Source: Gallionella sp. (GTDB taxonomy: Bacteria; Pseudomonadota; Gammaproteobacteria; Burkholderiales; Gallionellaceae). From it: DNA of 64,000 nucleotides. Numbering within the stretch: the first letter of the stretch is position 1; every line of letters starts with the position of its first letter. The notes below the pieces were generated by a model that saw only the letters and a program-made list of their open reading frames with translations, did no database searches and was not told the DNA's origin. The stretch is from contig JAQUAI010000009.1 in the NCBI GenBank assembly GCA_028687335.1, forward strand, positions 1 to 64,000, read 5' to 3'. The position numbers and the translations under genes are program-made. Positions 1 through 64,000 of the stretch are shown piece by piece.

Positions 1-135
1 GGAGTGAACAGACAGAACAGTGTTTTTTTCATCGGATCAGACTACCACCTTGTCTAATTATTCCGCTTCGCCCAATAGCCACGGGCGTTACAGACGGAAA
101 AACCTCCACGAAATGTCACTTAACTCATTTTTTGC

Positions 136-173
136 CATAAAACAAGGCCGGTTTTATCCGGCCTTGTTTTATG
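136..173. terminator. Strong bidirectional terminator hairpin
   Basis: A perfect 16-bp inverted repeat surrounds a 6-nt loop (152-157). The arms run from 136 to 151 and from 158 to 173. The A-rich and T-rich outer ends of the stem let it act as an intrinsic terminator in either direction. It lies 45 bp past the stop codon of the leftward repeat protein, whose transcript it most likely ends. Positions 1-135 hold no convincing gene. Confidence 0.85.
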
Positions 174-218
174 GAATGCGCAAAATTGCTTAATCGCTGG
201 GAGCGTTGAAGCTTTCGC

Positions 219-935
219 CTACATGCCGTCGGGCCCGCCACGTGGTGGCATAGCGCCAGACTTCATGTCGCGCTTGAACATTTCCCGCTCTTCAGGTGAC
301 ATCTTTTCAAAGCGTTCGCGCATTTCTTCGCGCATTTCTTTACGTTCATCGGGCGACATGTTTTTCATGTGACTTTTCATTTCCCGGTGCATTTCTTTGC
401 GTTCATCGGGCGACATGGTTTCAAAGCGGTCATGCATTTCCTTGCGCATTTCTTTGCGTTCATCTGGTGACATGTTTTTCATATGTTCGCGCATCTCTTG
501 GTGCATTTCCTTGCGCTCGCCGGCAGGCATTTTGTCGTAGCGTTCGCGTATTTCTTTGCGGCGTGCGGTGCGTTGCTCGGGTGTCATGCTTTCCCACTCT
601 TTGTGCCTTGCCTCGCGGTGCGCACGGCGTTCCTCTGGTGTGGCATTGCGCATGTCTTCGCGCATTTGCTGATGCATTTTTTTGCGCTGTTCTGGCGACT
701 GTTTATCCATGTAAGCACGCATTTCTTCGTGTTGCTTGGCGCGTTGTTCCGGTGTCATTTTTTCGCGTTCTTTAAGCATGTTATGACGTTCGGTGGCGCG
801 CTGTTCGGGTGTCATGCTTTGCATGCGTTCCATATGTTGCTGCATGGCACTCGGGGCTTCCGGTGCGGCCCATGCGCTGGCGCTTAGGCAAGCGGCGAGA
901 GCGGTGGCGATCAGGGTTCTTTTCAATGTGAGCAT
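219..935 (-). CDS. Periplasmic 19-residue-repeat protein (Met/Glu/Arg/Lys-rich)
   Basis: 238 residues. A Sec signal peptide (about residues 1-23, ending ASAWA) is followed by about ten near-perfect 19-residue repeats beginning [MQA][TS]P[ED][EQ]R and ending near K/N/S, then a short Gly/Pro tail. The repeats are highly charged, Met-rich and predicted helical, and contain no Cys. The repeat head resembles the LTxxQ motif of the Spy/CpxP periplasmic chaperone family, but that link is inference; a DUF3106-like label is also possible. Repeats nearest the C-terminus (MSPDERKEM) are almost identical to one another, suggesting recent expansion by recombination. A ribosome binding site (AGGAG) precedes the ATG. 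The gene diverges from the OmpR/EnvZ operon, so regulation by that pair is plausible but unproven. Confidence 0.8.
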   Translation of the reverse strand: MLTLKRTLIATALAACLSASAWAAPEAPSAMQQHMERMQSMTPEQRATERHNMLKEREKMTPEQRAKQHEEMRAYMDKQSPEQRKKMHQQMREDMRNATPEERRAHREARHKEWESMTPEQRTARRKEIRERYDKMPAGERKEMHQEMREHMKNMSPDERKEMRKEMHDRFETMSPDERKEMHREMKSHMKNMSPDERKEMREEMRERFEKMSPEEREMFKRDMKSGAMPPRGGPDGM

Positions 936-1104
936 GTTTATTCTCCTGTACTGGCGAACGCCGGTTTGGCGTGGAAAGGATAGTGCGTGATAACTGTAAG
1001 CAGATTGTTTGCGCAGCGGGGTAAGTTGTAAGCAGTTGTTTCTGTTTGGTCGTATGACAACAAAATGTCACAGCCTAGCCGCCGAGCTTGATTATCATGT
1101 CGCC

Positions 1105-1824
1105 ATGAATACTTCCAAACGTATCTTAATTATCGACGACGACTCGCGTTTACGCGAGTTATTGCTGCGTTATTTGGGCGAGCAGGGCTTTGACGTGCGC
1201 GCGGCGGCGGATGCCGAGGGAATGGAGCGGATGTTGAAAATGGGCCGTTTTCATTTGCTGGTGCTTGATCTAATGCTGCCGGGTGAGGATGGATTGTCGA
1301 TCCTGCGCCGTTTACGTGCGGCAGGAGAGGAGGTGCCGGTGATCTTGCTGACGGCCAAGGGCGACGAGATTGATCGCATTATCGGGCTGGAAATGGGCGC
1401 GGACGACTATGTACCCAAGCCCTTTAATCCGCGCGAGTTGGTGGCACGCATCAATGCGGTCTTGCGTCGCAAAGGTTCGCAACCGGCGGGTGCGCCCGAG
1501 ACGCAGGAAAAAACACTGCAATTCGGTGATTGTGAGTTGAATCTTGCTACTCGCATCCTTACGCGTGCTGGTGTGCCGCTTGCACTGACGACGGGCGAGT
1601 TTGCGCTGTTACGTGTATTGCTGACTCATCCGCGCCAGCCCTTGTCACGCGACAAACTGATGGAGCTGGCGCGCGGGCGCGATCATGAACCGTTTGATCG
1701 TGCTATTGATGTGCAAATCTCACGCCTGCGTAAACTGATCGAGCCGGAGTCAGCGAAGCCGCGTTTCATTCAGACGGTGTGGGGACATGGTTATGTTTTC
1801 GTGCCGGACGGGGGGGCGGCGTGA
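1105..1824 (+). CDS. ompR: OmpR-type response regulator
   Basis: 239 residues, the same length as E. coli OmpR. The N-terminal receiver domain shows the acidic pocket D11-D13, the phospho-acceptor D55 in VLDLMLPG, and K in YVPKPF. The C-terminal winged-helix DNA-binding domain ends with the VWGHGYVF hairpin. I chose the ATG at 1105 because it gives the canonical length and N-terminus (MNTSKRILIIDDD). An upstream in-frame start at 1009 would add 32 unconserved residues. No clear Shine-Dalgarno sequence is seen. It is translationally coupled to the histidine kinase by a 4-nt GTGA overlap. It probably regulates envelope genes in response to its partner kinase. Confidence 0.93.
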   Translation: MNTSKRILIIDDDSRLRELLLRYLGEQGFDVRAAADAEGMERMLKMGRFHLLVLDLMLPGEDGLSILRRLRAAGEEVPVILLTAKGDEIDRIIGLEMGADDYVPKPFNPRELVARINAVLRRKGSQPAGAPETQEKTLQFGDCELNLATRILTRAGVPLALTTGEFALLRVLLTHPRQPLSRDKLMELARGRDHEPFDRAIDVQISRLRKLIEPESAKPRFIQTVWGHGYVFVPDGGAA

Positions 1825-3131
1825 AACGCGTTGTATCTGCCAGGCATACTCTGCTGGGGCATGCTTTTGTGCTCATCGCGCTGCTGATTGTGCTGTCGCT
1901 GACAACGGTTTTAGCCATCATCCATCATGTTGAGGCTGAGCCGAGAAGTCGGCAAATGGCGCAGTTGCTGACCTCCGTGGTAAATCTTACGCGGGCGGCG
2001 ATGTTGTCGTCCGACCCGATCTGGCGTGATGCCTTGCTGGCCGAACTGCGCGATGCAGAGGATATGCATGTTGAGTTGGCTGAAGCCAGCGATGTCATTG
2101 AGCCGCTGCCCGCCCGCCCGCCAGAATTGCAGCATATGGCTGAGCATGTGCGCGCAAGTTTGGGGGAGCGTACGCGGGTAACTTTGGCTCGCAACGGGGA
2201 AGCGGGTTTATGGGTCAGCTTTTTTATTGGCGAGGACGAGTTTTGGGTTGGGTTGCCGCGCGAGCGGATTGAACATCCTTTGTCGCGTTTGCTAGTTGTT
2301 TTGGCCGGAGTGGTTTTGTTGTTCGCGTTACTTGGAGCCTACCTCATTGCACGCCGCGTCGCACAGCCGCTAAAGCAATTAGCTCAAGCAGCAGGGCAAG
2401 TTGGCAAAGGCGAAATGCCGATGCCGATGGCAGAGCAGGGGAGTAGCGAGGTGATTGAACTCACGCGCGCATTTAATCGCATGGCCAGCGATTTAAGCGC
2501 GCACGAGCGTGAGCGAGCCTTGGTGCTGGCGGGAATTTCGCATGATCTGCGCACACCGCTTACTCGGGTACGTTTAGCTGCCGAACTGAGCAAGGAATCT
2601 GATTTGCGCGAGGGGTTGAATGCGGATGTCGATCAGATGGAGACGATCATTTCCCAGTTTCTAGACTACGCACGACTGGATGAAAACGAGGCGGCAGCTC
2701 CCACCGATCTGGCGGCTCTATTGCGCGTCACCGCTGCGCAGTTTGAGGCGCGCGCGAAAAGCATCCGGCTGGAGATACCCGATTTGCCCGAGATTGAGTT
2801 ACGTCCAATGTTGCTGCGTCGCGCAATTGCCAATTTGCTCGACAATGCTATCAAGTATGGCGGCGGGGATATTGTATTGGGTGTGACGCTGGGGACAGCC
2901 GAGGTGGTTATCACCGTGTCAGACCGAGGGGCTGGCATCGCAGCATCGCAGCGCGAGGCTGCTAAACGGCCTTTCGTTCGTCTCAATGCGGCGCGCAGTG
3001 ATACCGGCGGGGCGGGGTTAGGTTTGGCCATTGTCGAACGTGCGGCACGTCTGCATGGTGGACGTTTTGATTTGCAAGCTGCTGATACTGGCGGTTTGCT
3101 GGCAATGTTTTCGCTACCTCTGGGGGAATAG
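1821..3131 (+). CDS. envZ: EnvZ-type sensor histidine kinase
   Basis: 436 residues from a GTG start at 1821 that overlaps the ompR stop (GTGA). Architecture: TM1 (about 11-34), a periplasmic domain of about 120 residues, TM2 (about 156-176), a HAMP linker, then the dimerization/phospho-acceptor segment with H241 in the EnvZ-like motif GISHDLRTPLTRVRL. The ATPase follows, with an N box (NLLDNAIKYG) and G boxes (DRGAGI, GGAGLGLAIV). The inner-membrane protein phosphorylates and dephosphorylates the adjacent OmpR. The longer frame from 1779 lies inside ompR and was rejected as the start. Confidence 0.93.
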   Translation: MKRVVSARHTLLGHAFVLIALLIVLSLTTVLAIIHHVEAEPRSRQMAQLLTSVVNLTRAAMLSSDPIWRDALLAELRDAEDMHVELAEASDVIEPLPARPPELQHMAEHVRASLGERTRVTLARNGEAGLWVSFFIGEDEFWVGLPRERIEHPLSRLLVVLAGVVLLFALLGAYLIARRVAQPLKQLAQAAGQVGKGEMPMPMAEQGSSEVIELTRAFNRMASDLSAHERERALVLAGISHDLRTPLTRVRLAAELSKESDLREGLNADVDQMETIISQFLDYARLDENEAAAPTDLAALLRVTAAQFEARAKSIRLEIPDLPEIELRPMLLRRAIANLLDNAIKYGGGDIVLGVTLGTAEVVITVSDRGAGIAASQREAAKRPFVRLNAARSDTGGAGLGLAIVERAARLHGGRFDLQAADTGGLLAMFSLPLGE

Positions 3132-3136
3132 AAAAT

Positions 3137-3367
3137 ATGCTCCAAGCGATTTGGCGTGCTGTGTTGCTCGTTGCCTTGTTGGCCGCTTTAGTGGTTTGTC
3201 TCAAAGTGACTAGTGGGTGGTGGCGCGGTGAATTGTCGCTAGCTGATTCAGGAAATTGGTTTTGGGTATTACTATTTCCTGTTCTGATCGTTGTCTGGTG
3301 GCGTTACTTCTCAATTTTTGGTTGCGCGGAAGCAACTTGTCTTCTTCCCAAAGATAAAGAGGGTTAA
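3137..3367 (+). CDS. Small two-span membrane protein, unknown
   Basis: 76 residues with two hydrophobic stretches (about 5-24 and 40-58) separated by a short polar loop, and a Lys/Asp-rich tail. It begins 5 nt after the envZ stop, so it is probably on the same transcript. Its last codons overlap the convergent helicase gene by 4 nt. I do not recognise a family. Small membrane partners of EnvZ-type kinases are known elsewhere, but nothing in this sequence shows such a role. Confidence 0.6.
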   Translation: MLQAIWRAVLLVALLAALVVCLKVTSGWWRGELSLADSGNWFWVLLFPVLIVVWWRYFSIFGCAEATCLLPKDKEG

Positions 3368-5304
3368 GCCGTAGCGATATTGTCGCGATTGAAGAAGGCG
3401 ACGGCTTCGCTCTCATCGCGCGTACGCTTGAACGGTGGCAGGCTTTGCCAGATACGACGACCGTAAGGTTTGGTGATTAAGCGTGGATCGCAAATCATCA
3501 GTACGCCACGATCAGTTTCGTCGCGGATAAGCCGTCCCGCCCCCTGCTTTAAATTGATAATGGTGCGCGGCAACTGATATTCCATGAACGCGTTGCGTCC
3601 CTGTTTGCTGATTTGGGCGATGCGTGCCGCTAGTACCGGATCATCCGGCGGAGCAAAGGGAAGTTTGTCGATGATGACTAATGACAAAGCTTCGCCGCGC
3701 ACGTCTACGCCTTCCCAAAATGACTGACTGCCTAGCAATACCGCGTTGCCGTGCTCGCGGAAGCGGCTCAACAATTCGTTGCGAGAGCCTTCGCCTTGCA
3801 GCATCAGCGGATAAGAAAGCTGTTTACGGTCGAATTCGGCGACAAGAAAATCATAAGCGCGTTGCATGGCGCGCAAGCTGGTGAAAAGCAGAAAAGCACG
3901 GCCCTTGCTGGCCTCAATCAACGGCAGCGCCGCCTGCATGACCGCATCGGTATATCCTTCACTGTTTGGTTCGGGTAGGTTTTGCGGCACATAGAGCAGG
4001 GCTTGCGTCGCGTAATCGAATGGACTGTCCCAGCAGGCGGTGCGCGCATTGAGCAAACCCATTTCGTCTTGGTAATGTCCGAAGTCCTGTTTTACTGCCA
4101 ACGTGGCCGAGGTAAATATCCATGCGCGGGCATTGCCCGCAATCTGTTTCTCAAAGGTTTCCGCGATGGATAGCGGCGTAGTGTTGAGTTGCAGCGAGTG
4201 ATGGAAAATTTCCAGCCACTTCACTTTGTCTAGTGCTTCGTCGTTTTGCCATTGCTTGAGTTGCTGTACCAGCACTTGTGCGCGTTGCCAGCAATGCTCT
4301 AGTCCTTCGCTGCGCTCGGCCTGCTTTTCTAGCAAACCGCATAGTTGGCCGAGTTTATCGCTCACGGTTTTGAGCGCGGGAGCAAAATCCTTAAAGTTTT
4401 CCGTGGCGATAGCGGGTAATCGCCCTTCTTTTTTGAAGACAAGACGCAGATCGCGCGCGGCCTTTTCCAGTTCATCACTGGCTTTGGGTAATAGCGCGAA
4501 ATCTTTAGCAGAGGCAATCGCTTCGGTGCGGGAATCGCCGGCCAGATCAAGTAGCTGCGTGGTTGATAGGCTTTCACCAAAAAACAGGCTGGCCGTTTCT
4601 GGGAGTTGGTGTGCTTCGTCGAAAATGACGGTATTGCAGGCTGGCAATAGTTCGGCAACGCCTTCATCACGCAGCATCACATCAGCAAAAAATAAATGGT
4701 GATTGACGACTACTACATCCGCTTTCATTGCCTCGGTGCGCGCTTTGAGTACGAAGCACTCCTTGTGTTGCGGGCACTCCTGCCCGAGACAATTTTCGCG
4801 GGTGGAAGTCACTTGCAACCAAACCAGTGAGTTTTCCGGCACATCGGCCAATCCGCTCTTGTCGCCGCTTTGACTTACTTTTGCATACTGCTTGATTTTC
4901 CCTAGGTGGCGTACCTCTTCGCGAGTGGCAAAGCGTCCGTCGGATTGGGCGCGTTCCAAATGGTAGTGGCACACGTAGTTGGAACGGCCTTTGAGCAATG
5001 CAATAGTGACGGGGGCTTTTAGCGCATCGCGCACCATCGGCAAATCTTTTTGGAACAGCTGATCTTGAAGGTTTTTTGTGCCGGTAGAGATAATGACTTT
5101 ACCGCCGTTGAGCAAGGCAGGGACGAGATAGGCAAAGGTTTTACCTGTTCCCGTTCCGGCTTCGGCAACCAGAATGCTGTTATCGCGCAACGCTTCGGCG
5201 ACGGCGATAGCCATTTCGCGTTGTTGCAAGCGCGGACGAAAACCGGGCACGGCAACAGCGAGTGGACTGTCTTCTGAGAATAATCGTTCGACTTCGGTAG
5301 TCAC
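3364..5304 (-). CDS. DinG/YoaA-family ATP-dependent DNA helicase
   Basis: 646 residues, an XPD-like superfamily 2 iron-sulfur helicase. Walker A is AGTGTGKT (about 49-56) and the DEAH box is at about 229-232. Four cysteines lie between them (C112, C172, C177, C183), placed as the [4Fe-4S] ligands of DinG/XPD enzymes. C-terminal motifs include GSQSFWEGVDV and QGAGRLIRDETDRG. Length and lack of an N-terminal exonuclease domain fit the YoaA subgroup better than the longer E. coli DinG. It likely unwinds damaged or R-looped DNA 5'-3'. It converges with the envZ operon. Confidence 0.9.
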   Translation of the reverse strand: MTTEVERLFSEDSPLAVAVPGFRPRLQQREMAIAVAEALRDNSILVAEAGTGTGKTFAYLVPALLNGGKVIISTGTKNLQDQLFQKDLPMVRDALKAPVTIALLKGRSNYVCHYHLERAQSDGRFATREEVRHLGKIKQYAKVSQSGDKSGLADVPENSLVWLQVTSTRENCLGQECPQHKECFVLKARTEAMKADVVVVNHHLFFADVMLRDEGVAELLPACNTVIFDEAHQLPETASLFFGESLSTTQLLDLAGDSRTEAIASAKDFALLPKASDELEKAARDLRLVFKKEGRLPAIATENFKDFAPALKTVSDKLGQLCGLLEKQAERSEGLEHCWQRAQVLVQQLKQWQNDEALDKVKWLEIFHHSLQLNTTPLSIAETFEKQIAGNARAWIFTSATLAVKQDFGHYQDEMGLLNARTACWDSPFDYATQALLYVPQNLPEPNSEGYTDAVMQAALPLIEASKGRAFLLFTSLRAMQRAYDFLVAEFDRKQLSYPLMLQGEGSRNELLSRFREHGNAVLLGSQSFWEGVDVRGEALSLVIIDKLPFAPPDDPVLAARIAQISKQGRNAFMEYQLPRTIINLKQGAGRLIRDETDRGVLMICDPRLITKPYGRRIWQSLPPFKRTRDESEAVAFFNRDNIATA

Positions 5305-5397
5305 GGGCGTTCAAGCGGAGTGGGGGCAGCAATTTTACGCGATGAGGTAGGCACTGTCCTAGTTTATACTTGCACCAGTTTTCCTAGCCCGCTTCCT

Positions 5398-6678
5398 ATG
5401 CCTGATATCTCCCTCATTCTTCTGTTTTTGCTACTGGTACTCGTCGTTTTGCTGTTGTGGTTGCAGTATTTCGCACCGGCACGGGCATTGCGTTTATTGG
5501 AGCAACAGCATCGCACCATGCTCTCAGATTTGCATGACGGTCTGAATAAGCAAGGCGACCGACTGATTGCCAGCCAGAACGATCAACTCGAACGTTTGCG
5601 CGCAGCGGTGGGCGAGGATATGCGCTTAACCCGTGAGGCTGTGGCCGCATTGCAGGCAAAGCAGGATTCGCTGCGTACCGAAATGATCGCGCAAACACTG
5701 GAGAAACTGGCCGAGCAGGGGCGTGAGGACCAAAAGCTAATTCAGGACTCTTTCCGCAATGCCACACAGCATTTGGCGAGCAGTATGGAAGCTCTGTCTA
5801 AAACAGTGGATGGCCGTTTGGAGCAGATCGGCGGCAAGGTTAACGAGCGTCTGGAAGAGGGTTTCAAAAAAACCAACGAGACATTTATTAGTGTGATGAC
5901 TCGCTTGGCGACCATTGACGAAGCGCAAAAAAAGATCGATGGCCTAACAACCAACATGGTGAGCTTGCAGGAGTTGTTGGGTGACAAACGCTCGCGCGGC
6001 GCATTCGGTGAAGTGCAGCTGGAGGCGCTGGTAGGAAATATCCTGCCGCCGCAAGCTTATGAGATGCAATACACCTTGCCCAATGCTAGCCGTGCTGATT
6101 GCGTACTAAAGCTGCCCGAGCCGACAGGTATGGTGGCGGTGGATTCCAAATTCCCACTGGAAAACTACCATCGCATGTTCGATGTGGCGACAGAGGCTGA
6201 GCGTGTGTCGGCTATGCGTCAGTTCAAGGCGGATGTGAAAAAGCATGTGGATGACATCAGCAGCAAATACATCATCCCAAATGTGACATCCGACGGCGCA
6301 GTGATGTTCATTCCCGCCGAGGCGATTTTTGCCGAAATTCACGCGCACCATCCCGATGTGGTTGATTACGCCATGCGTAGGCGGGTATGGATTGTTTCCC
6401 CCACTACTTTGATGGCGGTACTCAATACCGCGAGAGCGGTTATGAAAGATGTGGAGACACGTAAACAAGTACACATCATCAAAGACGAGCTGGGTAAGTT
6501 GGGCAAGGATTTTGGTCGCTTTGACGAGCGCATGAAAAAATTGGCCGACCACATTCGTCAAGCGAACAAAGATGTCGACGATGTGCAAATTAGCAGCCGA
6601 AAAATCACTGAGCAATTTGCCCGTATTGAGCGTGTGGAGTTAGAACAGCCAGAAATGCCAGTATTGCCCGAGTCTTGA
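5398..6678 (+). CDS. rmuC: DNA recombination protein RmuC
   Basis: 426 residues. An N-terminal hydrophobic anchor (about 4-25) is followed by a long coiled coil (about 30-180) and the RmuC core (RSRGAFGEVQLEALV, then AVDSKFPLENYHRM and FIPAEAIFAEI). RmuC proteins limit DNA inversions and are predicted nuclease-like factors. The ATG at 5398 gives the expected membrane-anchored N-terminus; an upstream in-frame start at 5320 would add 26 unlikely residues. Confidence 0.9.
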   Translation: MPDISLILLFLLLVLVVLLLWLQYFAPARALRLLEQQHRTMLSDLHDGLNKQGDRLIASQNDQLERLRAAVGEDMRLTREAVAALQAKQDSLRTEMIAQTLEKLAEQGREDQKLIQDSFRNATQHLASSMEALSKTVDGRLEQIGGKVNERLEEGFKKTNETFISVMTRLATIDEAQKKIDGLTTNMVSLQELLGDKRSRGAFGEVQLEALVGNILPPQAYEMQYTLPNASRADCVLKLPEPTGMVAVDSKFPLENYHRMFDVATEAERVSAMRQFKADVKKHVDDISSKYIIPNVTSDGAVMFIPAEAIFAEIHAHHPDVVDYAMRRRVWIVSPTTLMAVLNTARAVMKDVETRKQVHIIKDELGKLGKDFGRFDERMKKLADHIRQANKDVDDVQISSRKITEQFARIERVELEQPEMPVLPES

Positions 6679-6720
6679 GGATTTGCACGACATTGTTTTG
6701 CAATCTGGTTGATTTTGCGG

Positions 6721-6748
6721 TTGTTTGGCCTGCGCATTTGTGTAAAAT
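6721..6748 (+). promoter_or_regulatory. Candidate sigma-70 promoter for ompA
   Basis: TTGTTT (6721-6726), a 16-nt spacer, then TAAAAT (6743-6748), 53 nt upstream of the ompA ATG. This would leave a 5' leader of about 45 nt. Consensus match only. Confidence 0.45.
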
Positions 6749-6801
6749 CGCGTCCGCATCAGTTTTTACTTACGTTAGTTTCCATTGAAAGGATTTACAT
6801 C

Positions 6802-7809
6802 ATGAAGAAGACAGTACTCAGCGTTGCCTTGTCGGCTGCCCTGTTGGCTATGGGCACTGCCCAAGCAAGCGAATTTGCTGGTGGTTGGGTTGGCGCCAAA
6901 GCTGGCAACAACAGTTCTAATGCAACAGCGCTGGACTCCAAAAACGCAACCGCTCTCGGTTTGGAAGGTGGTTACAACTGGGATATGGGCGGTTTCTTGC
7001 TGGGTGTTAATGGTTTCTATGATGACAACAGCAAAAAGACCCACAATCCGGGTGCTGTGAATTACGGTAGCTCCGCTTATGGTGTTGATGCCAAGCTGGG
7101 TATCGATGCTGGTAGCTGGCTGCCTTACGCCAAAGTTGGTTATGCGCGCACTGATGCGAATGGCGCTTTGGGCGCAGTAGGTAGCGGTGATGTGCATCTG
7201 GGCTTGGGTATTGAGTACAAGTTTGCTCCTAACTGGAGTGTTGCTGGCGAGTACACAACTTACAGCGCAAAGACCTTGGGCAACAAGGTTAACAACAACA
7301 ACCTAACTCTGGGCATCAACTACTACTTTGACACACCTTACGTTGCTCCAGCCGTTGTTGCTGCGGTTGCTCCGGTTGTGGTTAAAGAAGCTCCAAAGCC
7401 AGCACCAGCTCCTAAAGAAGAGTGGAAGACAATCACTGACGAAAAGCCGGTTCGTATCGAAGGTGCTAGCTTTGACACTAGCTCTGCTAAGTTGAAGCCA
7501 ACTGCTGATGCCAAACTGCAACAAGTTGTTGAGTTCGCCGCTAAGTATCCACAAGCAAACTTGGAAGTTAGCGGTCATACCGACAGTCGCGGTGATGATG
7601 GTTATAACCAATCTTTGTCTGAAAAGCGTGCTCAGTCGGTCAAGGGCTTCTTGGTTAAGAAGGGTGTTGCTGCTGATCGCATCTCCGCCAAGGGTTACGG
7701 CGAAACTATGCCGGCAGCCGACAACAAGACCAAAGAAGGTCGTGCTCAGAACCGTCGCGTTGAAGTGCGCTACACCATTCGTGAAGAAAGAAAAGTTCGC
7801 GTTCAGTAA
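6802..7809 (+). CDS. ompA: OmpA-family outer-membrane porin
   Basis: 335 residues. A Sec signal peptide (MKKTVLSVALSAALLAMGTAQA) leads into an eight-strand beta-barrel-like region rich in alternating aromatic and small residues, with GLGIEYKFAPNWSVAGEY near its end. An Ala/Pro linker (about 175-205) and a C-terminal OmpA peptidoglycan-binding domain follow (SGHTDSRGDDGYNQSLSEKRA, split in my reading as SGHTDSRGDD and NQSLSEKRA; then GYGET). The ATG at 6802 follows GAAAGGA and starts the signal peptide. Codon use favours frequent codons, consistent with high expression. A strong terminator follows. Confidence 0.93.
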   Translation: MKKTVLSVALSAALLAMGTAQASEFAGGWVGAKAGNNSSNATALDSKNATALGLEGGYNWDMGGFLLGVNGFYDDNSKKTHNPGAVNYGSSAYGVDAKLGIDAGSWLPYAKVGYARTDANGALGAVGSGDVHLGLGIEYKFAPNWSVAGEYTTYSAKTLGNKVNNNNLTLGINYYFDTPYVAPAVVAAVAPVVVKEAPKPAPAPKEEWKTITDEKPVRIEGASFDTSSAKLKPTADAKLQQVVEFAAKYPQANLEVSGHTDSRGDDGYNQSLSEKRAQSVKGFLVKKGVAADRISAKGYGETMPAADNKTKEGRAQNRRVEVRYTIREERKVRVQ

Positions 7810-7828
7810 TTGCTGAATCCGCACTTAA

Positions 7829-7857
7829 AAAACGGGCTGTCTCAGCCCGTTTTTTTT
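7829..7857 (+). terminator. Intrinsic terminator after ompA
   Basis: The stem (about 8 GC-rich plus 3 A-T pairs) is AAAACGGGCTG / CAGCCCGTTTT with a TCT loop (7840-7842), followed by a run of T. It starts 20 nt after the ompA stop codon. Confidence 0.92.
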
Positions 7858-7914
7858 CGCCTGTTCGATGTGCAGTGATAACATCGCACACTCCATTCAA
7901 TCCATTGATACACC

Positions 7915-9519
7915 ATGAAACTTGCCATTGCTCAACTCAATTGTGTGCTCGGTGATCTTGCGGGAAATGCCCAACAGATATTGGGCTATGCCGACCAAGC
8001 CAAGGCTGCGGGAGCTGAATTGTTGCTGACCCCCGAGTTGAGCTTGTGCGGCTATCCGCCCGATGACTTATTGTTGCGCGATGGGTTTTGTGCGGCCGTG
8101 GCGGAGAAACTGCATGAGTTGGCGAGTAAGGTACACGGTATTACGGTGCTGGTTGGGCATCCCGAATTGCGCGGAGAGGCACTCTACAACGCCGCCTCTG
8201 TGCTGCAAGACGGGCGGATTGTTCAGACTTATCTGAAACACGAACTGCCGAACTATGCAGTATTCGATGAGAAGCGTTATTTCTCCCATGGGATTTCGCC
8301 TTGTGTGTTTGAGTTGGGCGGAGTGGTCTTCGGGGTCAATATTTGCGCTGATATTTGGGAAGCTAATGCGGCACGTATGGCACGTGATGCAGGTGCGCAA
8401 GTTTTGCTGGTGCTGAACGCATCCCCGTTTGCAACCGGCAAACAATCGTCGCGTTATCGCGTTGCCAAAGACCGTGTGGCGGAAACCGGCATGCCGCTGA
8501 TCTACGCGAATATGGTGGGGGGGCAAGACGAACTGGTGTTTGATGGTGGCTCGTTTGCATTAGATGGGGCAGGTCGCCTGACAATGCAGGCTGCACATTT
8601 TGAAGCTGGATTGGTATGTGTTGAATTGGATTCAGCATTGCGTCCGATGGGTGAGCAGGTTGCGGAAAAATCGTTAGAAGCTACCATCTATGAAGCCTTG
8701 TGCCTTGGGGTGAGGGATTATGTGGGTAAGAACCGGTTCCCTGGCATTTTGCTGGGTTTGTCAGGGGGGATCGATTCGGCCTTAACGCTGGCGATTGCCC
8801 ATGATGCGTTGGGCGCGGATAAAGTGCATGCCGTAATGATGCCGTCACCGTATACCGCGCAGATCAGTCTGGACGATTCGCGCGAGATGATTCGTCGTCT
8901 GGGCGTGAAGTACGACGAATATCAAATCGATTCGATATTTCAGAATTATCTGGGTTTGCTGGCACCAGCATTTTCCCAACGAGTACCCGATACCACAGAA
9001 GAAAATCTGCAAGCGCGTATCCGAGGGGCTTTGCTGATGGCACTATCCAACAAATTTGGCTCCATCGTGCTGACCACGGGTAACAAGTCAGAAATGGCGG
9101 TCGGTTACGCCACGCTATACGGCGATATGGCGGGCGGTTTTGCCGTGCTGAAAGATGTGAGTAAGACCATGGTGTATCGACTTTCGCGTTATCGCAATAC
9201 GCTGTCTGAAGTGATTCCTGAACGCATTATCACGCGGCCACCGAGTGCCGAATTGCGCGCCGATCAAACCGATCAAGATAGCTTGCCGCCGTATGACATT
9301 CTCGATGCCATCATGGCGCAGTATGTTGAACAGAATCAATCTATTGATGCCATCATCGCGCAAGGGTTTGACGAGCGAGATGTACGCAGGGTGGTGCATC
9401 TCATTCGCATCAGCGAATACAAACGTCGCCAATCTGCGGTCGGCATTCGTATTACCGAGCGTAGTTATGGCAAAGATTGGCGCTACCCTATTACCGTCAA
9501 GTATCAGGATAGTTACTGA
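7915..9519 (+). CDS. nadE: Glutamine-dependent NAD+ synthetase
   Basis: 534 residues, two domains. The N-terminal nitrilase-type glutaminase carries the E41/K108/C144 triad (TPELS, LKHELPNY, NICADIWE). The C-terminal synthetase has the PP-loop SGGIDS (283-288) and TGNKSEMAVGYATLYGD. It converts nicotinic acid adenine dinucleotide, ATP and glutamine to NAD+, AMP, PPi and glutamate. The next gene, hoxW, starts 9 nt after its stop, so the last NAD biosynthetic step appears cotranscribed with the maturation protease of an NAD-reducing hydrogenase. Confidence 0.95.
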   Translation: MKLAIAQLNCVLGDLAGNAQQILGYADQAKAAGAELLLTPELSLCGYPPDDLLLRDGFCAAVAEKLHELASKVHGITVLVGHPELRGEALYNAASVLQDGRIVQTYLKHELPNYAVFDEKRYFSHGISPCVFELGGVVFGVNICADIWEANAARMARDAGAQVLLVLNASPFATGKQSSRYRVAKDRVAETGMPLIYANMVGGQDELVFDGGSFALDGAGRLTMQAAHFEAGLVCVELDSALRPMGEQVAEKSLEATIYEALCLGVRDYVGKNRFPGILLGLSGGIDSALTLAIAHDALGADKVHAVMMPSPYTAQISLDDSREMIRRLGVKYDEYQIDSIFQNYLGLLAPAFSQRVPDTTEENLQARIRGALLMALSNKFGSIVLTTGNKSEMAVGYATLYGDMAGGFAVLKDVSKTMVYRLSRYRNTLSEVIPERIITRPPSAELRADQTDQDSLPPYDILDAIMAQYVEQNQSIDAIIAQGFDERDVRRVVHLIRISEYKRRQSAVGIRITERSYGKDWRYPITVKYQDSY

Positions 9520-9528
9520 GCGGACGCG

Positions 9529-9993
9529 ATGCCAGCTCCCTACCTGTTGTTTGCCATTGGTAATCCATCACGCGGTGATGATGCATTAGCACCAGCATTG
9601 CTGATGCGTTTGCAAGCATGGCTGGAATCACAAAGTCTTTCGGATCAGTTTGAACTGTTGGAAGAATTTCAACTTCAGGTCGAGCATGTCACTGATATGC
9701 ACGAACGCAAGCGGGTGATTTTTATCGACGCGGGAATGGATACACCCGCACCGTTCCATTATTACCGTGCGTGCGAAAGCGACGTGCCCTTGCTCTATTC
9801 GCATGCCGTTAGCCCAGAGGCCTTGCTGGGCGTGTATCGCCAGTTCTATCAGACCGAGGCGCCGGATACTTTTGTGCTATGCATAAAAGGCGAAAGTTTC
9901 GAATTAGGTGAATCACTCTCAGATACGGCTGAGACGAACTTACTGGCCGCACTGGAGTTTATGCGTAGCGTGTGTTTGGCTGGGGATGCATAA
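9529..9993 (+). CDS. hoxW: [NiFe]-hydrogenase maturation protease (HoxW-like)
   Basis: 154 residues of the HyaD/HybD/HoxW family. The N-terminus has the GNPSRGDDA motif (11-19), with further nickel-sensing positions D67 (IDAG) and H92 (YSHAVSPEALL). These proteases check nickel insertion and then remove the C-terminal extension of the large subunit, here HoxH. It sits 9 nt after nadE and converges on hypE 9 nt away. The substrate assignment rests on proximity to hoxFUYH and the HoxW-like SHAVSPE motif. Confidence 0.88.
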   Translation: MPAPYLLFAIGNPSRGDDALAPALLMRLQAWLESQSLSDQFELLEEFQLQVEHVTDMHERKRVIFIDAGMDTPAPFHYYRACESDVPLLYSHAVSPEALLGVYRQFYQTEAPDTFVLCIKGESFELGESLSDTAETNLLAALEFMRSVCLAGDA

Positions 9994-10002
9994 GCGCTAT
10001 TG

Positions 10003-11043
10003 TTAGCAAATACGCGGTAGCTGTTCTCCCGTCAGCATATCTACCATGCGCCGACCGCCGAGGCGGGTGCGCATTTCCACAAAGCAGGATGCATCTACAA
10101 CGACTTGGCCGATGAGGGCAGCAGCCTGTCCGAGCGGGTGAGCGCGCATGGCAGTCAATAATTTATCGGCATCTTCGGCGCGGCAAATGGCGACCAGTTT
10201 TCCCTCATTCGCAACGTATAGCGGATCCAGTCCGAGAAATTCGCAAGCGGCTGCGACCGTGCGGTTGAGTGGGATCGCGGCTTCGTCCAGCAGCATGCCA
10301 ACCTTGGATTGGCGTGCGATTTCATTCAGCGTGGTGGCCAGTCCGCCGCGCGTCGGATCGCGCAGCACATGAATATCCACACTGCTCGTCTGCATGGCGG
10401 CAACCAAGCCGTGTAGGGATGCACTATCGGAGCGGATTGGCGAATCGAATTGCAAGCCTTCGCGTTGCGACAAGATGGCCATGCCATGATCGCCCAAGGT
10501 GCCGGAAAGCAGAATGGCATCACCCGCGCGCGCGCGACTCCCTGCGGGTGCGTTGCCCTTGGCAAGATATCCGATACCTGTAGTCGAAATGTACATGCCG
10601 TCGCCTTTGTTTCGTTCGACGACTTTGGTGTCGCCAGTGACGATAGCTACACCGGCTTCCTGTGCCGCATCTGCCATTGATTGCACAATGCGTTGCAAAT
10701 CAGCCAGTGGCAGTCCTTCTTCAAGAATGAAGCTGGCGGATAGCCACAACGGTGTTGCGCCCATCATGGCAACATCGTTAATCGTACCGTGTACAGACAG
10801 ACTGCCTATATCGCCGCCGGGAAAAAATAAGGGGGATACCACATGCGCGTCGGTGGACATCACCAGTCGGCAGTCGGGCGGCGGTAAGGGCAGCACTGCG
10901 CCATCATTGCCTTGACGCAAAAATTCGTTGTCGAATGCCGCCGCAAAAAGACTTTCGATTAGCTGAGCAGATGCCCGTCCGCCGCTGCCGTGACTCATGT
11001 CGATACGTCCGTGCTTGAAGTCCAGCGGCTTGACGTAGCTCAT
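10003..11043 (-). CDS. hypE: Hydrogenase maturation protein HypE
   Basis: 346 residues, PurM/AIR-synthase fold. The N-terminus DMSHGSGGRAS and the GDTKVV and DPTRGGLATTLNEIA segments are typical. It ends PRIC, whose terminal Cys accepts the carbamoyl group from HypF and is dehydrated to thiocyanate, the cyanide donor for the Fe centre. I chose ATG 11043, preceded by AAGGAG and overlapping the hypD stop (ATGA), rather than the longer frame to 11085. Confidence 0.95.
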   Translation of the reverse strand: MSYVKPLDFKHGRIDMSHGSGGRASAQLIESLFAAAFDNEFLRQGNDGAVLPLPPPDCRLVMSTDAHVVSPLFFPGGDIGSLSVHGTINDVAMMGATPLWLSASFILEEGLPLADLQRIVQSMADAAQEAGVAIVTGDTKVVERNKGDGMYISTTGIGYLAKGNAPAGSRARAGDAILLSGTLGDHGMAILSQREGLQFDSPIRSDSASLHGLVAAMQTSSVDIHVLRDPTRGGLATTLNEIARQSKVGMLLDEAAIPLNRTVAAACEFLGLDPLYVANEGKLVAICRAEDADKLLTAMRAHPLGQAAALIGQVVVDASCFVEMRTRLGGRRMVDMLTGEQLPRIC

Positions 11044-12155
11044 GCGTTCACGCTCCTTCTGCCATAGGTGTAGTGCGCGGCACATGCGCCTTCAGAAGAC
11101 ACCATGCACGAGCCTATCGGATTGTCCGGTGTGCATACCGAGCCAAAAATCTTGCAATCCTGCGGGCGTTTTTCGCCACGCAGAATGCTGCCACATTCGC
11201 AAGCCTTGTGGTCTGGCACGCTGACGTAGTGCAAATCGGTAAAACGTTTTTCTGCATCAAAGTCGGCAAACGCGGCGCATATTTTGAGTCCCGAGTCGGG
11301 TAGGGTACCCAAGCCACGCCACTCGAAGGTGTCACGCAACTCAAATACTTCAAGCACAAGTGCTTGCGCTTTGCGATTTCCCTGAGGTGTCACCGCGCGG
11401 GTGAATTCGTTTTCTACTTCGGCGCGCCCTTCGTTTACCTGACGTAACAGCATGAGTATGCCCTGCATGATGTCGAGCGGCTCGAAACCTGAAATAACCA
11501 CGGGGACACGGAAGCGAGTGGTAATACTTTGATATGGCTCACTTCCGATTACGGTGGAAACATGAGCAGGGCCGACCAATCCGTGCAGCGGTAGCACGCT
11601 AGGCTGAGTCAAAATCGACTCCATCGCTGGTAAGGTCAACACGTGATTGCACAAGACCGAAAAATTGTTGATTTTCTCCTGCTGTGCTTGCTTGATGATA
11701 CTGGCGGTGGGTGGTGTGGTTGTTTCAAAACCGATGGCGAAAAATACGATCTGCCGAGTCGGATTAAGCCGAGCGATCTTGAGTGCATCCAGTGCCGAAT
11801 AAACCATACGCACATCGGCCCCCTGAGCTTTTGCCTTGAGTAAAGACAAGCCGTTCGAGGCGGGCACGCGCAAACAATCACCATAGCTGCACAAAATCAC
11901 CTCATGCTCCAGCGCAAGACGGATAGCGAAGTCGATGCGTCCGATGGGGAGCACGCATACCGGACAACCGGGGCCGTGAATCATCTGCACATTGTTGGGC
12001 AGCATGCCGAGTACGCCGTAACGCGACAGCGCATGCGTATGGCCGCCGCAAAATTCCATCAAACGGTAGTGCTGCTGCGGCTGTGCCGCATGTGCGATGC
12101 TGGTGGCAAGATTGCGGGCCAATGCCGCATCACGAAACTCGTCGATGTATCTCAT
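11040..12155 (-). CDS. hypD: Hydrogenase maturation factor HypD
   Basis: 371 residues. It has the CGGHTH motif near residue 36, GPGCPVCVLP, CGDCLRVP-type Cys positions, and the C-terminal iron-sulfur cysteines (CECGSILRGEKRPQDC, then C in GSVCTPDNPIGSCM). HypD is the scaffold with HypC on which Fe(CN)2CO is assembled. Start overlaps the hypC stop by 4 nt (ATGA) and its end overlaps hypE, giving coupled translation. Confidence 0.95.
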   Translation of the reverse strand: MRYIDEFRDAALARNLATSIAHAAQPQQHYRLMEFCGGHTHALSRYGVLGMLPNNVQMIHGPGCPVCVLPIGRIDFAIRLALEHEVILCSYGDCLRVPASNGLSLLKAKAQGADVRMVYSALDALKIARLNPTRQIVFFAIGFETTTPPTASIIKQAQQEKINNFSVLCNHVLTLPAMESILTQPSVLPLHGLVGPAHVSTVIGSEPYQSITTRFRVPVVISGFEPLDIMQGILMLLRQVNEGRAEVENEFTRAVTPQGNRKAQALVLEVFELRDTFEWRGLGTLPDSGLKICAAFADFDAEKRFTDLHYVSVPDHKACECGSILRGEKRPQDCKIFGSVCTPDNPIGSCMVSSEGACAAHYTYGRRSVNA

Positions 12156-12373
12156 GAATGTTTGGCGAGCTCGGCAAACAAGGCCAGCGTTTCAACGGCC
12201 TCCTCTGGGTCGAGTTTTTGCAGCGCATAGCCAACGTGCACGATGACATAGTCACCCACCTGCACGTCCTCCACTAAATCCAACGAAATTTCTTTGCTCA
12301 TTCCATCCAGAGCGATGCGAGCCATACCATTTGGCAGGAGTTCAATGACAGGGGCGGGAAGGGCGAGGCACAT
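12152..12373 (-). CDS. hypC: Hydrogenase maturation chaperone HypC
   Basis: 73 residues. It begins MCLALPAPV, with the essential Cys2 exposed after Met removal, and contains the VGDYVIVHVGYAL strand typical of HypC/HupF. It binds HypD and delivers the Fe(CN)2CO unit to the HoxH precursor. It lies 2 nt after the hypF stop in the reverse operon. Confidence 0.95.
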   Translation of the reverse strand: MCLALPAPVIELLPNGMARIALDGMSKEISLDLVEDVQVGDYVIVHVGYALQKLDPEEAVETLALFAELAKHS

Positions 12374-12375
12374 TG

Positions 12376-13662
12376 TTATTCAGGAAGTTGGCAAGTGACG
12401 CATGATAGAGGAAATTTGTGACTTGGCTCAATCAGCGATTGGGCTGCGACCCAAGCTTGACCAAGCGAAATTGCGCTATCGCCGGGAGATACCCGTTGCG
12501 GGAGCAGGGCGGTGATATTTTTTTGTGCGAGCAGGCTGGGTAATCGTTCACGCAGCAAGTGGTTGAAGAAACAGCCGCCGCCGCAGGCTACGGTAGGGAT
12601 GCCGTGTTGTTCGGCTACGCGAGCGACCCAATCGACCAAGGCTGTCGCGAGCGTGGCGTGAAAAACAGCCGCACCCAGCTCGGCTTGTTTTTCTTCAGCC
12701 AGATAGTCGAGCAAGGGTAATAGCTTGAGTATGAGCAAATCATTTTCTTCCTCGATTACATAAGCATCCGGCAGCGGGGCGGGCCAGCCGGATTGTGCGA
12801 TGTAGCGAGTGGCGGCCTGTTCCAAGGCGATGGCGGCTTCTGCTTCGTGATGCATCGTATGGCATAGCCCGAGCAACCCCGCTGCGGCATCAAACACGCG
12901 CCCCATGCTGGAAGTGCGCGGGCAGTTTAATGATTTTTCCAGCATGGTTGCCACAGTATTGGCGGCGGCTTCATCAGCAAAGCGCGAGTTAATTTCTCGG
13001 TTGCGCCCCAGTTCATGCAGGGCAGCTGCTGCCATACGCCAAGGCTCTTGCGCAGCACGGTCTCCGCCCGGCAAAGGTAGTGGAACGAGATGCCCGAGCC
13101 GATGAAATTTTGCGCCATTAACGAGCAATAACTCGCCCCCCCAAGCCGTGCCGTCCGTGCCTAGCCCCACACCATCCAGCGCCAAACCCAATACCGGTTT
13201 GTGCCAACCGTGTTCGCAACAGACGGCGGCGATGTGAGCGTGATGATGCTGCACCGCGATGAGCGGCACATTCAGCTCGTATGCCAGCGTTGCAGCAAAA
13301 CGGCTGGAATGAAAATCGGGATGCAGATCATGCGCGATCAGTTTGGGTGGTGTCGCCATGCGTTGCAACAACTCGCGCGCCATTTGTTCATGTGTGCGGC
13401 AGTGCTCGGCACAATCGAGATCACCGATGCAATCGCTTAGCCATGCCTGATTACCGGAGACGAGACAGAGCGAGTTTTTAAACCACGCGCCTAATGCCAA
13501 TACGGGCAGAACGCTACAGGGTAGTGGAATACTCAACCCAGATTGTTCATTAGGCACAACCGCCTGCAAGTCGCCACCCGCCTCTCCCTTAGCATGGGGA
13601 GGCTGGGAGGAGCAGGGATCTGATGGATTTTTGGGGTTCAACTTAGTTGTGTGTCGAGGCAT
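12376..13662 (-). CDS. hypF: Short HypF: Kae1-like carbamoyltransferase domain only
   Basis: 428 residues, about half the length of a canonical HypF (about 750). Only the C-terminal Kae1/TobZ-like carbamoyltransferase is present: metal motif [11 protein letters not shown] (HHHAH about 139-143), [33 protein letters not shown] and ACGGGCFFN. The N-terminal acylphosphatase, zinc fingers and YrdC-like domain are missing. A truncated HypF1 is known in Ralstonia eutropha, so a short form can be natural. Residues about 10-30 (Pro/Ser/Gly-rich) are encoded by a fragment of the dispersed GC-rich palindrome, and residues 1-45 have no recognisable counterpart. The ATG overlaps hypB by 20 nt. The true start could be downstream, but no better ATG exists before residue 94. 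Confidence 0.85.
13578..13630. repeat. Half copy of the GC-rich palindromic element inside hypF
   Basis: The segment contains CCC TTAGCATGGGG, AGGCTGGGAGG and TGATGGATT in the same order as one arm of the element at 15451-15588. Here it is read as codons about 11-29 of hypF. Only one arm is recognisable. Confidence 0.6.
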
Positions 13663-14437
13663 GATGCAACCAGCCTAGCCACTCATCCATGCCCGCACCG
13701 GATGTCGCCGAGAGTTGGATGATCTCGATATCGGGATTGACGCGCCGAGCGTTGCTGATTGCCAGCTCGACCTCAAAATTGAGATAAGGCAGCAAATCGC
13801 ACTTATTGAGCAACATCAATCGGGCGGCACGAAACATATCGGGATACTTGAGCGGCTTATCCTCACCTTCCGTCACCGACAGCACCACGACCTTGGCCGC
13901 TTCACCCAAATCAAATCCGGCAGGACAAACCAAATTACCCACATTCTCAATAAACAACAGCGTGCCCGTCTCAAGCTCAAGCTGCGGCAAAGCGCGCGCG
14001 ATCATCGAGGCATCGAGATGGCAGCCTTTTCCCGTATTGATCTGAAGCGCGCGTACCCCAGTGGCGCGAATGCGCTCGGCATCGTTCTCGGTTTGCTGGT
14101 CACCCTCAATCACGGCCAGAGGAAACTTATCCTTGAGCAACTGTAGCGTGCGTACCAACAGCGTCGTCTTACCCGAACCCGGACTGGAAACGAGATTAAG
14201 TGCGAGGATGTCGCGCGTGGCAAACAAGCGCCGATTCTCGGCGGCGAGCGCGTCGTTCTTGGCAAATAAATCGCGCTCGATATGAATCAAACGCTGCTCC
14301 ACTTGCTCGACTTTGAATGAAGCGGGGGAGGGCTTGGCAACCGCCCGAAAGCGCGTTGGCGCAGACGAAGCAAACCGTTGCGGCCGCTTACCCGCAATCA
14401 ACACCTCTCCTTTACCGCATCCGCATGTTCCGCACAT
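13643..14437 (-). CDS. hypB: Hydrogenase nickel-incorporation GTPase HypB
   Basis: 264 residues. The N-terminal CGTCGCG motif (C2, C5, C7) is the high-affinity nickel site of E. coli-type HypB. The linker has no poly-His stretch. The SIMIBI GTPase domain has the P-loop SSPGSGKT (84-91), [22 protein letters not shown] and NKCDLLPYL. It hydrolyses GTP to drive nickel transfer with HypA. It starts 4 nt after the hypA stop. Confidence 0.95.
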
Positions 14438-14441
14438 AGTT

Positions 14442-14783
14442 TTACTCCACCGTCAGTTCTTTAACCTGCATGCGGTCGCCCGCGATGATTTCCAGATGCG
14501 GGTCGCCGCATTGTTCGCACAGGCCGTATCGCTCGCGCATGGACATGGTCGCGCCGCAGGCGTTGCATCGTCCCAGCCCAGAAATCGGGGTGATGTGCAA
14601 TGCCGCACCTTCGGCGATTGTGCCGTTTGATACGGCATCAAAACAGAAGCGCAGGGCATCTGCTTCGACTGCGGCGAGTTCGCCGACTTCAAGTGTGATG
14701 CGCGTGACGCGCCGGAAGTGTTGCGTGGTGGCAGACTCTTGGATGATCTGCATGACGCTTTCCGCTAAAGACAGCTCGTGCAT
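14442..14783 (-). CDS. hypA: Hydrogenase nickel-insertion metallochaperone HypA
   Basis: 113 residues, normal length. MHELSL at the N-terminus supplies the nickel ligand His2. A zinc site is formed by C73, C76, C89 and C92 (two CxxC pairs). ATG 14783 overlaps the hupE stop as TGATG; the longer frame to 15203 is antisense-like sequence inside hupE and was rejected. Confidence 0.95.
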
Positions 14784-15361
14784 CAGGCAAGTAACAAATA
14801 GCTGCCGCTGAGCGTAACCAGACCACCGGCATAGCGCACCCAGTCGCCACGCCCCAAACGGCTGAACAACGAGGCGGATGCAATACCGAGCACATGCAGC
14901 AGTGATGTGGCCAGTATGAATCCGATGGCGTAACTCATGCCGGAGACATCTGCTGGGGTTTCCGCGCCATGGGCATAGCCGTGACACAGGGCGAAAGTGC
15001 CAACCAGCACGCTGCTGGCCAATAAAGGCAGGCGCACGGCGGCTGCGATCAATACGCCCATGGCAAGTAGCGACAACACAATGCCAGACTCGATAAACGG
15101 CAGGGGAAGAAGCGACATACCTGCCAAACTGGCTAATGTCATCATGCCGACAAAGCTGAGCGGAACCAGCCATATGGCTCTGCCGCCCAGTTGTGCTGCC
15201 CATAATCCCACCGCGATCATTGCGCAGAGATGGTCTAAGCCGCTGAACGGATGAGCCCAGCCGTGCAGTAAGCCGCCGCTGTCACCGGTTGCTGTATGCG
15301 CCAGCGCAATAGCGGGAAATAGACAGGCGAAAATTGCTGTAAAAAACGGGCTGTATTTCAT
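14783..15361 (-). CDS. hupE: HupE/UreJ-family nickel/cobalt permease
   Basis: 192 residues. A cleavable signal (ending ALA, about residue 21) is followed by the metal motif HPFSGLDH (37-44), about six membrane spans and a second His motif, CHGYAHG. HupE/UreJ proteins mediate nickel uptake for hydrogenase or urease. It is the first gene of the reverse hupE-hypABFCDE operon and overlaps hypA by 1 nt (TGATG). Confidence 0.9.
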   Translation of the reverse strand: MKYSPFFTAIFACLFPAIALAHTATGDSGGLLHGWAHPFSGLDHLCAMIAVGLWAAQLGGRAIWLVPLSFVGMMTLASLAGMSLLPLPFIESGIVLSLLAMGVLIAAAVRLPLLASSVLVGTFALCHGYAHGAETPADVSGMSYAIGFILATSLLHVLGIASASLFSRLGRGDWVRYAGGLVTLSGSYLLLA

Positions 15362-15450
15362 TTTTTTATCCTAATAAAAATGACATCAAACGAGCTTAAG
15401 GTTAGCTGATAAAGATTACCGTTGCTTGAGGGAACTTCTATAAATTAAAA

Positions 15451-15588
15451 AATCCATCATCCCTAAAACCCCTCCCAGCCTCCCCTTATCAGGGGAGGAG
15501 CGGACTTAGCTCTCCCCCTGACAAGGGGGAGTCGGAGGGGGTTGGTTCTCGTACTTCAAACTTGATTAGGCCGGATCAATAATGGATT
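15451..15588. repeat. GC-rich paired-palindrome element, copy A
   Basis: This repeat lies in the 291-bp gap between divergent hupE and hoxF. It contains two adjacent hairpins, one around CTCCCCTTATCAGGGGAG and one around CTCCCCCTGACAAGGGGGAG. Both lie inside a larger palindrome with CCCCTCCCAGCC at the left and GGAGGGGG at the right. The outer ends AATCCATCAT (15451) and ATAATGGATT (to 15588) are inverted. A second copy at 62851-62957 has the core inverted. It looks like a non-autonomous REP/MITE-type element. It could also affect transcription from the hoxF upstream region. Confidence 0.75.
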
Positions 15589-15652
15589 GACTAGTGGTTT
15601 TCTCGGAATTTTGAATTTATACACGCATCTTTGACTATATCAGTGTGGCACA

Positions 15653-17488
15653 ATGACCTCCGAATCAGCGAAAAAATCTCCCATGACTATCCTGAAAAAT
15701 ATCCATGCCGAATATCTGGAGCCCATCCTTCAGCATCATCGGCATAGCGTCAATAATCTGTTGCAGATTTTGCGCGAGGCACAAGAGCACTACGGTTACA
15801 TTCATGCCGATGCTATCGATCATTTGAGCGTAGCTTTGTCCGTTCCACGCGCCAAAATCGAAGGGGTAGCGGGGTTTTATTCCTTCATCTATTTGCAGCC
15901 GCGCGGTGAGTATCGCGTGCTGTTTTCCGACAACATTACCGACCGCATGTTAGGCAATCAGGGTTTGCTGACAAGCTTGTGCAGCCAGCTTTGGGTTGAG
16001 CCCGGCAAAATTTCTGAAGACGGTCTGGTGAGTATCGCAACCACCTCTTGTACGGGGCTGTGCGATCAAGGCCCAGCGATGCTGGTCAACAACATCGCGG
16101 TTAACCGATTGACGCAAGAACGCATTAACGCCATTGCCGAACTGATAAGAGAGCGTGTGCCACTTGCTGCGTGGCCAGCTGATTTTTTTGCTATCGAAGA
16201 CAACATTCGCCGCAAAGATATTTTGCTTAGTACCGAGTTAACGCCGGGAGCCGCACTGTCTGCTGCATTGCAGCGCAGCATCGAAGCAACATTGCATGAA
16301 ATTAAAACCTCCAAACTGCGCGGGCGCGGCGGTGCGGGGTTTTCTACTGGAATGAAGTGGGAGTTGTGCCGCAATGCGCCGGGCGATCATTACGTTGTGT
16401 GCAATGCCGACGAGGGCGAGCCCGGCACATTCAAAGACCGCGTGCTGCTGAATAGCTATGCCGATAAAGTGTTTGAGGGTATGACGGTGTGCGCACGCGT
16501 GATCGGCGCGCGCAAAGGTTTTTTATATCTGCGCGGCGAATACCGCTATCTGTTTGATCACTTGCAAGCCGTGTTGTCGCGTCGCCGTCAGCAAAATCTG
16601 TTGGGGCAGGGCATACTCGGCTGTGCTGATTTCGACTTCGATATCGACATTCATTTGGGGGCGGGCGCTTATGTGTGCGGCGAGGAGTCTGCCCTGATCG
16701 AATCTCTGGAAGGGAAGCGCGGCACGCCGCGTAATCGTCCGCCGTTTCCGGTGACTAATGGCTATCTCGACCAGCCGACGGTGGTGAATAACGTTGAAAC
16801 TTTTGCTGCTGCGAGTTTGATCGCACTCAACGGCGGCGACTGGTACGCCGCAATCGGTACGTCGGTATCGAGCGGTACCAAGTTGTTGTCGGTGTCCGGC
16901 GATTGCGCGCATCCCGGCATTTATGAATATCCATTCGGTACTAGCGTGGCTCAAGTGCTGGCTGATTGCGGCGCGAGCGATACGCAGGCGGTGCAGATCA
17001 GTGGTGCGTCGGGCGTTTGTGTTGCCGCGCAAGAGTTCGGGCGGTGCATCGGATTTGAAGATTTACCCACGGCGGGTGCATTTATGGTGTTCGATCACAG
17101 CCGCGATATGTTCGAGGTGGCGCGCAATTTTGTGCATTTCTTTGCGCATGAGAGCTGCGGTTTTTGCACACCATGCCGTGTCGGCACCTCGCTGCTGTCC
17201 AATATGATGGATAAATTTTCGCATGGACACGGCTCGCCTTACGACTTCGCCGAAATCGAAAATCTGAACGGCTTATTGCAGTCGATGAGCCATTGCGGGC
17301 TGGGGCATTCCGCATGCAATCCGGTACTGGATACCATCGCCAAATTCCGTCCCGCCTACGATCAGCGCATGGTGCATCAAGGCTATGTTCCTGCCTTCGA
17401 TCTGGATCGGGCTTTATCACAAGCACGGCAAATGACCGGACGCGACGACACCGGCGCACATTTGGAGCGTGACCATGAGTCAAAATAA
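15653..17488 (+). CDS. hoxF: NAD-reducing hydrogenase diaphorase subunit HoxF
   Basis: 611 residues, a NuoE-NuoF fusion as in Ralstonia HoxF. The NuoE-like N-terminal part (about 1-170) keeps only the second Cys pair (SCTGLCDQG); the position of the first pair reads SDNITDRML. The NuoF-like part has the FMN/NADH loops GRGGAGFSTGMKW and NADEGEPGTFKDR, then GAGAYVCGEE, and the [4Fe-4S] ligands ESCGFCTPCRVG plus a later Cys in GLGHSACNP. It would transfer electrons from HoxHY to NAD+. No convincing ribosome binding site is seen; ATG 15683 is an alternative start. Confidence 0.95.
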   Translation: MTSESAKKSPMTILKNIHAEYLEPILQHHRHSVNNLLQILREAQEHYGYIHADAIDHLSVALSVPRAKIEGVAGFYSFIYLQPRGEYRVLFSDNITDRMLGNQGLLTSLCSQLWVEPGKISEDGLVSIATTSCTGLCDQGPAMLVNNIAVNRLTQERINAIAELIRERVPLAAWPADFFAIEDNIRRKDILLSTELTPGAALSAALQRSIEATLHEIKTSKLRGRGGAGFSTGMKWELCRNAPGDHYVVCNADEGEPGTFKDRVLLNSYADKVFEGMTVCARVIGARKGFLYLRGEYRYLFDHLQAVLSRRRQQNLLGQGILGCADFDFDIDIHLGAGAYVCGEESALIESLEGKRGTPRNRPPFPVTNGYLDQPTVVNNVETFAAASLIALNGGDWYAAIGTSVSSGTKLLSVSGDCAHPGIYEYPFGTSVAQVLADCGASDTQAVQISGASGVCVAAQEFGRCIGFEDLPTAGAFMVFDHSRDMFEVARNFVHFFAHESCGFCTPCRVGTSLLSNMMDKFSHGHGSPYDFAEIENLNGLLQSMSHCGLGHSACNPVLDTIAKFRPAYDQRMVHQGYVPAFDLDRALSQARQMTGRDDTGAHLERDHESK

Positions 17489-18203
17489 CAATCAGCCCGC
17501 AAGCTTTGAACTGGACGGTAAAACCATTCCGTTCCAAGCGGGGCAGACCATCATTCAGGCTGCGATGGCAGCGGGAGTTTATATCCCGCATCTGTGTTTT
17601 AACCCCGAATTCAAACCGCACGGTTCGTGCAAATTATGCACGGTGAAAGCCAACGGCAGACAAACCGCTTCCTGTACCCAGCAAGCGCAGGCCGGTATGG
17701 TGGTGGAGAGCGATACCAAAGAGTTGAATGACGAGCGGCGCGCGTTGTTGCAGATGTTGTTTGTCGAAGGAAATCACTTCTGTCCTTCGTGCGAAAAAAG
17801 CGGTAACTGTCAGTTGCAGGCAACTGCCTACGAGATGGATATGATGTCGCCGCACTTTGACCATTTTTTCCCCGACCGTCCGGTAGATGCTTCGCATGCC
17901 GAATATCTGCTCGACTTTAATCGCTGCATTTTGTGTTCGCTTTGTGTGCGCGCTAGCCGCGATGTCGATGGCAAGAATGTATTTGCACTTTCTGGGCGCG
18001 GCATTAAGACGCATTTGATCGTTAATGCCCGTTCCGGTCATTTGGCTGATACTGATTTTTCTGGTGCAGACAAAGCGGCTCAGGTTTGCCCAGTCGGGGT
18101 GATCTTGAAAAAGCGCGTGGGTTTTGCCGTGCCAATTGGCGAACGCAGCTTTGACCAGCAGCCGATTAGTGCTACGCCGCACCCGATGAAGCAGGAGGGA
18201 TGA
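17475..18203 (+). CDS. hoxU: NAD-reducing hydrogenase diaphorase subunit HoxU
   Basis: 242 residues, homologous to the N-terminal part of NuoG. A plant-type [2Fe-2S] site (CFNPEFKPHGSCKLC, later C in TASC), a His/Cys [4Fe-4S] site (HFCPSCEKSGNC) and a Cys motif CILCSLC with a later CPVG are visible. It carries electrons between HoxY and HoxF. I chose ATG 17475 because GGAG lies 7 nt upstream; a GTG two codons earlier is less likely. It overlaps hoxF by 14 nt. Confidence 0.94.
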   Translation: MSQNNNQPASFELDGKTIPFQAGQTIIQAAMAAGVYIPHLCFNPEFKPHGSCKLCTVKANGRQTASCTQQAQAGMVVESDTKELNDERRALLQMLFVEGNHFCPSCEKSGNCQLQATAYEMDMMSPHFDHFFPDRPVDASHAEYLLDFNRCILCSLCVRASRDVDGKNVFALSGRGIKTHLIVNARSGHLADTDFSGADKAAQVCPVGVILKKRVGFAVPIGERSFDQQPISATPHPMKQEG

Positions 18204-18205
18204 GG

Positions 18206-18757
18206 ATGGAAGCCGCTACTAAACCCAAACTCAGAGTCGCCACCACTTCTTTGGCCGGTTGCTTCGGTTGTCATATGTCATTTTTGGACATCGACGAACG
18301 TTTGTTTGACCTGGTGAAACTGGTTGAATTCGACCGCTCGCCACTAACTGACATCAAGCATTGCGGCCCGTGCGACATCGGCATCATTGAGGGTGGTCTG
18401 TGCAACGCGGAGAACGTGCATGTGCTACGCGAGTTTCGTGCCAACTGCAAAACCTTGATCGCCATCGGTGCGTGCGCGGTGAATGGCGGTTTACCCGCGC
18501 AACGCAATCACCTCTCACTGGCAAGTATTCTGGAAGAGGTTTACCACGCCCAGCATGGGCTGGTGGACGGCTTTATTCCCAATGACCCCGAGCTTCCCTT
18601 GCCGCTGGATAAGGTGCATCCCATACACGAGGTTGTGAAAGTGGATTACTTCATCCCCGGCTGCCCGCCGTCAGGCGATGCAATCTGGAAAGTACTGACC
18701 GATTTATTGGCCGGACGCGAGCCCGAACTCGGCCACGGTCTGATTCATTACGATTAA
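18206..18757 (+). CDS. hoxY: NAD-reducing hydrogenase small subunit HoxY
   Basis: 183 residues. The short small-subunit form has only the proximal cluster: C19 and C22 in AGCFGCHMS, Cys in IGACAVNGG and Cys in PGCPPSGD. There is no Tat signal, so the enzyme should be cytoplasmic. ATG 18206 is preferred over 18200 because AGGAGG (18193-18198) is then 7 nt upstream rather than 1 nt. It sits just past the hoxU stop. Confidence 0.94.
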   Translation: MEAATKPKLRVATTSLAGCFGCHMSFLDIDERLFDLVKLVEFDRSPLTDIKHCGPCDIGIIEGGLCNAENVHVLREFRANCKTLIAIGACAVNGGLPAQRNHLSLASILEEVYHAQHGLVDGFIPNDPELPLPLDKVHPIHEVVKVDYFIPGCPPSGDAIWKVLTDLLAGREPELGHGLIHYD

Positions 18758-18767
18758 AGGAAACGTC

Positions 18768-20252
18768 ATGTCTTTTGCGCTGGAAACTGCCGCCCATCCA
18801 GAAAATTTGCGGCGTGTTGCGATTGATCCGGTCTCCCGTGTCGAGGGACACGGCAAGGTCACCATCTTGCTCGACGATAAAAACAAAGTGCATCAAGTGC
18901 GTTTGCACATCGTCGAGTTTCGCGGCTTCGAGAAATTTATTCAGGGCCGCCCCTACTGGGAAGTGCCGGTGATGGTGCAGCGCTTGTGCGGCATTTGTCC
19001 GGTGAGCCACCATCTTGCCGCTAGCAAAGCACTCGATGCCATCGTCGGCGCGCATCACCTGACACCCACGGCGGAAAAAATGCGCCGTCTGATGCATTAC
19101 GGCCAGATATTACAGTCGCATGCGCTGCACTTTTTTCATCTGTGTTCGCCCGATTTACTGTTCGGATTCGACAGCGATGTGTCCAAACGCAATATCGTAG
19201 GCATCGCCGAAAAACACCCCTAGACCGCTCGGCGCGGCGTGCTGCTGCGCAAATTCGGGCAAGAGGTGATTCGCCATACCGCAGGAAAGCGCATACACGG
19301 CACAGGCTCGGTACCCGGCGGCGTGAATAAATCGTTGTCACAAGCGGAGCGTGCTGAGCTGCTTAAGGACATCTATCAAATCGTGTCGTGGAGCCGCGAT
19401 GCCGTGCATCTGGTGAAACAACTGCATCACCAAAATCCTGAGCTTTACAACAGCTTTGGCGCATTCCGTGCCAATTACATGTCGCTGGTTGGTTACGATG
19501 GCGGCATGGACTTGTATCACGGGCGTTTGCGCGGGCGTGACGAGAACGGCAACATTCTGTTTGACGGTGTCGATTACCGTCATTACACCGACCTCATCGA
19601 GGAAGAAGTCAAAAACTGGAGCTACATGAAGTTTCCTTTCCTCAAGCAGTTGGGAAAAGAAAAGGGTTGGTATCGCGTCGGCCCGCTCTCTCGTGTGCAG
19701 AACTGCGACTTTATTGCCACCCCCTTGGCCGAAGTTGAACGACGCGAGTTCATGGATTACAGCGGTGTCATGCCGATGCACGCGCCGCTTGGCTACCACT
19801 GGGCGCGCATGATCGAAATGTTGCATGCCGCCGAAACAATCAAAGATTTACTGCATGACGACGACATCGGCGGAACCGAGCTGATGGTCACCGGCGCGCG
19901 CGGCAACGAAGGCGTGGGCGTGATCGAAGCCCCTCGCGGCACGTTGATTCACCACTATCGCGTGGATGAAAACGACCTAGTCTCAATGTGCAATCTGATC
20001 GTCTCAACCACGCACAACAATCAGGCCATGAACGAAGCTGTGCGCCAAGTCGCAGCCCGCTACCTCAACGGGCACGAAGTCACCGAAGGCTTGCTCAATC
20101 ATATCGAAGTTGCGGTACGCGCCTTTGACCCTTGCTTGTCCTGTGCGACACATGCGCTGGGAAAAATGCCGCTGGAAGTTGAAGTTCTTGATGTGGAAGG
20201 TAAGATACTGTCTAGCTTGACGCGCGGAAGCGATGGCGTATTTTGCGCTTAG
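18768..20252 (+). pseudogene. hoxH: HoxH large subunit interrupted by an in-frame TAG
   Basis: 494 codons in one frame, matching HoxH length, but codon 152 (19221-19223) is TAG. The text on both sides aligns without shift: ...RNIVGIAEKHP, stop, TARRGVLLRKFGQ.... The expected residue is probably Gln or Glu, one base change away (CAG or GAG). All catalytic features are present: RLCGICPVS (C74, C77) before the stop, DPCLSCATH (C456, C459, H462) after it, and a 32-residue C-terminal extension for HoxW. AAGGAAACGTC precedes the ATG. Without suppression the product is a 151-residue fragment lacking the second NiFe cysteine pair. A GTG at 19239 could restart translation but would lack the first pair. 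A sequencing or assembly error is possible. Confidence 0.9.
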
Positions 20253-20276
20253 AAAGAATTACGGAGTTTGAACAAG

Positions 20277-20411
20277 ATGAAAAAGAATTTGAATGACGAC
20301 ACCCGCTACATGAAACCTTGGCAACCTGAGCCGTCTGGAAAAAAATCCGACCGCATCCCCATGCTTGCACTGCTGGCAGTGATTTTGTTGTTGGCCTACT
20401 TTATTTTTTAG
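20277..20411 (+). CDS. Tiny single-span membrane protein at the end of the hox operon
   Basis: 44 residues: a polar, Lys/Asp-rich N-terminus with tryptophan (MKKNLNDDTRYMKPWQPEP), then one strong hydrophobic span (about 29-44) ending at the stop codon. GGAG lies about 10 nt upstream and the start is 24 nt past the hoxH stop, so it is probably transcribed with hoxFUYH. No family recognised. It could tether or regulate the otherwise soluble hydrogenase, but that is speculation. Confidence 0.5.
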   Translation: MKKNLNDDTRYMKPWQPEPSGKKSDRIPMLALLAVILLLAYFIF

Positions 20412-20547
20412 CCTCAAGTCGTTATTGCGTGAGCCGCCTCCTAGCGGATGTCCGTACACGCCCCCCAAGATCACACGCCCTCTATCTCCCGTTGCGTTCT
20501 CATCTCCTGAAAAGGGGGGCGGGTGGGGCGCTATATGAGCCATCGCA

Positions 20548-21216
20548 CTATTTCCCCAGCGTGTAAGCATCCTCATCGTAGTTAAATACCGCCTCCGGTT
20601 TGAACACGGTAAAGGCGGTGATTAACATGCCAGTGGTAAAGGCTTCGGTTAAAGCGATGATGGGCGAGTAGGCGAGATAGTTGTGTAGCACTTTGTTCCA
20701 CGAATATTCACTCAGCGCACTCATTACCAGCGATGCACTTAATACTGTCAGCAGAATGGCGAGAGCACTGCACAAAAAACCATTAAGCAGCACGAATAAA
20801 AACACGTTTTTCGGCAAGTGGTGCTGGCTGTAGATTAGTACCGCATGGCTGAATAGCAGCGGAATAACCAGCATCAGCAAACCATTCAATCCTAATGTCA
20901 CCAGCGCAATGTCGGCACGCAGCCAAGATGCCACCATCACCAGCAGCAGCGTGACTAGCGCCATATGCCAGCCGAACATCAGCATGAACAATGTCGCGCC
21001 AAGAATATGGTGATTAAAGCCGGGTTTGATGCCTGCATTCATTTGCCAGAAGAGAAACGCCCCCAGCGTTAAACCGACCAGCGCATTAATGCGTGCTGGA
21101 TTGGTCAGCAATTCACGCCAACGCATTGTCCGCAATGCATGCAGGCAAAATCCGCCGAAAACGAAATTCGCCAGCCACAGCAGATCGGGATTAAAAAGCT
21201 GGGCGGGCAGGTTCAT
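20548..21216 (-). CDS. CbiM-like ECF transporter permease, metal-binding N-terminus absent
   Basis: 222 residues, six or seven hydrophobic spans. The pattern FNHHILGATLFMLMFGW and the C-terminal EAFTTGMLITAFTVFKPEAV resemble the CbiM/CbiM-like S-component (PF01891-type). The classical N-terminal MHIxxG metal-binding start is lacking; here it begins MNLPAQLFNPDLLW. The start overlaps the ygfZ stop (TGATG), so the two are cotranscribed. No CbiN, CbiQ or CbiO partner is in the window. Proximity to the hydrogenase suggests nickel or cobalt, but the substrate is inferred. Confidence 0.6.
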   Translation of the reverse strand: MNLPAQLFNPDLLWLANFVFGGFCLHALRTMRWRELLTNPARINALVGLTLGAFLFWQMNAGIKPGFNHHILGATLFMLMFGWHMALVTLLLVMVASWLRADIALVTLGLNGLLMLVIPLLFSHAVLIYSQHHLPKNVFLFVLLNGFLCSALAILLTVLSASLVMSALSEYSWNKVLHNYLAYSPIIALTEAFTTGMLITAFTVFKPEAVFNYDEDAYTLGK

Positions 21217-22259
21217 CAGTTGGCGGGAGTGAGACTGTAGGGCAGAGGCAGTATGGACAGCGCAGGGCCATTCGCATTCAGGTGATGGATGGGCTGCTGG
21301 CTATCCACACTGCTGATATGCAGTGTCGCCAGTACGTCGTAACCGCCTTCGGGTGAGGCGGCGACATTGAGAATATTGCCGCTACCCTGCTCGGCATAAT
21401 CGCTGCTGAACAGCGGATCATTCGCCTGCGGCGCGGTGTCGGTGTCGATATGCGCGAGATAAGTGCGGCGCTTGAGATGGCCGAGATAGTGCATGCGCGC
21501 GACGATCTCTTGCCCCGGATAGCAGCCTTTCTTAAAGCTCACGCCACCGAGTAAATCGAGATTAGACATTTGCAAAACCAGTTGCTCCTGTGTAGCGGCT
21601 GTCACCACCGGAATACCCGCGCGGATGTTGAGCCAGTCCCAGCAAGGCGAACCGGCAGGGCGTGCCAGTGCGCTTAGTTGCGTCCACAGTGCGGGAGCAA
21701 GCGCGGCGGGAACACTGATCTGAAAGCGCGTTTCGCTGCCACGGATGAGCACGATTTGCTCGTATTGCTGGGCTTGCAATGCGGCTTGCGGAATCGCGCC
21801 GAAGCGTTGTTCCAGCACGCCAGCCGCTGCCGCACCAGATACACCAAGACAAACGACCTCATCGCTGGCATCACTGATCTTGACCTTGCTACGTAGCACG
21901 TACATGGAAAGTTTTTTGCGGATAACCTCGGTCAAATCACTTGCCAAATGCAGTAGATAATCGTCGCCGCTTTTCCAGATCAGCATCGTCGCCAGCATCC
22001 GTCCTTTGGCGGAATTAAGACTACCCGGCTGTGCTTGCGTGGCAGTGACCTTATTGATGTCGCAACTCAACAGATTTTTCAGAAAAGACAGTGCTTCTTC
22101 ACCGCTCACACGCAACACACCAAACTGTGACAAATCGCACAGCACCGTAGCGTCACGGGTGGCGATGCGTTCTGCGGCAGCATCGCTGAAATGCCGAACC
22201 ACCCCCTGCTCGATGGTGGCACGTTGTTGGGTCAAAAAGTCTTGCCAGGCTGCATTCAT
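21216..22259 (-). CDS. ygfZ: YgfZ/GcvT-like folate-binding Fe-S cluster repair protein
   Basis: 347 residues. The diagnostic motif KGCYPGQEIVAR is near residue 245, and the GcvT-like fold is suggested by LSCDINKV and NSAKGRMLATMLI. YgfZ uses tetrahydrofolate to support iron-sulfur enzyme assembly or repair. I chose ATG 22259 (MNAAWQDFL) because the additional 56 residues up to 22427 are basic and unlike the family. The C-terminal end overlaps the CbiM-like gene. Confidence 0.9.
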   Translation of the reverse strand: MNAAWQDFLTQQRATIEQGVVRHFSDAAAERIATRDATVLCDLSQFGVLRVSGEEALSFLKNLLSCDINKVTATQAQPGSLNSAKGRMLATMLIWKSGDDYLLHLASDLTEVIRKKLSMYVLRSKVKISDASDEVVCLGVSGAAAAGVLEQRFGAIPQAALQAQQYEQIVLIRGSETRFQISVPAALAPALWTQLSALARPAGSPCWDWLNIRAGIPVVTAATQEQLVLQMSNLDLLGGVSFKKGCYPGQEIVARMHYLGHLKRRTYLAHIDTDTAPQANDPLFSSDYAEQGSGNILNVAASPEGGYDVLATLHISSVDSQQPIHHLNANGPALSILPLPYSLTPAN

Positions 22260-22380
22260 GATTTGTCTCGACGAGTAAAAGTAGTGGCGAATCTTACCGC
22301 GAATGCGGAATGATCGGCTTTCCTGTATCCCAAGTCGCTGCTGATTGCGGCATAATTGCCACGCGATTCTAGAAAAGGAA

Positions 22381-22656
22381 ATGAACTTGCCTATCCTATC
22401 CGTATTTTTCGGCATCATCGTTCGCATGTGGCACGACGATCATCCGCCGCCGCATATTCATGTCGAATATCAAGGATTTGAGGCGTTGGTCAATATTCAG
22501 ACAGGTTTGATAAGTGAAGGGCGACTGCCCAATAAAGCCGCTTCAATCGTGAAAGAGTGGTGTCTAAGGCATCAAAAAGAGCTACTAGAAAACTGGGAAC
22601 GAGGTCAACATTTTGAACCCATGGAGCGCATTCAAGGAGCAGATCAAGATGATTAA
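22381..22656 (+). CDS. DUF4160 family protein
   Basis: 91 residues. The signature WHDDHPPPHIHVEY is the conserved core of DUF4160, followed by GRLPNKAASIVKEWCLRHQKELLENW. AAAGGA sits a few bases before ATG 22381. DUF4160 genes are commonly followed by DUF2442 genes, as here, and some are listed as toxin-antitoxin-like, but the biochemical role is unknown. It overlaps the next gene by 8 nt. Confidence 0.85.
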   Translation: MNLPILSVFFGIIVRMWHDDHPPPHIHVEYQGFEALVNIQTGLISEGRLPNKAASIVKEWCLRHQKELLENWERGQHFEPMERIQGADQDD

Positions 22657-22897
22657 ACTAATCGAAGCACGTTACCTAGGAAACCAGCAGATTGGTTTCA
22701 CCTTTTCCGATGGGAAAGATGGAATATTTGATGGCGCAGTGCTACTGCAGAAGACGGGCTCTCTGCTGGAGCCGCTACGTGATGAAAGCTATTTCCAAAA
22801 ATTTTTCATTGATGCTGGCGCATTGTGCTGGCCGAATGGGTTGGAGCTTTCCCCTGCACGACTCTATGAGTCGTGTCGTACGTTAGAAACGTTGTGA
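22649..22897 (+). CDS. DUF2442 family protein
   Basis: 82 residues: beta-rich N-terminus (YLGNQQIGFTFSDGKDGIFD) and the typical end WPNGLELSPARLYE. AAGGAG precedes ATG 22649 by 9 nt. It partners the upstream DUF4160 gene in a two-gene module. Function unknown; an antitoxin-like role is only a guess from pairing. Confidence 0.85.
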   Translation: MIKLIEARYLGNQQIGFTFSDGKDGIFDGAVLLQKTGSLLEPLRDESYFQKFFIDAGALCWPNGLELSPARLYESCRTLETL

Positions 22898-23307
22898 GAA
22901 GATATGGCAGCCCTACACTTTCACATGGTGTGGCCATAGCGCGCTCGCTATTTTGCATCTGCATACTAGTATTCGGTTTTGCTAGCATTGCTCCCGCTTC
23001 GCCAAAGTGTAGTGCTCGTGCAGAAGGTTCCGCTGTCTATATTAGTGCCACCGAAGTGGTGAGTCAGCTCCCCGAGTATCGTGCGTGGTCTAGTGCCCAT
23101 TCGTTTCCTGTTGCTTTTGGTGCTCCAATGGACGAAGAGGTTTTGATAAAGGGTAAGTGTTACTGGTCAGTGTCTATTTATGCTGTCCGTCCGGAACGGT
23201 TTGAGTTGTGGCATATATTCTATGTTCGACTTTCCAATAGAGCCGTGCTCATCCAAGATTCGGAGGGAGATCCCGTCTCACTCAAAAAGTGGCGTTTACA
23301 AAACTAA
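22894..23307 (+). CDS. Small secreted or membrane-anchored protein, unknown
   Basis: About 137 residues from GTG 22894, which overlaps the DUF2442 stop as GTGA. A hydrophobic segment (IARSLFCICILVFGFASIAPA) looks like a signal peptide, with a mature part of about 100 residues containing two Cys. A GTG at 22930 would give a shorter and more typical signal peptide. The mature part has an alpha/beta pattern (VYISATEVVSQLPEY, then CYWSVSIYA). No family recognised. Confidence 0.55.
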   Translation: MRRYGSPTLSHGVAIARSLFCICILVFGFASIAPASPKCSARAEGSAVYISATEVVSQLPEYRAWSSAHSFPVAFGAPMDEEVLIKGKCYWSVSIYAVRPERFELWHIFYVRLSNRAVLIQDSEGDPVSLKKWRLQN

Positions 23308-23576
23308 AATGGAGCGTTCATAGCTAGCAAGTTCACTTCGAACAGAGGAGGATCTGTGCTTCCTTAGTCGAAATAGCCTAGGGATGTAACTTGTCTTTGC
23401 GAGAAGCGCAGCGACGTGGAAAATCAGAATTCTATTTAAGATCAATAAACTGAATTGCCACGCTGCGATCGCAATGACGGACTGGGTGAATAAATCAGTA
23501 TCTCCCTAGCACCTCGTGCGAGGTAGTTATTTTAATCGCGCGTCAATCGCAGGCGTTTCCGCTAAACTTCCCCGCT
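23308..23576. other. Intergenic region with a dispersed repeat
   Basis: There is no gene in this 269-bp gap. It holds the inverted repeat listed at 23393-23478. The 60 bp before the next ATG contain no clear ribosome binding site. Confidence 0.6.
23393..23478. repeat. Dispersed palindromic repeat (GCGACGTGG / CCACGCTGC type)
   Basis: The left arm TTTGCGAGAAGCGCAGCGAC plus GTGG (from 23396) and the right arm CCACGCTGCGATCGCAATGA (from 23458) form an imperfect inverted repeat around an A+T-rich centre. The sequence closely resembles a short repeat found between genes in many proteobacteria (TTGCGAGGAGCGAAGCGACG family). It is probably non-coding. Confidence 0.65.
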
Positions 23577-25694
23577 ATGAGAATTCTGTCTGCTTTCCTG
23601 TTGATGTTGTTGCTATCCGCCTGCGATGGCGGTTTGTGGAATACCCCTTATCCGGCGGCGGATGCGGGGCAGTCTATTCTTTATACCGCGTTTACTGAGC
23701 GTCCCAAGCATCTTGATCCGGCGCAGGCTTATAGCGAAAACGAGTATGAGTTTCTAGCCAATATTTACGCGCCACCGCTGCAATATCATTACCTTAAGCG
23801 TCCTTATCAGTTGATTCCTTTGGCGGCGAGCGAGATGCCTACGGTGCGCTATTTTGATCGGCAGCATCGTTTGCTTGCCGATGATGCGCCCGCCGAGCGG
23901 ATTGCTTTTAGCGAATATGAGTTGCATATCAAGGCGGGGATGCGTTACCAGCCGCATCCGGCTTTTGTGCCGGAGTATGCAACGCTGACGGCTGCTGAGT
24001 TGCGCGATGTTCATGCGCTGGGCGATTTTCCCAAGCAAGCTACGCGTACAGTGACGGCGGCAGACTATGCTTATCAGATCAAGCGCTTGGCGCATCCACA
24101 GTTACATTTGCCGATTTTCGGGGTGATGAGCGAGTACATCGTCGGCCTGAAAGAATATGCCGCGATGCTACAAGCCGAGCTTAAGGCGCATCCCGATGCT
24201 TTTTTGGATTTGAGCGCCTATCCGCTGCCCGGTGTTGAAGTGGTAGATGCTCAGACTTATCGCATTACGATTCGGGGTAAATATCCGCAGTTTGCCTATT
24301 GGCTGGCGATGCCGTTCTTTGCGCCAATGCCGCCGGAGGCCGAGCGTTTTTACGCGCAGCCGGGCATGAAGGAACGCAATCTCACGCTCGATTGGTGGCC
24401 GGTGGGTAGCGGGCCGTATTACTTGGCGGAGAATGATCCAAACCGACGCATGGTATTGGTGCGCAATCCGTATTACGACAGTGAACGCTATCCTGCCGAG
24501 GGTGAGGCGGGGGATGCCGCTGCGGGCTTGCTGGCGGATGCGGGCAAGTCGTTGCCCTTGATTGATAAGGTGGTGTTCAGTCTTGAAAAAGAGACGATTC
24601 CATATTGGAATAAGTTTTTGCAGGGCTATTACGATGCGTCCGGTATTAGTTCAGATAGTTTTGATCAGGCGGTGCAGGTGAATGTTGGCGGCGAGGCGAC
24701 GGTTACCGACGAGATGCGGGCGCAGGGTATTACGCTTTCCACTTCGGTTTCGACTTCCACCATGTACACTGGTTTTAACTGGCTTGATCCCGTGGTAGGC
24801 GGCAGTTCAGAGCGAGCCACCAAGCTGCGCCGTGCGATTGCGATTACGGTGGATTTTGAGGAGTTTATTTCCATTTTTGCCAACGGACGCGGAATCGCGG
24901 CGCAGTCGCCTATTCCGCCGGGAATATTTGGTTTCCGCGACGGAGTAGCGGGGATAAATCATTTTGTTTACGAGTGGGGAAACGGTGAGCCAAAGCGTCG
25001 CAGTATTGCCGAAGCGAAACGTTTGTTGGCCGAGGCGGGCTATCCCGATGGCGTGGATGCTAAAACCAAGCAGCCGTTGGTGATTCATCTCGATACCACG
25101 GCGAACGGTGTGGGCAATAAGTCGCGGCTGGACTGGATGCGCAAGCAATTCGATAAGATCGGTGTGCAGCTTGATGTGCGCAGCACCGATTACAACCGTT
25201 TTCAGGACAAGATACGCAAAGGCGACACGCAGATGTTTTACTTCGGCTGGAATGCCGATTATCCCGACCCAGAAAACTTTCTGTTTTTACTGCACGGCGC
25301 GCAAGCTAAAGTGGGCAAGGGCGGTGAGAACGCTTCTAACTATAGCTCGCCCGAATATGACCATTTATTTGAGCATGTAAAAAACATGGACAACAGCCCA
25401 GCGCGGCAGCTCATCATCGATCAAATGCTGGAGATCGTGCGGCGTGATTCTCCTTGGCTGTGGGGCTTTCACCCAAAAAACTATGTGCTGCAACATGCTT
25501 GGCTGCATAACGTCAAACCTAACATCATGGCCAACAATAAACTTAAATACTGGCGCGTGGATGCTGCTCAGCGTGACACTTTGCGCCATGCGTGGAACCG
25601 CCCTGCAATCTGGCCGCTGCTGCTGGCTGGTTTGGTACTCTTGCTGGGTGTGATCGGCTTGCTTCAGGTCTTGAAGCGGCGCGAGGAGGGCTAA
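23577..25694 (+). CDS. Family 5 ABC solute-binding lipoprotein with C-terminal membrane anchor
   Basis: 705 residues. The N-terminus is a lipoprotein signal (lipobox LSAC, Cys17). The body is an SBP_bac_5 (peptide/nickel-type) domain: QSILYTAFTERPKHLDPAQAY at the start and GDTQMFYFGWNADYPDPENF in lobe II. Unusually, a hydrophobic span (about 680-698) and RREEG close the protein, so it is anchored at both ends. No permease or ATPase gene is adjacent. It lies 3 nt before the next gene, another tethered solute-binding protein. Confidence 0.85.
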   Translation: MRILSAFLLMLLLSACDGGLWNTPYPAADAGQSILYTAFTERPKHLDPAQAYSENEYEFLANIYAPPLQYHYLKRPYQLIPLAASEMPTVRYFDRQHRLLADDAPAERIAFSEYELHIKAGMRYQPHPAFVPEYATLTAAELRDVHALGDFPKQATRTVTAADYAYQIKRLAHPQLHLPIFGVMSEYIVGLKEYAAMLQAELKAHPDAFLDLSAYPLPGVEVVDAQTYRITIRGKYPQFAYWLAMPFFAPMPPEAERFYAQPGMKERNLTLDWWPVGSGPYYLAENDPNRRMVLVRNPYYDSERYPAEGEAGDAAAGLLADAGKSLPLIDKVVFSLEKETIPYWNKFLQGYYDASGISSDSFDQAVQVNVGGEATVTDEMRAQGITLSTSVSTSTMYTGFNWLDPVVGGSSERATKLRRAIAITVDFEEFISIFANGRGIAAQSPIPPGIFGFRDGVAGINHFVYEWGNGEPKRRSIAEAKRLLAEAGYPDGVDAKTKQPLVIHLDTTANGVGNKSRLDWMRKQFDKIGVQLDVRSTDYNRFQDKIRKGDTQMFYFGWNADYPDPENFLFLLHGAQAKVGKGGENASNYSSPEYDHLFEHVKNMDNSPARQLIIDQMLEIVRRDSPWLWGFHPKNYVLQHAWLHNVKPNIMANNKLKYWRVDAAQRDTLRHAWNRPAIWPLLLAGLVLLLGVIGLLQVLKRREEG

Positions 25695-25697
25695 GTC

Positions 25698-27023
25698 ATG
25701 CCAGATAAATCACAGGAAATTCACACCGATACAGCGCGTGAAGATTTGCATGTTTCACTGCTGTCCGAAGCTTTCAAAGCGGCGTTGCCGTATCTCGTAG
25801 CTTTGTTGTTCATCGTGTTAGCCGGATATTGGCTGATCGACCCCGCACCGCCGAAAAAAGTGGTTGTTTCTGTCAGCAAGCAGGACGGTAATTATCAAGC
25901 TTATGCCAGCCTTTACGGGGTGCTATTGCAGCAGGAAGGCGTGACGCTGGAAATCCGCGAATCCGAAGGGCCGTTACAAAGTCTGGCGGACTTACGCAAA
26001 GAGGGGGGCGATGTCGATATGGCATTTATGCCCGGCGGCGTGGCTAGGTTGGAGGCGGGGACCGGCGTGGTTTCGCTCGGCAGCTTGTACTATGAGCCGC
26101 TATGGATTTTTTATAAAGGCAAGGGCGCAGTCGAGCATCTGTCCGACCTTAAGGGAAAACGCATTGCGATGGGGCGGCCAGATAGCGGCAGTTATCTTTT
26201 GGCTGGGATGTTGCTGAGCGCCGCTGGGCTGGATAAAACAAATAGCACGCTGCTGGAGATTGGCGATGATGCAGCCGCTGAGGCGTTGCGTGCGGGGACA
26301 GTCGATGCAGTGTTTCTTGCGGGGGTGCCGACAACACCGCTGGTGGGAGAGGTTGCACAGATACCCGGTGTGACTTTGGTTAGCTTGTCGGAAGCCGAGG
26401 CGTATGCGCGCCAATTCACTTTTTTACATCACTTGGTTTTACCCGCAGGGGCTTTGAGTCTGGAGGCGCATTTGCCGCAACGCGAAGTGCATATGCTGGC
26501 GCCTACCGTGACGCTGGTTGCACGCGAGTCTATGCATCAGGCTTTGATTTATCTGGTGCTTAAAATTATTTCGCGCGTACATGGCGAAGCGGGAATGTTG
26601 CAACATGCGGGCGAGTTTCCGGCCAATAAAGATGCCGAGTTCGAGATTAACAGCCAAGCCGCTCACTTCTACGAATCTGGCCCGCCCTTTCTTGATCGCT
26701 ATCTGCCGTTTTGGGCGGCCACTTTTGTCAGTCGCGTGCTCATTATTTTGTTGCCGCTAGCAGCGTTGGCCATTCCCTTGAGCCGTGTTGTACCAGCCAC
26801 TTACACTTGGTTGATTAAGTCGCGCATCTATAAGTTGTATGGCGAATTGCGCTTTCTCGAAATGCAGTTGCGCAATAGCCGTGAGACGGAAGACTTGGCA
26901 CGTTTCCGTGCCGAGCTGGATGAGATTGAAAACAAGGTCAACAACCTGCGCTTACCCGTGGCATTTTCCAGCCACCTTTACGAACTGCGCAGTCACATCG
27001 GTTTGGTACGCGCTAGGTTGTAG
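25698..27023 (+). CDS. TAXI-family TRAP solute-binding protein with two membrane anchors
   Basis: 441 residues. One span lies near residues 29-47, then a TAXI-type periplasmic binding domain (VVVSVSKQDGNYQAYASLYG; LKGKRIAMGRPDSGSYLLA). A second span lies near 340-362, followed by a cytoplasmic, coiled-coil-like tail of about 75 residues (LRFLEMQLRNSRETEDLARFRAEL split at LARF). There is no TRAP DctQM gene nearby. The tail suggests signalling or complex formation rather than simple ligand delivery, as inference. Confidence 0.85.
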   Translation: MPDKSQEIHTDTAREDLHVSLLSEAFKAALPYLVALLFIVLAGYWLIDPAPPKKVVVSVSKQDGNYQAYASLYGVLLQQEGVTLEIRESEGPLQSLADLRKEGGDVDMAFMPGGVARLEAGTGVVSLGSLYYEPLWIFYKGKGAVEHLSDLKGKRIAMGRPDSGSYLLAGMLLSAAGLDKTNSTLLEIGDDAAAEALRAGTVDAVFLAGVPTTPLVGEVAQIPGVTLVSLSEAEAYARQFTFLHHLVLPAGALSLEAHLPQREVHMLAPTVTLVARESMHQALIYLVLKIISRVHGEAGMLQHAGEFPANKDAEFEINSQAAHFYESGPPFLDRYLPFWAATFVSRVLIILLPLAALAIPLSRVVPATYTWLIKSRIYKLYGELRFLEMQLRNSRETEDLARFRAELDEIENKVNNLRLPVAFSSHLYELRSHIGLVRARL

Positions 27024-27031
27024 GATGATGT

Positions 27032-27355
27032 TTACAGTCGAATGATGTCCGAGCCCATTCCGTTATTGTCGGTCTGACTGATGCGGGCGCGTTGGCGGCT
27101 GTTGAGTTTGGCTTGCACTGGGCCGGGCAGGTCGGTGAAGTAGATCAGGTTGCGCGACACCAGCAGGTCGATCAAGTCTTCAATAACGCGAATGAATCCC
27201 AAGTCCAATGCCAGTAATTCGGCTTTTTGCGCATCGCCATATAGAAAAGTTAATACATCAGGATGTTCGGGTGAGAGTAACTCAGCACCGGGCGCGCTGG
27301 CATTTTGATGCATGCTGATGACTTTACCGCTGGCATCGCGTTCGACGTAAGGCAT
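27032..27355 (-). CDS. Conserved small protein (often mislabelled tryptophan synthase beta-like)
   Basis: 107 residues. It starts MPYVERDASGKVISMHQN and has an acidic helical middle (VIEDLIDLLVSRNLIYFTDLP) and a basic stretch QAKLNSRQRARIS. Similar small proteins of proteobacteria have been annotated tryptophan synthase beta-like, without PLP-binding motifs. Function unknown. It converges with the TAXI gene 8 nt away. Confidence 0.7.
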   Translation of the reverse strand: MPYVERDASGKVISMHQNASAPGAELLSPEHPDVLTFLYGDAQKAELLALDLGFIRVIEDLIDLLVSRNLIYFTDLPGPVQAKLNSRQRARISQTDNNGMGSDIIRL

Positions 27356-27441
27356 GTTTTCTCCTGATGGGACTGAATGGGTGCGGCAAGTTTAATCGTT
27401 AAGGTTTGTTTTTGTCGATTCGATCCTGCATCAATTCGTCG

Positions 27442-28032
27442 TTAATCGGGCGTTTCCCCTAAATTCAAACGTCTGATGTAGTGGCAGGTGTAACCATTCG
27501 GGTGTTTGATCAAATACTTTTGGTGGTATTCCTCGGCGCGGTAAAACGCCTTGAACGGCACGATTTCGGTAACGACTTTGGCTTTCCAGTCGCCCGATGC
27601 GTCAATGGTTTGAATGACTTTCTCCGCTGTGTGTTTTTGTTCTTCGCTGGTGTGGAAAATGGCGGATCGGTACTGCGAGCCGATGTCGTTACCTTGCTGG
27701 TTGCGGGTGGTCGGGTTGTGCATACGGAAAAACTCGAACAGCAGGTGGCGATAGCTTAGACGCTTTGGATCGAACACGATCTTGAGCGATTCGGCATGGC
27801 CGGAGCGTCCAGTCTTGACGATGTCATACGTGGCATTCGGCGTTTCACCGCCGGTGTAGCCGACTTCAGTTTCCAGTACGCCGGGTATTTCACGTACCAA
27901 TTCTTCCATCCCCCAAAAGCAGCCACCGGAGAGATAGGCGGTTTGATAGGTATTGCTCATGCGTCCTCCTTCGGCGTGTGTGAGAGGGATCAGGCCAATC
28001 ATCAAAAGTAGTGCGAAAGTGAATATTTTCAT
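27442..28032 (-). CDS. msrA: Peptide methionine sulfoxide reductase A, possibly with two starts
   Basis: 196 residues from ATG 28032. The catalytic motif GCFWG (C38) and GYTGG, HAE and YRAEEYHQKY are typical of MsrA, which reduces Met-S-sulfoxide. The first 20 residues form a Sec signal (ending THA), predicting a periplasmic enzyme. An internal ATG at 27960 (MSNTYQTAY) is preceded by AAGGAGG at optimal spacing and would give a 172-residue cytosolic form. The upstream ATG has GAGG 6 nt before it. Both starts may be used. Confidence 0.92.
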   Translation of the reverse strand: MKIFTFALLLMIGLIPLTHAEGGRMSNTYQTAYLSGGCFWGMEELVREIPGVLETEVGYTGGETPNATYDIVKTGRSGHAESLKIVFDPKRLSYRHLLFEFFRMHNPTTRNQQGNDIGSQYRSAIFHTSEEQKHTAEKVIQTIDASGDWKAKVVTEIVPFKAFYRAEEYHQKYLIKHPNGYTCHYIRRLNLGETPD

Positions 28033-28050
28033 GTGCGCCTCTGTGTGCCG

Positions 28051-28483
28051 CTCGCGTTGCGAGCTTAACGTTCGCTATGCTCACGTTAGCCTACACCGCA
28101 AACGGGCGTGACTTTAGTGCCTTTCCTTTTTCATGACCATCTGGGCTTCCTGCTTGGCATCCTTTTCACGTTCTGTTGCCCGTTTGTGGTTTCGGCCGCT
28201 CGCGTTGCGAGCTTAACGTTCGCTATGCTCACGTTAGCCTACACCGCAAACGGGCGTGACTTTAGTGCCTTTCCTTTTTCATGACCATCTGGGCTTCCCG
28301 CTTGGCATCCTTTTCACGTTCTGTTGCCCGTTTGTGGTTTCGGCCGCTCGCGTTGCGAGCTTAACGTTCGCTGTGCTCACGTTAGCCTACACCGCAAACG
28401 GGCATAACTTTAGTGCCTTTCCTTTTTCATGGCCATCTGGGCTTCCCGCTTGGCATCCTTTTCACGTTCTGTTGCCCGTTTGT
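28051..28483. repeat. 148-bp tandem repeat, three copies, overlapping the smpB 3' end
   Basis: Units start at 28051, 28199 and 28347; the third is cut at about 28483 where it continues into unique smpB sequence. Copies differ by only a few substitutions. Each unit contains the last codons of smpB plus its downstream flank, including the palindrome GCTCGCGTTGCGAGC and a longer imperfect inverted repeat (AACGTTCGCTATGCTCACGTT). The array fills nearly the whole 377-bp gap between msrA and smpB. Confidence 0.92.
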
Positions 28484-28859
28484 CATGTTCTTTTTTGCCT
28501 TTGGCTAGACCGATAGCGAGTTTGACGCGACCGCCTTTGTAGTGCATGTCTAGCGGCATGATGGTGAAGCCAGCGCGTTGTACTTTGCCGATGAGTTTGT
28601 CGATTTCCAGTTTGTGCAACAGCAGTTTGCGGGTGCGAGTGGGGTCGGGGAGGATGTGGGAGGAGGCGTTAAGTAGGGGGCTGATGTGTGAGCCGAGCAG
28701 GTAGAGTGCCCCGTCTTTGGCGATGACGTAGGCTTCTTTGAGTTGCACGCGCCCAGCGCGGATAGCCTTGACTTCCCAACCTTCTAACATCAGGCCGGCC
28801 TCATACTTTTCCTCGATGAAGTAATCGTGGAAGGCTTTTTTATTCTGAATGATGCTCAT
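28410..28859 (-). CDS. smpB: tmRNA-binding protein SmpB
   Basis: 149 residues. The beta-barrel core is [32 protein letters not shown] and RKLLLHK; the basic C-terminal tail ([15 protein letters not shown]...) enters the ribosomal mRNA channel during trans-translation. ATG 28859 gives the canonical start ([10 protein letters not shown]). The last about 25 codons lie inside the third unit of the 148-bp tandem array, so extra copies of the tail-coding sequence follow the stop codon. Confidence 0.95.
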
Positions 28860-28924
28860 TGCGGGTGTCTTTTGCGGTTCATTGCGATATTCTAGCAGCC
28901 TTTGTTTGGTCGCTCTGGTAAGCA

Positions 28925-29362
28925 ATGGCTCTTGTAGAAAAAACCGTGTTGGTGGCGCATAGCGCGGAACAGATGTTCAATCTGGTTGATCGCGTGGAAG
29001 ATTACCCGCAATTTCTGCCTTGGTGCGGTGGCGGAAGTGTGGTGCAGAAAGAGGGCAATACGGTTCATGCCACGGTGCATATCGATTATCACCATTTGAA
29101 ACAGCAGTTCACCACGGAAAATGTCCGTACGCCGCCGCATCAGATTGATATGACGTTGCAGGACGGGCCGTTCCGTCAGTTGGACGGACATTGGCGTTTC
29201 ATCGCGCTGAGCGATTCAGCCTGTAAAATAGAATTTCGTCTGCACTATGAGTTTTCCAACAAGTTGTTGGAAAAACTGGTCGGCCCCGTATTTCATTTCA
29301 TTACCAACAGTTTTGTGGATGCGTTCATCCATCGCGCTGAGAAGGTGTATCCGAACGTATGA
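28925..29362 (+). CDS. ratA: RatA/Coq10-type START-domain protein
   Basis: 145 residues. It starts [28 protein letters not shown] (read as [10 protein letters not shown] then [16 protein letters not shown]) and contains FLPWCGGG and [15 protein letters not shown], typical of RatA/Coq10. E. coli RatA has been reported to block 70S ribosome association; the Coq10 fold also binds ubiquinone. It diverges from smpB, the usual arrangement, and overlaps the next gene by 4 nt (ATGA). Confidence 0.9.
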
Positions 29363-29670
29363 GCGAGAAAATCAACATTGAAGTGGTATATGCGCTGCCG
29401 ACCGAGCAGACTTTGCTGTATTTGGAGCTACCTGCTGGGGTAACGGTCGCGGAGGCGATTCAGTCCAGCGGTGTTTTGCAGAAGCATCCAGAGATTGATC
29501 TGGATAAAAATAAGTTGGGTATTTTTGGCAAGCTGACCAAGGCGGATGCCGTGCTGCGCGATAAAGATCGCGTCGAGATTTATCGCCCGTTGCTGGCTGA
29601 CCCCAAAGAGGTGCGCCGCAAGCGCGCCGAGGAGGGTAAGGTTATGAAGAAGGGCGGCGGTGATATTTGA
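29359..29670 (+). CDS. rnfH: RnfH/RatB ubiquitin-fold protein
   Basis: 103 residues. The beta-grasp pattern NIEVVYALPTEQTLLYLEL, KLGIFGK and DRVEIYRPLLADPKEVRRKRA is typical of the RnfH family (UPF0125). It is coupled to ratA by ATGA and to the next gene by TGATG. The RatAB toxin-antitoxin designation is debated. Confidence 0.9.
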   Translation: MSEKINIEVVYALPTEQTLLYLELPAGVTVAEAIQSSGVLQKHPEIDLDKNKLGIFGKLTKADAVLRDKDRVEIYRPLLADPKEVRRKRAEEGKVMKKGGGDI

Positions 29671-30542
29671 TGTTGGATTACGACCTGCATTGCCATTCCA
29701 ATGTTTCTGACGGAACGTTAACGCCCACCCAATTGGTGGCGCGCGCGGCTGAGCGCGGAGTGAAAGTGTTGGCGTTAACCGATCATGACGATGTTGATGG
29801 GTTGGACGAGGCACGCACGGCTGCGGTTAGTCATGGCATGACTTTTATCAACGGGGTGGAGGTTTCGGTGACATGGCGTACTCATACGCTGCACATCGTC
29901 GGCTTGGGCATCGATCCGCATCATCCCGCTTTGGTTGAGGGCTTGAAATCGGTGCGCAGCGGGCGCGGTGCGCGTGCGGGAAAGATGGCGGATGAGTTGG
30001 CCAAAGCGGGTATCGGCGGGGTGTTGGCGGGAGCCTACAAGTACACCGACAACCCGAACATGATCGGACGCACTCATTTTGCGCGCTACTTGGTCGAGGC
30101 TGGGCACTGCAAGGATGTGAAGAGCGTGTTCAACCGTTATTTGGCCAAGGGCAAGCCTGGTTATGTGCCGCATGAATGGGCTACGTTGGCCGATGCGGTG
30201 AGTTGGATACGCGGCAGCGGTGGTGTGGTGGTGCTGGCACATCCGGGGCGTTATATGTGCGGCAAGCATAGTATGGGTAAGAAGACTATGCATGAGTTGT
30301 TGGCCGAGTTTGTCGGGGCTGGCGGGCAGGCGGTTGAGGTGGTGACAGGGAGTCATACGCCGGAGCAGTATGCCGAGTTTGCACGTTACGCCAAAGAATT
30401 CAATTTGTTATGTTCTTGCGGTTCTGATTTTCACGGGCCGAACGAGAGTTACCGCGATATGGGGCGTTTGCCCGATCTGCCGTTAGGCTGTCGTTCTGTT
30501 CTGGATGTTTTGTTATCCGCTCCTGTTTTGAAAGTTGCCTAA
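29670..30542 (+). CDS. PHP-domain 3',5'-nucleoside bisphosphate phosphatase (YciV/RNase AM type)
   Basis: 290 residues. Metal motifs of the PHP fold are present: DLHCHSNVSDG, LTDHDDVDG, GVEVSV, VVLAHPGRY and SCGSDFHGPN. Family members remove phosphate from pAp-type nucleotides and trim RNA 5' ends. ATG 29670 overlaps the rnfH stop by one base; a TTG one codon earlier is less likely. It is coupled to yciO by TAATG. Confidence 0.9.
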   Translation: MLDYDLHCHSNVSDGTLTPTQLVARAAERGVKVLALTDHDDVDGLDEARTAAVSHGMTFINGVEVSVTWRTHTLHIVGLGIDPHHPALVEGLKSVRSGRGARAGKMADELAKAGIGGVLAGAYKYTDNPNMIGRTHFARYLVEAGHCKDVKSVFNRYLAKGKPGYVPHEWATLADAVSWIRGSGGVVVLAHPGRYMCGKHSMGKKTMHELLAEFVGAGGQAVEVVTGSHTPEQYAEFARYAKEFNLLCSCGSDFHGPNESYRDMGRLPDLPLGCRSVLDVLLSAPVLKVA

Positions 30543-31171
30543 TGGCTCAGATACTCAGCATTCACCCCGATAATCCGAATATTCGTTTGATACGTCAAGC
30601 AGTAGAGTTATTGCGTGACGGTGCGATTATTGTTTATCCGACCGACTCCGGCTATGCGCTGGGTTGTCACCTCGATGACAAAGAGGCGGTGACGCGCATC
30701 CGCCAAATTCGCGGGTTGGACGAAAAGCACCAGATGACGCTGGTATGTCGCGATTTGTCGGAAATCGCCCGTTATGCGCGGGTGGATAACAGCAAATTTC
30801 GTCTGCTGAAAGCGAATACACCGGGTAGCTACACCTTTATTTTGGAGGCGACCAAAGAAGTGCCACGTCGCTTGCAGCACCCCAAACGCAGTACGGTCGG
30901 TATTCGTGTGCCGGATCATCCGGTGGCATTGGCTTTGCTGGAGGAGATGGGCGAACCTTTGCTGAGTTCAACCCTGATTTTGCCGGAGGCGCACTTTCCG
31001 CTAACCGATGTGGATGAGATTCAGGATTATCTGGAAAAAAGCGTCGAGCTCATCATTGAAGGCGGTGCGGTTGGTCTTGATCCCACGACAGTGATTGATC
31101 TGACCGGAGACGATCCGGTATTGATTAGAAGCGGGAAAGGTTCGCTAGAGCCATTCGGTCTGGAAGCGTAA
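30542..31171 (+). CDS. yciO: YciO-type Sua5/YrdC-family protein
   Basis: 209 residues. YrdC fold signatures are AIIVYPTDSGYALGC, KHQMTLVCRDLSEIA and STVGIRVPDHPVALALL. YciO paralogues are related to the L-threonylcarbamoyl-AMP synthase TsaC, but their role is uncertain. Relevant here: the hydrogenase HypF lacks its own YrdC-like domain, though this gene is 17 kb away in a housekeeping operon and no link is shown. Confidence 0.9.
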   Translation: MAQILSIHPDNPNIRLIRQAVELLRDGAIIVYPTDSGYALGCHLDDKEAVTRIRQIRGLDEKHQMTLVCRDLSEIARYARVDNSKFRLLKANTPGSYTFILEATKEVPRRLQHPKRSTVGIRVPDHPVALALLEEMGEPLLSSTLILPEAHFPLTDVDEIQDYLEKSVELIIEGGAVGLDPTTVIDLTGDDPVLIRSGKGSLEPFGLEA

Positions 31172-31819
31172 GTGGATATCTCTGCGCTCATTCAGACGAT
31201 TTCGCTGGCTGCTATCCCAGTACTGTTTGCGATTACCTTACACGAGGCAGCACACGGTTATGTGGCCCGCCATTTCGGTGATATGACAGCGTATCAGTTG
31301 GGGCGTATCAGCCTGAATCCACTGCGCCATATTGATCCAGTGGGCACCATCGCATTGCCTTTGCTGACCTTGTTTTTGGGCGGAATTCTGTTCGGCTGGG
31401 CAAAGCCGGTGCCGGTGAATTTCGGTGCTTTACGTCACCCCAAGCGCGACATGATGTGGGTGGCTTTGGCTGGGCCGGCTTCGAATTTGTTGATGGCTTT
31501 CGGCTGGGCACTGGTTTATAAACTGGCGTGGTCGTCACCTGATAATTATTTTGCCGAGCCGATGTTGGGTATGGCGGAGTGGGGAATTAAAATCAACGCT
31601 GTTTTGTTGGTGTTGAATATGTTGCCTTTGCCACCGTTGGACGGAGGCCGCGTTGCTGTCAGTTTGTTGCCACATCGACAGGCGTTTCAGTTGGCTAAGC
31701 TGGAACCTTACGGAATGTTTATTTTGATTTTTTTGGCGATTACCCCCGTGTTGGGTTGGGTGTTGTCGCCGTTGGTACGGCTGGTTTATCAGTTGCTTTC
31801 TGTGTTATTTGGAATTTGA
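31172..31819 (+). CDS. Site-2-protease-like membrane peptidase (M50, YwhC type)
   Basis: 215 residues from GTG 31172, directly after the yciO stop. Zinc ligands HEAAH (24-28) are in the first long hydrophobic segment, followed by the family motifs ISLNPLRHIDPVG and NMLPLPPLDGGR. About five membrane spans. Function in these organisms is unknown; the gene is conserved just upstream of trpS in many betaproteobacteria. Confidence 0.88.
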   Translation: MDISALIQTISLAAIPVLFAITLHEAAHGYVARHFGDMTAYQLGRISLNPLRHIDPVGTIALPLLTLFLGGILFGWAKPVPVNFGALRHPKRDMMWVALAGPASNLLMAFGWALVYKLAWSSPDNYFAEPMLGMAEWGIKINAVLLVLNMLPLPPLDGGRVAVSLLPHRQAFQLAKLEPYGMFILIFLAITPVLGWVLSPLVRLVYQLLSVLFGI

Positions 31820-31825
31820 GGAAAT

Positions 31826-33028
31826 ATGTTTGCTGATCGCGTGTTATCGGGAATGCGCCCCACGGGCAATTTGCATTTGGGGCATTACCACGGAGTGTTA
31901 AAAAACTGGGTGCAGATGCAGCACGAGTTCGAATGTTTGTTCTTCGTGGCCGACTGGCACGCGCTGACCACCCATTACGACAATCCGCAGATCATTGAGA
32001 AATCTGTGTGGGATATGGTTGTTGATTGGCTGGCGGCAGGAGTTGATCCGGCGCATGCCACTTTGTTTATTCAGTCACGCGTGCCGGAACATGCCGAGTT
32101 GCATTTGTTGTTGTCCATGATTACTCCTTTGGGCTGGCTGGAACGCATGCCGACGTACAAGGATCAACAGGAAAAACTGAGCGGCAAAGATTTGTCCACT
32201 TACGGTTTTCTTGGTTATCCCTTGCTGCAAAGTGCCGACATTTTGATCTACCGCGCCACGCAAGTGCCAGTGGGGGAAGATCAGGTTCCGCATATCGAAT
32301 TCACCCGTGAAATCGCGCGCCGTTTTAATCATATCTATGGGCGTGAGCCGGGCTTCGAGGAAAAAGCTGAGATCGCGCTGAAAAAGCTGGGCGGCAAAAA
32401 AGCTAAGCTCTATAGCGAACTGCGTAATCGCTACCAAGAGCAGGGCGACGACGAGGCACTGGAATCCGCCAAGGCGTTGTTGGACGAACAGCAGAGCCTG
32501 AGTCACGGTGATCGCGAGCGGCTGTTTGGCTATTTGGAGGGGGGCGGAAAAATGATTTTGTCCGAGCCACAATCTATGCTGACGGCGGCATCGCGTATGC
32601 CTGGTTTAGACGGGCAAAAAATGTCAAAGTCTTACAACAATACAATCAGTCTGCGCGAGGACGAGGCCAGCGTTGCCAAAAAGGTACGTACCATGCCGAC
32701 CGATCCGGCGCGCATTCGCCGTACCGACACAGGCGAGCCGACGCGTTGCCCAGTATGGCAGTTGCATCAGGTTTATTCCGGCGACGAGGTCAAACAGTGG
32801 GCGGAGAAGGGGTGCCGCAGTGCGGGTATCGGCTGTATCGAGTGCAAACAGCCGGTGATCGACGCAATGCTGCAAGAGCAACGCCCAATGCGCGAACGCG
32901 CGCAGCTTTATTTGGACGACCCGACGCTGGTGAAAAACATCATTGCCGACGGTAATGAAAAAGCACGCAAATTAGCGCAGGAAACGATGCGCGACGTGCG
33001 CGAGGCGATGGGCCTGAGCTACGGTTGA
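31826..33028 (+). CDS. trpS: Tryptophanyl-tRNA synthetase
   Basis: 400 residues, class I synthetase. HIGH-type motif GNLHLGHYHG (14-23) and KMSKS in GQKMSKSYNN. It is longer than the roughly 330-residue E. coli enzyme because of an insertion around residues 190-250 and a Cys-containing insertion near residue 330 (CRSAGIGCIECK). GAGGAAAT precedes ATG 31826. Confidence 0.95.
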   Translation: MFADRVLSGMRPTGNLHLGHYHGVLKNWVQMQHEFECLFFVADWHALTTHYDNPQIIEKSVWDMVVDWLAAGVDPAHATLFIQSRVPEHAELHLLLSMITPLGWLERMPTYKDQQEKLSGKDLSTYGFLGYPLLQSADILIYRATQVPVGEDQVPHIEFTREIARRFNHIYGREPGFEEKAEIALKKLGGKKAKLYSELRNRYQEQGDDEALESAKALLDEQQSLSHGDRERLFGYLEGGGKMILSEPQSMLTAASRMPGLDGQKMSKSYNNTISLREDEASVAKKVRTMPTDPARIRRTDTGEPTRCPVWQLHQVYSGDEVKQWAEKGCRSAGIGCIECKQPVIDAMLQEQRPMRERAQLYLDDPTLVKNIIADGNEKARKLAQETMRDVREAMGLSYG

Positions 33029-33032
33029 GATC

Positions 33033-33842
33033 ATGCTGGCGACACAACTTCCCTTACATCCGGTTGCAGTAATTCACGGCGAGCCTTTGCTGGAAATGCC
33101 GCTGGATTTGTATATCCCGCCGGATGCACTAGAGTTGGTGTTGGAGGGTTTTCAGGGGCCGCTTGATCTGTTGCTATACCTGATTCGTCGGCACAATCTG
33201 GATGTGCTGGATATTCCGATGGCGCAGTTGACCAAGCAGTACATGACTTACATCGAGATGATGCAGCAGCATCGTTTGGAGCTAGCGGCGGAGTATTTGC
33301 TGATGGCGGCGGTACTGATCGAGATCAAGTCGCGTATGTTGCTGCCGCGTCCGCCTAAGGCTAGCGATGACGATAGTGGGGAAGATCCGCGTGCCGAGCT
33401 GATGAGACGTTTGCTGGAATACGAGCAGATGAAATTGGCAGCACAAAAACTTAACGAATTGCCTCAGGTTGGTCGCGATTTTGAGATCGTGCAAGTGCTG
33501 ATTGAACGTACCGTGCATGAGCGTTTGCCGCAGGTTGATGTTGAGGATATTCGTCAGGCATGGCTGGGTTTACTGGCGCGCGCAAAACTGAATCAGCATC
33601 ATAAAGTGCGGCGTGAACAGCTTTCTGTGCGCGAGCAAATGACGCATGTGCTGCGTCGTTTGCAGGGGGGGGAGTATGTGCCATTTGATCAACTGTTCGA
33701 TATGGAGGGAGGTGTGCCCAAGCTGGTGGTGACCTTTATCGCTGTGCTCGAACTGGCCAAAGAATATCTGGTGGAAATCCAGCAAAGCGAAACATTTGGG
33801 AGTATTTATGTCCGAACAAGCCGAGCCATTGCCGAAGAGTAA
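33033..33842 (+). CDS. scpA: Segregation and condensation protein A
   Basis: 269 residues. Kleisin N-terminal motif [20 protein letters not shown] and the paired helix [23 protein letters not shown]-terminal winged helix ends [11 protein letters not shown]. It forms the SMC-ScpAB condensin. It overlaps scpB by 35 nt. Confidence 0.95.
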
Positions 33843-34449
33843 TGTCGTGTCGAACGACAGCGATGAGAGCATTCTGACCGATCTTTTCGGCGGCAAGATG
33901 AATACCGAGCAATTTAAGCATGTGTTGGAAGCTGCATTGCTGACGAGCACCGAGCCTTTGTCTATTTCTGAATTGAAAAAATTGAGCGATGTTTCGCTTG
34001 ATACTCGTCAGATGGAGATGTTGCTGGAGCAGCTTGCGCTTGATTGGCAGGGGCGGGGGGTAGAGTTGAGTCGTGTAGCCAGCGGCTGGCGTTTCCGCGC
34101 CAAGCCGGAAATGCAGGCTTATCTTGATCGCTTGAATCCGCAGAAGCCGCCGCGTTATTCCCGTGCCGTGCTGGAAACGCTGGCGATCATCACGTATCAC
34201 CAACCAGTCACGCGTGGCGATATCGAGGAAATTCGCGGTGTGGCTGTCTCGGCGCAAATCCTTAAAACACTGGAAGCCAGAGGTTGGCTGGAAGTGGTGG
34301 GCACCCGCGATGCTCCGGGTAAACCGGAGCTATTTGCGACGACCAAGCAAATGTTGGACGATCTCAATCTCCGCGCTTTGCAAGACCTGCCATCGTTGCA
34401 GGAAATCGGCACTTTGCTGGAAAACGATACAGCGGTCACCCCAGAATGA
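33808..34449 (+). CDS. scpB: Segregation and condensation protein B
   Basis: 213 residues. Two winged-helix domains include [14 protein letters not shown] and [23 protein letters not shown]. It dimerises and binds ScpA. ATG 33808 has GGGAG 5 nt upstream; a TTG at 33796 is less likely. It overlaps the next gene by 4 nt. Confidence 0.94.
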
Positions 34450-35222
34450 AGCTCGTTACCTCGCGCGACAATCCTTTCGTAAAGGAACTCATCAAGCTTG
34501 CCGGATCATCGCGCGAGCGCACCAAGGCGCGTCTAGCTCTGTTGGATGGCACGCATTTGTTGGCGGCCTACCTCGATAGCGGCGCACTGCCAAAACATAT
34601 TCTGGTTAACAGTGCCGCGTTGAAAGACGATGAAGTCGAAGTGCTGCTCAAGCGCGCAACGGGCGTGCCGATGACGCAATTGGACGACAAGCTGTTTGCA
34701 GAATTGAGCGAGCTGAAGACGCTGACCGGTATTCTCACGCTGATCGATATTCCCCGTTCAAATGTACTGGCTGAGACCTCTCGTTTCTGTTTATTGCTGG
34801 AAGATATTCAAGATCCTGGGAATCTGGGCTCGATATTGCGCTCGGCGGCAGCCGCAGGTTGTGATGCTGTTTTCCTATCCAAAGCCTGCGCTGATGTTTG
34901 GTCTCCCCGTGTTTTGCGTGCTGCGATGGGTGGACATTTTTGTTTGTCGCTGCAAGAGAATGCCGATCTGTTGGGCGTGGCGAGATTGCTCTCGGCAAAG
35001 CCGTATGCCGCAGCACTGAAAGCGGAGCGTAGTCTGTATCAATGCATATTCGCGGATAGTGTTGCTTTTGCCATCGGCAATGAAGGGGCTGGCTTAAGTG
35101 CGGCATTGCTGGGCGAGTGCGCGCCATTCCGTATCCCGATGCCAGGCAAGGTTGAGTCGCTGAATGCGGCAGCTGCAACCGCAATTTGCCTGTTTGAGGC
35201 AGTGCGGCAATCTGCGGTTTAG
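34446..35222 (+). CDS. TrmH/SpoU-family rRNA 2'-O-methyltransferase
   Basis: 258 residues. An RNA-binding N-terminal part ([15 protein letters not shown]) is followed by a knotted SPOUT domain: motif 1 [17 protein letters not shown], motif 2 [10 protein letters not shown] and motif 3 [18 protein letters not shown]. It methylates a ribose in rRNA or tRNA using SAM. Exact target is not clear; RlmB-like is one option. Confidence 0.88.
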
Positions 35223-35251
35223 CCGCAATACGCTGCCAAGCCTTTATTTCC

Positions 35252-35279
35252 TTGACCTAAAAGCCGATTTGGCTATAAT
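35252..35279 (+). promoter_or_regulatory. Near-consensus sigma-70 promoter for the rpsF operon
   Basis: TTGACC (35252-35257), a 16-nt spacer and a perfect TATAAT (35274-35279). It lies 30 nt after the methyltransferase stop and 88 nt before rpsF. Confidence 0.85.
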
Positions 35280-35319
35280 GCGCGCCCCTGTGAGGCTGAT
35301 TGGCAGCTTCGCATACCTT

Positions 35320-35346
35320 GCTCTACCGCTACGCATGGCGGAGGGC
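35320..35346 (+). promoter_or_regulatory. Candidate S6:S18-binding hairpin in the rpsF leader
   Basis: An outer stem GCTCT/AGGGC (35320-35324 with 35342-35346) and inner stem CCGC/GCGG (35326-35329 with 35338-35341) enclose an 8-nt loop, ending about 20 nt before the rpsF start. Known rpsF leaders carry a CCG-containing hairpin bound by S6-S18. The match is by structure only. Confidence 0.35.
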
Positions 35347-35366
35347 TTTAACCACAAGGAGATGTA

Positions 35367-35744
35367 ATGCGACACTACGAAATCGTATTTATCGTGCATC
35401 CCGATCAAAGCGAGCAAGTGCCCGCGATGATCGAGCGTTATCGCACATTGGTCACGACCGGCAGCGGTCTGATCCACCGTCTGGAAGACTGGGGCCGCCG
35501 TCAACTGGCTTACCCTATCCAAAAGATCCACAAAGCACATTATGTGCTCATGAATATCGAATGCGATCAGCCTACGCTGGATGAGCTGGAGCACGCGTTC
35601 CGATTCAATGATGCTGTTTTGCGTCATCTGACTGTCAAGACCAAGGCTGCTGTAACTGAGCCATCGGCGATGATGAAGGAAGAGAAGTCGCGTTCCGTGT
35701 TGAGCGAAAGCGCAGCACCGGCAGCTGAACAAGTCGCCGCGTAA
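35367..35744 (+). CDS. rpsF: Ribosomal protein bS6
   Basis: 125 residues. [21 protein letters not shown] and [14 protein letters not shown] are typical of bS6, with an Ala/Glu-rich C-terminal extension. AAGGAGATGTA precedes the ATG. First gene of rpsF-priB-rpsR-rplI. Confidence 0.97.
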
Positions 35745-35747
35745 GCA

Positions 35748-36044
35748 TTGGCAAGAAATCAGGTTGTTATCAGCGGCGAATTGATCGCCCTGGAAAGTTT
35801 GCGATATACCCCGGCTGGGGTTCCGATGTTACAGATGACTTTGCGTCATCAGTCAAATCAGAGCGAGGCCGGAAGCGAACGGCAAGTGCAGTGTGAAGTT
35901 GATGTCGTTGCCCTGGCTGGCAGTGCCGAAAAAGCTCAAGCGTTTACGCTTGGACAAACGGTCAAGGTCAAAGGGTTTTTGGCTCAACGCAGCATGCGCA
36001 GCAGACAACTGGTTTTGCATATCAACGATATTATTTTGGAATAA
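35748..36044 (+). CDS. priB: Primosomal replication protein N (PriB)
   Basis: 98 residues, an OB-fold single-stranded DNA-binding protein (LRYTPAGVPMLQMTLRHQS; QRSMRSRQLVLHINDI) used in replication restart with PriA. The start is TTG at 35748, 3 nt after the rpsF stop; no in-frame ATG fits the N-terminal strand NQVVISGELI. Confidence 0.92.
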   Translation: MARNQVVISGELIALESLRYTPAGVPMLQMTLRHQSNQSEAGSERQVQCEVDVVALAGSAEKAQAFTLGQTVKVKGFLAQRSMRSRQLVLHINDIILE

Positions 36045-36053
36045 GGAAAAATC

Positions 36054-36329
36054 ATGGCTCGTCCATCGGACAAAAAGAAAGACGACAAGAACAAGCGTTC
36101 CTCGCGTAACAACCTGTTCAAGCGCCGCAAGTTCTGCCGCTTCACAGTTGAGAAGATCGCCGAAGTCGATTACAAGGATGTCAACATCCTGAAGGAATTC
36201 ATCAGCGAAAACGGCAAACTGATCCCGGCACGTATTACCGGTACCAAGACCCGCTATCAGCGTCAGTTGAGCACTGCTGTCAAGCGTGCGCGTTTCCTGG
36301 CTCTGTTACCGTACACCGACTTGCACTAA
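36054..36329 (+). CDS. rpsR: Ribosomal protein bS18
   Basis: 91 residues. Core [20 protein letters not shown] and [20 protein letters not shown] are canonical, after a Lys/Arg-rich N-terminus. AAGGAAAA precedes the ATG. It would partner S6 both in the 30S subunit and at the operon leader. Confidence 0.97.
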
Positions 36330-36339
36330 GGAGTAGACC

Positions 36340-36789
36340 ATGCAAATTATTCTGATGGAAAAAGTGGCCAACGTTGGTCAACTGGGCGATGTGGTCAAGG
36401 TCAAGAACGGTTATGCACGTAACTTTTTGATCCCACAAGGCAAGGCAAAGCGCGCAACCGCATCCAACATGGCTGAATTTGAAGCGCGTCGCGCCGAGAT
36501 CGAAGCCGCTGACAAAGCTAAATTGGCTGATGCGCAAGCACGCGGCGAAAAACTGGCTGGCGTGACTGTTCAAGTTGCGCAAAAAGCGGGTGTGGACGGT
36601 AAGTTGTTCGGTTCTGTAACCAATGCAGACATCGCGACAGCACTGGTTGCGCAAGGTCACGATGTGGAGAAATCCCAAGTTCGTATGGCTAGTGGCCATA
36701 TCAAACAAATCGGCGATCACTCGGTTAGCATTGCTTTGCACACTGACGTTGTTGTGGATATCACTGTTACCGTACTCGGCGAAAACTAA
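36340..36789 (+). CDS. rplI: Ribosomal protein bL9
   Basis: 149 residues. [20 protein letters not shown] and [12 protein letters not shown] form the N-terminal domain, with a central helix and C-terminal domain ([14 protein letters not shown]). Last gene before the terminator at 36816. Confidence 0.97.
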
Positions 36790-36815
36790 TTCGTTTTTGT
36801 TGATTTCGGAAATGC

Positions 36816-36843
36816 AAAAAAGGACTGGAGACAGTCCTTTTTT
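36816..36843 (+). terminator. Intrinsic terminator of the rpsF operon
   Basis: Stem AGGACTG/CAGTCCT with GAGA tetraloop, flanked by A6 and T6, 26 nt after the rplI stop. Confidence 0.92.
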
Positions 36844-36902
36844 GTTTTGTGGTGCGCGAGTAGAATGTGCACTCTAAAAAGTATCCATTTGGTTCATTCC
36901 CC

Positions 36903-38282
36903 ATGTCGATTTTCACCGGATCCGATACCCAGATCGATCAGATCAAGTTGCCGCCGCACTCGGTAGAGGCCGAGCAATCTGTGCTTGGCGGATTGCTGCT
37001 GGAAGCGGGGGCGTTGGACAAAGTCACCGATATTCTGACCAAGGAAGATTTTTATCGGCAGGAACATCGTCACATTTTTACTCACATAGTGCGGTTGAGT
37101 GAGCAGGCGAAGCCAGTGGATGTGATTACCGTGGCTGAGAGTCTCGAAAATGCTGGCGAATTGGATAAAGTGGGTGGTTTACATTACCTCGGTAGCTTGG
37201 CGCAGAACGTGCCCTCAGCGGCCAATATTCGCCGATACGGAGAGATCGTGCGTGAGCGTTCGGTCATGCGTAAGCTGGTTGAGGTGGGAAGTGAGATTGC
37301 TAGTAGCGCTTACAACCCGTCTGGGCGTGATGCAGCTGAGTTGCTGGATGAGGCTGAGCGCCGTGTGTTTGAGATCGCCGAGGCGGGATCCAAAGGCAAG
37401 CAGGGGTTCTTTTCTATGCCGCCGTTGTTGACGCAAGTCGTCGAGCGTATCGAAACCTTATATGGTCGCGAAGATAACAGCGATGTAACGGGGACGGCAA
37501 CTGGCTTTAGCGATTTGGATCGCATGACTTCCGGCTTGCAGGCGGGTGATTTGATTATCGTTGCAGGGCGTCCTAGTATGGGTAAGACGGCGTTCTCTAT
37601 CAATATTGCGGAGAATATCGCGCTAGATGGTAAAGCTGTAGCTGTATTCAGTATGGAAATGGGGGCGGCCCAGCTAGCGATGCGGATGCTGGGTTCGGTC
37701 GGCAAGTTGAATCAGCATGATCTGCGTACGGGGCGTTTGCAGGATGATGATTGGGCGCGCTTGACGCATGCGTTGGGTAGATTAAACGATGCGCCGCTCT
37801 TTATTGATGAAACCCCAGCCTTATCTGCACTGGAATTGCGTGCCCGTTCGCGTCGTCTGCATCGGCAGCAGGGCGAGCTTGGCTTGATCGTGGTGGACTA
37901 TTTGCAGTTGATGGGGGGCTCCAACGCTAGAGCAAGTGAAAATCGTGCAACTGAGATTTCTGAAATTTCTCGTTCACTGAAGAGTTTGGCCAAGGAACTG
38001 CAAGTGCCGGTCATCGCTTTGTCGCAGTTGAATCGTAGTTTGGAGCAGCGACCAAACAAGCGGCCAGTGATGTCGGATTTGCGTGAGTCGGGGGCAATTG
38101 AACAGGATGCTGACTTGATTTTGTTCATTTATCGCGACGAAGTCTACAATCCTGATTCGCCTGATAAAGGTAAAGCGGAGATCATTATCGGTAAGCAGCG
38201 TAACGGTCCAATCGGCAAGGTTGAGTTGGCATTCCGAGGTGAATACACTCGCTTTGAAAATCTTGCTCACAGCGGATATTGA
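36903..38282 (+). CDS. dnaB: Replicative DNA helicase DnaB
   Basis: 459 residues. N-terminal DnaG-interacting domain (LPPHSVEAEQSVLGGLLLE) and C-terminal RecA-like ATPase: Walker A AGRPSMGKT, Walker B LIVVDYLQLM, and SDLRESGAIEQDADLI. No intein. I chose ATG 36903 (MSIFTGS); the frame's earlier start at 36867 is less like the family. Confidence 0.95.
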   Translation: MSIFTGSDTQIDQIKLPPHSVEAEQSVLGGLLLEAGALDKVTDILTKEDFYRQEHRHIFTHIVRLSEQAKPVDVITVAESLENAGELDKVGGLHYLGSLAQNVPSAANIRRYGEIVRERSVMRKLVEVGSEIASSAYNPSGRDAAELLDEAERRVFEIAEAGSKGKQGFFSMPPLLTQVVERIETLYGREDNSDVTGTATGFSDLDRMTSGLQAGDLIIVAGRPSMGKTAFSINIAENIALDGKAVAVFSMEMGAAQLAMRMLGSVGKLNQHDLRTGRLQDDDWARLTHALGRLNDAPLFIDETPALSALELRARSRRLHRQQGELGLIVVDYLQLMGGSNARASENRATEISEISRSLKSLAKELQVPVIALSQLNRSLEQRPNKRPVMSDLRESGAIEQDADLILFIYRDEVYNPDSPDKGKAEIIIGKQRNGPIGKVELAFRGEYTRFENLAHSGY

Positions 38283-38306
38283 TTCCAGTATTTGCGCTAA
38301 ATTTGT

Positions 38307-38335
38307 TTGAAGCGCGTAAACCTTTCGGATACAAT
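38307..38335 (+). promoter_or_regulatory. Promoter of the tRNA-Val gene
   Basis: TTGAAG (38307-38312), a 17-nt spacer and TACAAT (38330-38335), followed by a GCGCGC discriminator typical of stringently controlled stable-RNA promoters. It is 42 nt upstream of the tRNA. Confidence 0.7.
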
Positions 38336-38377
38336 GCGCGCGCTTTTGGATATGCGGTTCGGGTATTTGAAAGTCAT

Positions 38378-38452
38378 GGGAGGTTAGCTCAGTGGTAGAG
38401 CACTTGGTCGACATCCAAGTGGTCACAAGTTCGACCCTTGTACCTCCCACCA
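38378..38452 (+). tRNA. tRNA-Val (GAC)
   Basis: 75 nt. Acceptor stem GGGAGGT/ACCTCCC, D arm with AGCTCAGTGGTAGAGC, anticodon stem CTTGG/CCAAG enclosing TCGACAT (anticodon GAC), T arm with GTTCGACCC, discriminator A and encoded CCA. Confidence 0.95.
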
Positions 38453-38465
38453 ATCAATTCTTATC

Positions 38466-38487
38466 AAGTGCGGCATTGCCGCACTTT
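38466..38487 (+). terminator. Hairpin between tRNA-Val and thrS
   Basis: AAGTGCGGC/GCCGCACTT with an ATT loop and a short T-rich tail (TTTGTATTTG). It may terminate the tRNA transcript partially or act as a leader hairpin for thrS. Confidence 0.6.
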
Positions 38488-38506
38488 GTATTTGTGGGAA
38501 GTCATC

Positions 38507-40420
38507 ATGCCAGTCATTACGCTACCGGATGGTTCGCAACGCAGCTTTGCTGAGGCTGTCACTGTTTTTGATGTTGCCGCCAGTATTGGCGCTGGGTTGG
38601 CCAAAGCGGCTTTGGCCGGCAAGGTTGACGGTAAGGTCGTCGATACCTCTCATTTAATAGAGCAAGACGCTTCGCTGGCAATCATTACCGACAAAGATGC
38701 CGACGGTGTCGATACGATTCGCCATTCGACTGCGCATTTGCTTGCGCACGCAGTGAAAGAGCTATTCCCCGATGCGCAAGTGACGATAGGTCCAGTCATT
38801 GATAAGGGTTTCTTTTACGACTTTTCGTACTCGCGCCCCTTTACCTTGGAAGATCTCGCTGCTATTGAGAAAAAAATGAGCGAGTTGGTTAAGCGGGATA
38901 TTCCGGTCACCCGCAAGGTATTGCCCAGAGACGAAGCAGTCGCCTATTTCACTTCGTTAGGCGAAAAGTACAAAGCTGAGATCATTTCTTCGATTCCTGC
39001 CGATCAGGATGTTTCATTGTATACGCAAGGCGAATTTACCGACTTGTGTCGGGGGCCGCATGTGCCGTCTACGGGTAAGTTGAAAGTATTCAAACTGATG
39101 AAGGTGGCCGGTGCCTATTGGCGCGGCGATTCCAAGAACGAGATGTTGCAGCGTATCTACGGAACCGCTTGGGCGAAAAAGGAAGAGTTGGAAGCGTATC
39201 TGCATCAACTTGAGGAAGCGGAAAAGCGTGACCATCGCAAACTGGCCAAGCAGCTTGATCTGTTCCATATGCAGGAAGAATCGCCCGGTATGGTGTTTTG
39301 GCATCCCAAGGGATGGACGCTGTGGCAGGAAATCGAGCAGTATATGCGCGCGAAATTCCGCGAGCATGGTTATCAGGAAGTACGTACGCCCTCGATTATG
39401 GATCGCTCCTTGTGGGAGAAATCTGGGCATTGGGATAACTATCGCGACAACATGTTTACCACTTCATCGGAAAATCGTGACTACGCGGTGAAGCCGATGA
39501 ATTGTCCCGGTCATGTGCAAATTTTTAATCACGGTTTGCATAGCTATCGTGATTTACCGTTGCGTTTGGCTGAGTTTGGTTCCTGCCATCGCAACGAGTC
39601 ATCCGGTTCATTGCATGGTCTGATGCGAGTGCGTGGTTTTACCCAAGATGATGCGCATATCTTCTGTGCTGATGAGCAAGTGCAGGATGAGGTGTCTCGC
39701 TTCATCGTGATGCTGAACGAAGTGTACGGCGATTTTGGTTTCCAGGAAGTGTTGGTCAAGCTATCTACTCGTCCAGTCAAGCGCGTCGGATCGGACGATA
39801 CTTGGGATAGAGCAGAGGCCGCGCTGGCGGCAGCGTTGCAGCAAAACGGTCTGGAATATGAGATTCAGCCGGGTGAAGGCGCGTTTTACGGTCCGAAAGT
39901 TGAATTCACCCTGAAGGACTCACTCGGTCGTCTGTGGCAGTGTGGCACGATTCAGTTGGATTTCAATTTGCCTGTGCGTTTGGGGGCAGAGTTCGTTGCT
40001 GAGGATAATTCGAGAAAACCTCCGGTGATGTTGCATCGCGCCATTCTTGGTTCGATGGAGCGATTTATTGGGATCCTCATTGAAAATCATGCTGGCGCTT
40101 TCCCGTTGTGGTTGTCGCCTATTCAGGTTGTGCTGATGAATATCTCGCAGGCACAAGAGGCTTACACCACCGAAGTGGCTCAAGCAATGCGCAACGCTGG
40201 TCTGCGTGTGCAACTAGATTTGCGCAACGAGAAGATTACCTATAAAATACGCGAACATAGCTTGCAGAAATTACCTTATCAGATCATTGTTGGCGATAAG
40301 GAAGTGGCTGGAAGATTAGTAGCCGTGCGTACCCGTAGTGGTGAGGATCTCGGACAAATGACGCTGGAGGCATTCTTGCAGCGTCTGAAATCAGAGACAA
40401 AATCGGGCAGCACGGTTTAA
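38507..40420 (+). CDS. thrS: Threonyl-tRNA synthetase
   Basis: 637 residues. N-terminal TGS domain ([14 protein letters not shown]), editing domain ([19 protein letters not shown]), class II catalytic core with zinc-binding [10 protein letters not shown] and [10 protein letters not shown], and an anticodon-binding C-terminus. ATG 38507 gives the expected start; the reading frame upstream to 38438 overlaps the tRNA. Confidence 0.96.
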
Positions 40421-40444
40421 TTTTGCCTAAACGGAGACATTGCA

Positions 40445-40969
40445 ATAGCACAAGATAAAGCAAATCGCCTTAACGAGATGATTACCGCACCCCAGGTGCG
40501 ACTCATAGGCGCAGAGAAAGAACCTCTAGGGATAGTGCCAATTGCAGAAGCATTGCGCTTGGCGGATGAAGCAGAGTTGGATCTGGTTGAAATTTCGCCG
40601 ATGGCGGAGCCTCCAGTGTGTCGCATCATGGACTTCGGTAAATTTAAATATGCCGAAAGCAAGAAGCAGCACGAAGCCAAGCTCAAGCAGAAACAGGTTC
40701 AGATCAAGGAAATTAAATTCCGTCCAGGAACGGATGATGGCGATTACAACATCAAGTTGCGCAATCTGATCAAATTTTTGGAAGAGGGCGACAAGACTAA
40801 GATTACCTTGCGTTTTCGCGGTCGTGAAATGGCCCACCAAGAAATTGGTATGCGTCTGATCGAGCGAGTTAGGGCTGATCTTGATGAGCATGGCGTGGTC
40901 GAACAATTTCCGAAGATGGAAGGCCGTCAGATGGTGATGGTGTTGTCACCTAAAGCCAAGAAGAAATAG
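40445..40969 (+). CDS. infC: Translation initiation factor IF-3 (rare start codon)
   Basis: About 174 residues. Core [34 protein letters not shown] and [18 protein letters not shown] are canonical. No ATG, GTG or TTG precedes the conserved N-terminus ([15 protein letters not shown]). Candidates are ATA at 40445, 8 nt after GGAG, and ATT at 40439, only 2 nt after it. A non-canonical start is characteristic of infC and allows autoregulation because IF-3 rejects such codons. The ATG at 40478 would delete conserved residues. Confidence 0.9.
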
Positions 40970-41097
40970 TTTTTGTTGTCACGATGTAAGGGGACGGTCG
41001 TGGCGGCAGGTAGCAAAAGTCCCCGAAAATAAGTGGTGTATGGGTTATCAAGTTTTTCCATCGGAAAACACCTCCCACCATAACTTAAGGAGTAGTC
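40970..41097 (+). promoter_or_regulatory. Structured infC-rpmI spacer, candidate L20 autoregulatory site
   Basis: This 128-nt spacer can form a GGGGAC/GTCCCC stem (40990-40995 with 41019-41024) and a second, weaker pairing between GTGGTGT (41033) and the ACACCTCCCAC segment (41068-41078). In E. coli and Bacillus, L20 controls rpmI-rplT from this position or the leader. The specific structure is only inferred. Confidence 0.3.
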
Positions 41098-41295
41098 ATG
41101 CCTAAGATGAAAACCAAAAGCGGTGCGAAAAAGCGCTTCATCGTTCGCGCGGGCGGTAGCATCAAGCGTTCGCAAGCCTTCAAGCGTCACATTCTGACCA
41201 AGAAGACCACCAAGAATAAACGTCAGTTGCGCGGTACGACTGAAGTCCACGCAACCAATACAGCATCGGTTCGCGCCATGATGCCGTACGCATAA
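41098..41295 (+). CDS. rpmI: Ribosomal protein bL35
   Basis: 65 residues, [20 protein letters not shown] start and basic throughout. AAGGAGTAGTC precedes the ATG. Confidence 0.97.
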
Positions 41296-41305
41296 GGAGT
41301 AGAAC

Positions 41306-41665
41306 ATGCCAAGAGTAAAACGTGGTGTCGTAGCACGCGCAAGTCACAAGAAAGTATTGGAGCTGGCCAAGGGTTACCGTGGTCGCCGCAAGAACGTCTA
41401 TCGTATCGCTAAACAGGCGGTAATGAAGGCTGGACAGTACGCTTATCGTGACCGTCGTCAGAAGAAGCGTCAGTTCCGTACTTTGTGGATCGCCCGTATT
41501 AACGCGGCGGCTCGTGAACAAGGTATGAGCTACAGCGTATTCATGAATGGCTTGAAGAAAGCGGCAATCTCCATCGACCGTAAGGTGCTGGCTGATATCG
41601 CCGTATTTGACAAGGCTGCATTCGTGCAGATCGTTGCACAAGCCAAGGCTAGCCTCGGCGCGTAA
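41306..41665 (+). CDS. rplT: Ribosomal protein bL20
   Basis: 119 residues. [20 protein letters not shown] and [19 protein letters not shown] are canonical. AAGGAGTAGAAC precedes the ATG; 10 nt after rpmI. Confidence 0.97.
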
Positions 41666-42760
<1,095 letters not shown>

Positions 42761-42766
42761 GCCAAT

Positions 42767-45121
42767 ATGAAATTTTCCGAATCTTGGTTGCGTACTTTTG
42801 TAAATCCGGCACTTGATAGCGACGGACTCGCCCATTTGTTAACGATGGCGGGTTTGGAGGTGGAAGAAAGAACGCCAGTTGCTGCCACCTTCGATCAGGT
42901 GGTGGTAGCGGAAGTGCTGAGCAAAGAAAAACATCCCGATGCCGACCGACTGAACGTGTTGAGTGTGAATGTCGGGCAAGCCGAGCCGTTGACCATTGTA
43001 TGTGGTGCGCAAAATGTTACGGTTGGCATGAAGGCTCCGTGCGCGCTGGTTGGTGCCAAATTACCTGGTATCGAAATCAAGCAGGCCAAGGTTCGCGGTA
43101 TTGCCTCATTCGGCATGATGTGCTCTGCCAAAGAATTGGGTTTGGCGGAAGAAAGTAGTGGCCTGATGGAATTGGCTGCGGATGCGGCTATTGGGCAAAG
43201 TATCCGAGCGCACCTTGATCTTGATGATCAACTGCTGACTTTGAAACTCACGCCAAACCGTACTGATTGTCTGTCCCTGCACGGCATCGCGCGCGACGTT
43301 GCTGCGCTGACCGGCGCGAGTCTGTCGGCTTTATCTGCGTCAAATATCGCGCAACGCTGTGCGGCCAAAGTCGAGGTAAGTGTTGCAGCATCAGCTGCGT
43401 GCCCGCGTTATACCGGCCGCGTTATTAGCGGCGTGAATGCCCAAGCGGCCACGCCAGTGTGGATGGTGCGCCGACTAGAGCGCAGCGGTTTGCGCAGCAT
43501 TAGCGCTATTGTTGATGTCACCAATTACGTGCTGCTCGAACTGGGGCAGCCTTTGCATGCGTTTGATTTGAAAAAACTTAATGGTGCGATTGAAGTTCGT
43601 TTTGCGCGTGCTGGAGAGCAGCTTAAGACACTGAATGAGCAGATGGTCGAGTTGCAAAGCGACATGCTGGTTATTGCCGATCAGCAAGGTCCTGTTGCTC
43701 TCGCCGGCGTGATGGGAGGGGCGGAAAGTGCCGTTGATGAGAAAACCAGCGATATTTTCCTCGAGAGTGCATTTTTCTCACCTAGCGTGATCGTCGGTAA
43801 ATCGCGTCGCTTGGGATTCGGCTCTGACTCCTCGTATCGTTTTGAGCGCGGTGTCGACTTCGCCGCAACTCAAATTGCGTTGGATAGAGCCACGCAATTG
43901 ATCTTGGATATTTGCGGCGGGGAAGCGGGTGCCGTTACCGAAGTCATCGGACAGCTACCTGCTCGCGCACCAGTCCAACTGCGCGTGGATCGCATCGAGC
44001 GTGTACTGGGTATTCGGCTTGCCGCAGTGGAAGTGGCGCAGATACTCACGCGTCTGGGGATGGTCTTGCAGCGGCAAGGCGATCAATTTGAAGTAACACC
44101 GCCCAGCTACCGTTTCGACATCGCGATTGAAGAAGACCTGATTGAGGAAATCGCCCGTGTTTATGGCTACGACCGTATTCCAGCCGCTACGTCGCAAGCG
44201 AATATGACTATGCTGCCGCAGGTCGAGGTGCTGCGACCATTGGCAAGATTACGTCGCGCACTAGTGACTCGTGATTATCAGGAAGCCATCACCTATGCTT
44301 TCGTCGAGGCAGACTGGGAGCGCGACCTGTGCGCCAATACCAATCCCGTCACCTTGCAGAATCCTATTGCCAGCCAGATGAGCGTGATGCGTAGCTGCTT
44401 GCTGGGTGGGTTATTGGCCGCTTTGCGTACCAATCTGGCGCGCAAACAACCACGCGTGCGACTGTTTGAAATCGGAGGCTGCTTTACTGCCGCAGGCGAC
44501 AGCTACGCGCAGCAAGAGCGAGTTGCTGTCGTAGCATACGGCAGCGCGCAAGCTGAACAGTGGGGAGTATCTGCCCGTGCGGTGGATTTTTACGATGTGA
44601 AAGGTGACATCGAAGCCTTATTTGCACCCCGCGTGCTTACCTTTGAAGCGGCGCAACATCCAGCTTCCCATCCGGGACGCTCGGCCAGAATACGGGTTGA
44701 TGGACAAGCCGTTGGTTGGATCGGTGAACTGCATCCGCAGTGGCAACATCAATATGACTTACCACTTGCGCCAGTTTGGTTCGAAGTCGATCAAGCGGCA
44801 CTGACACATAGCCCCTTACCCAACTTGGCGGAAATTTCGCGCCTGCCCGCAGTGCGCCGAGATATTGCAGTTGTCGTTGATGAGGCGCAAACAGTGCAAG
44901 TGCTGATCGAGACAATCAGACAAGCCCAAGCCCCCAACGTGGTTGATGCGACACTGTTTGACATCTATCGCGGCAAAGGCGTGGAGCAGGGGAGAAAAAG
45001 CCTTGCATTCCGTGTGTTGTTGCAAGATACTCAGAAAACACTTACAGACAAAGAGATCGATTCGAATATGCAGTTGGTGATGTCTGCCCTGCAAAAAATC
45101 GGCGCAACTTTACGCAGCTAA
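42767..45121 (+). CDS. pheT: Phenylalanyl-tRNA synthetase beta subunit
   Basis: 784 residues. MKFSESWLRTFVNP, the EMAP/tRNA-binding fold near residues 40-150 (TIVCGAQNV), B5 and editing domains, FERGVDF and a C-terminal ferredoxin-fold anticodon-binding domain. Full length. Confidence 0.96.
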   Translation: MKFSESWLRTFVNPALDSDGLAHLLTMAGLEVEERTPVAATFDQVVVAEVLSKEKHPDADRLNVLSVNVGQAEPLTIVCGAQNVTVGMKAPCALVGAKLPGIEIKQAKVRGIASFGMMCSAKELGLAEESSGLMELAADAAIGQSIRAHLDLDDQLLTLKLTPNRTDCLSLHGIARDVAALTGASLSALSASNIAQRCAAKVEVSVAASAACPRYTGRVISGVNAQAATPVWMVRRLERSGLRSISAIVDVTNYVLLELGQPLHAFDLKKLNGAIEVRFARAGEQLKTLNEQMVELQSDMLVIADQQGPVALAGVMGGAESAVDEKTSDIFLESAFFSPSVIVGKSRRLGFGSDSSYRFERGVDFAATQIALDRATQLILDICGGEAGAVTEVIGQLPARAPVQLRVDRIERVLGIRLAAVEVAQILTRLGMVLQRQGDQFEVTPPSYRFDIAIEEDLIEEIARVYGYDRIPAATSQANMTMLPQVEVLRPLARLRRALVTRDYQEAITYAFVEADWERDLCANTNPVTLQNPIASQMSVMRSCLLGGLLAALRTNLARKQPRVRLFEIGGCFTAAGDSYAQQERVAVVAYGSAQAEQWGVSARAVDFYDVKGDIEALFAPRVLTFEAAQHPASHPGRSARIRVDGQAVGWIGELHPQWQHQYDLPLAPVWFEVDQAALTHSPLPNLAEISRLPAVRRDIAVVVDEAQTVQVLIETIRQAQAPNVVDATLFDIYRGKGVEQGRKSLAFRVLLQDTQKTLTDKEIDSNMQLVMSALQKIGATLRS

Positions 45122-45130
45122 AGGGAAGAG

Positions 45131-45442
45131 ATGACAACAACACTGACCAAAGCCGATCTGGCTGACTTGCTATTTTCCAAGGTTGGGCTGAACAAACGCG
45201 AAGCCAAAGACATGGTGGAAAACTTTTTCGAAGAGATTCGTATTCAGCTTGAAAAAGGTGAAACCGTAAAACTCTCCGGCTTCGGCAACTTCCAGTTGCG
45301 CGACAAACCGCAACGTCCGGGACGCAATCCTAAAACCGGTGAAGAGATTCCTATTTCGGCGCGACGAGTGGTGACTTTTCACCCTAGCCAAAAGCTGAAG
45401 ACCATGGTGGAGAAGACCTATCATGGAACACCACATCTCTAA
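45131..45442 (+). CDS. ihfA: Integration host factor alpha subunit
   Basis: 103 residues. [20 protein letters not shown] and the beta-arm [20 protein letters not shown] are typical of IhfA. It bends DNA as a heterodimer with IhfB. Conserved position after pheT. Confidence 0.95.
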
Positions 45443-45794
45443 TTCACAGCTCCCCCCGATTCCCGCCAAACGTTATTTCACCATCGGTGAAGTGAGCGAG
45501 TTGTGCGGGGTCAAGGCGCATGTCCTGCGTTATTGGGAGCAAGAATTCACTCAACTTAAGCCGATCAAACGCGGTGGTAACAGGCGCTATTATCAGCATC
45601 ATGAAGTGATGCTGATAAGGCAAATTCGCGAACTATTGTACGAGCAAGGCTTCACCATCAGCGGTGCGAGAAACAAACTAGAGCAGGGCACGGCGACCAG
45701 CAAAAACACGGCTGAACGAGCACCGGAAAATGCGGGAAATCTCAGTGCAATAAAAGTCGAAATTCGCGACATTATCGCGCTGTTACAACGATAA
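45423..45794 (+). CDS. MerR-family transcriptional regulator
   Basis: 123 residues. MerR winged helix: [25 protein letters not shown] and [20 protein letters not shown]. No effector-domain cysteines are seen, and the C-terminal dimerization part is short. It overlaps ihfA by 20 nt, the usual betaproteobacterial arrangement. Confidence 0.92.
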
Positions 45795-45823
45795 AGCGCT
45801 TCATCAATCACCCCGCTCTATTG

Positions 45824-45829
45824 TATAAT
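45824..45829 (+). promoter_or_regulatory. -10 element of the tRNA-Pro gene
   Basis: A perfect TATAAT ends 10 nt before the mature tRNA. No good -35 is visible (TTCATC at about 45800 is weak). Confidence 0.6.
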
Positions 45830-45839
45830 CCGCGCCGTT

Positions 45840-45917
<78 letters not shown>

Positions 45918-45929
45918 GAAATAGCCAAT

Positions 45930-45958
45930 AAAAAAACCAGCTTAGTGCTGGTTTTTTT
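45930..45958 (+). terminator. Terminator after tRNA-Pro
   Basis: AAAAAACCAGC/GCTGGTTTTTT with loop TTAGT and a T7 run, 13 nt after the tRNA. Confidence 0.93.
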
Positions 45959-46036
45959 ACGTTTATAACTGAAGTGGGATGCGCGCTTTTCCATCACTTT
46001 ACTAACCCCATCTGGCGGTCCGCTGAAATATTTTGG

Positions 46037-48595
46037 TTAGCGACTGTCCGACAAGTCGTGCACTAAAATTTCGCGGGGTTCACTTTTATCCAACATGGTT
46101 CCGCTGATCCAGAACACGTCTTCGACACGGCTGCCCAGTGTGTTGATCTTAGCACGGTGCAAACGGATGTCATGTTTATCGAAGATCAGTGCAATGCGAG
46201 CCAGCAGACCTGGGCTGTCGCCAGTGATGAGGCTGAGTAAATGCGTATTTTGTTGCGCGGGTGTGATGCCAACTTCGGTGCGCATGGGGAAGTGTTTGAG
46301 CTGGCGGTTGACTCGACCACCGCTGAAGGGGCTGACTTTGGCGGCGGCGCTGATGCGTTGTGCCAACTCAAATTCGATGTAATGCATGATGTCGCGATAA
46401 GCGGTGTTGCCGGGCGAGGCTTCCATGATTTGAAAGCTGTTTAGGGCGTAGCCGTGTTGCGTGGTGTGAATTTTTGCTTCGACGATGGTGAAATTCATGC
46501 GCGCGAAAAAATCACAGATACGGGCGAATAGGGTGCGCTGGTCTTGGCAATACACTAGCACTTGCAGGCCTTCACCAACACGGCTGAGGCGAGCTTTGAC
46601 GATGGGTTCGCTTGTGTTCGGCTTAAAGGCGAGCTGGCGGGTATGCCAAGCTATTTCCTGCGCTTCATGATCGAGGAAGTAGCTATCTTCCAACTGTGCC
46701 CATAACATACGGTAAGCATCGGCGGGCAGGGCATATAGGTTGAGCGTGGTCGCGGCTTGTTCGCGCACTTCGCTGAGTAGGTCGATCGGTTTGCCGTGAC
46801 TCAAATATCGTTGCGTGTGCCGGAACAGGTCTTCCATGAGTTTGGCTTTCCATGCGTTCCATACTTTGGGGCTGGTGCCGCGCACATCGGCTACGGTGAG
46901 CAGGTAAAGCGCAACCAGATAGCGGTCGTTTTTGATTGTGGCGGCAAAATGCGCGATGACATCCGGGTCGGAAAGATCTTGTTTCTGAGCGGTGGCCGAT
47001 AGGGTCAGGTGATGCTCGACCAGCCATACGACGAGGTCGCTGTCGTCGCTGCCCATGCCGTGTTGTTTGCAGAAAGCGCGTGCATCTTTCATACCCAGTT
47101 GCGAATGATCGCCGCCGCGTCCTTTGGCGATGTCGTGGAATAGTCCCGCGACATACAGCACTTCAGGGCGAGCAAATTCGGCGATGAGTTTGCTGCACAG
47201 CGGTACTTCGTGGGCGTGACGCGCTAGTGTGAAACGGCGCAGATTGCGCACTACCATGAGGATGTGTTCGTCTACGGTATAAACGTGGAACAGGTCGTGC
47301 TGCATTTGTCCCGAGATGCGTCCGAAGGCGGGTAGATAGCGACCAAGAATGCCGTATTGATTCATGCGACGCAGGGCATGGGTGAGTCCCTGCGGCTGGC
47401 GCACGATGTCCATGAATAATTCTCGATTGTGTGGGTCGCGCCGGAATGCGCTATCGATTCGCTGTCTTGCACGCCACAGTGCGCGCAAGGTACGCGCGCT
47501 CAGATCACTGAGTTCCTGATGCTGTTCCAGCAGTAAAAATAACTCGAAGATGGTCGATGGTGTGTGTTCGAACAGTTGTTCATCGCGAATGTCGAGCAGA
47601 TCGCCGATAACGCGGAAGCGTTCGTTCAGCGCGTGTTGTGGTGGCGTATCGCGGAATAGGTGGTCGCGTAGGTTTTGCAAAACGATGGTGTTGAACTGAC
47701 GCACGAAGATGCGCGTGCGGTAATAGCGCTGCATAAGGTGTTCGCTGGCGCGGCGGTTAGCCGAGGCTTCGATGCCTAGTTGTTCCGCCATCGGTGTTTG
47801 AAAATCAAACAGCAGTCGGTCTTCGCGCCGTTTGGCCAGATAGTGCAGGCGGATACGCAGGGTTTGCAGCAGGGCATCGTGATGCGCGATCAAACGGGCT
47901 TCCGCCGCAGTGATAAGTCCTGCCTGAGCGAGATCGCTCCAGCGGGTGGCTAGCCCAGCAGCACGGCCTATCCAAGTGACAATTTGCAAATCGCGCAAGC
48001 CTCCGGGGCTTTCTTTCAGATTCGGTTCAAGGTTGTAGTCCGACTCGGCAAATCGTGCGTGGCGTTGCTGTTGCTCGGCCAGCTTGGCCTGAAAAAATGC
48101 GCGTGGATCGAGTGCTTGTTTTACCGCGTCGCGTAGTTCCTCGAACAGCGTGTTCGCGCCGCACAATAAGCGTGCTTCGATCAGATTAGTCTGTACGGTA
48201 ATGTCGCTGGCTTCACTTAGACACTGCGTGACGGTGCGCACGCTGTGCCCAACCTCCATGCCAATATCCCAGAGCAGGCCAAGCAATTCGCGCAGCTTTT
48301 GCTCCAGCGTCTCGTCGGGGTCGCCACTGAGCAGAATTAGCAGGTCAATGTCCGACTTAGGATACAGCTCTCCGCGCCCATAGCCGCCCACGGCGACTAG
48401 TGCTGTGTCAGCGGGCATGCTTAAGCGCTGCCAGATGTGGCGTAGATAACGGTCGATTAGTTTGCTGTGCGAGCGCAGCAAAGCCGCTGCATTACCTTTT
48501 TTCAGGTAGCTTGCTTCAAGTCCGGCGCGGTCACGCCGTAGCGATTCGCGCAAGTCTTCGGTACGCTCAGGGAGCGGGTGGGGGCGGGCAGCCAT
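46037..48595 (-). CDS. glnD: Bifunctional PII uridylyltransferase/uridylyl-removing enzyme
   Basis: 852 residues. Nucleotidyltransferase motif GGYGRGELYPKSDIDLLIL (about 68-86), an HD hydrolase domain (VAGLFHDIAKGRGGDHS, about 490), and two C-terminal ACT domains that sense glutamine. It uridylylates PII proteins when nitrogen is scarce. Its start lies inside map (29-nt overlap). Confidence 0.95.
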   Translation of the reverse strand: MAARPHPLPERTEDLRESLRRDRAGLEASYLKKGNAAALLRSHSKLIDRYLRHIWQRLSMPADTALVAVGGYGRGELYPKSDIDLLILLSGDPDETLEQKLRELLGLLWDIGMEVGHSVRTVTQCLSEASDITVQTNLIEARLLCGANTLFEELRDAVKQALDPRAFFQAKLAEQQQRHARFAESDYNLEPNLKESPGGLRDLQIVTWIGRAAGLATRWSDLAQAGLITAAEARLIAHHDALLQTLRIRLHYLAKRREDRLLFDFQTPMAEQLGIEASANRRASEHLMQRYYRTRIFVRQFNTIVLQNLRDHLFRDTPPQHALNERFRVIGDLLDIRDEQLFEHTPSTIFELFLLLEQHQELSDLSARTLRALWRARQRIDSAFRRDPHNRELFMDIVRQPQGLTHALRRMNQYGILGRYLPAFGRISGQMQHDLFHVYTVDEHILMVVRNLRRFTLARHAHEVPLCSKLIAEFARPEVLYVAGLFHDIAKGRGGDHSQLGMKDARAFCKQHGMGSDDSDLVVWLVEHHLTLSATAQKQDLSDPDVIAHFAATIKNDRYLVALYLLTVADVRGTSPKVWNAWKAKLMEDLFRHTQRYLSHGKPIDLLSEVREQAATTLNLYALPADAYRMLWAQLEDSYFLDHEAQEIAWHTRQLAFKPNTSEPIVKARLSRVGEGLQVLVYCQDQRTLFARICDFFARMNFTIVEAKIHTTQHGYALNSFQIMEASPGNTAYRDIMHYIEFELAQRISAAAKVSPFSGGRVNRQLKHFPMRTEVGITPAQQNTHLLSLITGDSPGLLARIALIFDKHDIRLHRAKINTLGSRVEDVFWISGTMLDKSEPREILVHDLSDSR

Positions 48596-49361
48596 CGGAG
48601 ACGGTCAGGACTTCAAATCCGGTTTCGGTGACGAGGATGGTGTGTTCGTATTGCGCCGAAAGGCTGTGGTCTTTGGTTACCACGGTCCAGCCGTCGCCCA
48701 GTTGTTTGATCTCTTTCTTGCCAGCGTTAATCATCGGCTCGATAGTGAAAGTCATCCCGGCTTCGAGGCGGATGCCGGTTTTAGGGCGGCCATAGTGCAG
48801 TACTTGCGGCTCTTCGTGGAACTGGGCACCAATGCCGTGGCCGCAAAATTCGCGCACCACGCTATAACCCAACGGCTCGACAAAGCTTTGAATAGCATGG
48901 CCGACATCGCCCAGATAGGCACCGGGTTTAACGACGCGAATGCCGCGCCACAGCGATTGCCAAGTGATTTCACACAGGCGGCGCGCCTGAATGGAGGGTT
49001 CGCCGACGTAGAACATACGGCTGCTATCGCCGTGGTAGCCGTCTTTGATGACCGTAATGTCGAGGTTGACGATGTCGCCGTTTTTCAGCGCCTTATCACC
49101 GGGTACGCCGTGGCAAACCTGATGATTGATCGAGGTGCAGATCGACTTCGGATAAGGGGTATGACCGCCCGGTGCGTAGTTGAGCGGTGCGGGAATTCCC
49201 TGCTGCACATTCACGATCAAATCGTGGCACAGCTTATCCAGCTCGTTGGTGGTGATGCCCGCTTTGACAAACGGCACGATGTAATCGAGTACCTCGCTGG
49301 TCAAACGACCGGCAACTCGCATCTTCTCTATTTCTTGCTGACTTTTGATGGAAACTGACAT
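48567..49361 (-). CDS. map: Methionine aminopeptidase type I
   Basis: 264 residues. Metal ligands lie in NLDITVIKDGYHGDSSRMF, CGHGIGAQFHEEP, FTIEPMIN and YEHTILVTETG. It removes N-terminal Met. The start at 49361 gives the usual MSVSIKSQQEIEKMR. It is coupled to glnD. Confidence 0.96.
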   Translation of the reverse strand: MSVSIKSQQEIEKMRVAGRLTSEVLDYIVPFVKAGITTNELDKLCHDLIVNVQQGIPAPLNYAPGGHTPYPKSICTSINHQVCHGVPGDKALKNGDIVNLDITVIKDGYHGDSSRMFYVGEPSIQARRLCEITWQSLWRGIRVVKPGAYLGDVGHAIQSFVEPLGYSVVREFCGHGIGAQFHEEPQVLHYGRPKTGIRLEAGMTFTIEPMINAGKKEIKQLGDGWTVVTKDHSLSAQYEHTILVTETGFEVLTVSDGCPPPPAP

Positions 49362-49537
49362 GGTGGAGTGATGACTTAATGACAGGCCGAGAATATCATG
49401 CGCCTCCGATCAGCGACAAATAAAGGCGTGGCTGTGTACGGGCTTTACCAAGGAACCAATTCGACAATTAACGCTCGAACTCGCCGCGTTGCCTTTGGCA
49501 GCCGGTTTGGTTTAATCAATTTTAACTGGAGAAAAAT

Positions 49538-49897
49538 ATGAAGAAGTCTTTGCTCATTGCATTGTTGGCAACGGTTAGTGTGAATGCTTATGCCGTAGAT
49601 AGCGGTGCTGTTGTGGGTGCCGCTGCGGGAGCCGCAGTTGGTGCGGCGGTTGGGCACAACGTCAATGGTCAAAATGGTGCCATCATTGGAGCCGCAGTGG
49701 GCGGAGCAACTGGCGCTGCTGTCGGTAGTCGTCCGGTTCAGGCTGTACAAGCACCTGTGCCGGTTGCCAAGACAGCTTACCAACACAAGCCAAAAGCTGA
49801 TCGTCACGACGAAGATGAGGACGACCATCATCATGATAAAAAGCATGACAAGCACAGCGAAAAACACGATAAGCATGAGCACAAACATCACGATTAA
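49538..49897 (+). CDS. Secreted glycine-zipper protein with His/Asp-rich tail
   Basis: 119 residues. Sec signal (about 1-19, ending AYA), then a glycine-zipper domain (GAVVGAAAGAAVGAAVGH, then GAIIGAAVGGATGAAVGS), an Ala/Pro/Val linker, and a tail of about 35 residues dominated by His, Asp and Lys (DRHDEDEDDHHHDKKHDKHS). The tail is suited to binding divalent metals such as Ni, Zn or Cu, as inference. GGAG precedes the ATG. Monocistronic, with a terminator after it. Confidence 0.75.
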   Translation: MKKSLLIALLATVSVNAYAVDSGAVVGAAAGAAVGAAVGHNVNGQNGAIIGAAVGGATGAAVGSRPVQAVQAPVPVAKTAYQHKPKADRHDEDEDDHHHDKKHDKHSEKHDKHEHKHHD

Positions 49898-49909
49898 GCG
49901 GGATGTTTA

Positions 49910-49928
49910 AACCCGAATATTTCGGGTT
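49910..49928 (+). other. Hairpin after the glycine-zipper gene
   Basis: AACCCGAA/TTCGGGTT with TAT loop, without a following T run. It may stabilise the mRNA end upstream of the stronger terminator. Confidence 0.4.
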
Positions 49929-49946
49929 CAACCGTAAAGTGTCATA

Positions 49947-49981
49947 CAGCAAGGGCGAGGTAACTCGCCCTTGCTGTTTTT
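49947..49981 (+). terminator. Strong terminator for the glycine-zipper gene
   Basis: A 13-bp stem CAGCAAGGGCGAG/CTCGCCCTTGCTG with loop GTAA and T5, touching the stop codon of the convergent macB permease. Confidence 0.92.
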
Positions 49982-51200
49982 ACTGATAGCGCAAGGCTTC
50001 GATAGGGTCGAGTTGGGCGGCTTTGCGTGCTGGGTAGTAGCCGAAGAAAATACCCACAGTAGCCGCCACGCCGAAAGCGACAATGACAGAGCTGAGCGCG
50101 ATGATGACTTTTGTACCGGTTAGCAACTCCACCAGTAAAGCACCGCCGATGCCGAGCAGTAAACCGATGAAGCAACCGATGACCGAGATGATGATGGCTT
50201 CCAGCAGGAATTGCAGCAGGATGTCGCGTTGGCGCGCGCCGATTGCCATGCGAATGCCGATTTCGCGGGTGCGCTCGGTGACCGAGACCAGCATGATGTT
50301 CATGATGCCGATGCCGCCCACTAGGAGTGACACCGAGGCGATTGCGCCAAGCAATAGCGACATGACGCGGGTAGCTTCGGCGGCAGAGTCGGCTACCGCC
50401 GTGAGATTACGCAGCGAAAAATCATCATCCAAACCTTCGCGGATACGGTGCCGCTGGCGCAACAGTTCCGTCATTGATTTTTCCACGCTGGGCATAATTT
50501 CTTGTGTGGTGGTCTGCACCATGACCATACGCACCGAGCCAGGGAACTGGCTGCCGAACACCTGACGCTGGGCAGTGGTGAGCGGGATGATGATGGTATC
50601 GTCTTGGTCGCGTCCATCCATACCTTGTCCTTTGGTACTTAACAATCCGAGAATGACGAAAGGACTTTGCCGAATGCGGATGGTTTGTCCGACGGGGTCG
50701 GCATCACCGAATAGATTTTGTGCGGCTGTTTTACCGATGAGTGCGACGCGGGTGGCAGAACGCACGTCGGAGTCAGTAAACGTGTTACCGGAAGCTACAG
50801 GCCATGAGCGTGCATCCAGATAACCGGGGGTGGTGCCAATGATCGAGGTATTCCAATTATTTGGCCCATAGACGATTTGCGCGCTGCCGGGATGGATAGG
50901 GGCAATGGCTTGTACGCCGGGGAGCTCCGCGATTGCCTCGGCATCGGCGACATTCAGCGTGTAACTGCCGCCGCTGCCAGAACGCACACCGCCAGTTGAA
51001 CTACTACCGGAAAGCAAAACGAAGAGATTGCTGCCCATCGCGCTGATGGTTTGCTTGATTGAGTATTGCGCGCCTTGTCCGACCGACATCATCAGTACTA
51101 CCGCACCCACGCCGATCACCATTCCCAGCATGGTCAAAAAAGTGCGCATGCGATTGGCACCCATGGCGCGCCAAGCCTCTCCCAGCATGGCGAGCTTCAT
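49980..51200 (-). CDS. MacB-type ABC transporter permease
   Basis: 406 residues. A first span near 20-40 is followed by a large periplasmic domain and a FtsX-like C-terminal block of three spans (VTERTREIGIRMAIGARQRDIL). Corresponds to the permease half of E. coli MacB, here a separate gene. ATG 51200 overlaps the ATPase stop by 4 nt. Part of tolC-macA-macB. Confidence 0.9.
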   Translation of the reverse strand: MKLAMLGEAWRAMGANRMRTFLTMLGMVIGVGAVVLMMSVGQGAQYSIKQTISAMGSNLFVLLSGSSSTGGVRSGSGGSYTLNVADAEAIAELPGVQAIAPIHPGSAQIVYGPNNWNTSIIGTTPGYLDARSWPVASGNTFTDSDVRSATRVALIGKTAAQNLFGDADPVGQTIRIRQSPFVILGLLSTKGQGMDGRDQDDTIIIPLTTAQRQVFGSQFPGSVRMVMVQTTTQEIMPSVEKSMTELLRQRHRIREGLDDDFSLRNLTAVADSAAEATRVMSLLLGAIASVSLLVGGIGIMNIMLVSVTERTREIGIRMAIGARQRDILLQFLLEAIIISVIGCFIGLLLGIGGALLVELLTGTKVIIALSSVIVAFGVAATVGIFFGYYPARKAAQLDPIEALRYQ

Positions 51201-51904
51201 AGCGATGCCTCCGTGTGTAGCGTGGCGTGGTCGTTGACAATGCGCCCGTCGAGAAAATGCACTTGCCGTTGGGCATGTTGCGCCACATCAAGTTCGTGCG
51301 TGACCAGCACGATAGTGATGCCTTCGCGGTTGAGCGATTCGAACAGTGCCATGATTTCGGTGCTGGTGTGACTATCGAGGTTGCCGGTCGGCTCGTCGGC
51401 AAGAATCAGGCTGGGACGGTTGATTAGCGCGCGGGCAATGGCGACACGCTGCTGCTGCCCGCCGGAGATTTTATTGGGCATGGAGTCGAAGTATTTTTCC
51501 AGCCCCACTTTAACCAGCAGTTCGCGTGCGCGCTGATGACGTTCGGCCCGCTCCACGCCGCAGTAGATCAGGGGCAGGGCGACGTTGTCTTGCAGCGACA
51601 TGCGCGGCAGTAGATTGAATCCCTGAAAGACGAAACCGATGGTGCGATTGCGCAACAAGGCCAGTGCATCTTTGTCCAGCGTGGCCACATCATGTCCGTC
51701 CAGCCGATAACTGCCCGCGCTGGGGTGATCAAGGCAGCCGAGGATATTCATGAAGGTTGATTTTCCCGAACCGGATGGCCCCATGACGGCGACAAATTCA
51801 CCGCGCGTGATGTGCAGTGAAACCTCTTTGAGTACGGGAAAAAGTCCCGCCGAGGTTTCGTAAGACTTGTGCAGTCCCTCAATATGGATGACGCTGTCGT
51901 TCAT
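51197..51904 (-). CDS. MacB-type ABC transporter ATPase
   Basis: 235 residues. Walker [10 protein letters not shown], signature LSGGQ-type [15 protein letters not shown], Walker [13 protein letters not shown]. Closest to LolD/MacB ATPases. Coupled to macA (TGATG) and to the permease (ATGA). Confidence 0.93.
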
Positions 51905-53085
51905 CAGAACATTCTCATCGGTGGCTTGGCAGCAGCAGTGGGTTTGTTACCGGCCAGAGTGTCGCCAATAATGATCTGATCGCCCGCTTTCAATTCGCCA
52001 CCGACGATTTCAGTATTGCGGCCATCGGTGATGCCAAGGCTGACGCTTATTGCTACCGGCTCGCCGTTCTCCAGCACATAAACCTTACCGGAGAAACCAT
52101 CGCGTTTAGTTTTATCGCCATTCTTCTTACCCATGCCGTTGGAGGCTGATGTGAGGGCGCTCGCGGGTTTGAAACGCAGTGCTGCATTGGGAACCAGTAG
52201 CGCATCTTTGCGTTCGTTCACCGCGATATTCACGTAGGCGGTCATGCCCGGCATCAGAATTTGCTCCGGGTTATCGACATTGATGACCACGTCGTAGGTC
52301 ACGACATTCTGCTGAGTGGTCGGGTTAAGGCGGACTTGGCGCACCTCGCCCTGAAAGTTGCGGTTCGGAAAAGCATCTACGGTGAATTTCACTACTTGAT
52401 TGACTTTGATGCTACCGATGTCAGCTTCGGCAAAATTGGCGTGAATCTGCATCTGTGCCAAATCTTGCGCGATTTTGAACAGGGTAGGGGTCTGTAAACT
52501 GGCCGCGACGGTTTGCCCGACATCGACCGCGCGGTCGACCACCACACCAGAAACCGGCGAACGGATCACCGTATAAGCCACATTGGCGGTATCTTTTTCC
52601 ACTACGGCGCGGGTTGCCAGCACCTGTGCTTCGGCGGCTTTTTTGGCTTGCACCGCCGTATCCAACTCTTGGCGCGAGACGTATTCCTGCCCGAATAAAT
52701 TACGCATTCTGGCCTCGTTGGCCGTGGCTAAATCGAGCGAGGCCATGGCACTTTGCGCATTTGCCCGGCTTTGTTTTTGTTGTGCTGCCAGCAGCGAATC
52801 GTCCAACTCCAGCAAGATTTGCCCCTTTTCAACCTTATCGTTGAAATCGACATAAAGCTTCTTCACGATGCCGGAAACCTGAGTGCCAACGCTGATGAGC
52901 GAGACTGGGTTGATCGTGCCATTGGCTGAAACCAGCTGCGTAATCTCACCTTTGCCCACGCTTTCCAAGCGATATTGTTGCTGCGGGTCGGTCATGCCGA
53001 CTTGGCGATAAGTGACGATACCGGCGGCGATCAGCAGCAGTGTGAGCAGAAATAATGCAATGGGTGCGCGTAACAAACTTCTCAT
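51904..53085 (-). CDS. macA: MacA-type periplasmic adaptor
   Basis: 393 residues. N-terminal membrane anchor (about 7-25), barrel-sandwich and coiled-coil hairpin (KKLYVDFNDKVEKGQILLELD; RVAL-type helices), and a beta-barrel/membrane-proximal end. Links MacB with a TolC-like channel for export of macrolides, peptides or other substrates; substrate unknown here. Overlaps tolC by 4 nt. Confidence 0.92.
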   Translation of the reverse strand: MRSLLRAPIALFLLTLLLIAAGIVTYRQVGMTDPQQQYRLESVGKGEITQLVSANGTINPVSLISVGTQVSGIVKKLYVDFNDKVEKGQILLELDDSLLAAQQKQSRANAQSAMASLDLATANEARMRNLFGQEYVSRQELDTAVQAKKAAEAQVLATRAVVEKDTANVAYTVIRSPVSGVVVDRAVDVGQTVAASLQTPTLFKIAQDLAQMQIHANFAEADIGSIKVNQVVKFTVDAFPNRNFQGEVRQVRLNPTTQQNVVTYDVVINVDNPEQILMPGMTAYVNIAVNERKDALLVPNAALRFKPASALTSASNGMGKKNGDKTKRDGFSGKVYVLENGEPVAISVSLGITDGRNTEIVGGELKAGDQIIIGDTLAGNKPTAAAKPPMRMF

Positions 53086-54482
53086 GGTGTTATTTTCTCC
53101 TGTGTGGTGGCCAACCCCTGCAACAAGTTGGCATCCAGATTGCCCATGCTCTGGGCGAGAGTGGCACGACTGATATTCCAGTCGAGTGCGGATTGAATGC
53201 GTTGCTGCCGTGCTGAAGCCAGCGCACTTTGTGCGTTCAGCACATCGAGCATATTGCCCACGCCAGCCTTATATCTACCCGATGCCATGCGTTCAGATTG
53301 TTCCGCACTATTTAGTAAATCGGCACTGGTTCGCAGTGCTTGCGTGGAGGTGACCAGATTTTGGTATGCCGTCCAAACATCTAGCGCGACTTGCGAGCGT
53401 ATCCGTTCAGCCTGAGCCTGCTTGGCTTCCACCTGAGCCTCGGCGGCACGCACGCGGTAGGTCGGCGCATAGCCGGAGAAAATCGGCACACTGACACTCA
53501 CCCCCAGCGAAGAACCGTGCGAGCTAATCCCCCCCGTGCTGGTTTGGTTGCTTGAAGCACTCAAAGAAATGCTGGGTTTTCCCGCCGCCCGTACCGCTTC
53601 GGCACTGGCTTCGGCAGCTTTCAACTGTGCCTCGGCAGCTTGAATGTCGGGGCGCAAGCGTTTGGCTTGCTCAATCAGCAGCGCAACATCATGCTCAAAA
53701 TTCTCATCGCCAATCTTGCTTTCGCCCGCTTCAAGCGCAACCGTACGATTGGCATCGAGTCCGACCACATTGGCCAGCGTGCCTTGCGCCTTTTTCATAT
53801 TTCCTTCGGCAGTGATACGCGCCAAAATCGCTTGCGACCAAGCTGTGCGCGCCTGCAACTTATCGGCGGGTGTGGCTGCACCTGCCAGATAACGCGCCTC
53901 GGCTGCGGCAAAGCTATGCTGCGCCGCACGCTCTGATTCAAGCGCCGCATCCAGCGCCGCTGCGGCTGCCCGAGTACGATAAAACGCCTGCACCGCAGCT
54001 AGAAACAAACTCTGTACCGTGCCATCTTGCGTAGCACTAGCAGCAGCTAGTAACTGCCGCGCATTTTCCAAACTGGCAGCACGCGCGCCAAAGTCATAGA
54101 GCAGATAAGAAAGTGTCAGTCCGATAGCGCGCTGATTTGTACCAAGTGAATTGCGACTCCCCGACGCACTCACGCTGGCACTCGGCAGATAACCCGCCTG
54201 ACTCACGCCTAATTGCGCCGCCTGAACTTTTGAGCTGGCCCAAACTTCGCGTGTTTGCGGGTTGTTGCATAAGGCCAGATTAACGACCTCCATCAAGCCC
54301 AGTGTTTTCTCACTGCTGACACCCTCACATGGATCACCAATCGCACCGCCTAAGCGAAGCGATGGTTTCAGCGGCAAGCGAGCATCAGTGGCAAAGGGAT
54401 CCGATGTTTCCGCTGCAAGGCTGTTGCCGCTTAAAAAAACGAGCAAAGCAACTGCTGTGAAATGAAACGAACGAGCGCGCAT
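53082..54482 (-). CDS. TolC-family outer-membrane efflux channel
   Basis: 466 residues. Sec signal (ending SLAA, about residue 24) and two OEP repeats with long Ala/Gln/Arg-rich helices (TREVWASSKVQAAQLGVSQAG; RLRPDIQAAEAQLKAAEA). First gene of the reverse efflux operon. Similar to TolC/CyaE types. Confidence 0.92.
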   Translation of the reverse strand: MRARSFHFTAVALLVFLSGNSLAAETSDPFATDARLPLKPSLRLGGAIGDPCEGVSSEKTLGLMEVVNLALCNNPQTREVWASSKVQAAQLGVSQAGYLPSASVSASGSRNSLGTNQRAIGLTLSYLLYDFGARAASLENARQLLAAASATQDGTVQSLFLAAVQAFYRTRAAAAALDAALESERAAQHSFAAAEARYLAGAATPADKLQARTAWSQAILARITAEGNMKKAQGTLANVVGLDANRTVALEAGESKIGDENFEHDVALLIEQAKRLRPDIQAAEAQLKAAEASAEAVRAAGKPSISLSASSNQTSTGGISSHGSSLGVSVSVPIFSGYAPTYRVRAAEAQVEAKQAQAERIRSQVALDVWTAYQNLVTSTQALRTSADLLNSAEQSERMASGRYKAGVGNMLDVLNAQSALASARQQRIQSALDWNISRATLAQSMGNLDANLLQGLATTQEKITP

Positions 54483-54718
54483 GTGAAGAGATTAAGAGTC
54501 GGCTTTAATGAGCGTGCAGTATAACGACAGCCAGCGAAATCAAAAACGAAGCAGATGTAAGGAAATGTTGGAACACAAAAAGCGTTGTGCAGATTGGGCA
54601 ACTGCCTCGATTCTTTGGCGGAATGAGAGTTGGGGATCGTTTATGCCGTAGAAATGCCCCGATTTATGTGTTTTTGATTGCAGCAAAAAGCGTTCTGGTT
54701 TATCCTGCGCGCCCTTTC

Positions 54719-54809
54719 GGAGAGGTGGATGAGTGGTTTAAGTCGCACGCCTGGAAAGCGTGTGTGGGGTAATACCCCACCGCGGGTTCGAATCCCGCCT
54801 TCTCCGCCA
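54719..54809 (+). tRNA. tRNA-Ser (GGA)
   Basis: 91 nt with a long variable arm. Acceptor stem GGAGAGG/CTTCTCC, anticodon loop in CGCCTGGAAAGCG (anticodon GGA), variable arm TGTGGGGTAATACCCCAC, T arm GGTTCGAAT, discriminator G and encoded CCA. It is the upstream border of the accessory region. Confidence 0.95.
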
Positions 54810-54820
54810 GTACATCAATA

Positions 54821-54846
54821 AAAATGCGCCTTACGGCGTATTTTTA
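54821..54846 (+). terminator. Terminator after tRNA-Ser
   Basis: AAAATGCGCC/GGCGTATTTT around TTA, followed by T-rich sequence, 11 nt after the tRNA. Confidence 0.85.
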
Positions 54847-55198
54847 TTTGGTAGCCATCATGCTAGCCATCAAAATGAACAAAGCTTTAGGCTTGTTCAT
54901 TTCTGACTATTTATACCTGAGCATGGAACAATGGGCAGACAAGCTAGATGCCATAGCAAACACTGCTATATGTTCGGAACACCAATATCGCGAAGCGGTT
55001 TAGTCCATGGCCGAGAGCCTGCTTGTCTCTTGCTCGGCCAAAGCGGAAATTTAGGAAAGAGGTACTCTACATCTGCTAAGAGCCCATGAGCTGCCATACA
55101 TGAAGTGGGTACCGACGCTGACAGCGATCTACACACTTTTCAAGTTGATCAGGGCTATTGGCCAGCTTTTATTCACGAAAACACATTTTCTATGACGT
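54847..55198. other. Gene-poor flank between tRNA-Ser and the giant nuclease gene
   Basis: About 350 bp. It starts with two direct copies of TAGCCATCA (54852-54860 and 54864-54872), an arrangement often seen next to tRNA-targeted elements. A 42-codon frame (54875-55003; MNKALGLFISDYLYL...) and a hairpin of GGCCGAG with CTCGGCC (near 55009-55042) are visible. No integrase is recognisable. Confidence 0.4.
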
Positions 55199-58100
55199 CT
55201 AAGAAAGTGTAAGTGGTCCGATCTTATCGGACGGAATAGGTAGGGATTCTAAATACATCATGGGCACATGCGTGTTAGTCACAAGCCTAGCGTCTATGGC
55301 GTCATGGCTTGGGATAAATCCAATAATTCGCTCTAGACTTGATGGATTCTGACTTACCCATTTGGAGCGCCTGACGTGCTTGTCGAGTTCATCCTTTGCC
55401 TCGCCTCTGAACCTGCGGCAAATCTCAGCAATTTCAGCCACTGTGCGAGCCAACTGCAAACGCTTGCATTCGATTAACAGAACCTCACCACTGGGCTTCC
55501 ATGCCAAAACATCAATATCCCCATCCGCAGCTTTCCGTGGCGCGCCAAGTTCGCTCATTCTCAGCTCATTGCGAGCTTGCCAACCTTGACGGCGTAGCTC
55601 CTCCGCAATAGATTTAGCAAAAGCATGGCCTCGCTCATCATTAACTGCGCCTATGTATTTCTTCATAGCCGTTGTTACGAAGAATTTGTCTGCTGGCAGC
55701 TGTCCGCTTTCAGCTCGCTCCAGCAGATAAGCAAAACCCAACTGCAGCGCTCCCGCACCGAAAAAAACAGCATCGGAATCCTGCTCACCAAAAATTAAAA
55801 GTGGCCGAACAGTTGCGGAAAGCCTGCGACGAAATCGCCACGGCTCAATGTCTTTGTTATTAAACCCTTCTGGCGGCTGCTGCCAAGATGAGCGGTGGAA
55901 GAGCCCAAATGTCCTAAAATATGATTCACATGCATCAATTGAGATGCCGCGCCTTAGTATAAGTCGCTCCCGCAATTCGCCAAGTGTTGTCTGCACTACT
56001 ACATTGTTCTGTTCAACAGCCAAATCCATTAACTCCGCAAAGCCATCAACTGCCTCGTCAGGAGTTAGACCAAACTCTGTCTTGAATGCATTGTTGAACT
56101 CAGCCGAGTAAATATCGTCCGCCCGCTTTCTTTCTGTTCTTCGTTCTCGCTGGTAGAGTCTGCTGTAGTCGCCTGCCGCCCCTTCAAATTCCTCACGTAA
56201 GTAGTTGGTCAAAAATGGGGTAATCACCGTCTCGTGAAAGCTACGGTCGATTGTGTATTCACCATTAGCATGCAGCCGAATCACCGGTTCAACCAACTCA
56301 CCCTTTATTGCGTCTGAATCAGTTGCAGTCTCAACGAGCAACGCTGCCTTTGCGAGCAAGTCATCGAGTTCCCACTGAGATAGTGCTCTCCCGCCAGCAG
56401 CAGAACACTCGCAAATAGCCATTTCCATAATAGTTCTGGCCGGCAGCGATATTTGATTGCGGTCGCTCTCTCTTTTCCTAGCAACAGCAAAGACGTCTTC
56501 GTCTGGCTTGTATAGCGAAATGATAGCTTGAGCAGTTCTTCGCCAGTGATCTCGATCCTGAATGACCGCCTCGTGAAGTGCGAGTGTTTGCCGGATCACA
56601 GAAGCCCTATTGAACTGCTGCAGTTGGGTACGCAACTGCCCCCATACTTTGGCCACTACTTTGTGCAGGAAGTCGTTGCACTCATCCTTGGTTTTCAGTT
56701 CCGCCTCTGGCTTAATCTCCGTACATCCTTCTGAGAGCCTTAACTTGGAGAAAACAAAATCTTCATGAGAAAGAAATACTGGGGTTTGATTTTGCTGCGC
56801 CAGCAGGTATTCAATAGGATAGTACGTATGGAATAGGTGTAATACGCGCATGCCGACGTCGCCGATGATCTTTTCCAATAAAATTTCAATCAAGGCTTCA
56901 TTATCATCTGAGCCCGATGGACTGGCCTGATGAAGCCTCACAAGCCCCTTGGCAAGCGCACAGAGCACAAGTTTCTCTCCTGTATTTTCGTGTTGCTGAA
57001 AGTTCACAAGAAAATCGGAGGGGAACCTAATTTCGACCATTCGCTGATCGAGATTAACAAGCACAACAGGTTCAGCGATGGGGATATTAGTCTTGGTTAC
57101 CACATACTCATCCGGCACAATTAGATCGCGAAAGTTGAGTCGAATTTCAATCGCTCCCGATGCGAGGTGATGCAGAAGAGCTTCGATCTCAGTTACCAGC
57201 CGGTCAAATAGACCAAGGAAGCCAGACCACATCTGATAGAGGAGATGCCGAACCGAATCGTCCCCATCACGTGGCTCAACAACAAGCCAAGTTGGCCCTC
57301 GCAACGTCTCCACAGCACCGGCTAAAACACCTGTACGCAAATGACCAAGACTTACATAAATAGGGCGGCCTTGCATCGATTTAAAGTAGGCATCCCGACC
57401 AAATCGCATGGACTGTACAAACTGCCCATCTGCCGTTTGCATGAGGTGCTGATCGACTAGATTGCGTAGCTCTTTACGCACCTGTAAGACAAAGTCGTGA
57501 CCGACTCCAACCATCGACCCAGAATCAACCTTAAGTTCTCTCGGAATGAGCTGATAATTAAAGCTACGCCAGTAGCAGTAAAAATTAAAATCACCATTGA
57601 TGTTCATGAAATAGACACCCTGGTTTTCGGCCCACACTTTCTGTTTGATGCATTTCAGGTAACGATTGATTGGCTGATCAATTTCTCCCGCCAACATAAG
57701 GAGATCGGACACGCGAATGGCCGACCATCGCCATCCGTCGTCTGGCCAATCATTGAAGCCAAGCATAAAGCCTCGCCCCAGCCCACCCATGACAAGCAAG
57801 GTCATTCCCTCAGCGAAACCAGGTAGTGCCTTGCAATACGCAGTCACTTGACTTAAGTACCTCTCCAAACCTGCTCTCACCGGCTCCGGGTACTCCAAAG
57901 CACTTGAGAGCCCTTGTTCATCTAACCAATCTAACCGGTCGTGGAGTAAAACTACGTGGAGATATTTATTGGTGTCGTACTTAAGCAGCCACGCATGGAG
58001 TGACGGCATCGGCCCCCCATCGGCTAACGGAGGTGTAAGCGATTCGGCATCGTTCTTCAGTTCCCGTAGGCCATCCTTTTCAATTTGACGGGCTTGGTGT

Positions 58101-58909
58101 GCGGCCAATACATCACCAAAAGCTTGCAAGTACCCCATCTTCCGCAATTCAGACAACATAAATCGTCTGATAGCAGGACTTACTGCGTGCGGTAACGCCA
58201 AGACCAACGCATCACTAAAATCAACTAGAGGTCGTAGCTCCAAGGTAGTGTGTCCTGTCGATTCAACCTTGAGCGTTACCTTATCTTCTTCGCGAAATAT
58301 GAATGGGGTGAGCAACTCACGGCCAACCCCCAACTTTTCCAAATCGTCTTTCGTAAATGTCACTGCACGCGCTCGGTCTTCGATATGCATCACCGGAGCA
58401 ACTGGAACGATCCCTTTAGAGTTTGAGGATTCAATGTGCCACCTGTGCAACCCTAGGCGTTCAGCTACAGTGTCACTTAGCTGAAGTAATGCGTATGCGG
58501 ACTTTAGTAAATCATGGCACGCTTGCGGCGCATTGCGGTTCAGCAGAGTGTCGAGGACAACCTGAAGGAAATAGTCATTTGATTCCCAAATTCCTTCAAA
58601 GACTCTGCGATTTCCTTCTGGAACATGAACGTTGGTGACAAATACATCCTCAACAGGGTCTTCCCACAACGCCATCTGGGTTTGACCGAGATATTGGTTT
58701 AACCAGCGCCCTAGTTCCGCATACCCCGGCTTGATGTTGCCTGCGCAGTACGCAACAGCAAGGTGAACCAATACCTCTAGTCTGATGGTGTTCGCCTGGA
58801 GATTCGGCGCAGTAAGTAGTCCGGCTGAGCGAGCAATGGTCGCACGTGGTGCGTACTTCGACAGTACACGAGCAAGTTTTTCTGTTTCTTCCGATGCAAT
58901 GGGGATCAT
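55199..58909 (-). CDS. Giant protein with C-terminal PD-(D/E)XK nuclease motif, unknown
   Basis: 1,236 residues; no known family recognised. The last about 160 residues look like a restriction-endonuclease fold: helix FAKSIAEELRRQGW, then GDIDVLAW (D1131/D1133) and LLIECKRL (E1147, K1149), a classic D-x(n)-ExK catalytic core of the Mrr/VRR type. About residues 1-1050 are a helical and beta mixture with no Walker or helicase motif visible and no transmembrane segment. Four segments are Trp-rich (for example DWPDDGWRWSAIRVS). The gene stands alone, with A+T richer text than its neighbours and rare tandem-overlap context, between tRNA-Ser and gloB. I infer a horizontally acquired, possibly defence-related nuclease. 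The start ATG 58909 has only a weak upstream purine stretch. Confidence 0.75.
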   Translation of the reverse strand: MIPIASEETEKLARVLSKYAPRATIARSAGLLTAPNLQANTIRLEVLVHLAVAYCAGNIKPGYAELGRWLNQYLGQTQMALWEDPVEDVFVTNVHVPEGNRRVFEGIWESNDYFLQVVLDTLLNRNAPQACHDLLKSAYALLQLSDTVAERLGLHRWHIESSNSKGIVPVAPVMHIEDRARAVTFTKDDLEKLGVGRELLTPFIFREEDKVTLKVESTGHTTLELRPLVDFSDALVLALPHAVSPAIRRFMLSELRKMGYLQAFGDVLAAHQARQIEKDGLRELKNDAESLTPPLADGGPMPSLHAWLLKYDTNKYLHVVLLHDRLDWLDEQGLSSALEYPEPVRAGLERYLSQVTAYCKALPGFAEGMTLLVMGGLGRGFMLGFNDWPDDGWRWSAIRVSDLLMLAGEIDQPINRYLKCIKQKVWAENQGVYFMNINGDFNFYCYWRSFNYQLIPRELKVDSGSMVGVGHDFVLQVRKELRNLVDQHLMQTADGQFVQSMRFGRDAYFKSMQGRPIYVSLGHLRTGVLAGAVETLRGPTWLVVEPRDGDDSVRHLLYQMWSGFLGLFDRLVTEIEALLHHLASGAIEIRLNFRDLIVPDEYVVTKTNIPIAEPVVLVNLDQRMVEIRFPSDFLVNFQQHENTGEKLVLCALAKGLVRLHQASPSGSDDNEALIEILLEKIIGDVGMRVLHLFHTYYPIEYLLAQQNQTPVFLSHEDFVFSKLRLSEGCTEIKPEAELKTKDECNDFLHKVVAKVWGQLRTQLQQFNRASVIRQTLALHEAVIQDRDHWRRTAQAIISLYKPDEDVFAVARKRESDRNQISLPARTIMEMAICECSAAGGRALSQWELDDLLAKAALLVETATDSDAIKGELVEPVIRLHANGEYTIDRSFHETVITPFLTNYLREEFEGAAGDYSRLYQRERRTERKRADDIYSAEFNNAFKTEFGLTPDEAVDGFAELMDLAVEQNNVVVQTTLGELRERLILRRGISIDACESYFRTFGLFHRSSWQQPPEGFNNKDIEPWRFRRRLSATVRPLLIFGEQDSDAVFFGAGALQLGFAYLLERAESGQLPADKFFVTTAMKKYIGAVNDERGHAFAKSIAEELRRQGWQARNELRMSELGAPRKAADGDIDVLAWKPSGEVLLIECKRLQLARTVAEIAEICRRFRGEAKDELDKHVRRSKWVSQNPSSLERIIGFIPSHDAIDARLVTNTHVPMMYLESLPIPSDKIGPLTLS

Positions 58910-59263
58910 TAATCAATTCCAACATCAAGTTGTAAGTTAGAAACTGTATAGTCATGAATCGATGTAGGGAAGAAGGATAATCTATTAATTGCCCGCAGGG
59001 GGATGACTCACGTGCATTGTTATCCTTTTCTGAATGGCAGTTTCGATGAAAAGATATTCTTCCGCTTTGGGGCGGGAGCGAACTTGGTTTCCAATTCATG
59101 CCGACGACCGCTATGGCCGAAGAGCCGCCCTTCCACGCTGACCTTTTTACCGCTCCACTCTATCAAGCCATTTGAGTTGAATCTTAAAAATGTATCAACA
59201 ACTCCCTATCAAACCAGCCGTCTTTGCTTAATTGGATATTTGAGTGATCTAGCCCGAGCATTT
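58910..59263. other. Non-coding or decayed stretch between the nuclease gene and gloB
   Basis: About 350 bp. On the reverse strand from about 59199 to 59020 an open frame without an ATG reads coding-like text (NGLIEWSGKKVSVEGRLFGH...) ending at TAA. It may be a gene remnant. A forward frame of 116 codons (59003-59353) overlaps gloB and looks spurious. It also holds the presumed promoter of the nuclease gene. Confidence 0.35.
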
Positions 59264-60025
59264 TCAAAACCGCCCACGCCATCGCCGCAACGCATCGAAT
59301 ACCGCAACTTCGGAAAAGTCGGTTTGTCCACGTTGCCGCAAGGTATGGTGTAGTGCGGTTTGCTGGCAACGCAGAAAAGGGTTGGTGGCTTTTTCTGTTG
59401 CGATACTGAATGGAACGGTGGCTTGTCCGGCTCGCAACAAGTGCGCGGTTTCGGTTATCCGTTGGCGGATGGCGAGATTGTCAGGTTCGCAGGCGAGCGC
59501 GAAGGGGAGGTTGTAGTCGGTATATTCGTGTGCGCAATAAACCAGCGTCGAGTCGGGCAGGGCGGCGAGACGTTGCAGCGAGGCGTGTAGTTGCGCGATG
59601 GTGCCCTCTGAATTTTTACCGCAGCCGCCGCCAAACAAGATGTCGCCGCAAAATACGGCGCTATCCGTCAGAAAAGCGATATGGTCTTCCAAGTGGCCGG
59701 GTAGCTCCCATATTTTGAAGCTGATGTCGGGTTGTTCGAGTTTGAGTGTGTCGCCCTCGCGCAGGGGGTGGGTGATGTGAGGATTTTTCGGATGTTCGCG
59801 CCCGTACACTGGGACGTTATATACTCCGCGCAATTCGGCGATGCCGCCGATATGGTCGTGATGGCGATGGGTGCATAGGATGCCGTCAAGCTGCATGTGC
59901 TGTTGTTGCAAAAAATCAAAAACGGGTGCGGCTTCGCCCGGGTCGACTACGACAGCGTGCTGTCCAGAATGAATCGCCCAGATGTAATTGTCTTGCAGGG
60001 CGGGGATGGCACTAATGGTGTACAT
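59264..60025 (-). CDS. gloB: Hydroxyacylglutathione hydrolase (glyoxalase II)
   Basis: 253 residues. Metallo-beta-lactamase motif THRHHDHIGG (53-62), GHLEDHIAF, FCGDILFGGGCG and YCAHEYTDYNL. It hydrolyses S-lactoylglutathione. It diverges from the methyltransferase gene with little spacing. Confidence 0.95.
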   Translation of the reverse strand: MYTISAIPALQDNYIWAIHSGQHAVVVDPGEAAPVFDFLQQQHMQLDGILCTHRHHDHIGGIAELRGVYNVPVYGREHPKNPHITHPLREGDTLKLEQPDISFKIWELPGHLEDHIAFLTDSAVFCGDILFGGGCGKNSEGTIAQLHASLQRLAALPDSTLVYCAHEYTDYNLPFALACEPDNLAIRQRITETAHLLRAGQATVPFSIATEKATNPFLRCQQTALHHTLRQRGQTDFSEVAVFDALRRWRGRF

Positions 60026-60044
60026 ATCGAAATATGTGAGTTGG

Positions 60045-60797
60045 ATGCCGAATTCTAAATTAATCGCGCACAGTCTGGATGAATGGTTTACCTCGGAACA
60101 AGGGGGGTATGTGCTTGAGCGCGAGCAGGCTTATTTTGATCAGGTGGTGGCCGATCTTTTCGGGTTTAATGCTGTGCAACTGGGATTGCCGAGCCAAGAT
60201 TTTTTGCGCCAGAGCCGGATGGCTTTGCGCGTCAAAGCCGGTAATCAGACGGGCAATGATGTGCGTTTGTGCTGTGATGAGTTGCCGTTTGAAAGCGACA
60301 GTCTGGATATGTTGCTTGTCCCGCATGTATTGGAGTTTACCGATAATCCGCACCAAACTTTGCGCGAGGCGCAGCGGGTGCTGATGCCGGAAGGCAATCT
60401 CATCATTAGCGGCTTCAATCCGCTGAGTTTGTGGGGTTTACATCATGCTTTGGGGCGGCGCGAAGGCTATCCGTGGGGCGGCAAATTTATCGGTTTGGCA
60501 CGTTTGAAGGACTGGCTGGCATTACTCGGATTTGAAGTCATCGGAGGCCGCTTTGCAGCGTATGCACCACCCGTGCATCAGGCTAAATGGTTGGAGCGCT
60601 TCGAATTTATGGAAAAAGCGGGGGATCGTTGGTGGGCGGTCAGCGGCGGCGTGTATTTTCTTCACGCGGTAAAACGTGTTCACGGCGTGCGTTTGATTAA
60701 ACCGCAATGGAACAGCGGCTTGGTGAAAAACCTGCTACCTGTGGCGCCTAAATTGAATAACCGTCTCACCCAACGTAACGAATCAGAATCGCAATGA
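60045..60797 (+). CDS. SAM-dependent methyltransferase (class I)
   Basis: 250 residues from ATG 60045. Methyltransferase-11-like core: [45 protein letters not shown]. The usual glycine-rich motif I is weak or absent, so SAM binding is uncertain. The gene is conserved between gloB and rnhA in betaproteobacteria. An earlier in-frame start at 59988 lies inside divergent gloB. Confidence 0.8.
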
Positions 60798-61246
60798 GTA
60801 CAGAAATTGTTGAAATATTTACCGACGGCGCATGCAAAGGCAATCCCGGCGTGGGAGGGTGGGGCGCGCTGTTGCGCACCAAAGGAAAAGAACGTGAAAT
60901 GTTCGGCGGCGAAGCGCACACCACCAACAATCGCATGGAGCTAATGGCCGCGATTTCCGCGCTGGAAGCTTTGAAACGCCATTGCAAGGTACGTTTGCAT
61001 ACCGACTCGAAATACGTCATGCAGGGCATCAGCGAATGGATACAGGGCTGGAAGCTGCGTGGTTGGAAAACCTCGGATAAAAAGCCGGTCAAGAACGAGG
61101 ATTTGTGGCGCAGGCTGGATGCAATTGTCGCGCAGCATGACATTGAGTGGGTGTGGGTCAAAGGCCATGCCGGACACGAAGGTAACGAACAAGCTGATGC
61201 GTTGGCGAATCGTGGCGTATTGTTAGTGCAAGAAAAAGGAGAGTAG
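60794..61246 (+). CDS. rnhA: Ribonuclease HI
   Basis: 150 residues. Catalytic acids lie in [27 protein letters not shown] and [12 protein letters not shown], with [18 protein letters not shown]. It removes RNA from RNA-DNA hybrids. Overlaps the methyltransferase by 4 nt (ATGA). Confidence 0.96.
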
Positions 61247-61248
61247 CC

Positions 61249-61947
61249 ATGCGCAAGATCGTATTGGATACGGAAACAACGGGACTGAGTCCCTCCGATG
61301 GGCATCGCATCATTGAGTTGGCCGCTATTGAATTGGACGGTCGCCGCGTTTCAACGCAACGCTTTCACCGTTATCTCAACCCCGAACGGGAAATTGATGC
61401 GGGAGCGGTAGCGATTCACGGTTTGACCAACGAGCGCTTGCAGAACGAGCCGTGTTTTGCCGACATTGTTGATGGTTTTTTGGAGTTTATCGAAGGGGCT
61501 GAGCTGATGGCGCATAACGCGCCGTTCGACATGGGCTTTATCAACCATGAGCTGAATTTGCTCGGCAGGCCACCGCTGACCAATAAGGTAGTTGATACGC
61601 TGAAGATGGCGCGCGAGATGCATCCGGGTAAGAAAAACAACCTTGATGCGTTGTGCAGCCGTTATGAAGTTGATAACCAGCACCGCAGTTTGCACGGCGC
61701 GCTGCTCGATACCGAGTTGTTGGCCGAAGTGTATTTCGCCATGACGCGCGGGCAGGAAAGTTTGCTGGGTGAAGATCACACGCCGATGCCGCGTCACGCC
61801 AAAATGAATCAAGCTCAGGGCGAGCGTCCTCCGGTGAGATTGCTGAGTGCCAGCGAAGAAGAGCTGGCTTTGCACGAGCAACAAATGGCCGACATCGACA
61901 AAGCCAGCAAAGGCAATTGTCTTTGGAAAAAACTGGTGGCTGCATGA
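61249..61947 (+). CDS. dnaQ: DNA polymerase III epsilon subunit (proofreading exonuclease)
   Basis: 232 residues. Exo I VLDTETTGLSPSDGHRIIEL, Exo II AHNAPFDMGFINHEL, Exo III SLHGALLDTELLAEVY; clamp-binding tail. It provides 3'-5' proofreading. It lies 2 nt after rnhA and overlaps the hydrolase by 4 nt. Confidence 0.95.
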   Translation: MRKIVLDTETTGLSPSDGHRIIELAAIELDGRRVSTQRFHRYLNPEREIDAGAVAIHGLTNERLQNEPCFADIVDGFLEFIEGAELMAHNAPFDMGFINHELNLLGRPPLTNKVVDTLKMAREMHPGKKNNLDALCSRYEVDNQHRSLHGALLDTELLAEVYFAMTRGQESLLGEDHTPMPRHAKMNQAQGERPPVRLLSASEEELALHEQQMADIDKASKGNCLWKKLVAA

Positions 61948-62819
61948 AGTCGGTATGGTCACGCCGTGTCGCTGTTTCCATCGCCGTATTCCTGCTGGTG
62001 TATGGTTTGGTATGCGGCTATTTTTGGGCGACGCAACGCCAGCATATTTTTCTGCCTGAGCCGCAACTCCAGACCACGCCCGCGCGGGTTGGCATGGCCT
62101 TTGAGGGTGTTCGCATTCCGGTAGGTAATGGCGCGGATGGCGGGGAGTTGCATGGTTGGTGGATACCGGCAGCCGACAACATCAAAGGTAAAACGCCGAC
62201 CTTGCTGTATTTGCACGGTAATTTCCGCAACATCGGTCATAACGTCGAGCATGCCGCACGCTTGCACAGTCTCGGTTACAACCTGTTGTTAATTGACTAT
62301 CGTGGCTTCGGTTTGAGCACCGGTGGTGCGCCGAGCGAGGCTAAAGTGTATGAGGATGCGGAAGCGGCTTGGCAATATCTCAACGACCGCGACGATGTTG
62401 CTCCACAAACCAGCTTTATCTACGGTCACTCGCTGGGTGGCGCGGTGGCGGTTGATCTAGCTTCCCGCCACGGTGATGCGGCTGGGCTGATTTTGGAGGC
62501 AACCTTTACATCAATGATGGATATGGGCGCGATTGAGTATGGTTTCTTGCCCATCGATTTACTGCTGGGAGAACGTTTTGATTCGCAGCAAAAAATCGCC
62601 GAGCTGCATGTTCCGCTGCTGCTCATTCACGGTACTTGGGATGCAAAAATCCCAGTCGAGATGGGCAAGCGTCTATTTGAACTTGCGCCGCAACCCAAAT
62701 TTTTGCAACTGATCGAAGGCGGCGAGCACAGCAACAGCAGTGCCATCGCTTGGATCGAGTATCGCACCGCGTTCGACGGCTTCGTTCGGCAACAACATTT
62801 GCCTCGCCCAGCGCACTGA
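61944..62819 (+). CDS. Membrane-anchored alpha/beta hydrolase (BAAT/DAP2-like)
   Basis: 291 residues. N-terminal anchor (about 7-28), then a hydrolase core: oxyanion loop LYLHGNFRNIGHN, nucleophile elbow GHSLGG, a late Asp (GTWDAKIP) and His (GGEHSN). ATG 61944 overlaps the dnaQ stop (ATGA). Probably faces the periplasm. Substrate unknown. Confidence 0.88.
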   Translation: MKSVWSRRVAVSIAVFLLVYGLVCGYFWATQRQHIFLPEPQLQTTPARVGMAFEGVRIPVGNGADGGELHGWWIPAADNIKGKTPTLLYLHGNFRNIGHNVEHAARLHSLGYNLLLIDYRGFGLSTGGAPSEAKVYEDAEAAWQYLNDRDDVAPQTSFIYGHSLGGAVAVDLASRHGDAAGLILEATFTSMMDMGAIEYGFLPIDLLLGERFDSQQKIAELHVPLLLIHGTWDAKIPVEMGKRLFELAPQPKFLQLIEGGEHSNSSAIAWIEYRTAFDGFVRQQHLPRPAH

Positions 62820-62850
62820 CGCAAGGCGGGTTTCAAAAATCAACCTAAAT

Positions 62851-62957
62851 AATCCATTAGGCTCAAAACCCCCTCCAACTCCCCCTTGTCAGGGGGAGAG
62901 CAGGCTCGGCTCCTCCCCTGACAAGGGGAGGTTGGGAGGGGTTAGGTTCTAATGGAC
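62851..62957. repeat. GC-rich paired-palindrome element, copy B
   Basis: Ends AATCCATTAG and CTAATGGACT are inverted. Hairpins CTCCCCCTTGTCAGGGGGAG and CTCCCCTGACAAGGGGAG lie in the opposite order to copy A, so the core is inverted, with outer CCCCCTCC and GGGAGGGG. It fills the gap before the flavoprotein gene. Confidence 0.8.
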
Positions 62958-62984
62958 TATCTGGGATTAACGGAGCAATAAAGT

Positions 62985-64000
62985 ATGAGCAGTAATGTAG
63001 ATGCAGTAATCATAGGTGCCGGAGCAGCCGGTTTGATGTGCGCACTGACCGCCGCTCAGCGCGGGCGAAAAATCGTATTGCTTGATCACAGCGCCAAGTT
63101 GGCGGAAAAAATTCGGATCTCCGGCGGTGGTCGTTGCAACTTCACCAATCTGGATGTCAAGCCGGAGCATTTTATTTCCTCCAACCCTGATTTTTGTCGC
63201 TCGGCACTGGCGCGCTACACGCCGCGCCACTTCACCGATATGCTTGACCTTCACGGGATCGCTTATCAGGAAAAAACACTGGGTCAACTGTTTTGCGACG
63301 AAGGCTCAGAAGCCATCATCACGCTGCTGCGTAATCAGTGCGAAGAAGCGGGTGTACGCCGCATGATGAATTGTGAGATTGAATCGGTTGCGTCTTGCAA
63401 AGGCGGCGAGGCGGGTTTCAACATCAAAACCGCGCGCGGAGCATACACGGCAAAATCGCTGGTAGTCGCTACGGGTGGGTTGTCTATTCCGAAAACGGGC
63501 GCAACCCCGTTTGGATACCACATCGCCGAGCAATTCGGTATTCCTATCAGCAAACTCAAGCCGGGGTTGGTGCCGCTCAGCGTCGTCCCAGACGATTGGA
63601 AACCCTATGCCGAACTGACCGGCGTATCGCTGGATGTCAGCGTCAGCGTGGGTAAACAAAGCTTCCGGGAAAATATGCTGGTTACCCATCGCGGATTAAG
63701 CGGCCCAGCGATCTTGCAAATTTCTTCCTACTGGCAGCATGGCCAAGTGTTACACATCAATTTGCTGCCAGAACTGGATATGGAAGCTGTCTTAACAGAA
63801 CATCACACCAACCAAAAACTGATGAGTAACTTCTTGACCCAGTGGATGCCGAAAAATTTTGCCGATGCATGGTGCGAACAAAACATCGACAACAAACCGA
63901 TCAAGCAATACAACGAAAAACAGCGCAAAGCTATCGCGGAAAAATTGCACGACTGGCAAGTTACCCCCAGTGGCACACTCGGTTATACCAAAGCCGAAGT
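62985..64000 (+). CDS. HI0933/YhiN-family FAD-dependent oxidoreductase (partial)
   Basis: 338 codons are visible; the gene runs off the right edge without a stop. FAD motif VIIGAGAAGLMCAL near the N-terminus, ISGGGRCNFTN, VVATGGLSIPKTGATPFGY and THRGLSGPAILQISSYW are typical of BaiN/YhiN flavoproteins. GGAG lies 10 nt before ATG 62985. Function in the family is poorly defined. Confidence 0.92.
   Translation, partial: MSSNVDAVIIGAGAAGLMCALTAAQRGRKIVLLDHSAKLAEKIRISGGGRCNFTNLDVKPEHFISSNPDFCRSALARYTPRHFTDMLDLHGIAYQEKTLGQLFCDEGSEAIITLLRNQCEEAGVRRMMNCEIESVASCKGGEAGFNIKTARGAYTAKSLVVATGGLSIPKTGATPFGYHIAEQFGIPISKLKPGLVPLSVVPDDWKPYAELTGVSLDVSVSVGKQSFRENMLVTHRGLSGPAILQISSYWQHGQVLHINLLPELDMEAVLTEHHTNQKLMSNFLTQWMPKNFADAWCEQNIDNKPIKQYNEKQRKAIAEKLHDWQVTPSGTLGYTKAE

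Follow-up and report, generated by a model that had tools for sequence, protein, structure and literature searches.

Gao et al. (2020) are said to have reported anti-phage protection for Upx. PMC10855318 attributed the system to that work, in a table grouping it among nucleic-acid-degrading systems and in its reference list; both this paper and PMC12629846 entered it as a separate system. The sections of the latter on Upx confined it in Pseudomonas almost exclusively to one hotspot of PAGI-1 islands, and a passage of PMC12824646 described an ICE/IME of Vibrio europaeus carrying Upx together with qatABCD. In the passages of PMC10855318, PMC12629846, PMC12824646 and PMC13249269 that name it, Upx figured only within lists of systems or their locations, the “upx” of PMC12691588 denoted different loci, and the main text of PMC13367071 did not contain the term. 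No paper on Upx mechanism was found in the open-licence literature searched; a paper on the structure 9wuf is possible elsewhere. This entry, released on 2026-02-11, bears the fold-library title “Cryo-EM structure of Upx”. It was taken as canonical Upx because P0123, a canonical Upx from another genome, reached 2,185 bits with NCBIfam model NF042954 (“anti-phage protein Upx”) and matched 9wuf_A across residues 1–1272.

The window, a 64,000-nucleotide stretch of Gallionella sp. DNA (contig JAQUAI010000009.1), had been predicted to carry a lone, candidate undescribed defence or mobile-element gene for a 1,236-residue protein (here P0001). As shown in Table 1, the gene was real: a single unbroken, ATG-initiated frame occupied the minus strand, and the plus-strand counterpart was stop-rich, with a longest ORF of 109 aa. 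Searches for promoter-like and terminator-like sites gave counts no higher than in shuffled sequence, and no tandem repeats were found.

Table 1. Features of the upx-like locus (window coordinates)
Feature	Coordinates	Strand	Remarks
upx-like gene (P0001, 1,236 aa)	55199..58909	-	intact ORF; PADLOC PDLC02221 match; whole-length fold match to 9wuf
PD-(D/E)XK nuclease domain, C-terminal, ~residues 1080-1219	55253..55672	-	
catalytic motif G1130-D-I-D1133 ... E1147-C-K1149	55463..55522	-	D1133, E1147 and K1149 kept in 117/117 alignment rows
zincin-like (M1/M61 aminopeptidase-like) fold without HExxH, residues 494-687	56849..57430	-	candidate pseudo-protease or sensor module
acidic motif EDPxEDxF, residues 83-90	58640..58663	-	conservation across 117 alignment rows
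tRNA-Ser(gga)	54719..54809	+	inverted relative to gloB compared with relatives; 3′ side variable in genus
gloB (hydroxyacylglutathione hydrolase), right neighbour	59264..60025	-	Pfam HAGH_C and Lactamase_B
segment between tRNA-Ser and gloB	54810..59263	.	not between them in relatives; upx-like gene the sole long gene

P0001 matched the PADLOC Upx profile PDLC02221 at E 1.1e-161 (residues 6–1222 on positions 34–1252 of 1271). In a PDB sequence search (E up to 1) its sole match was 9wuf_A (E 3.4e-93), and in the fold search 9wuf was the only structure matched over the whole length. NF042954 was matched by residues 6–1220 with 612.9 bits, short of its curated cut-off of 1,900. No Pfam profile matched P0001 significantly, recombinase and restriction-modification domains included. 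A search of 5.8 billion proteins gave 251 P0001 relatives among 7,994 candidates scored; PF28173.1 was present in all 120 that were listed (P0001 included; the others 53–89% identical), and the matches listed contained full-length relatives at 83–84% identity. The 120 listed of the 180 P0123 relatives all carried PF28173.1 as well, several of them source-named “anti-phage protein Upx”. Identity between P0001 and the sampled canonical branch was 24–28%; the apparent gap between 28% and 53% comes from the listed 120 of 251 and 120 of 180 relatives and so is not a measured gap. In a FastTree tree of 121 chosen sequences, the P0001 branch (81 members) was separate from the Upx branch (36), with support of 0.955 and 1.0. 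When a canonical upx gene was compared with E. coli genomes by megablast, nothing matched.

Judged from its sequence, P0001 is thus a member of the wider Upx family, outside the NF042954 equivalog group since its score fell below the cut-off. It shares with Upx the profile match over full length, the 9wuf fold, an intact nuclease site and the lone gene, and it differs in its low identity, its bit score and its separate supported clade. The N-terminal ~1,050 residues had been noted to match no recognised domain; the step from there to “undescribed” did not survive, because the full length matches Upx, while the idea of an anti-phage candidate made of one gene and ending in a nuclease domain stood. 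A confident match to a known housekeeping family had been named as evidence against that idea; the known family that was confidently matched is one of defence. The original prediction was therefore a sound reading of DNA that a known family already explains.

The nuclease motif GDIDVLAW...LLIECKRL lay at residues 1130–1151 (GDIDVLAWKPSGEVLLIECKRL), with E1147 and K1149 correctly numbered. D1133, E1147 and K1149 were present together in 117 of the 117 rows of alignment A2, and the nuclease region of the structure model had the alpha-beta-beta-beta-alpha-beta order of the PD-(D/E)XK core (read by eye), indicating that the motif was not a chance occurrence. The predicted nuclease fold was recovered in both the structure model and the fold search. 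Matches to the nuclease domains of archaeal Hjc, EndoMS/NucS, VRR_NUC, Card1 and McrC were limited to the nuclease domain of P0001. In the viral library, the best Foldseek match had an E of 0.036 and none was confident. The alignment contained 113 positions conserved in at least 95% of its 117 rows. The acidic motif EDPxEDxF was almost unvarying across the family (E83 and F90 in 117 rows, D84 in 115, P85 in 110, E87 and D88 in 116 each).

The fold of residues 494–687 resembled M1/M61 aminopeptidases at 3–12% identity, a fold-level likeness of middling strength. Unlike these zincins, the P0001 domain lacked the HExxH zinc motif at its inferred place (residues 644–648): in the 117 rows His was found at neither 644 nor 648 (0/117 each), and Glu was found at 645 in all 117. 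HExxH occurred anywhere in 13 of 245 proteins. Seven of the carriers were within A2 and had the motif elsewhere than at 644–648, two near residues 490–506 and two in another helix of the zincin-like domain, near residues 557–573.

The gene was indeed beside a tRNA-Ser, with 389 bp between its stop end and the tRNA gene. Of 40 other genomes in the genus, 35 had a gloB match with an E of 1e-86 or lower. In 26 of 29 loci from other genomes in the genus, tRNA-Ser lay 43–261 bp beyond gloB and was oriented like it; the remaining three had no tRNA-Ser on the locus. In the window, 4,454 bp holding the upx-like gene separated the two, and the tRNA was inverted, through either a genuine inversion or an error of assembly. 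Upstream of the tRNA, 45–52 bp still matched relatives (~85–90% in the rows shown), starting near the gloB stop codon of locus L044, and the break was therefore placed at the end of gloB. With the tRNA-Ser, ~48 bp of its former upstream sequence was retained (together 54671–54809), starting near the former gloB stop; TTTTGA occurred at both edges. The sequences flanking the gene (54810–55198 and 58910–59263) had no match at E 0.01 in the loci of other genomes compared, and other ORFs in the segment were of at most 149 aa. An integrase-type mobile-element gene was rejected, given the lack of a recombinase domain and of another long ORF in the insert. The GC content of the insert was 0.482, compared with 0.545 and 0.534 for the left and right flanks.

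Among relatives, the sequence after the tRNA-Ser CCA was of many types, some common to several genomes. This variable 3′ flank, the lower GC and the contiguity of gloB and tRNA-Ser in relatives together mark the insert as foreign and the tRNA gene as a site of variable content. One ORF beyond the tRNA (the largest or near it) was scanned per relative in 20 of 24 relatives (L095, L102, L106 and L113 left out): 16 of the 20 had no PADLOC match at E 1e-10 or better, and four did: one matched a type III and one a type I restriction enzyme, one IetS, and the fourth a partial GajB-like helicase (E 3.9e-14). In one of these four (L097), the tRNA did not adjoin gloB. The stretches beyond tRNA-Ser in L097, L098, L103 and L105 suggest that its 3′ side may be a hotspot for defence genes in the genus. 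An att repeat of the tRNA-Ser 3′ end was sought at the far end of the insert; only a 22-nt pair of 77% identity was seen (54799–54820 and 55496–55517), its second copy inside the gene, and it is probably due to chance. A home-made, weak regular expression detected no tyrosine recombinases up to 6 kb past the tRNA in 24 relatives.

By Pfam, the nine flanking genes (49980–62819) included no defence genes, and no restriction methyltransferase, helicase, hsdM, hsdS or hsdR, confirming that a methyltransferase or helicase partner is lacking there. A Methyltransf_11 protein (59988–60797) adjoined gloB and rnhA, and from this gene order we take it to be housekeeping. To the right of the insert, gloB was followed by this Methyltransf_11 gene and then by genes for RNase H and an exonuclease, the last read as dnaQ-like; to the left of the tRNA were tolC-, macA- and macB-like genes, named from their Pfam domains. 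The region has been rearranged, since in the relative G063, whose assembly is a single contig, ~150 kb separate gloB from the tolC-like gene (51904–54482 in the window).

To determine the distribution of the gene, 61 genomes were searched: the window's own, 36 others of the genus and 24 others of the order, most of the relatives being drafts. The gene was found solely in the window's own genome (0 of 60 relatives), and none of the 45 genomes at least 90% complete had a match. A conserved syntenic site in relatives, which would have spoken against a defence role, was thus not seen, and a housekeeping gene kept in one place was rejected. Of 398 other genomes from the order and 397 from the phylum (overlapping samples), two each had matches, which belong to other branches as their identities were 25–32%. 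Seven homologue loci were found in genomes of named species. Metagenome-assembled genomes (MAGs) labelled Sedimenticola, Nitrospira, Zixiibacteriota, Fermentithermobacillus and Clostridia (in the last, the contig end truncates the gene) had matches at 60–66% identity, Thiogranum had a gene fragment at 64%, and a Phycisphaeraceae MAG had a 27% match. Distant relatives (24–28%) were present in six plasmid records, two of them of plasmids typed conjugative. No match at E 1e-5 was found in 50,697 phage records, and a viral collection gave one contig (L090) with a fragment at the contig end, whose two neighbours matched nothing. This patchy distribution is that of a gene moving between distant lineages.

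The surroundings of homologues had been proposed as a check for a defence context. In scans of selected ORFs at the seven loci, clear defence neighbours were found in three, toxin-antitoxin-like neighbours in two, and none among those tested in two. The gene order was hsdM, hsdS, upx, hsdR in L003 and hsdM, hsdR, YgjP-like, Fic (SoFic profile), upx in L004, and in L005 upx adjoined IetS. The type I restriction operon of L003 (287–9638) enclosed the upx-like gene, and the upx and hsdR frames shared 20 bases. In L007 one neighbour was antitoxin-like (MqsA/Panacea) and a short piece of UvrD was also present, and in L008 a HipA-like gene adjoined a family fragment. L006 had HDOD and LpxI genes and no defence gene among the ORFs tested, and the one neighbour in L002 had no match. 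Among the ORFs tested in L002, L006, L007 and L008, no defence or restriction-modification neighbour was seen, save a weak PDC-M03A match in L008. Outside the seven loci, a helicase and two TIR-domain proteins were annotated 1.8–8 kb downstream of a homologue on a Bosea plasmid, and one neighbour of a distant homologue (L089) matched MADS profiles (mad3, E 1e-27).

The gene orders of L003 and L004 would fit a detached subunit of a type I restriction-modification complex. This is very unlikely, as neither the nine window genes scanned nor the tested neighbours in L002, L006, L007 and L008 included a restriction-modification gene, the L005 homologue adjoins IetS, and Upx is listed as a separate system in the tables and lists cited above; P0001 itself has no restriction-modification domain. 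Equally improbable is a nuclease of accessory DNA repair or junction resolution, which would accompany restriction systems without being a defence. Two homologues (P0018 and P0030) were source-named “Holliday junction resolvase”, and the P0001 nuclease domain also resembles Hjc and EndoMS, but we take the names to be automatic and based on the C-terminal domain, with 9wuf alone matching the whole length; occurrence in roughly one of every 200 sampled genomes, or less often, and absence from the genus sample are also unlike a housekeeping repair enzyme.

The variable tRNA-Ser 3′ flank and the lower GC could also point to the nuclease gene of a mobile element, with a transposase, homing or integration function at the tRNA gene. 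We regard this as extremely improbable: P0001 has no recombinase domain, the insert has no other ORF above 149 aa, the phage records gave no match, and databases name and profile the family as a defence. An inactive Upx relative, merely carried along since its transfer, would agree with promoter- and terminator-like sites being no commoner than in shuffled sequence, but 1,236 codons without a stop, the retained catalytic residues and the close full-length relatives leave it little probability.

We consider it very probable that the gene was acquired horizontally and by itself makes up a Upx-type anti-phage defence, on a branch well apart from canonical Upx. Counting against a defence role are the nine flanking genes, which are not defence genes, and L002, L006, L007 and L008, which are mostly without defence neighbours. 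As a defence gene, it would protect its host from phage: the ~1,050 N-terminal residues (helical parts and the zincin-like domain) may, judging from fold resemblance, detect an infection product or hold the nuclease inactive, and on infection the PD-(D/E)XK domain would cut DNA, most likely that of the phage and possibly that of the host too (abortive). Since no methyltransferase accompanies the gene, the nuclease would most likely be controlled by a trigger and not by modification of self DNA.

The 24–28% identity and the wide margin by which the NCBIfam cut-off was missed suggest that the function of the P0001 branch may have shifted from that of canonical Upx. A bolder, and in our judgement unlikely, proposal is that the branch forms a second kind of Upx with a function of its own, in which a dead zinc protease binds a phage-made peptide or protein and so releases the nuclease; if true, the pseudo-protease would be the infection sensor. 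The remaining interest thus lies in the divergence of the branch and in the possible dead-protease domain. A zincin-like domain without its metal motif offers a concrete, testable sensor idea, and a diverged but intact branch in several phyla provides a second natural variant for mapping the essential residues of the ~1,050-residue N-terminal part.
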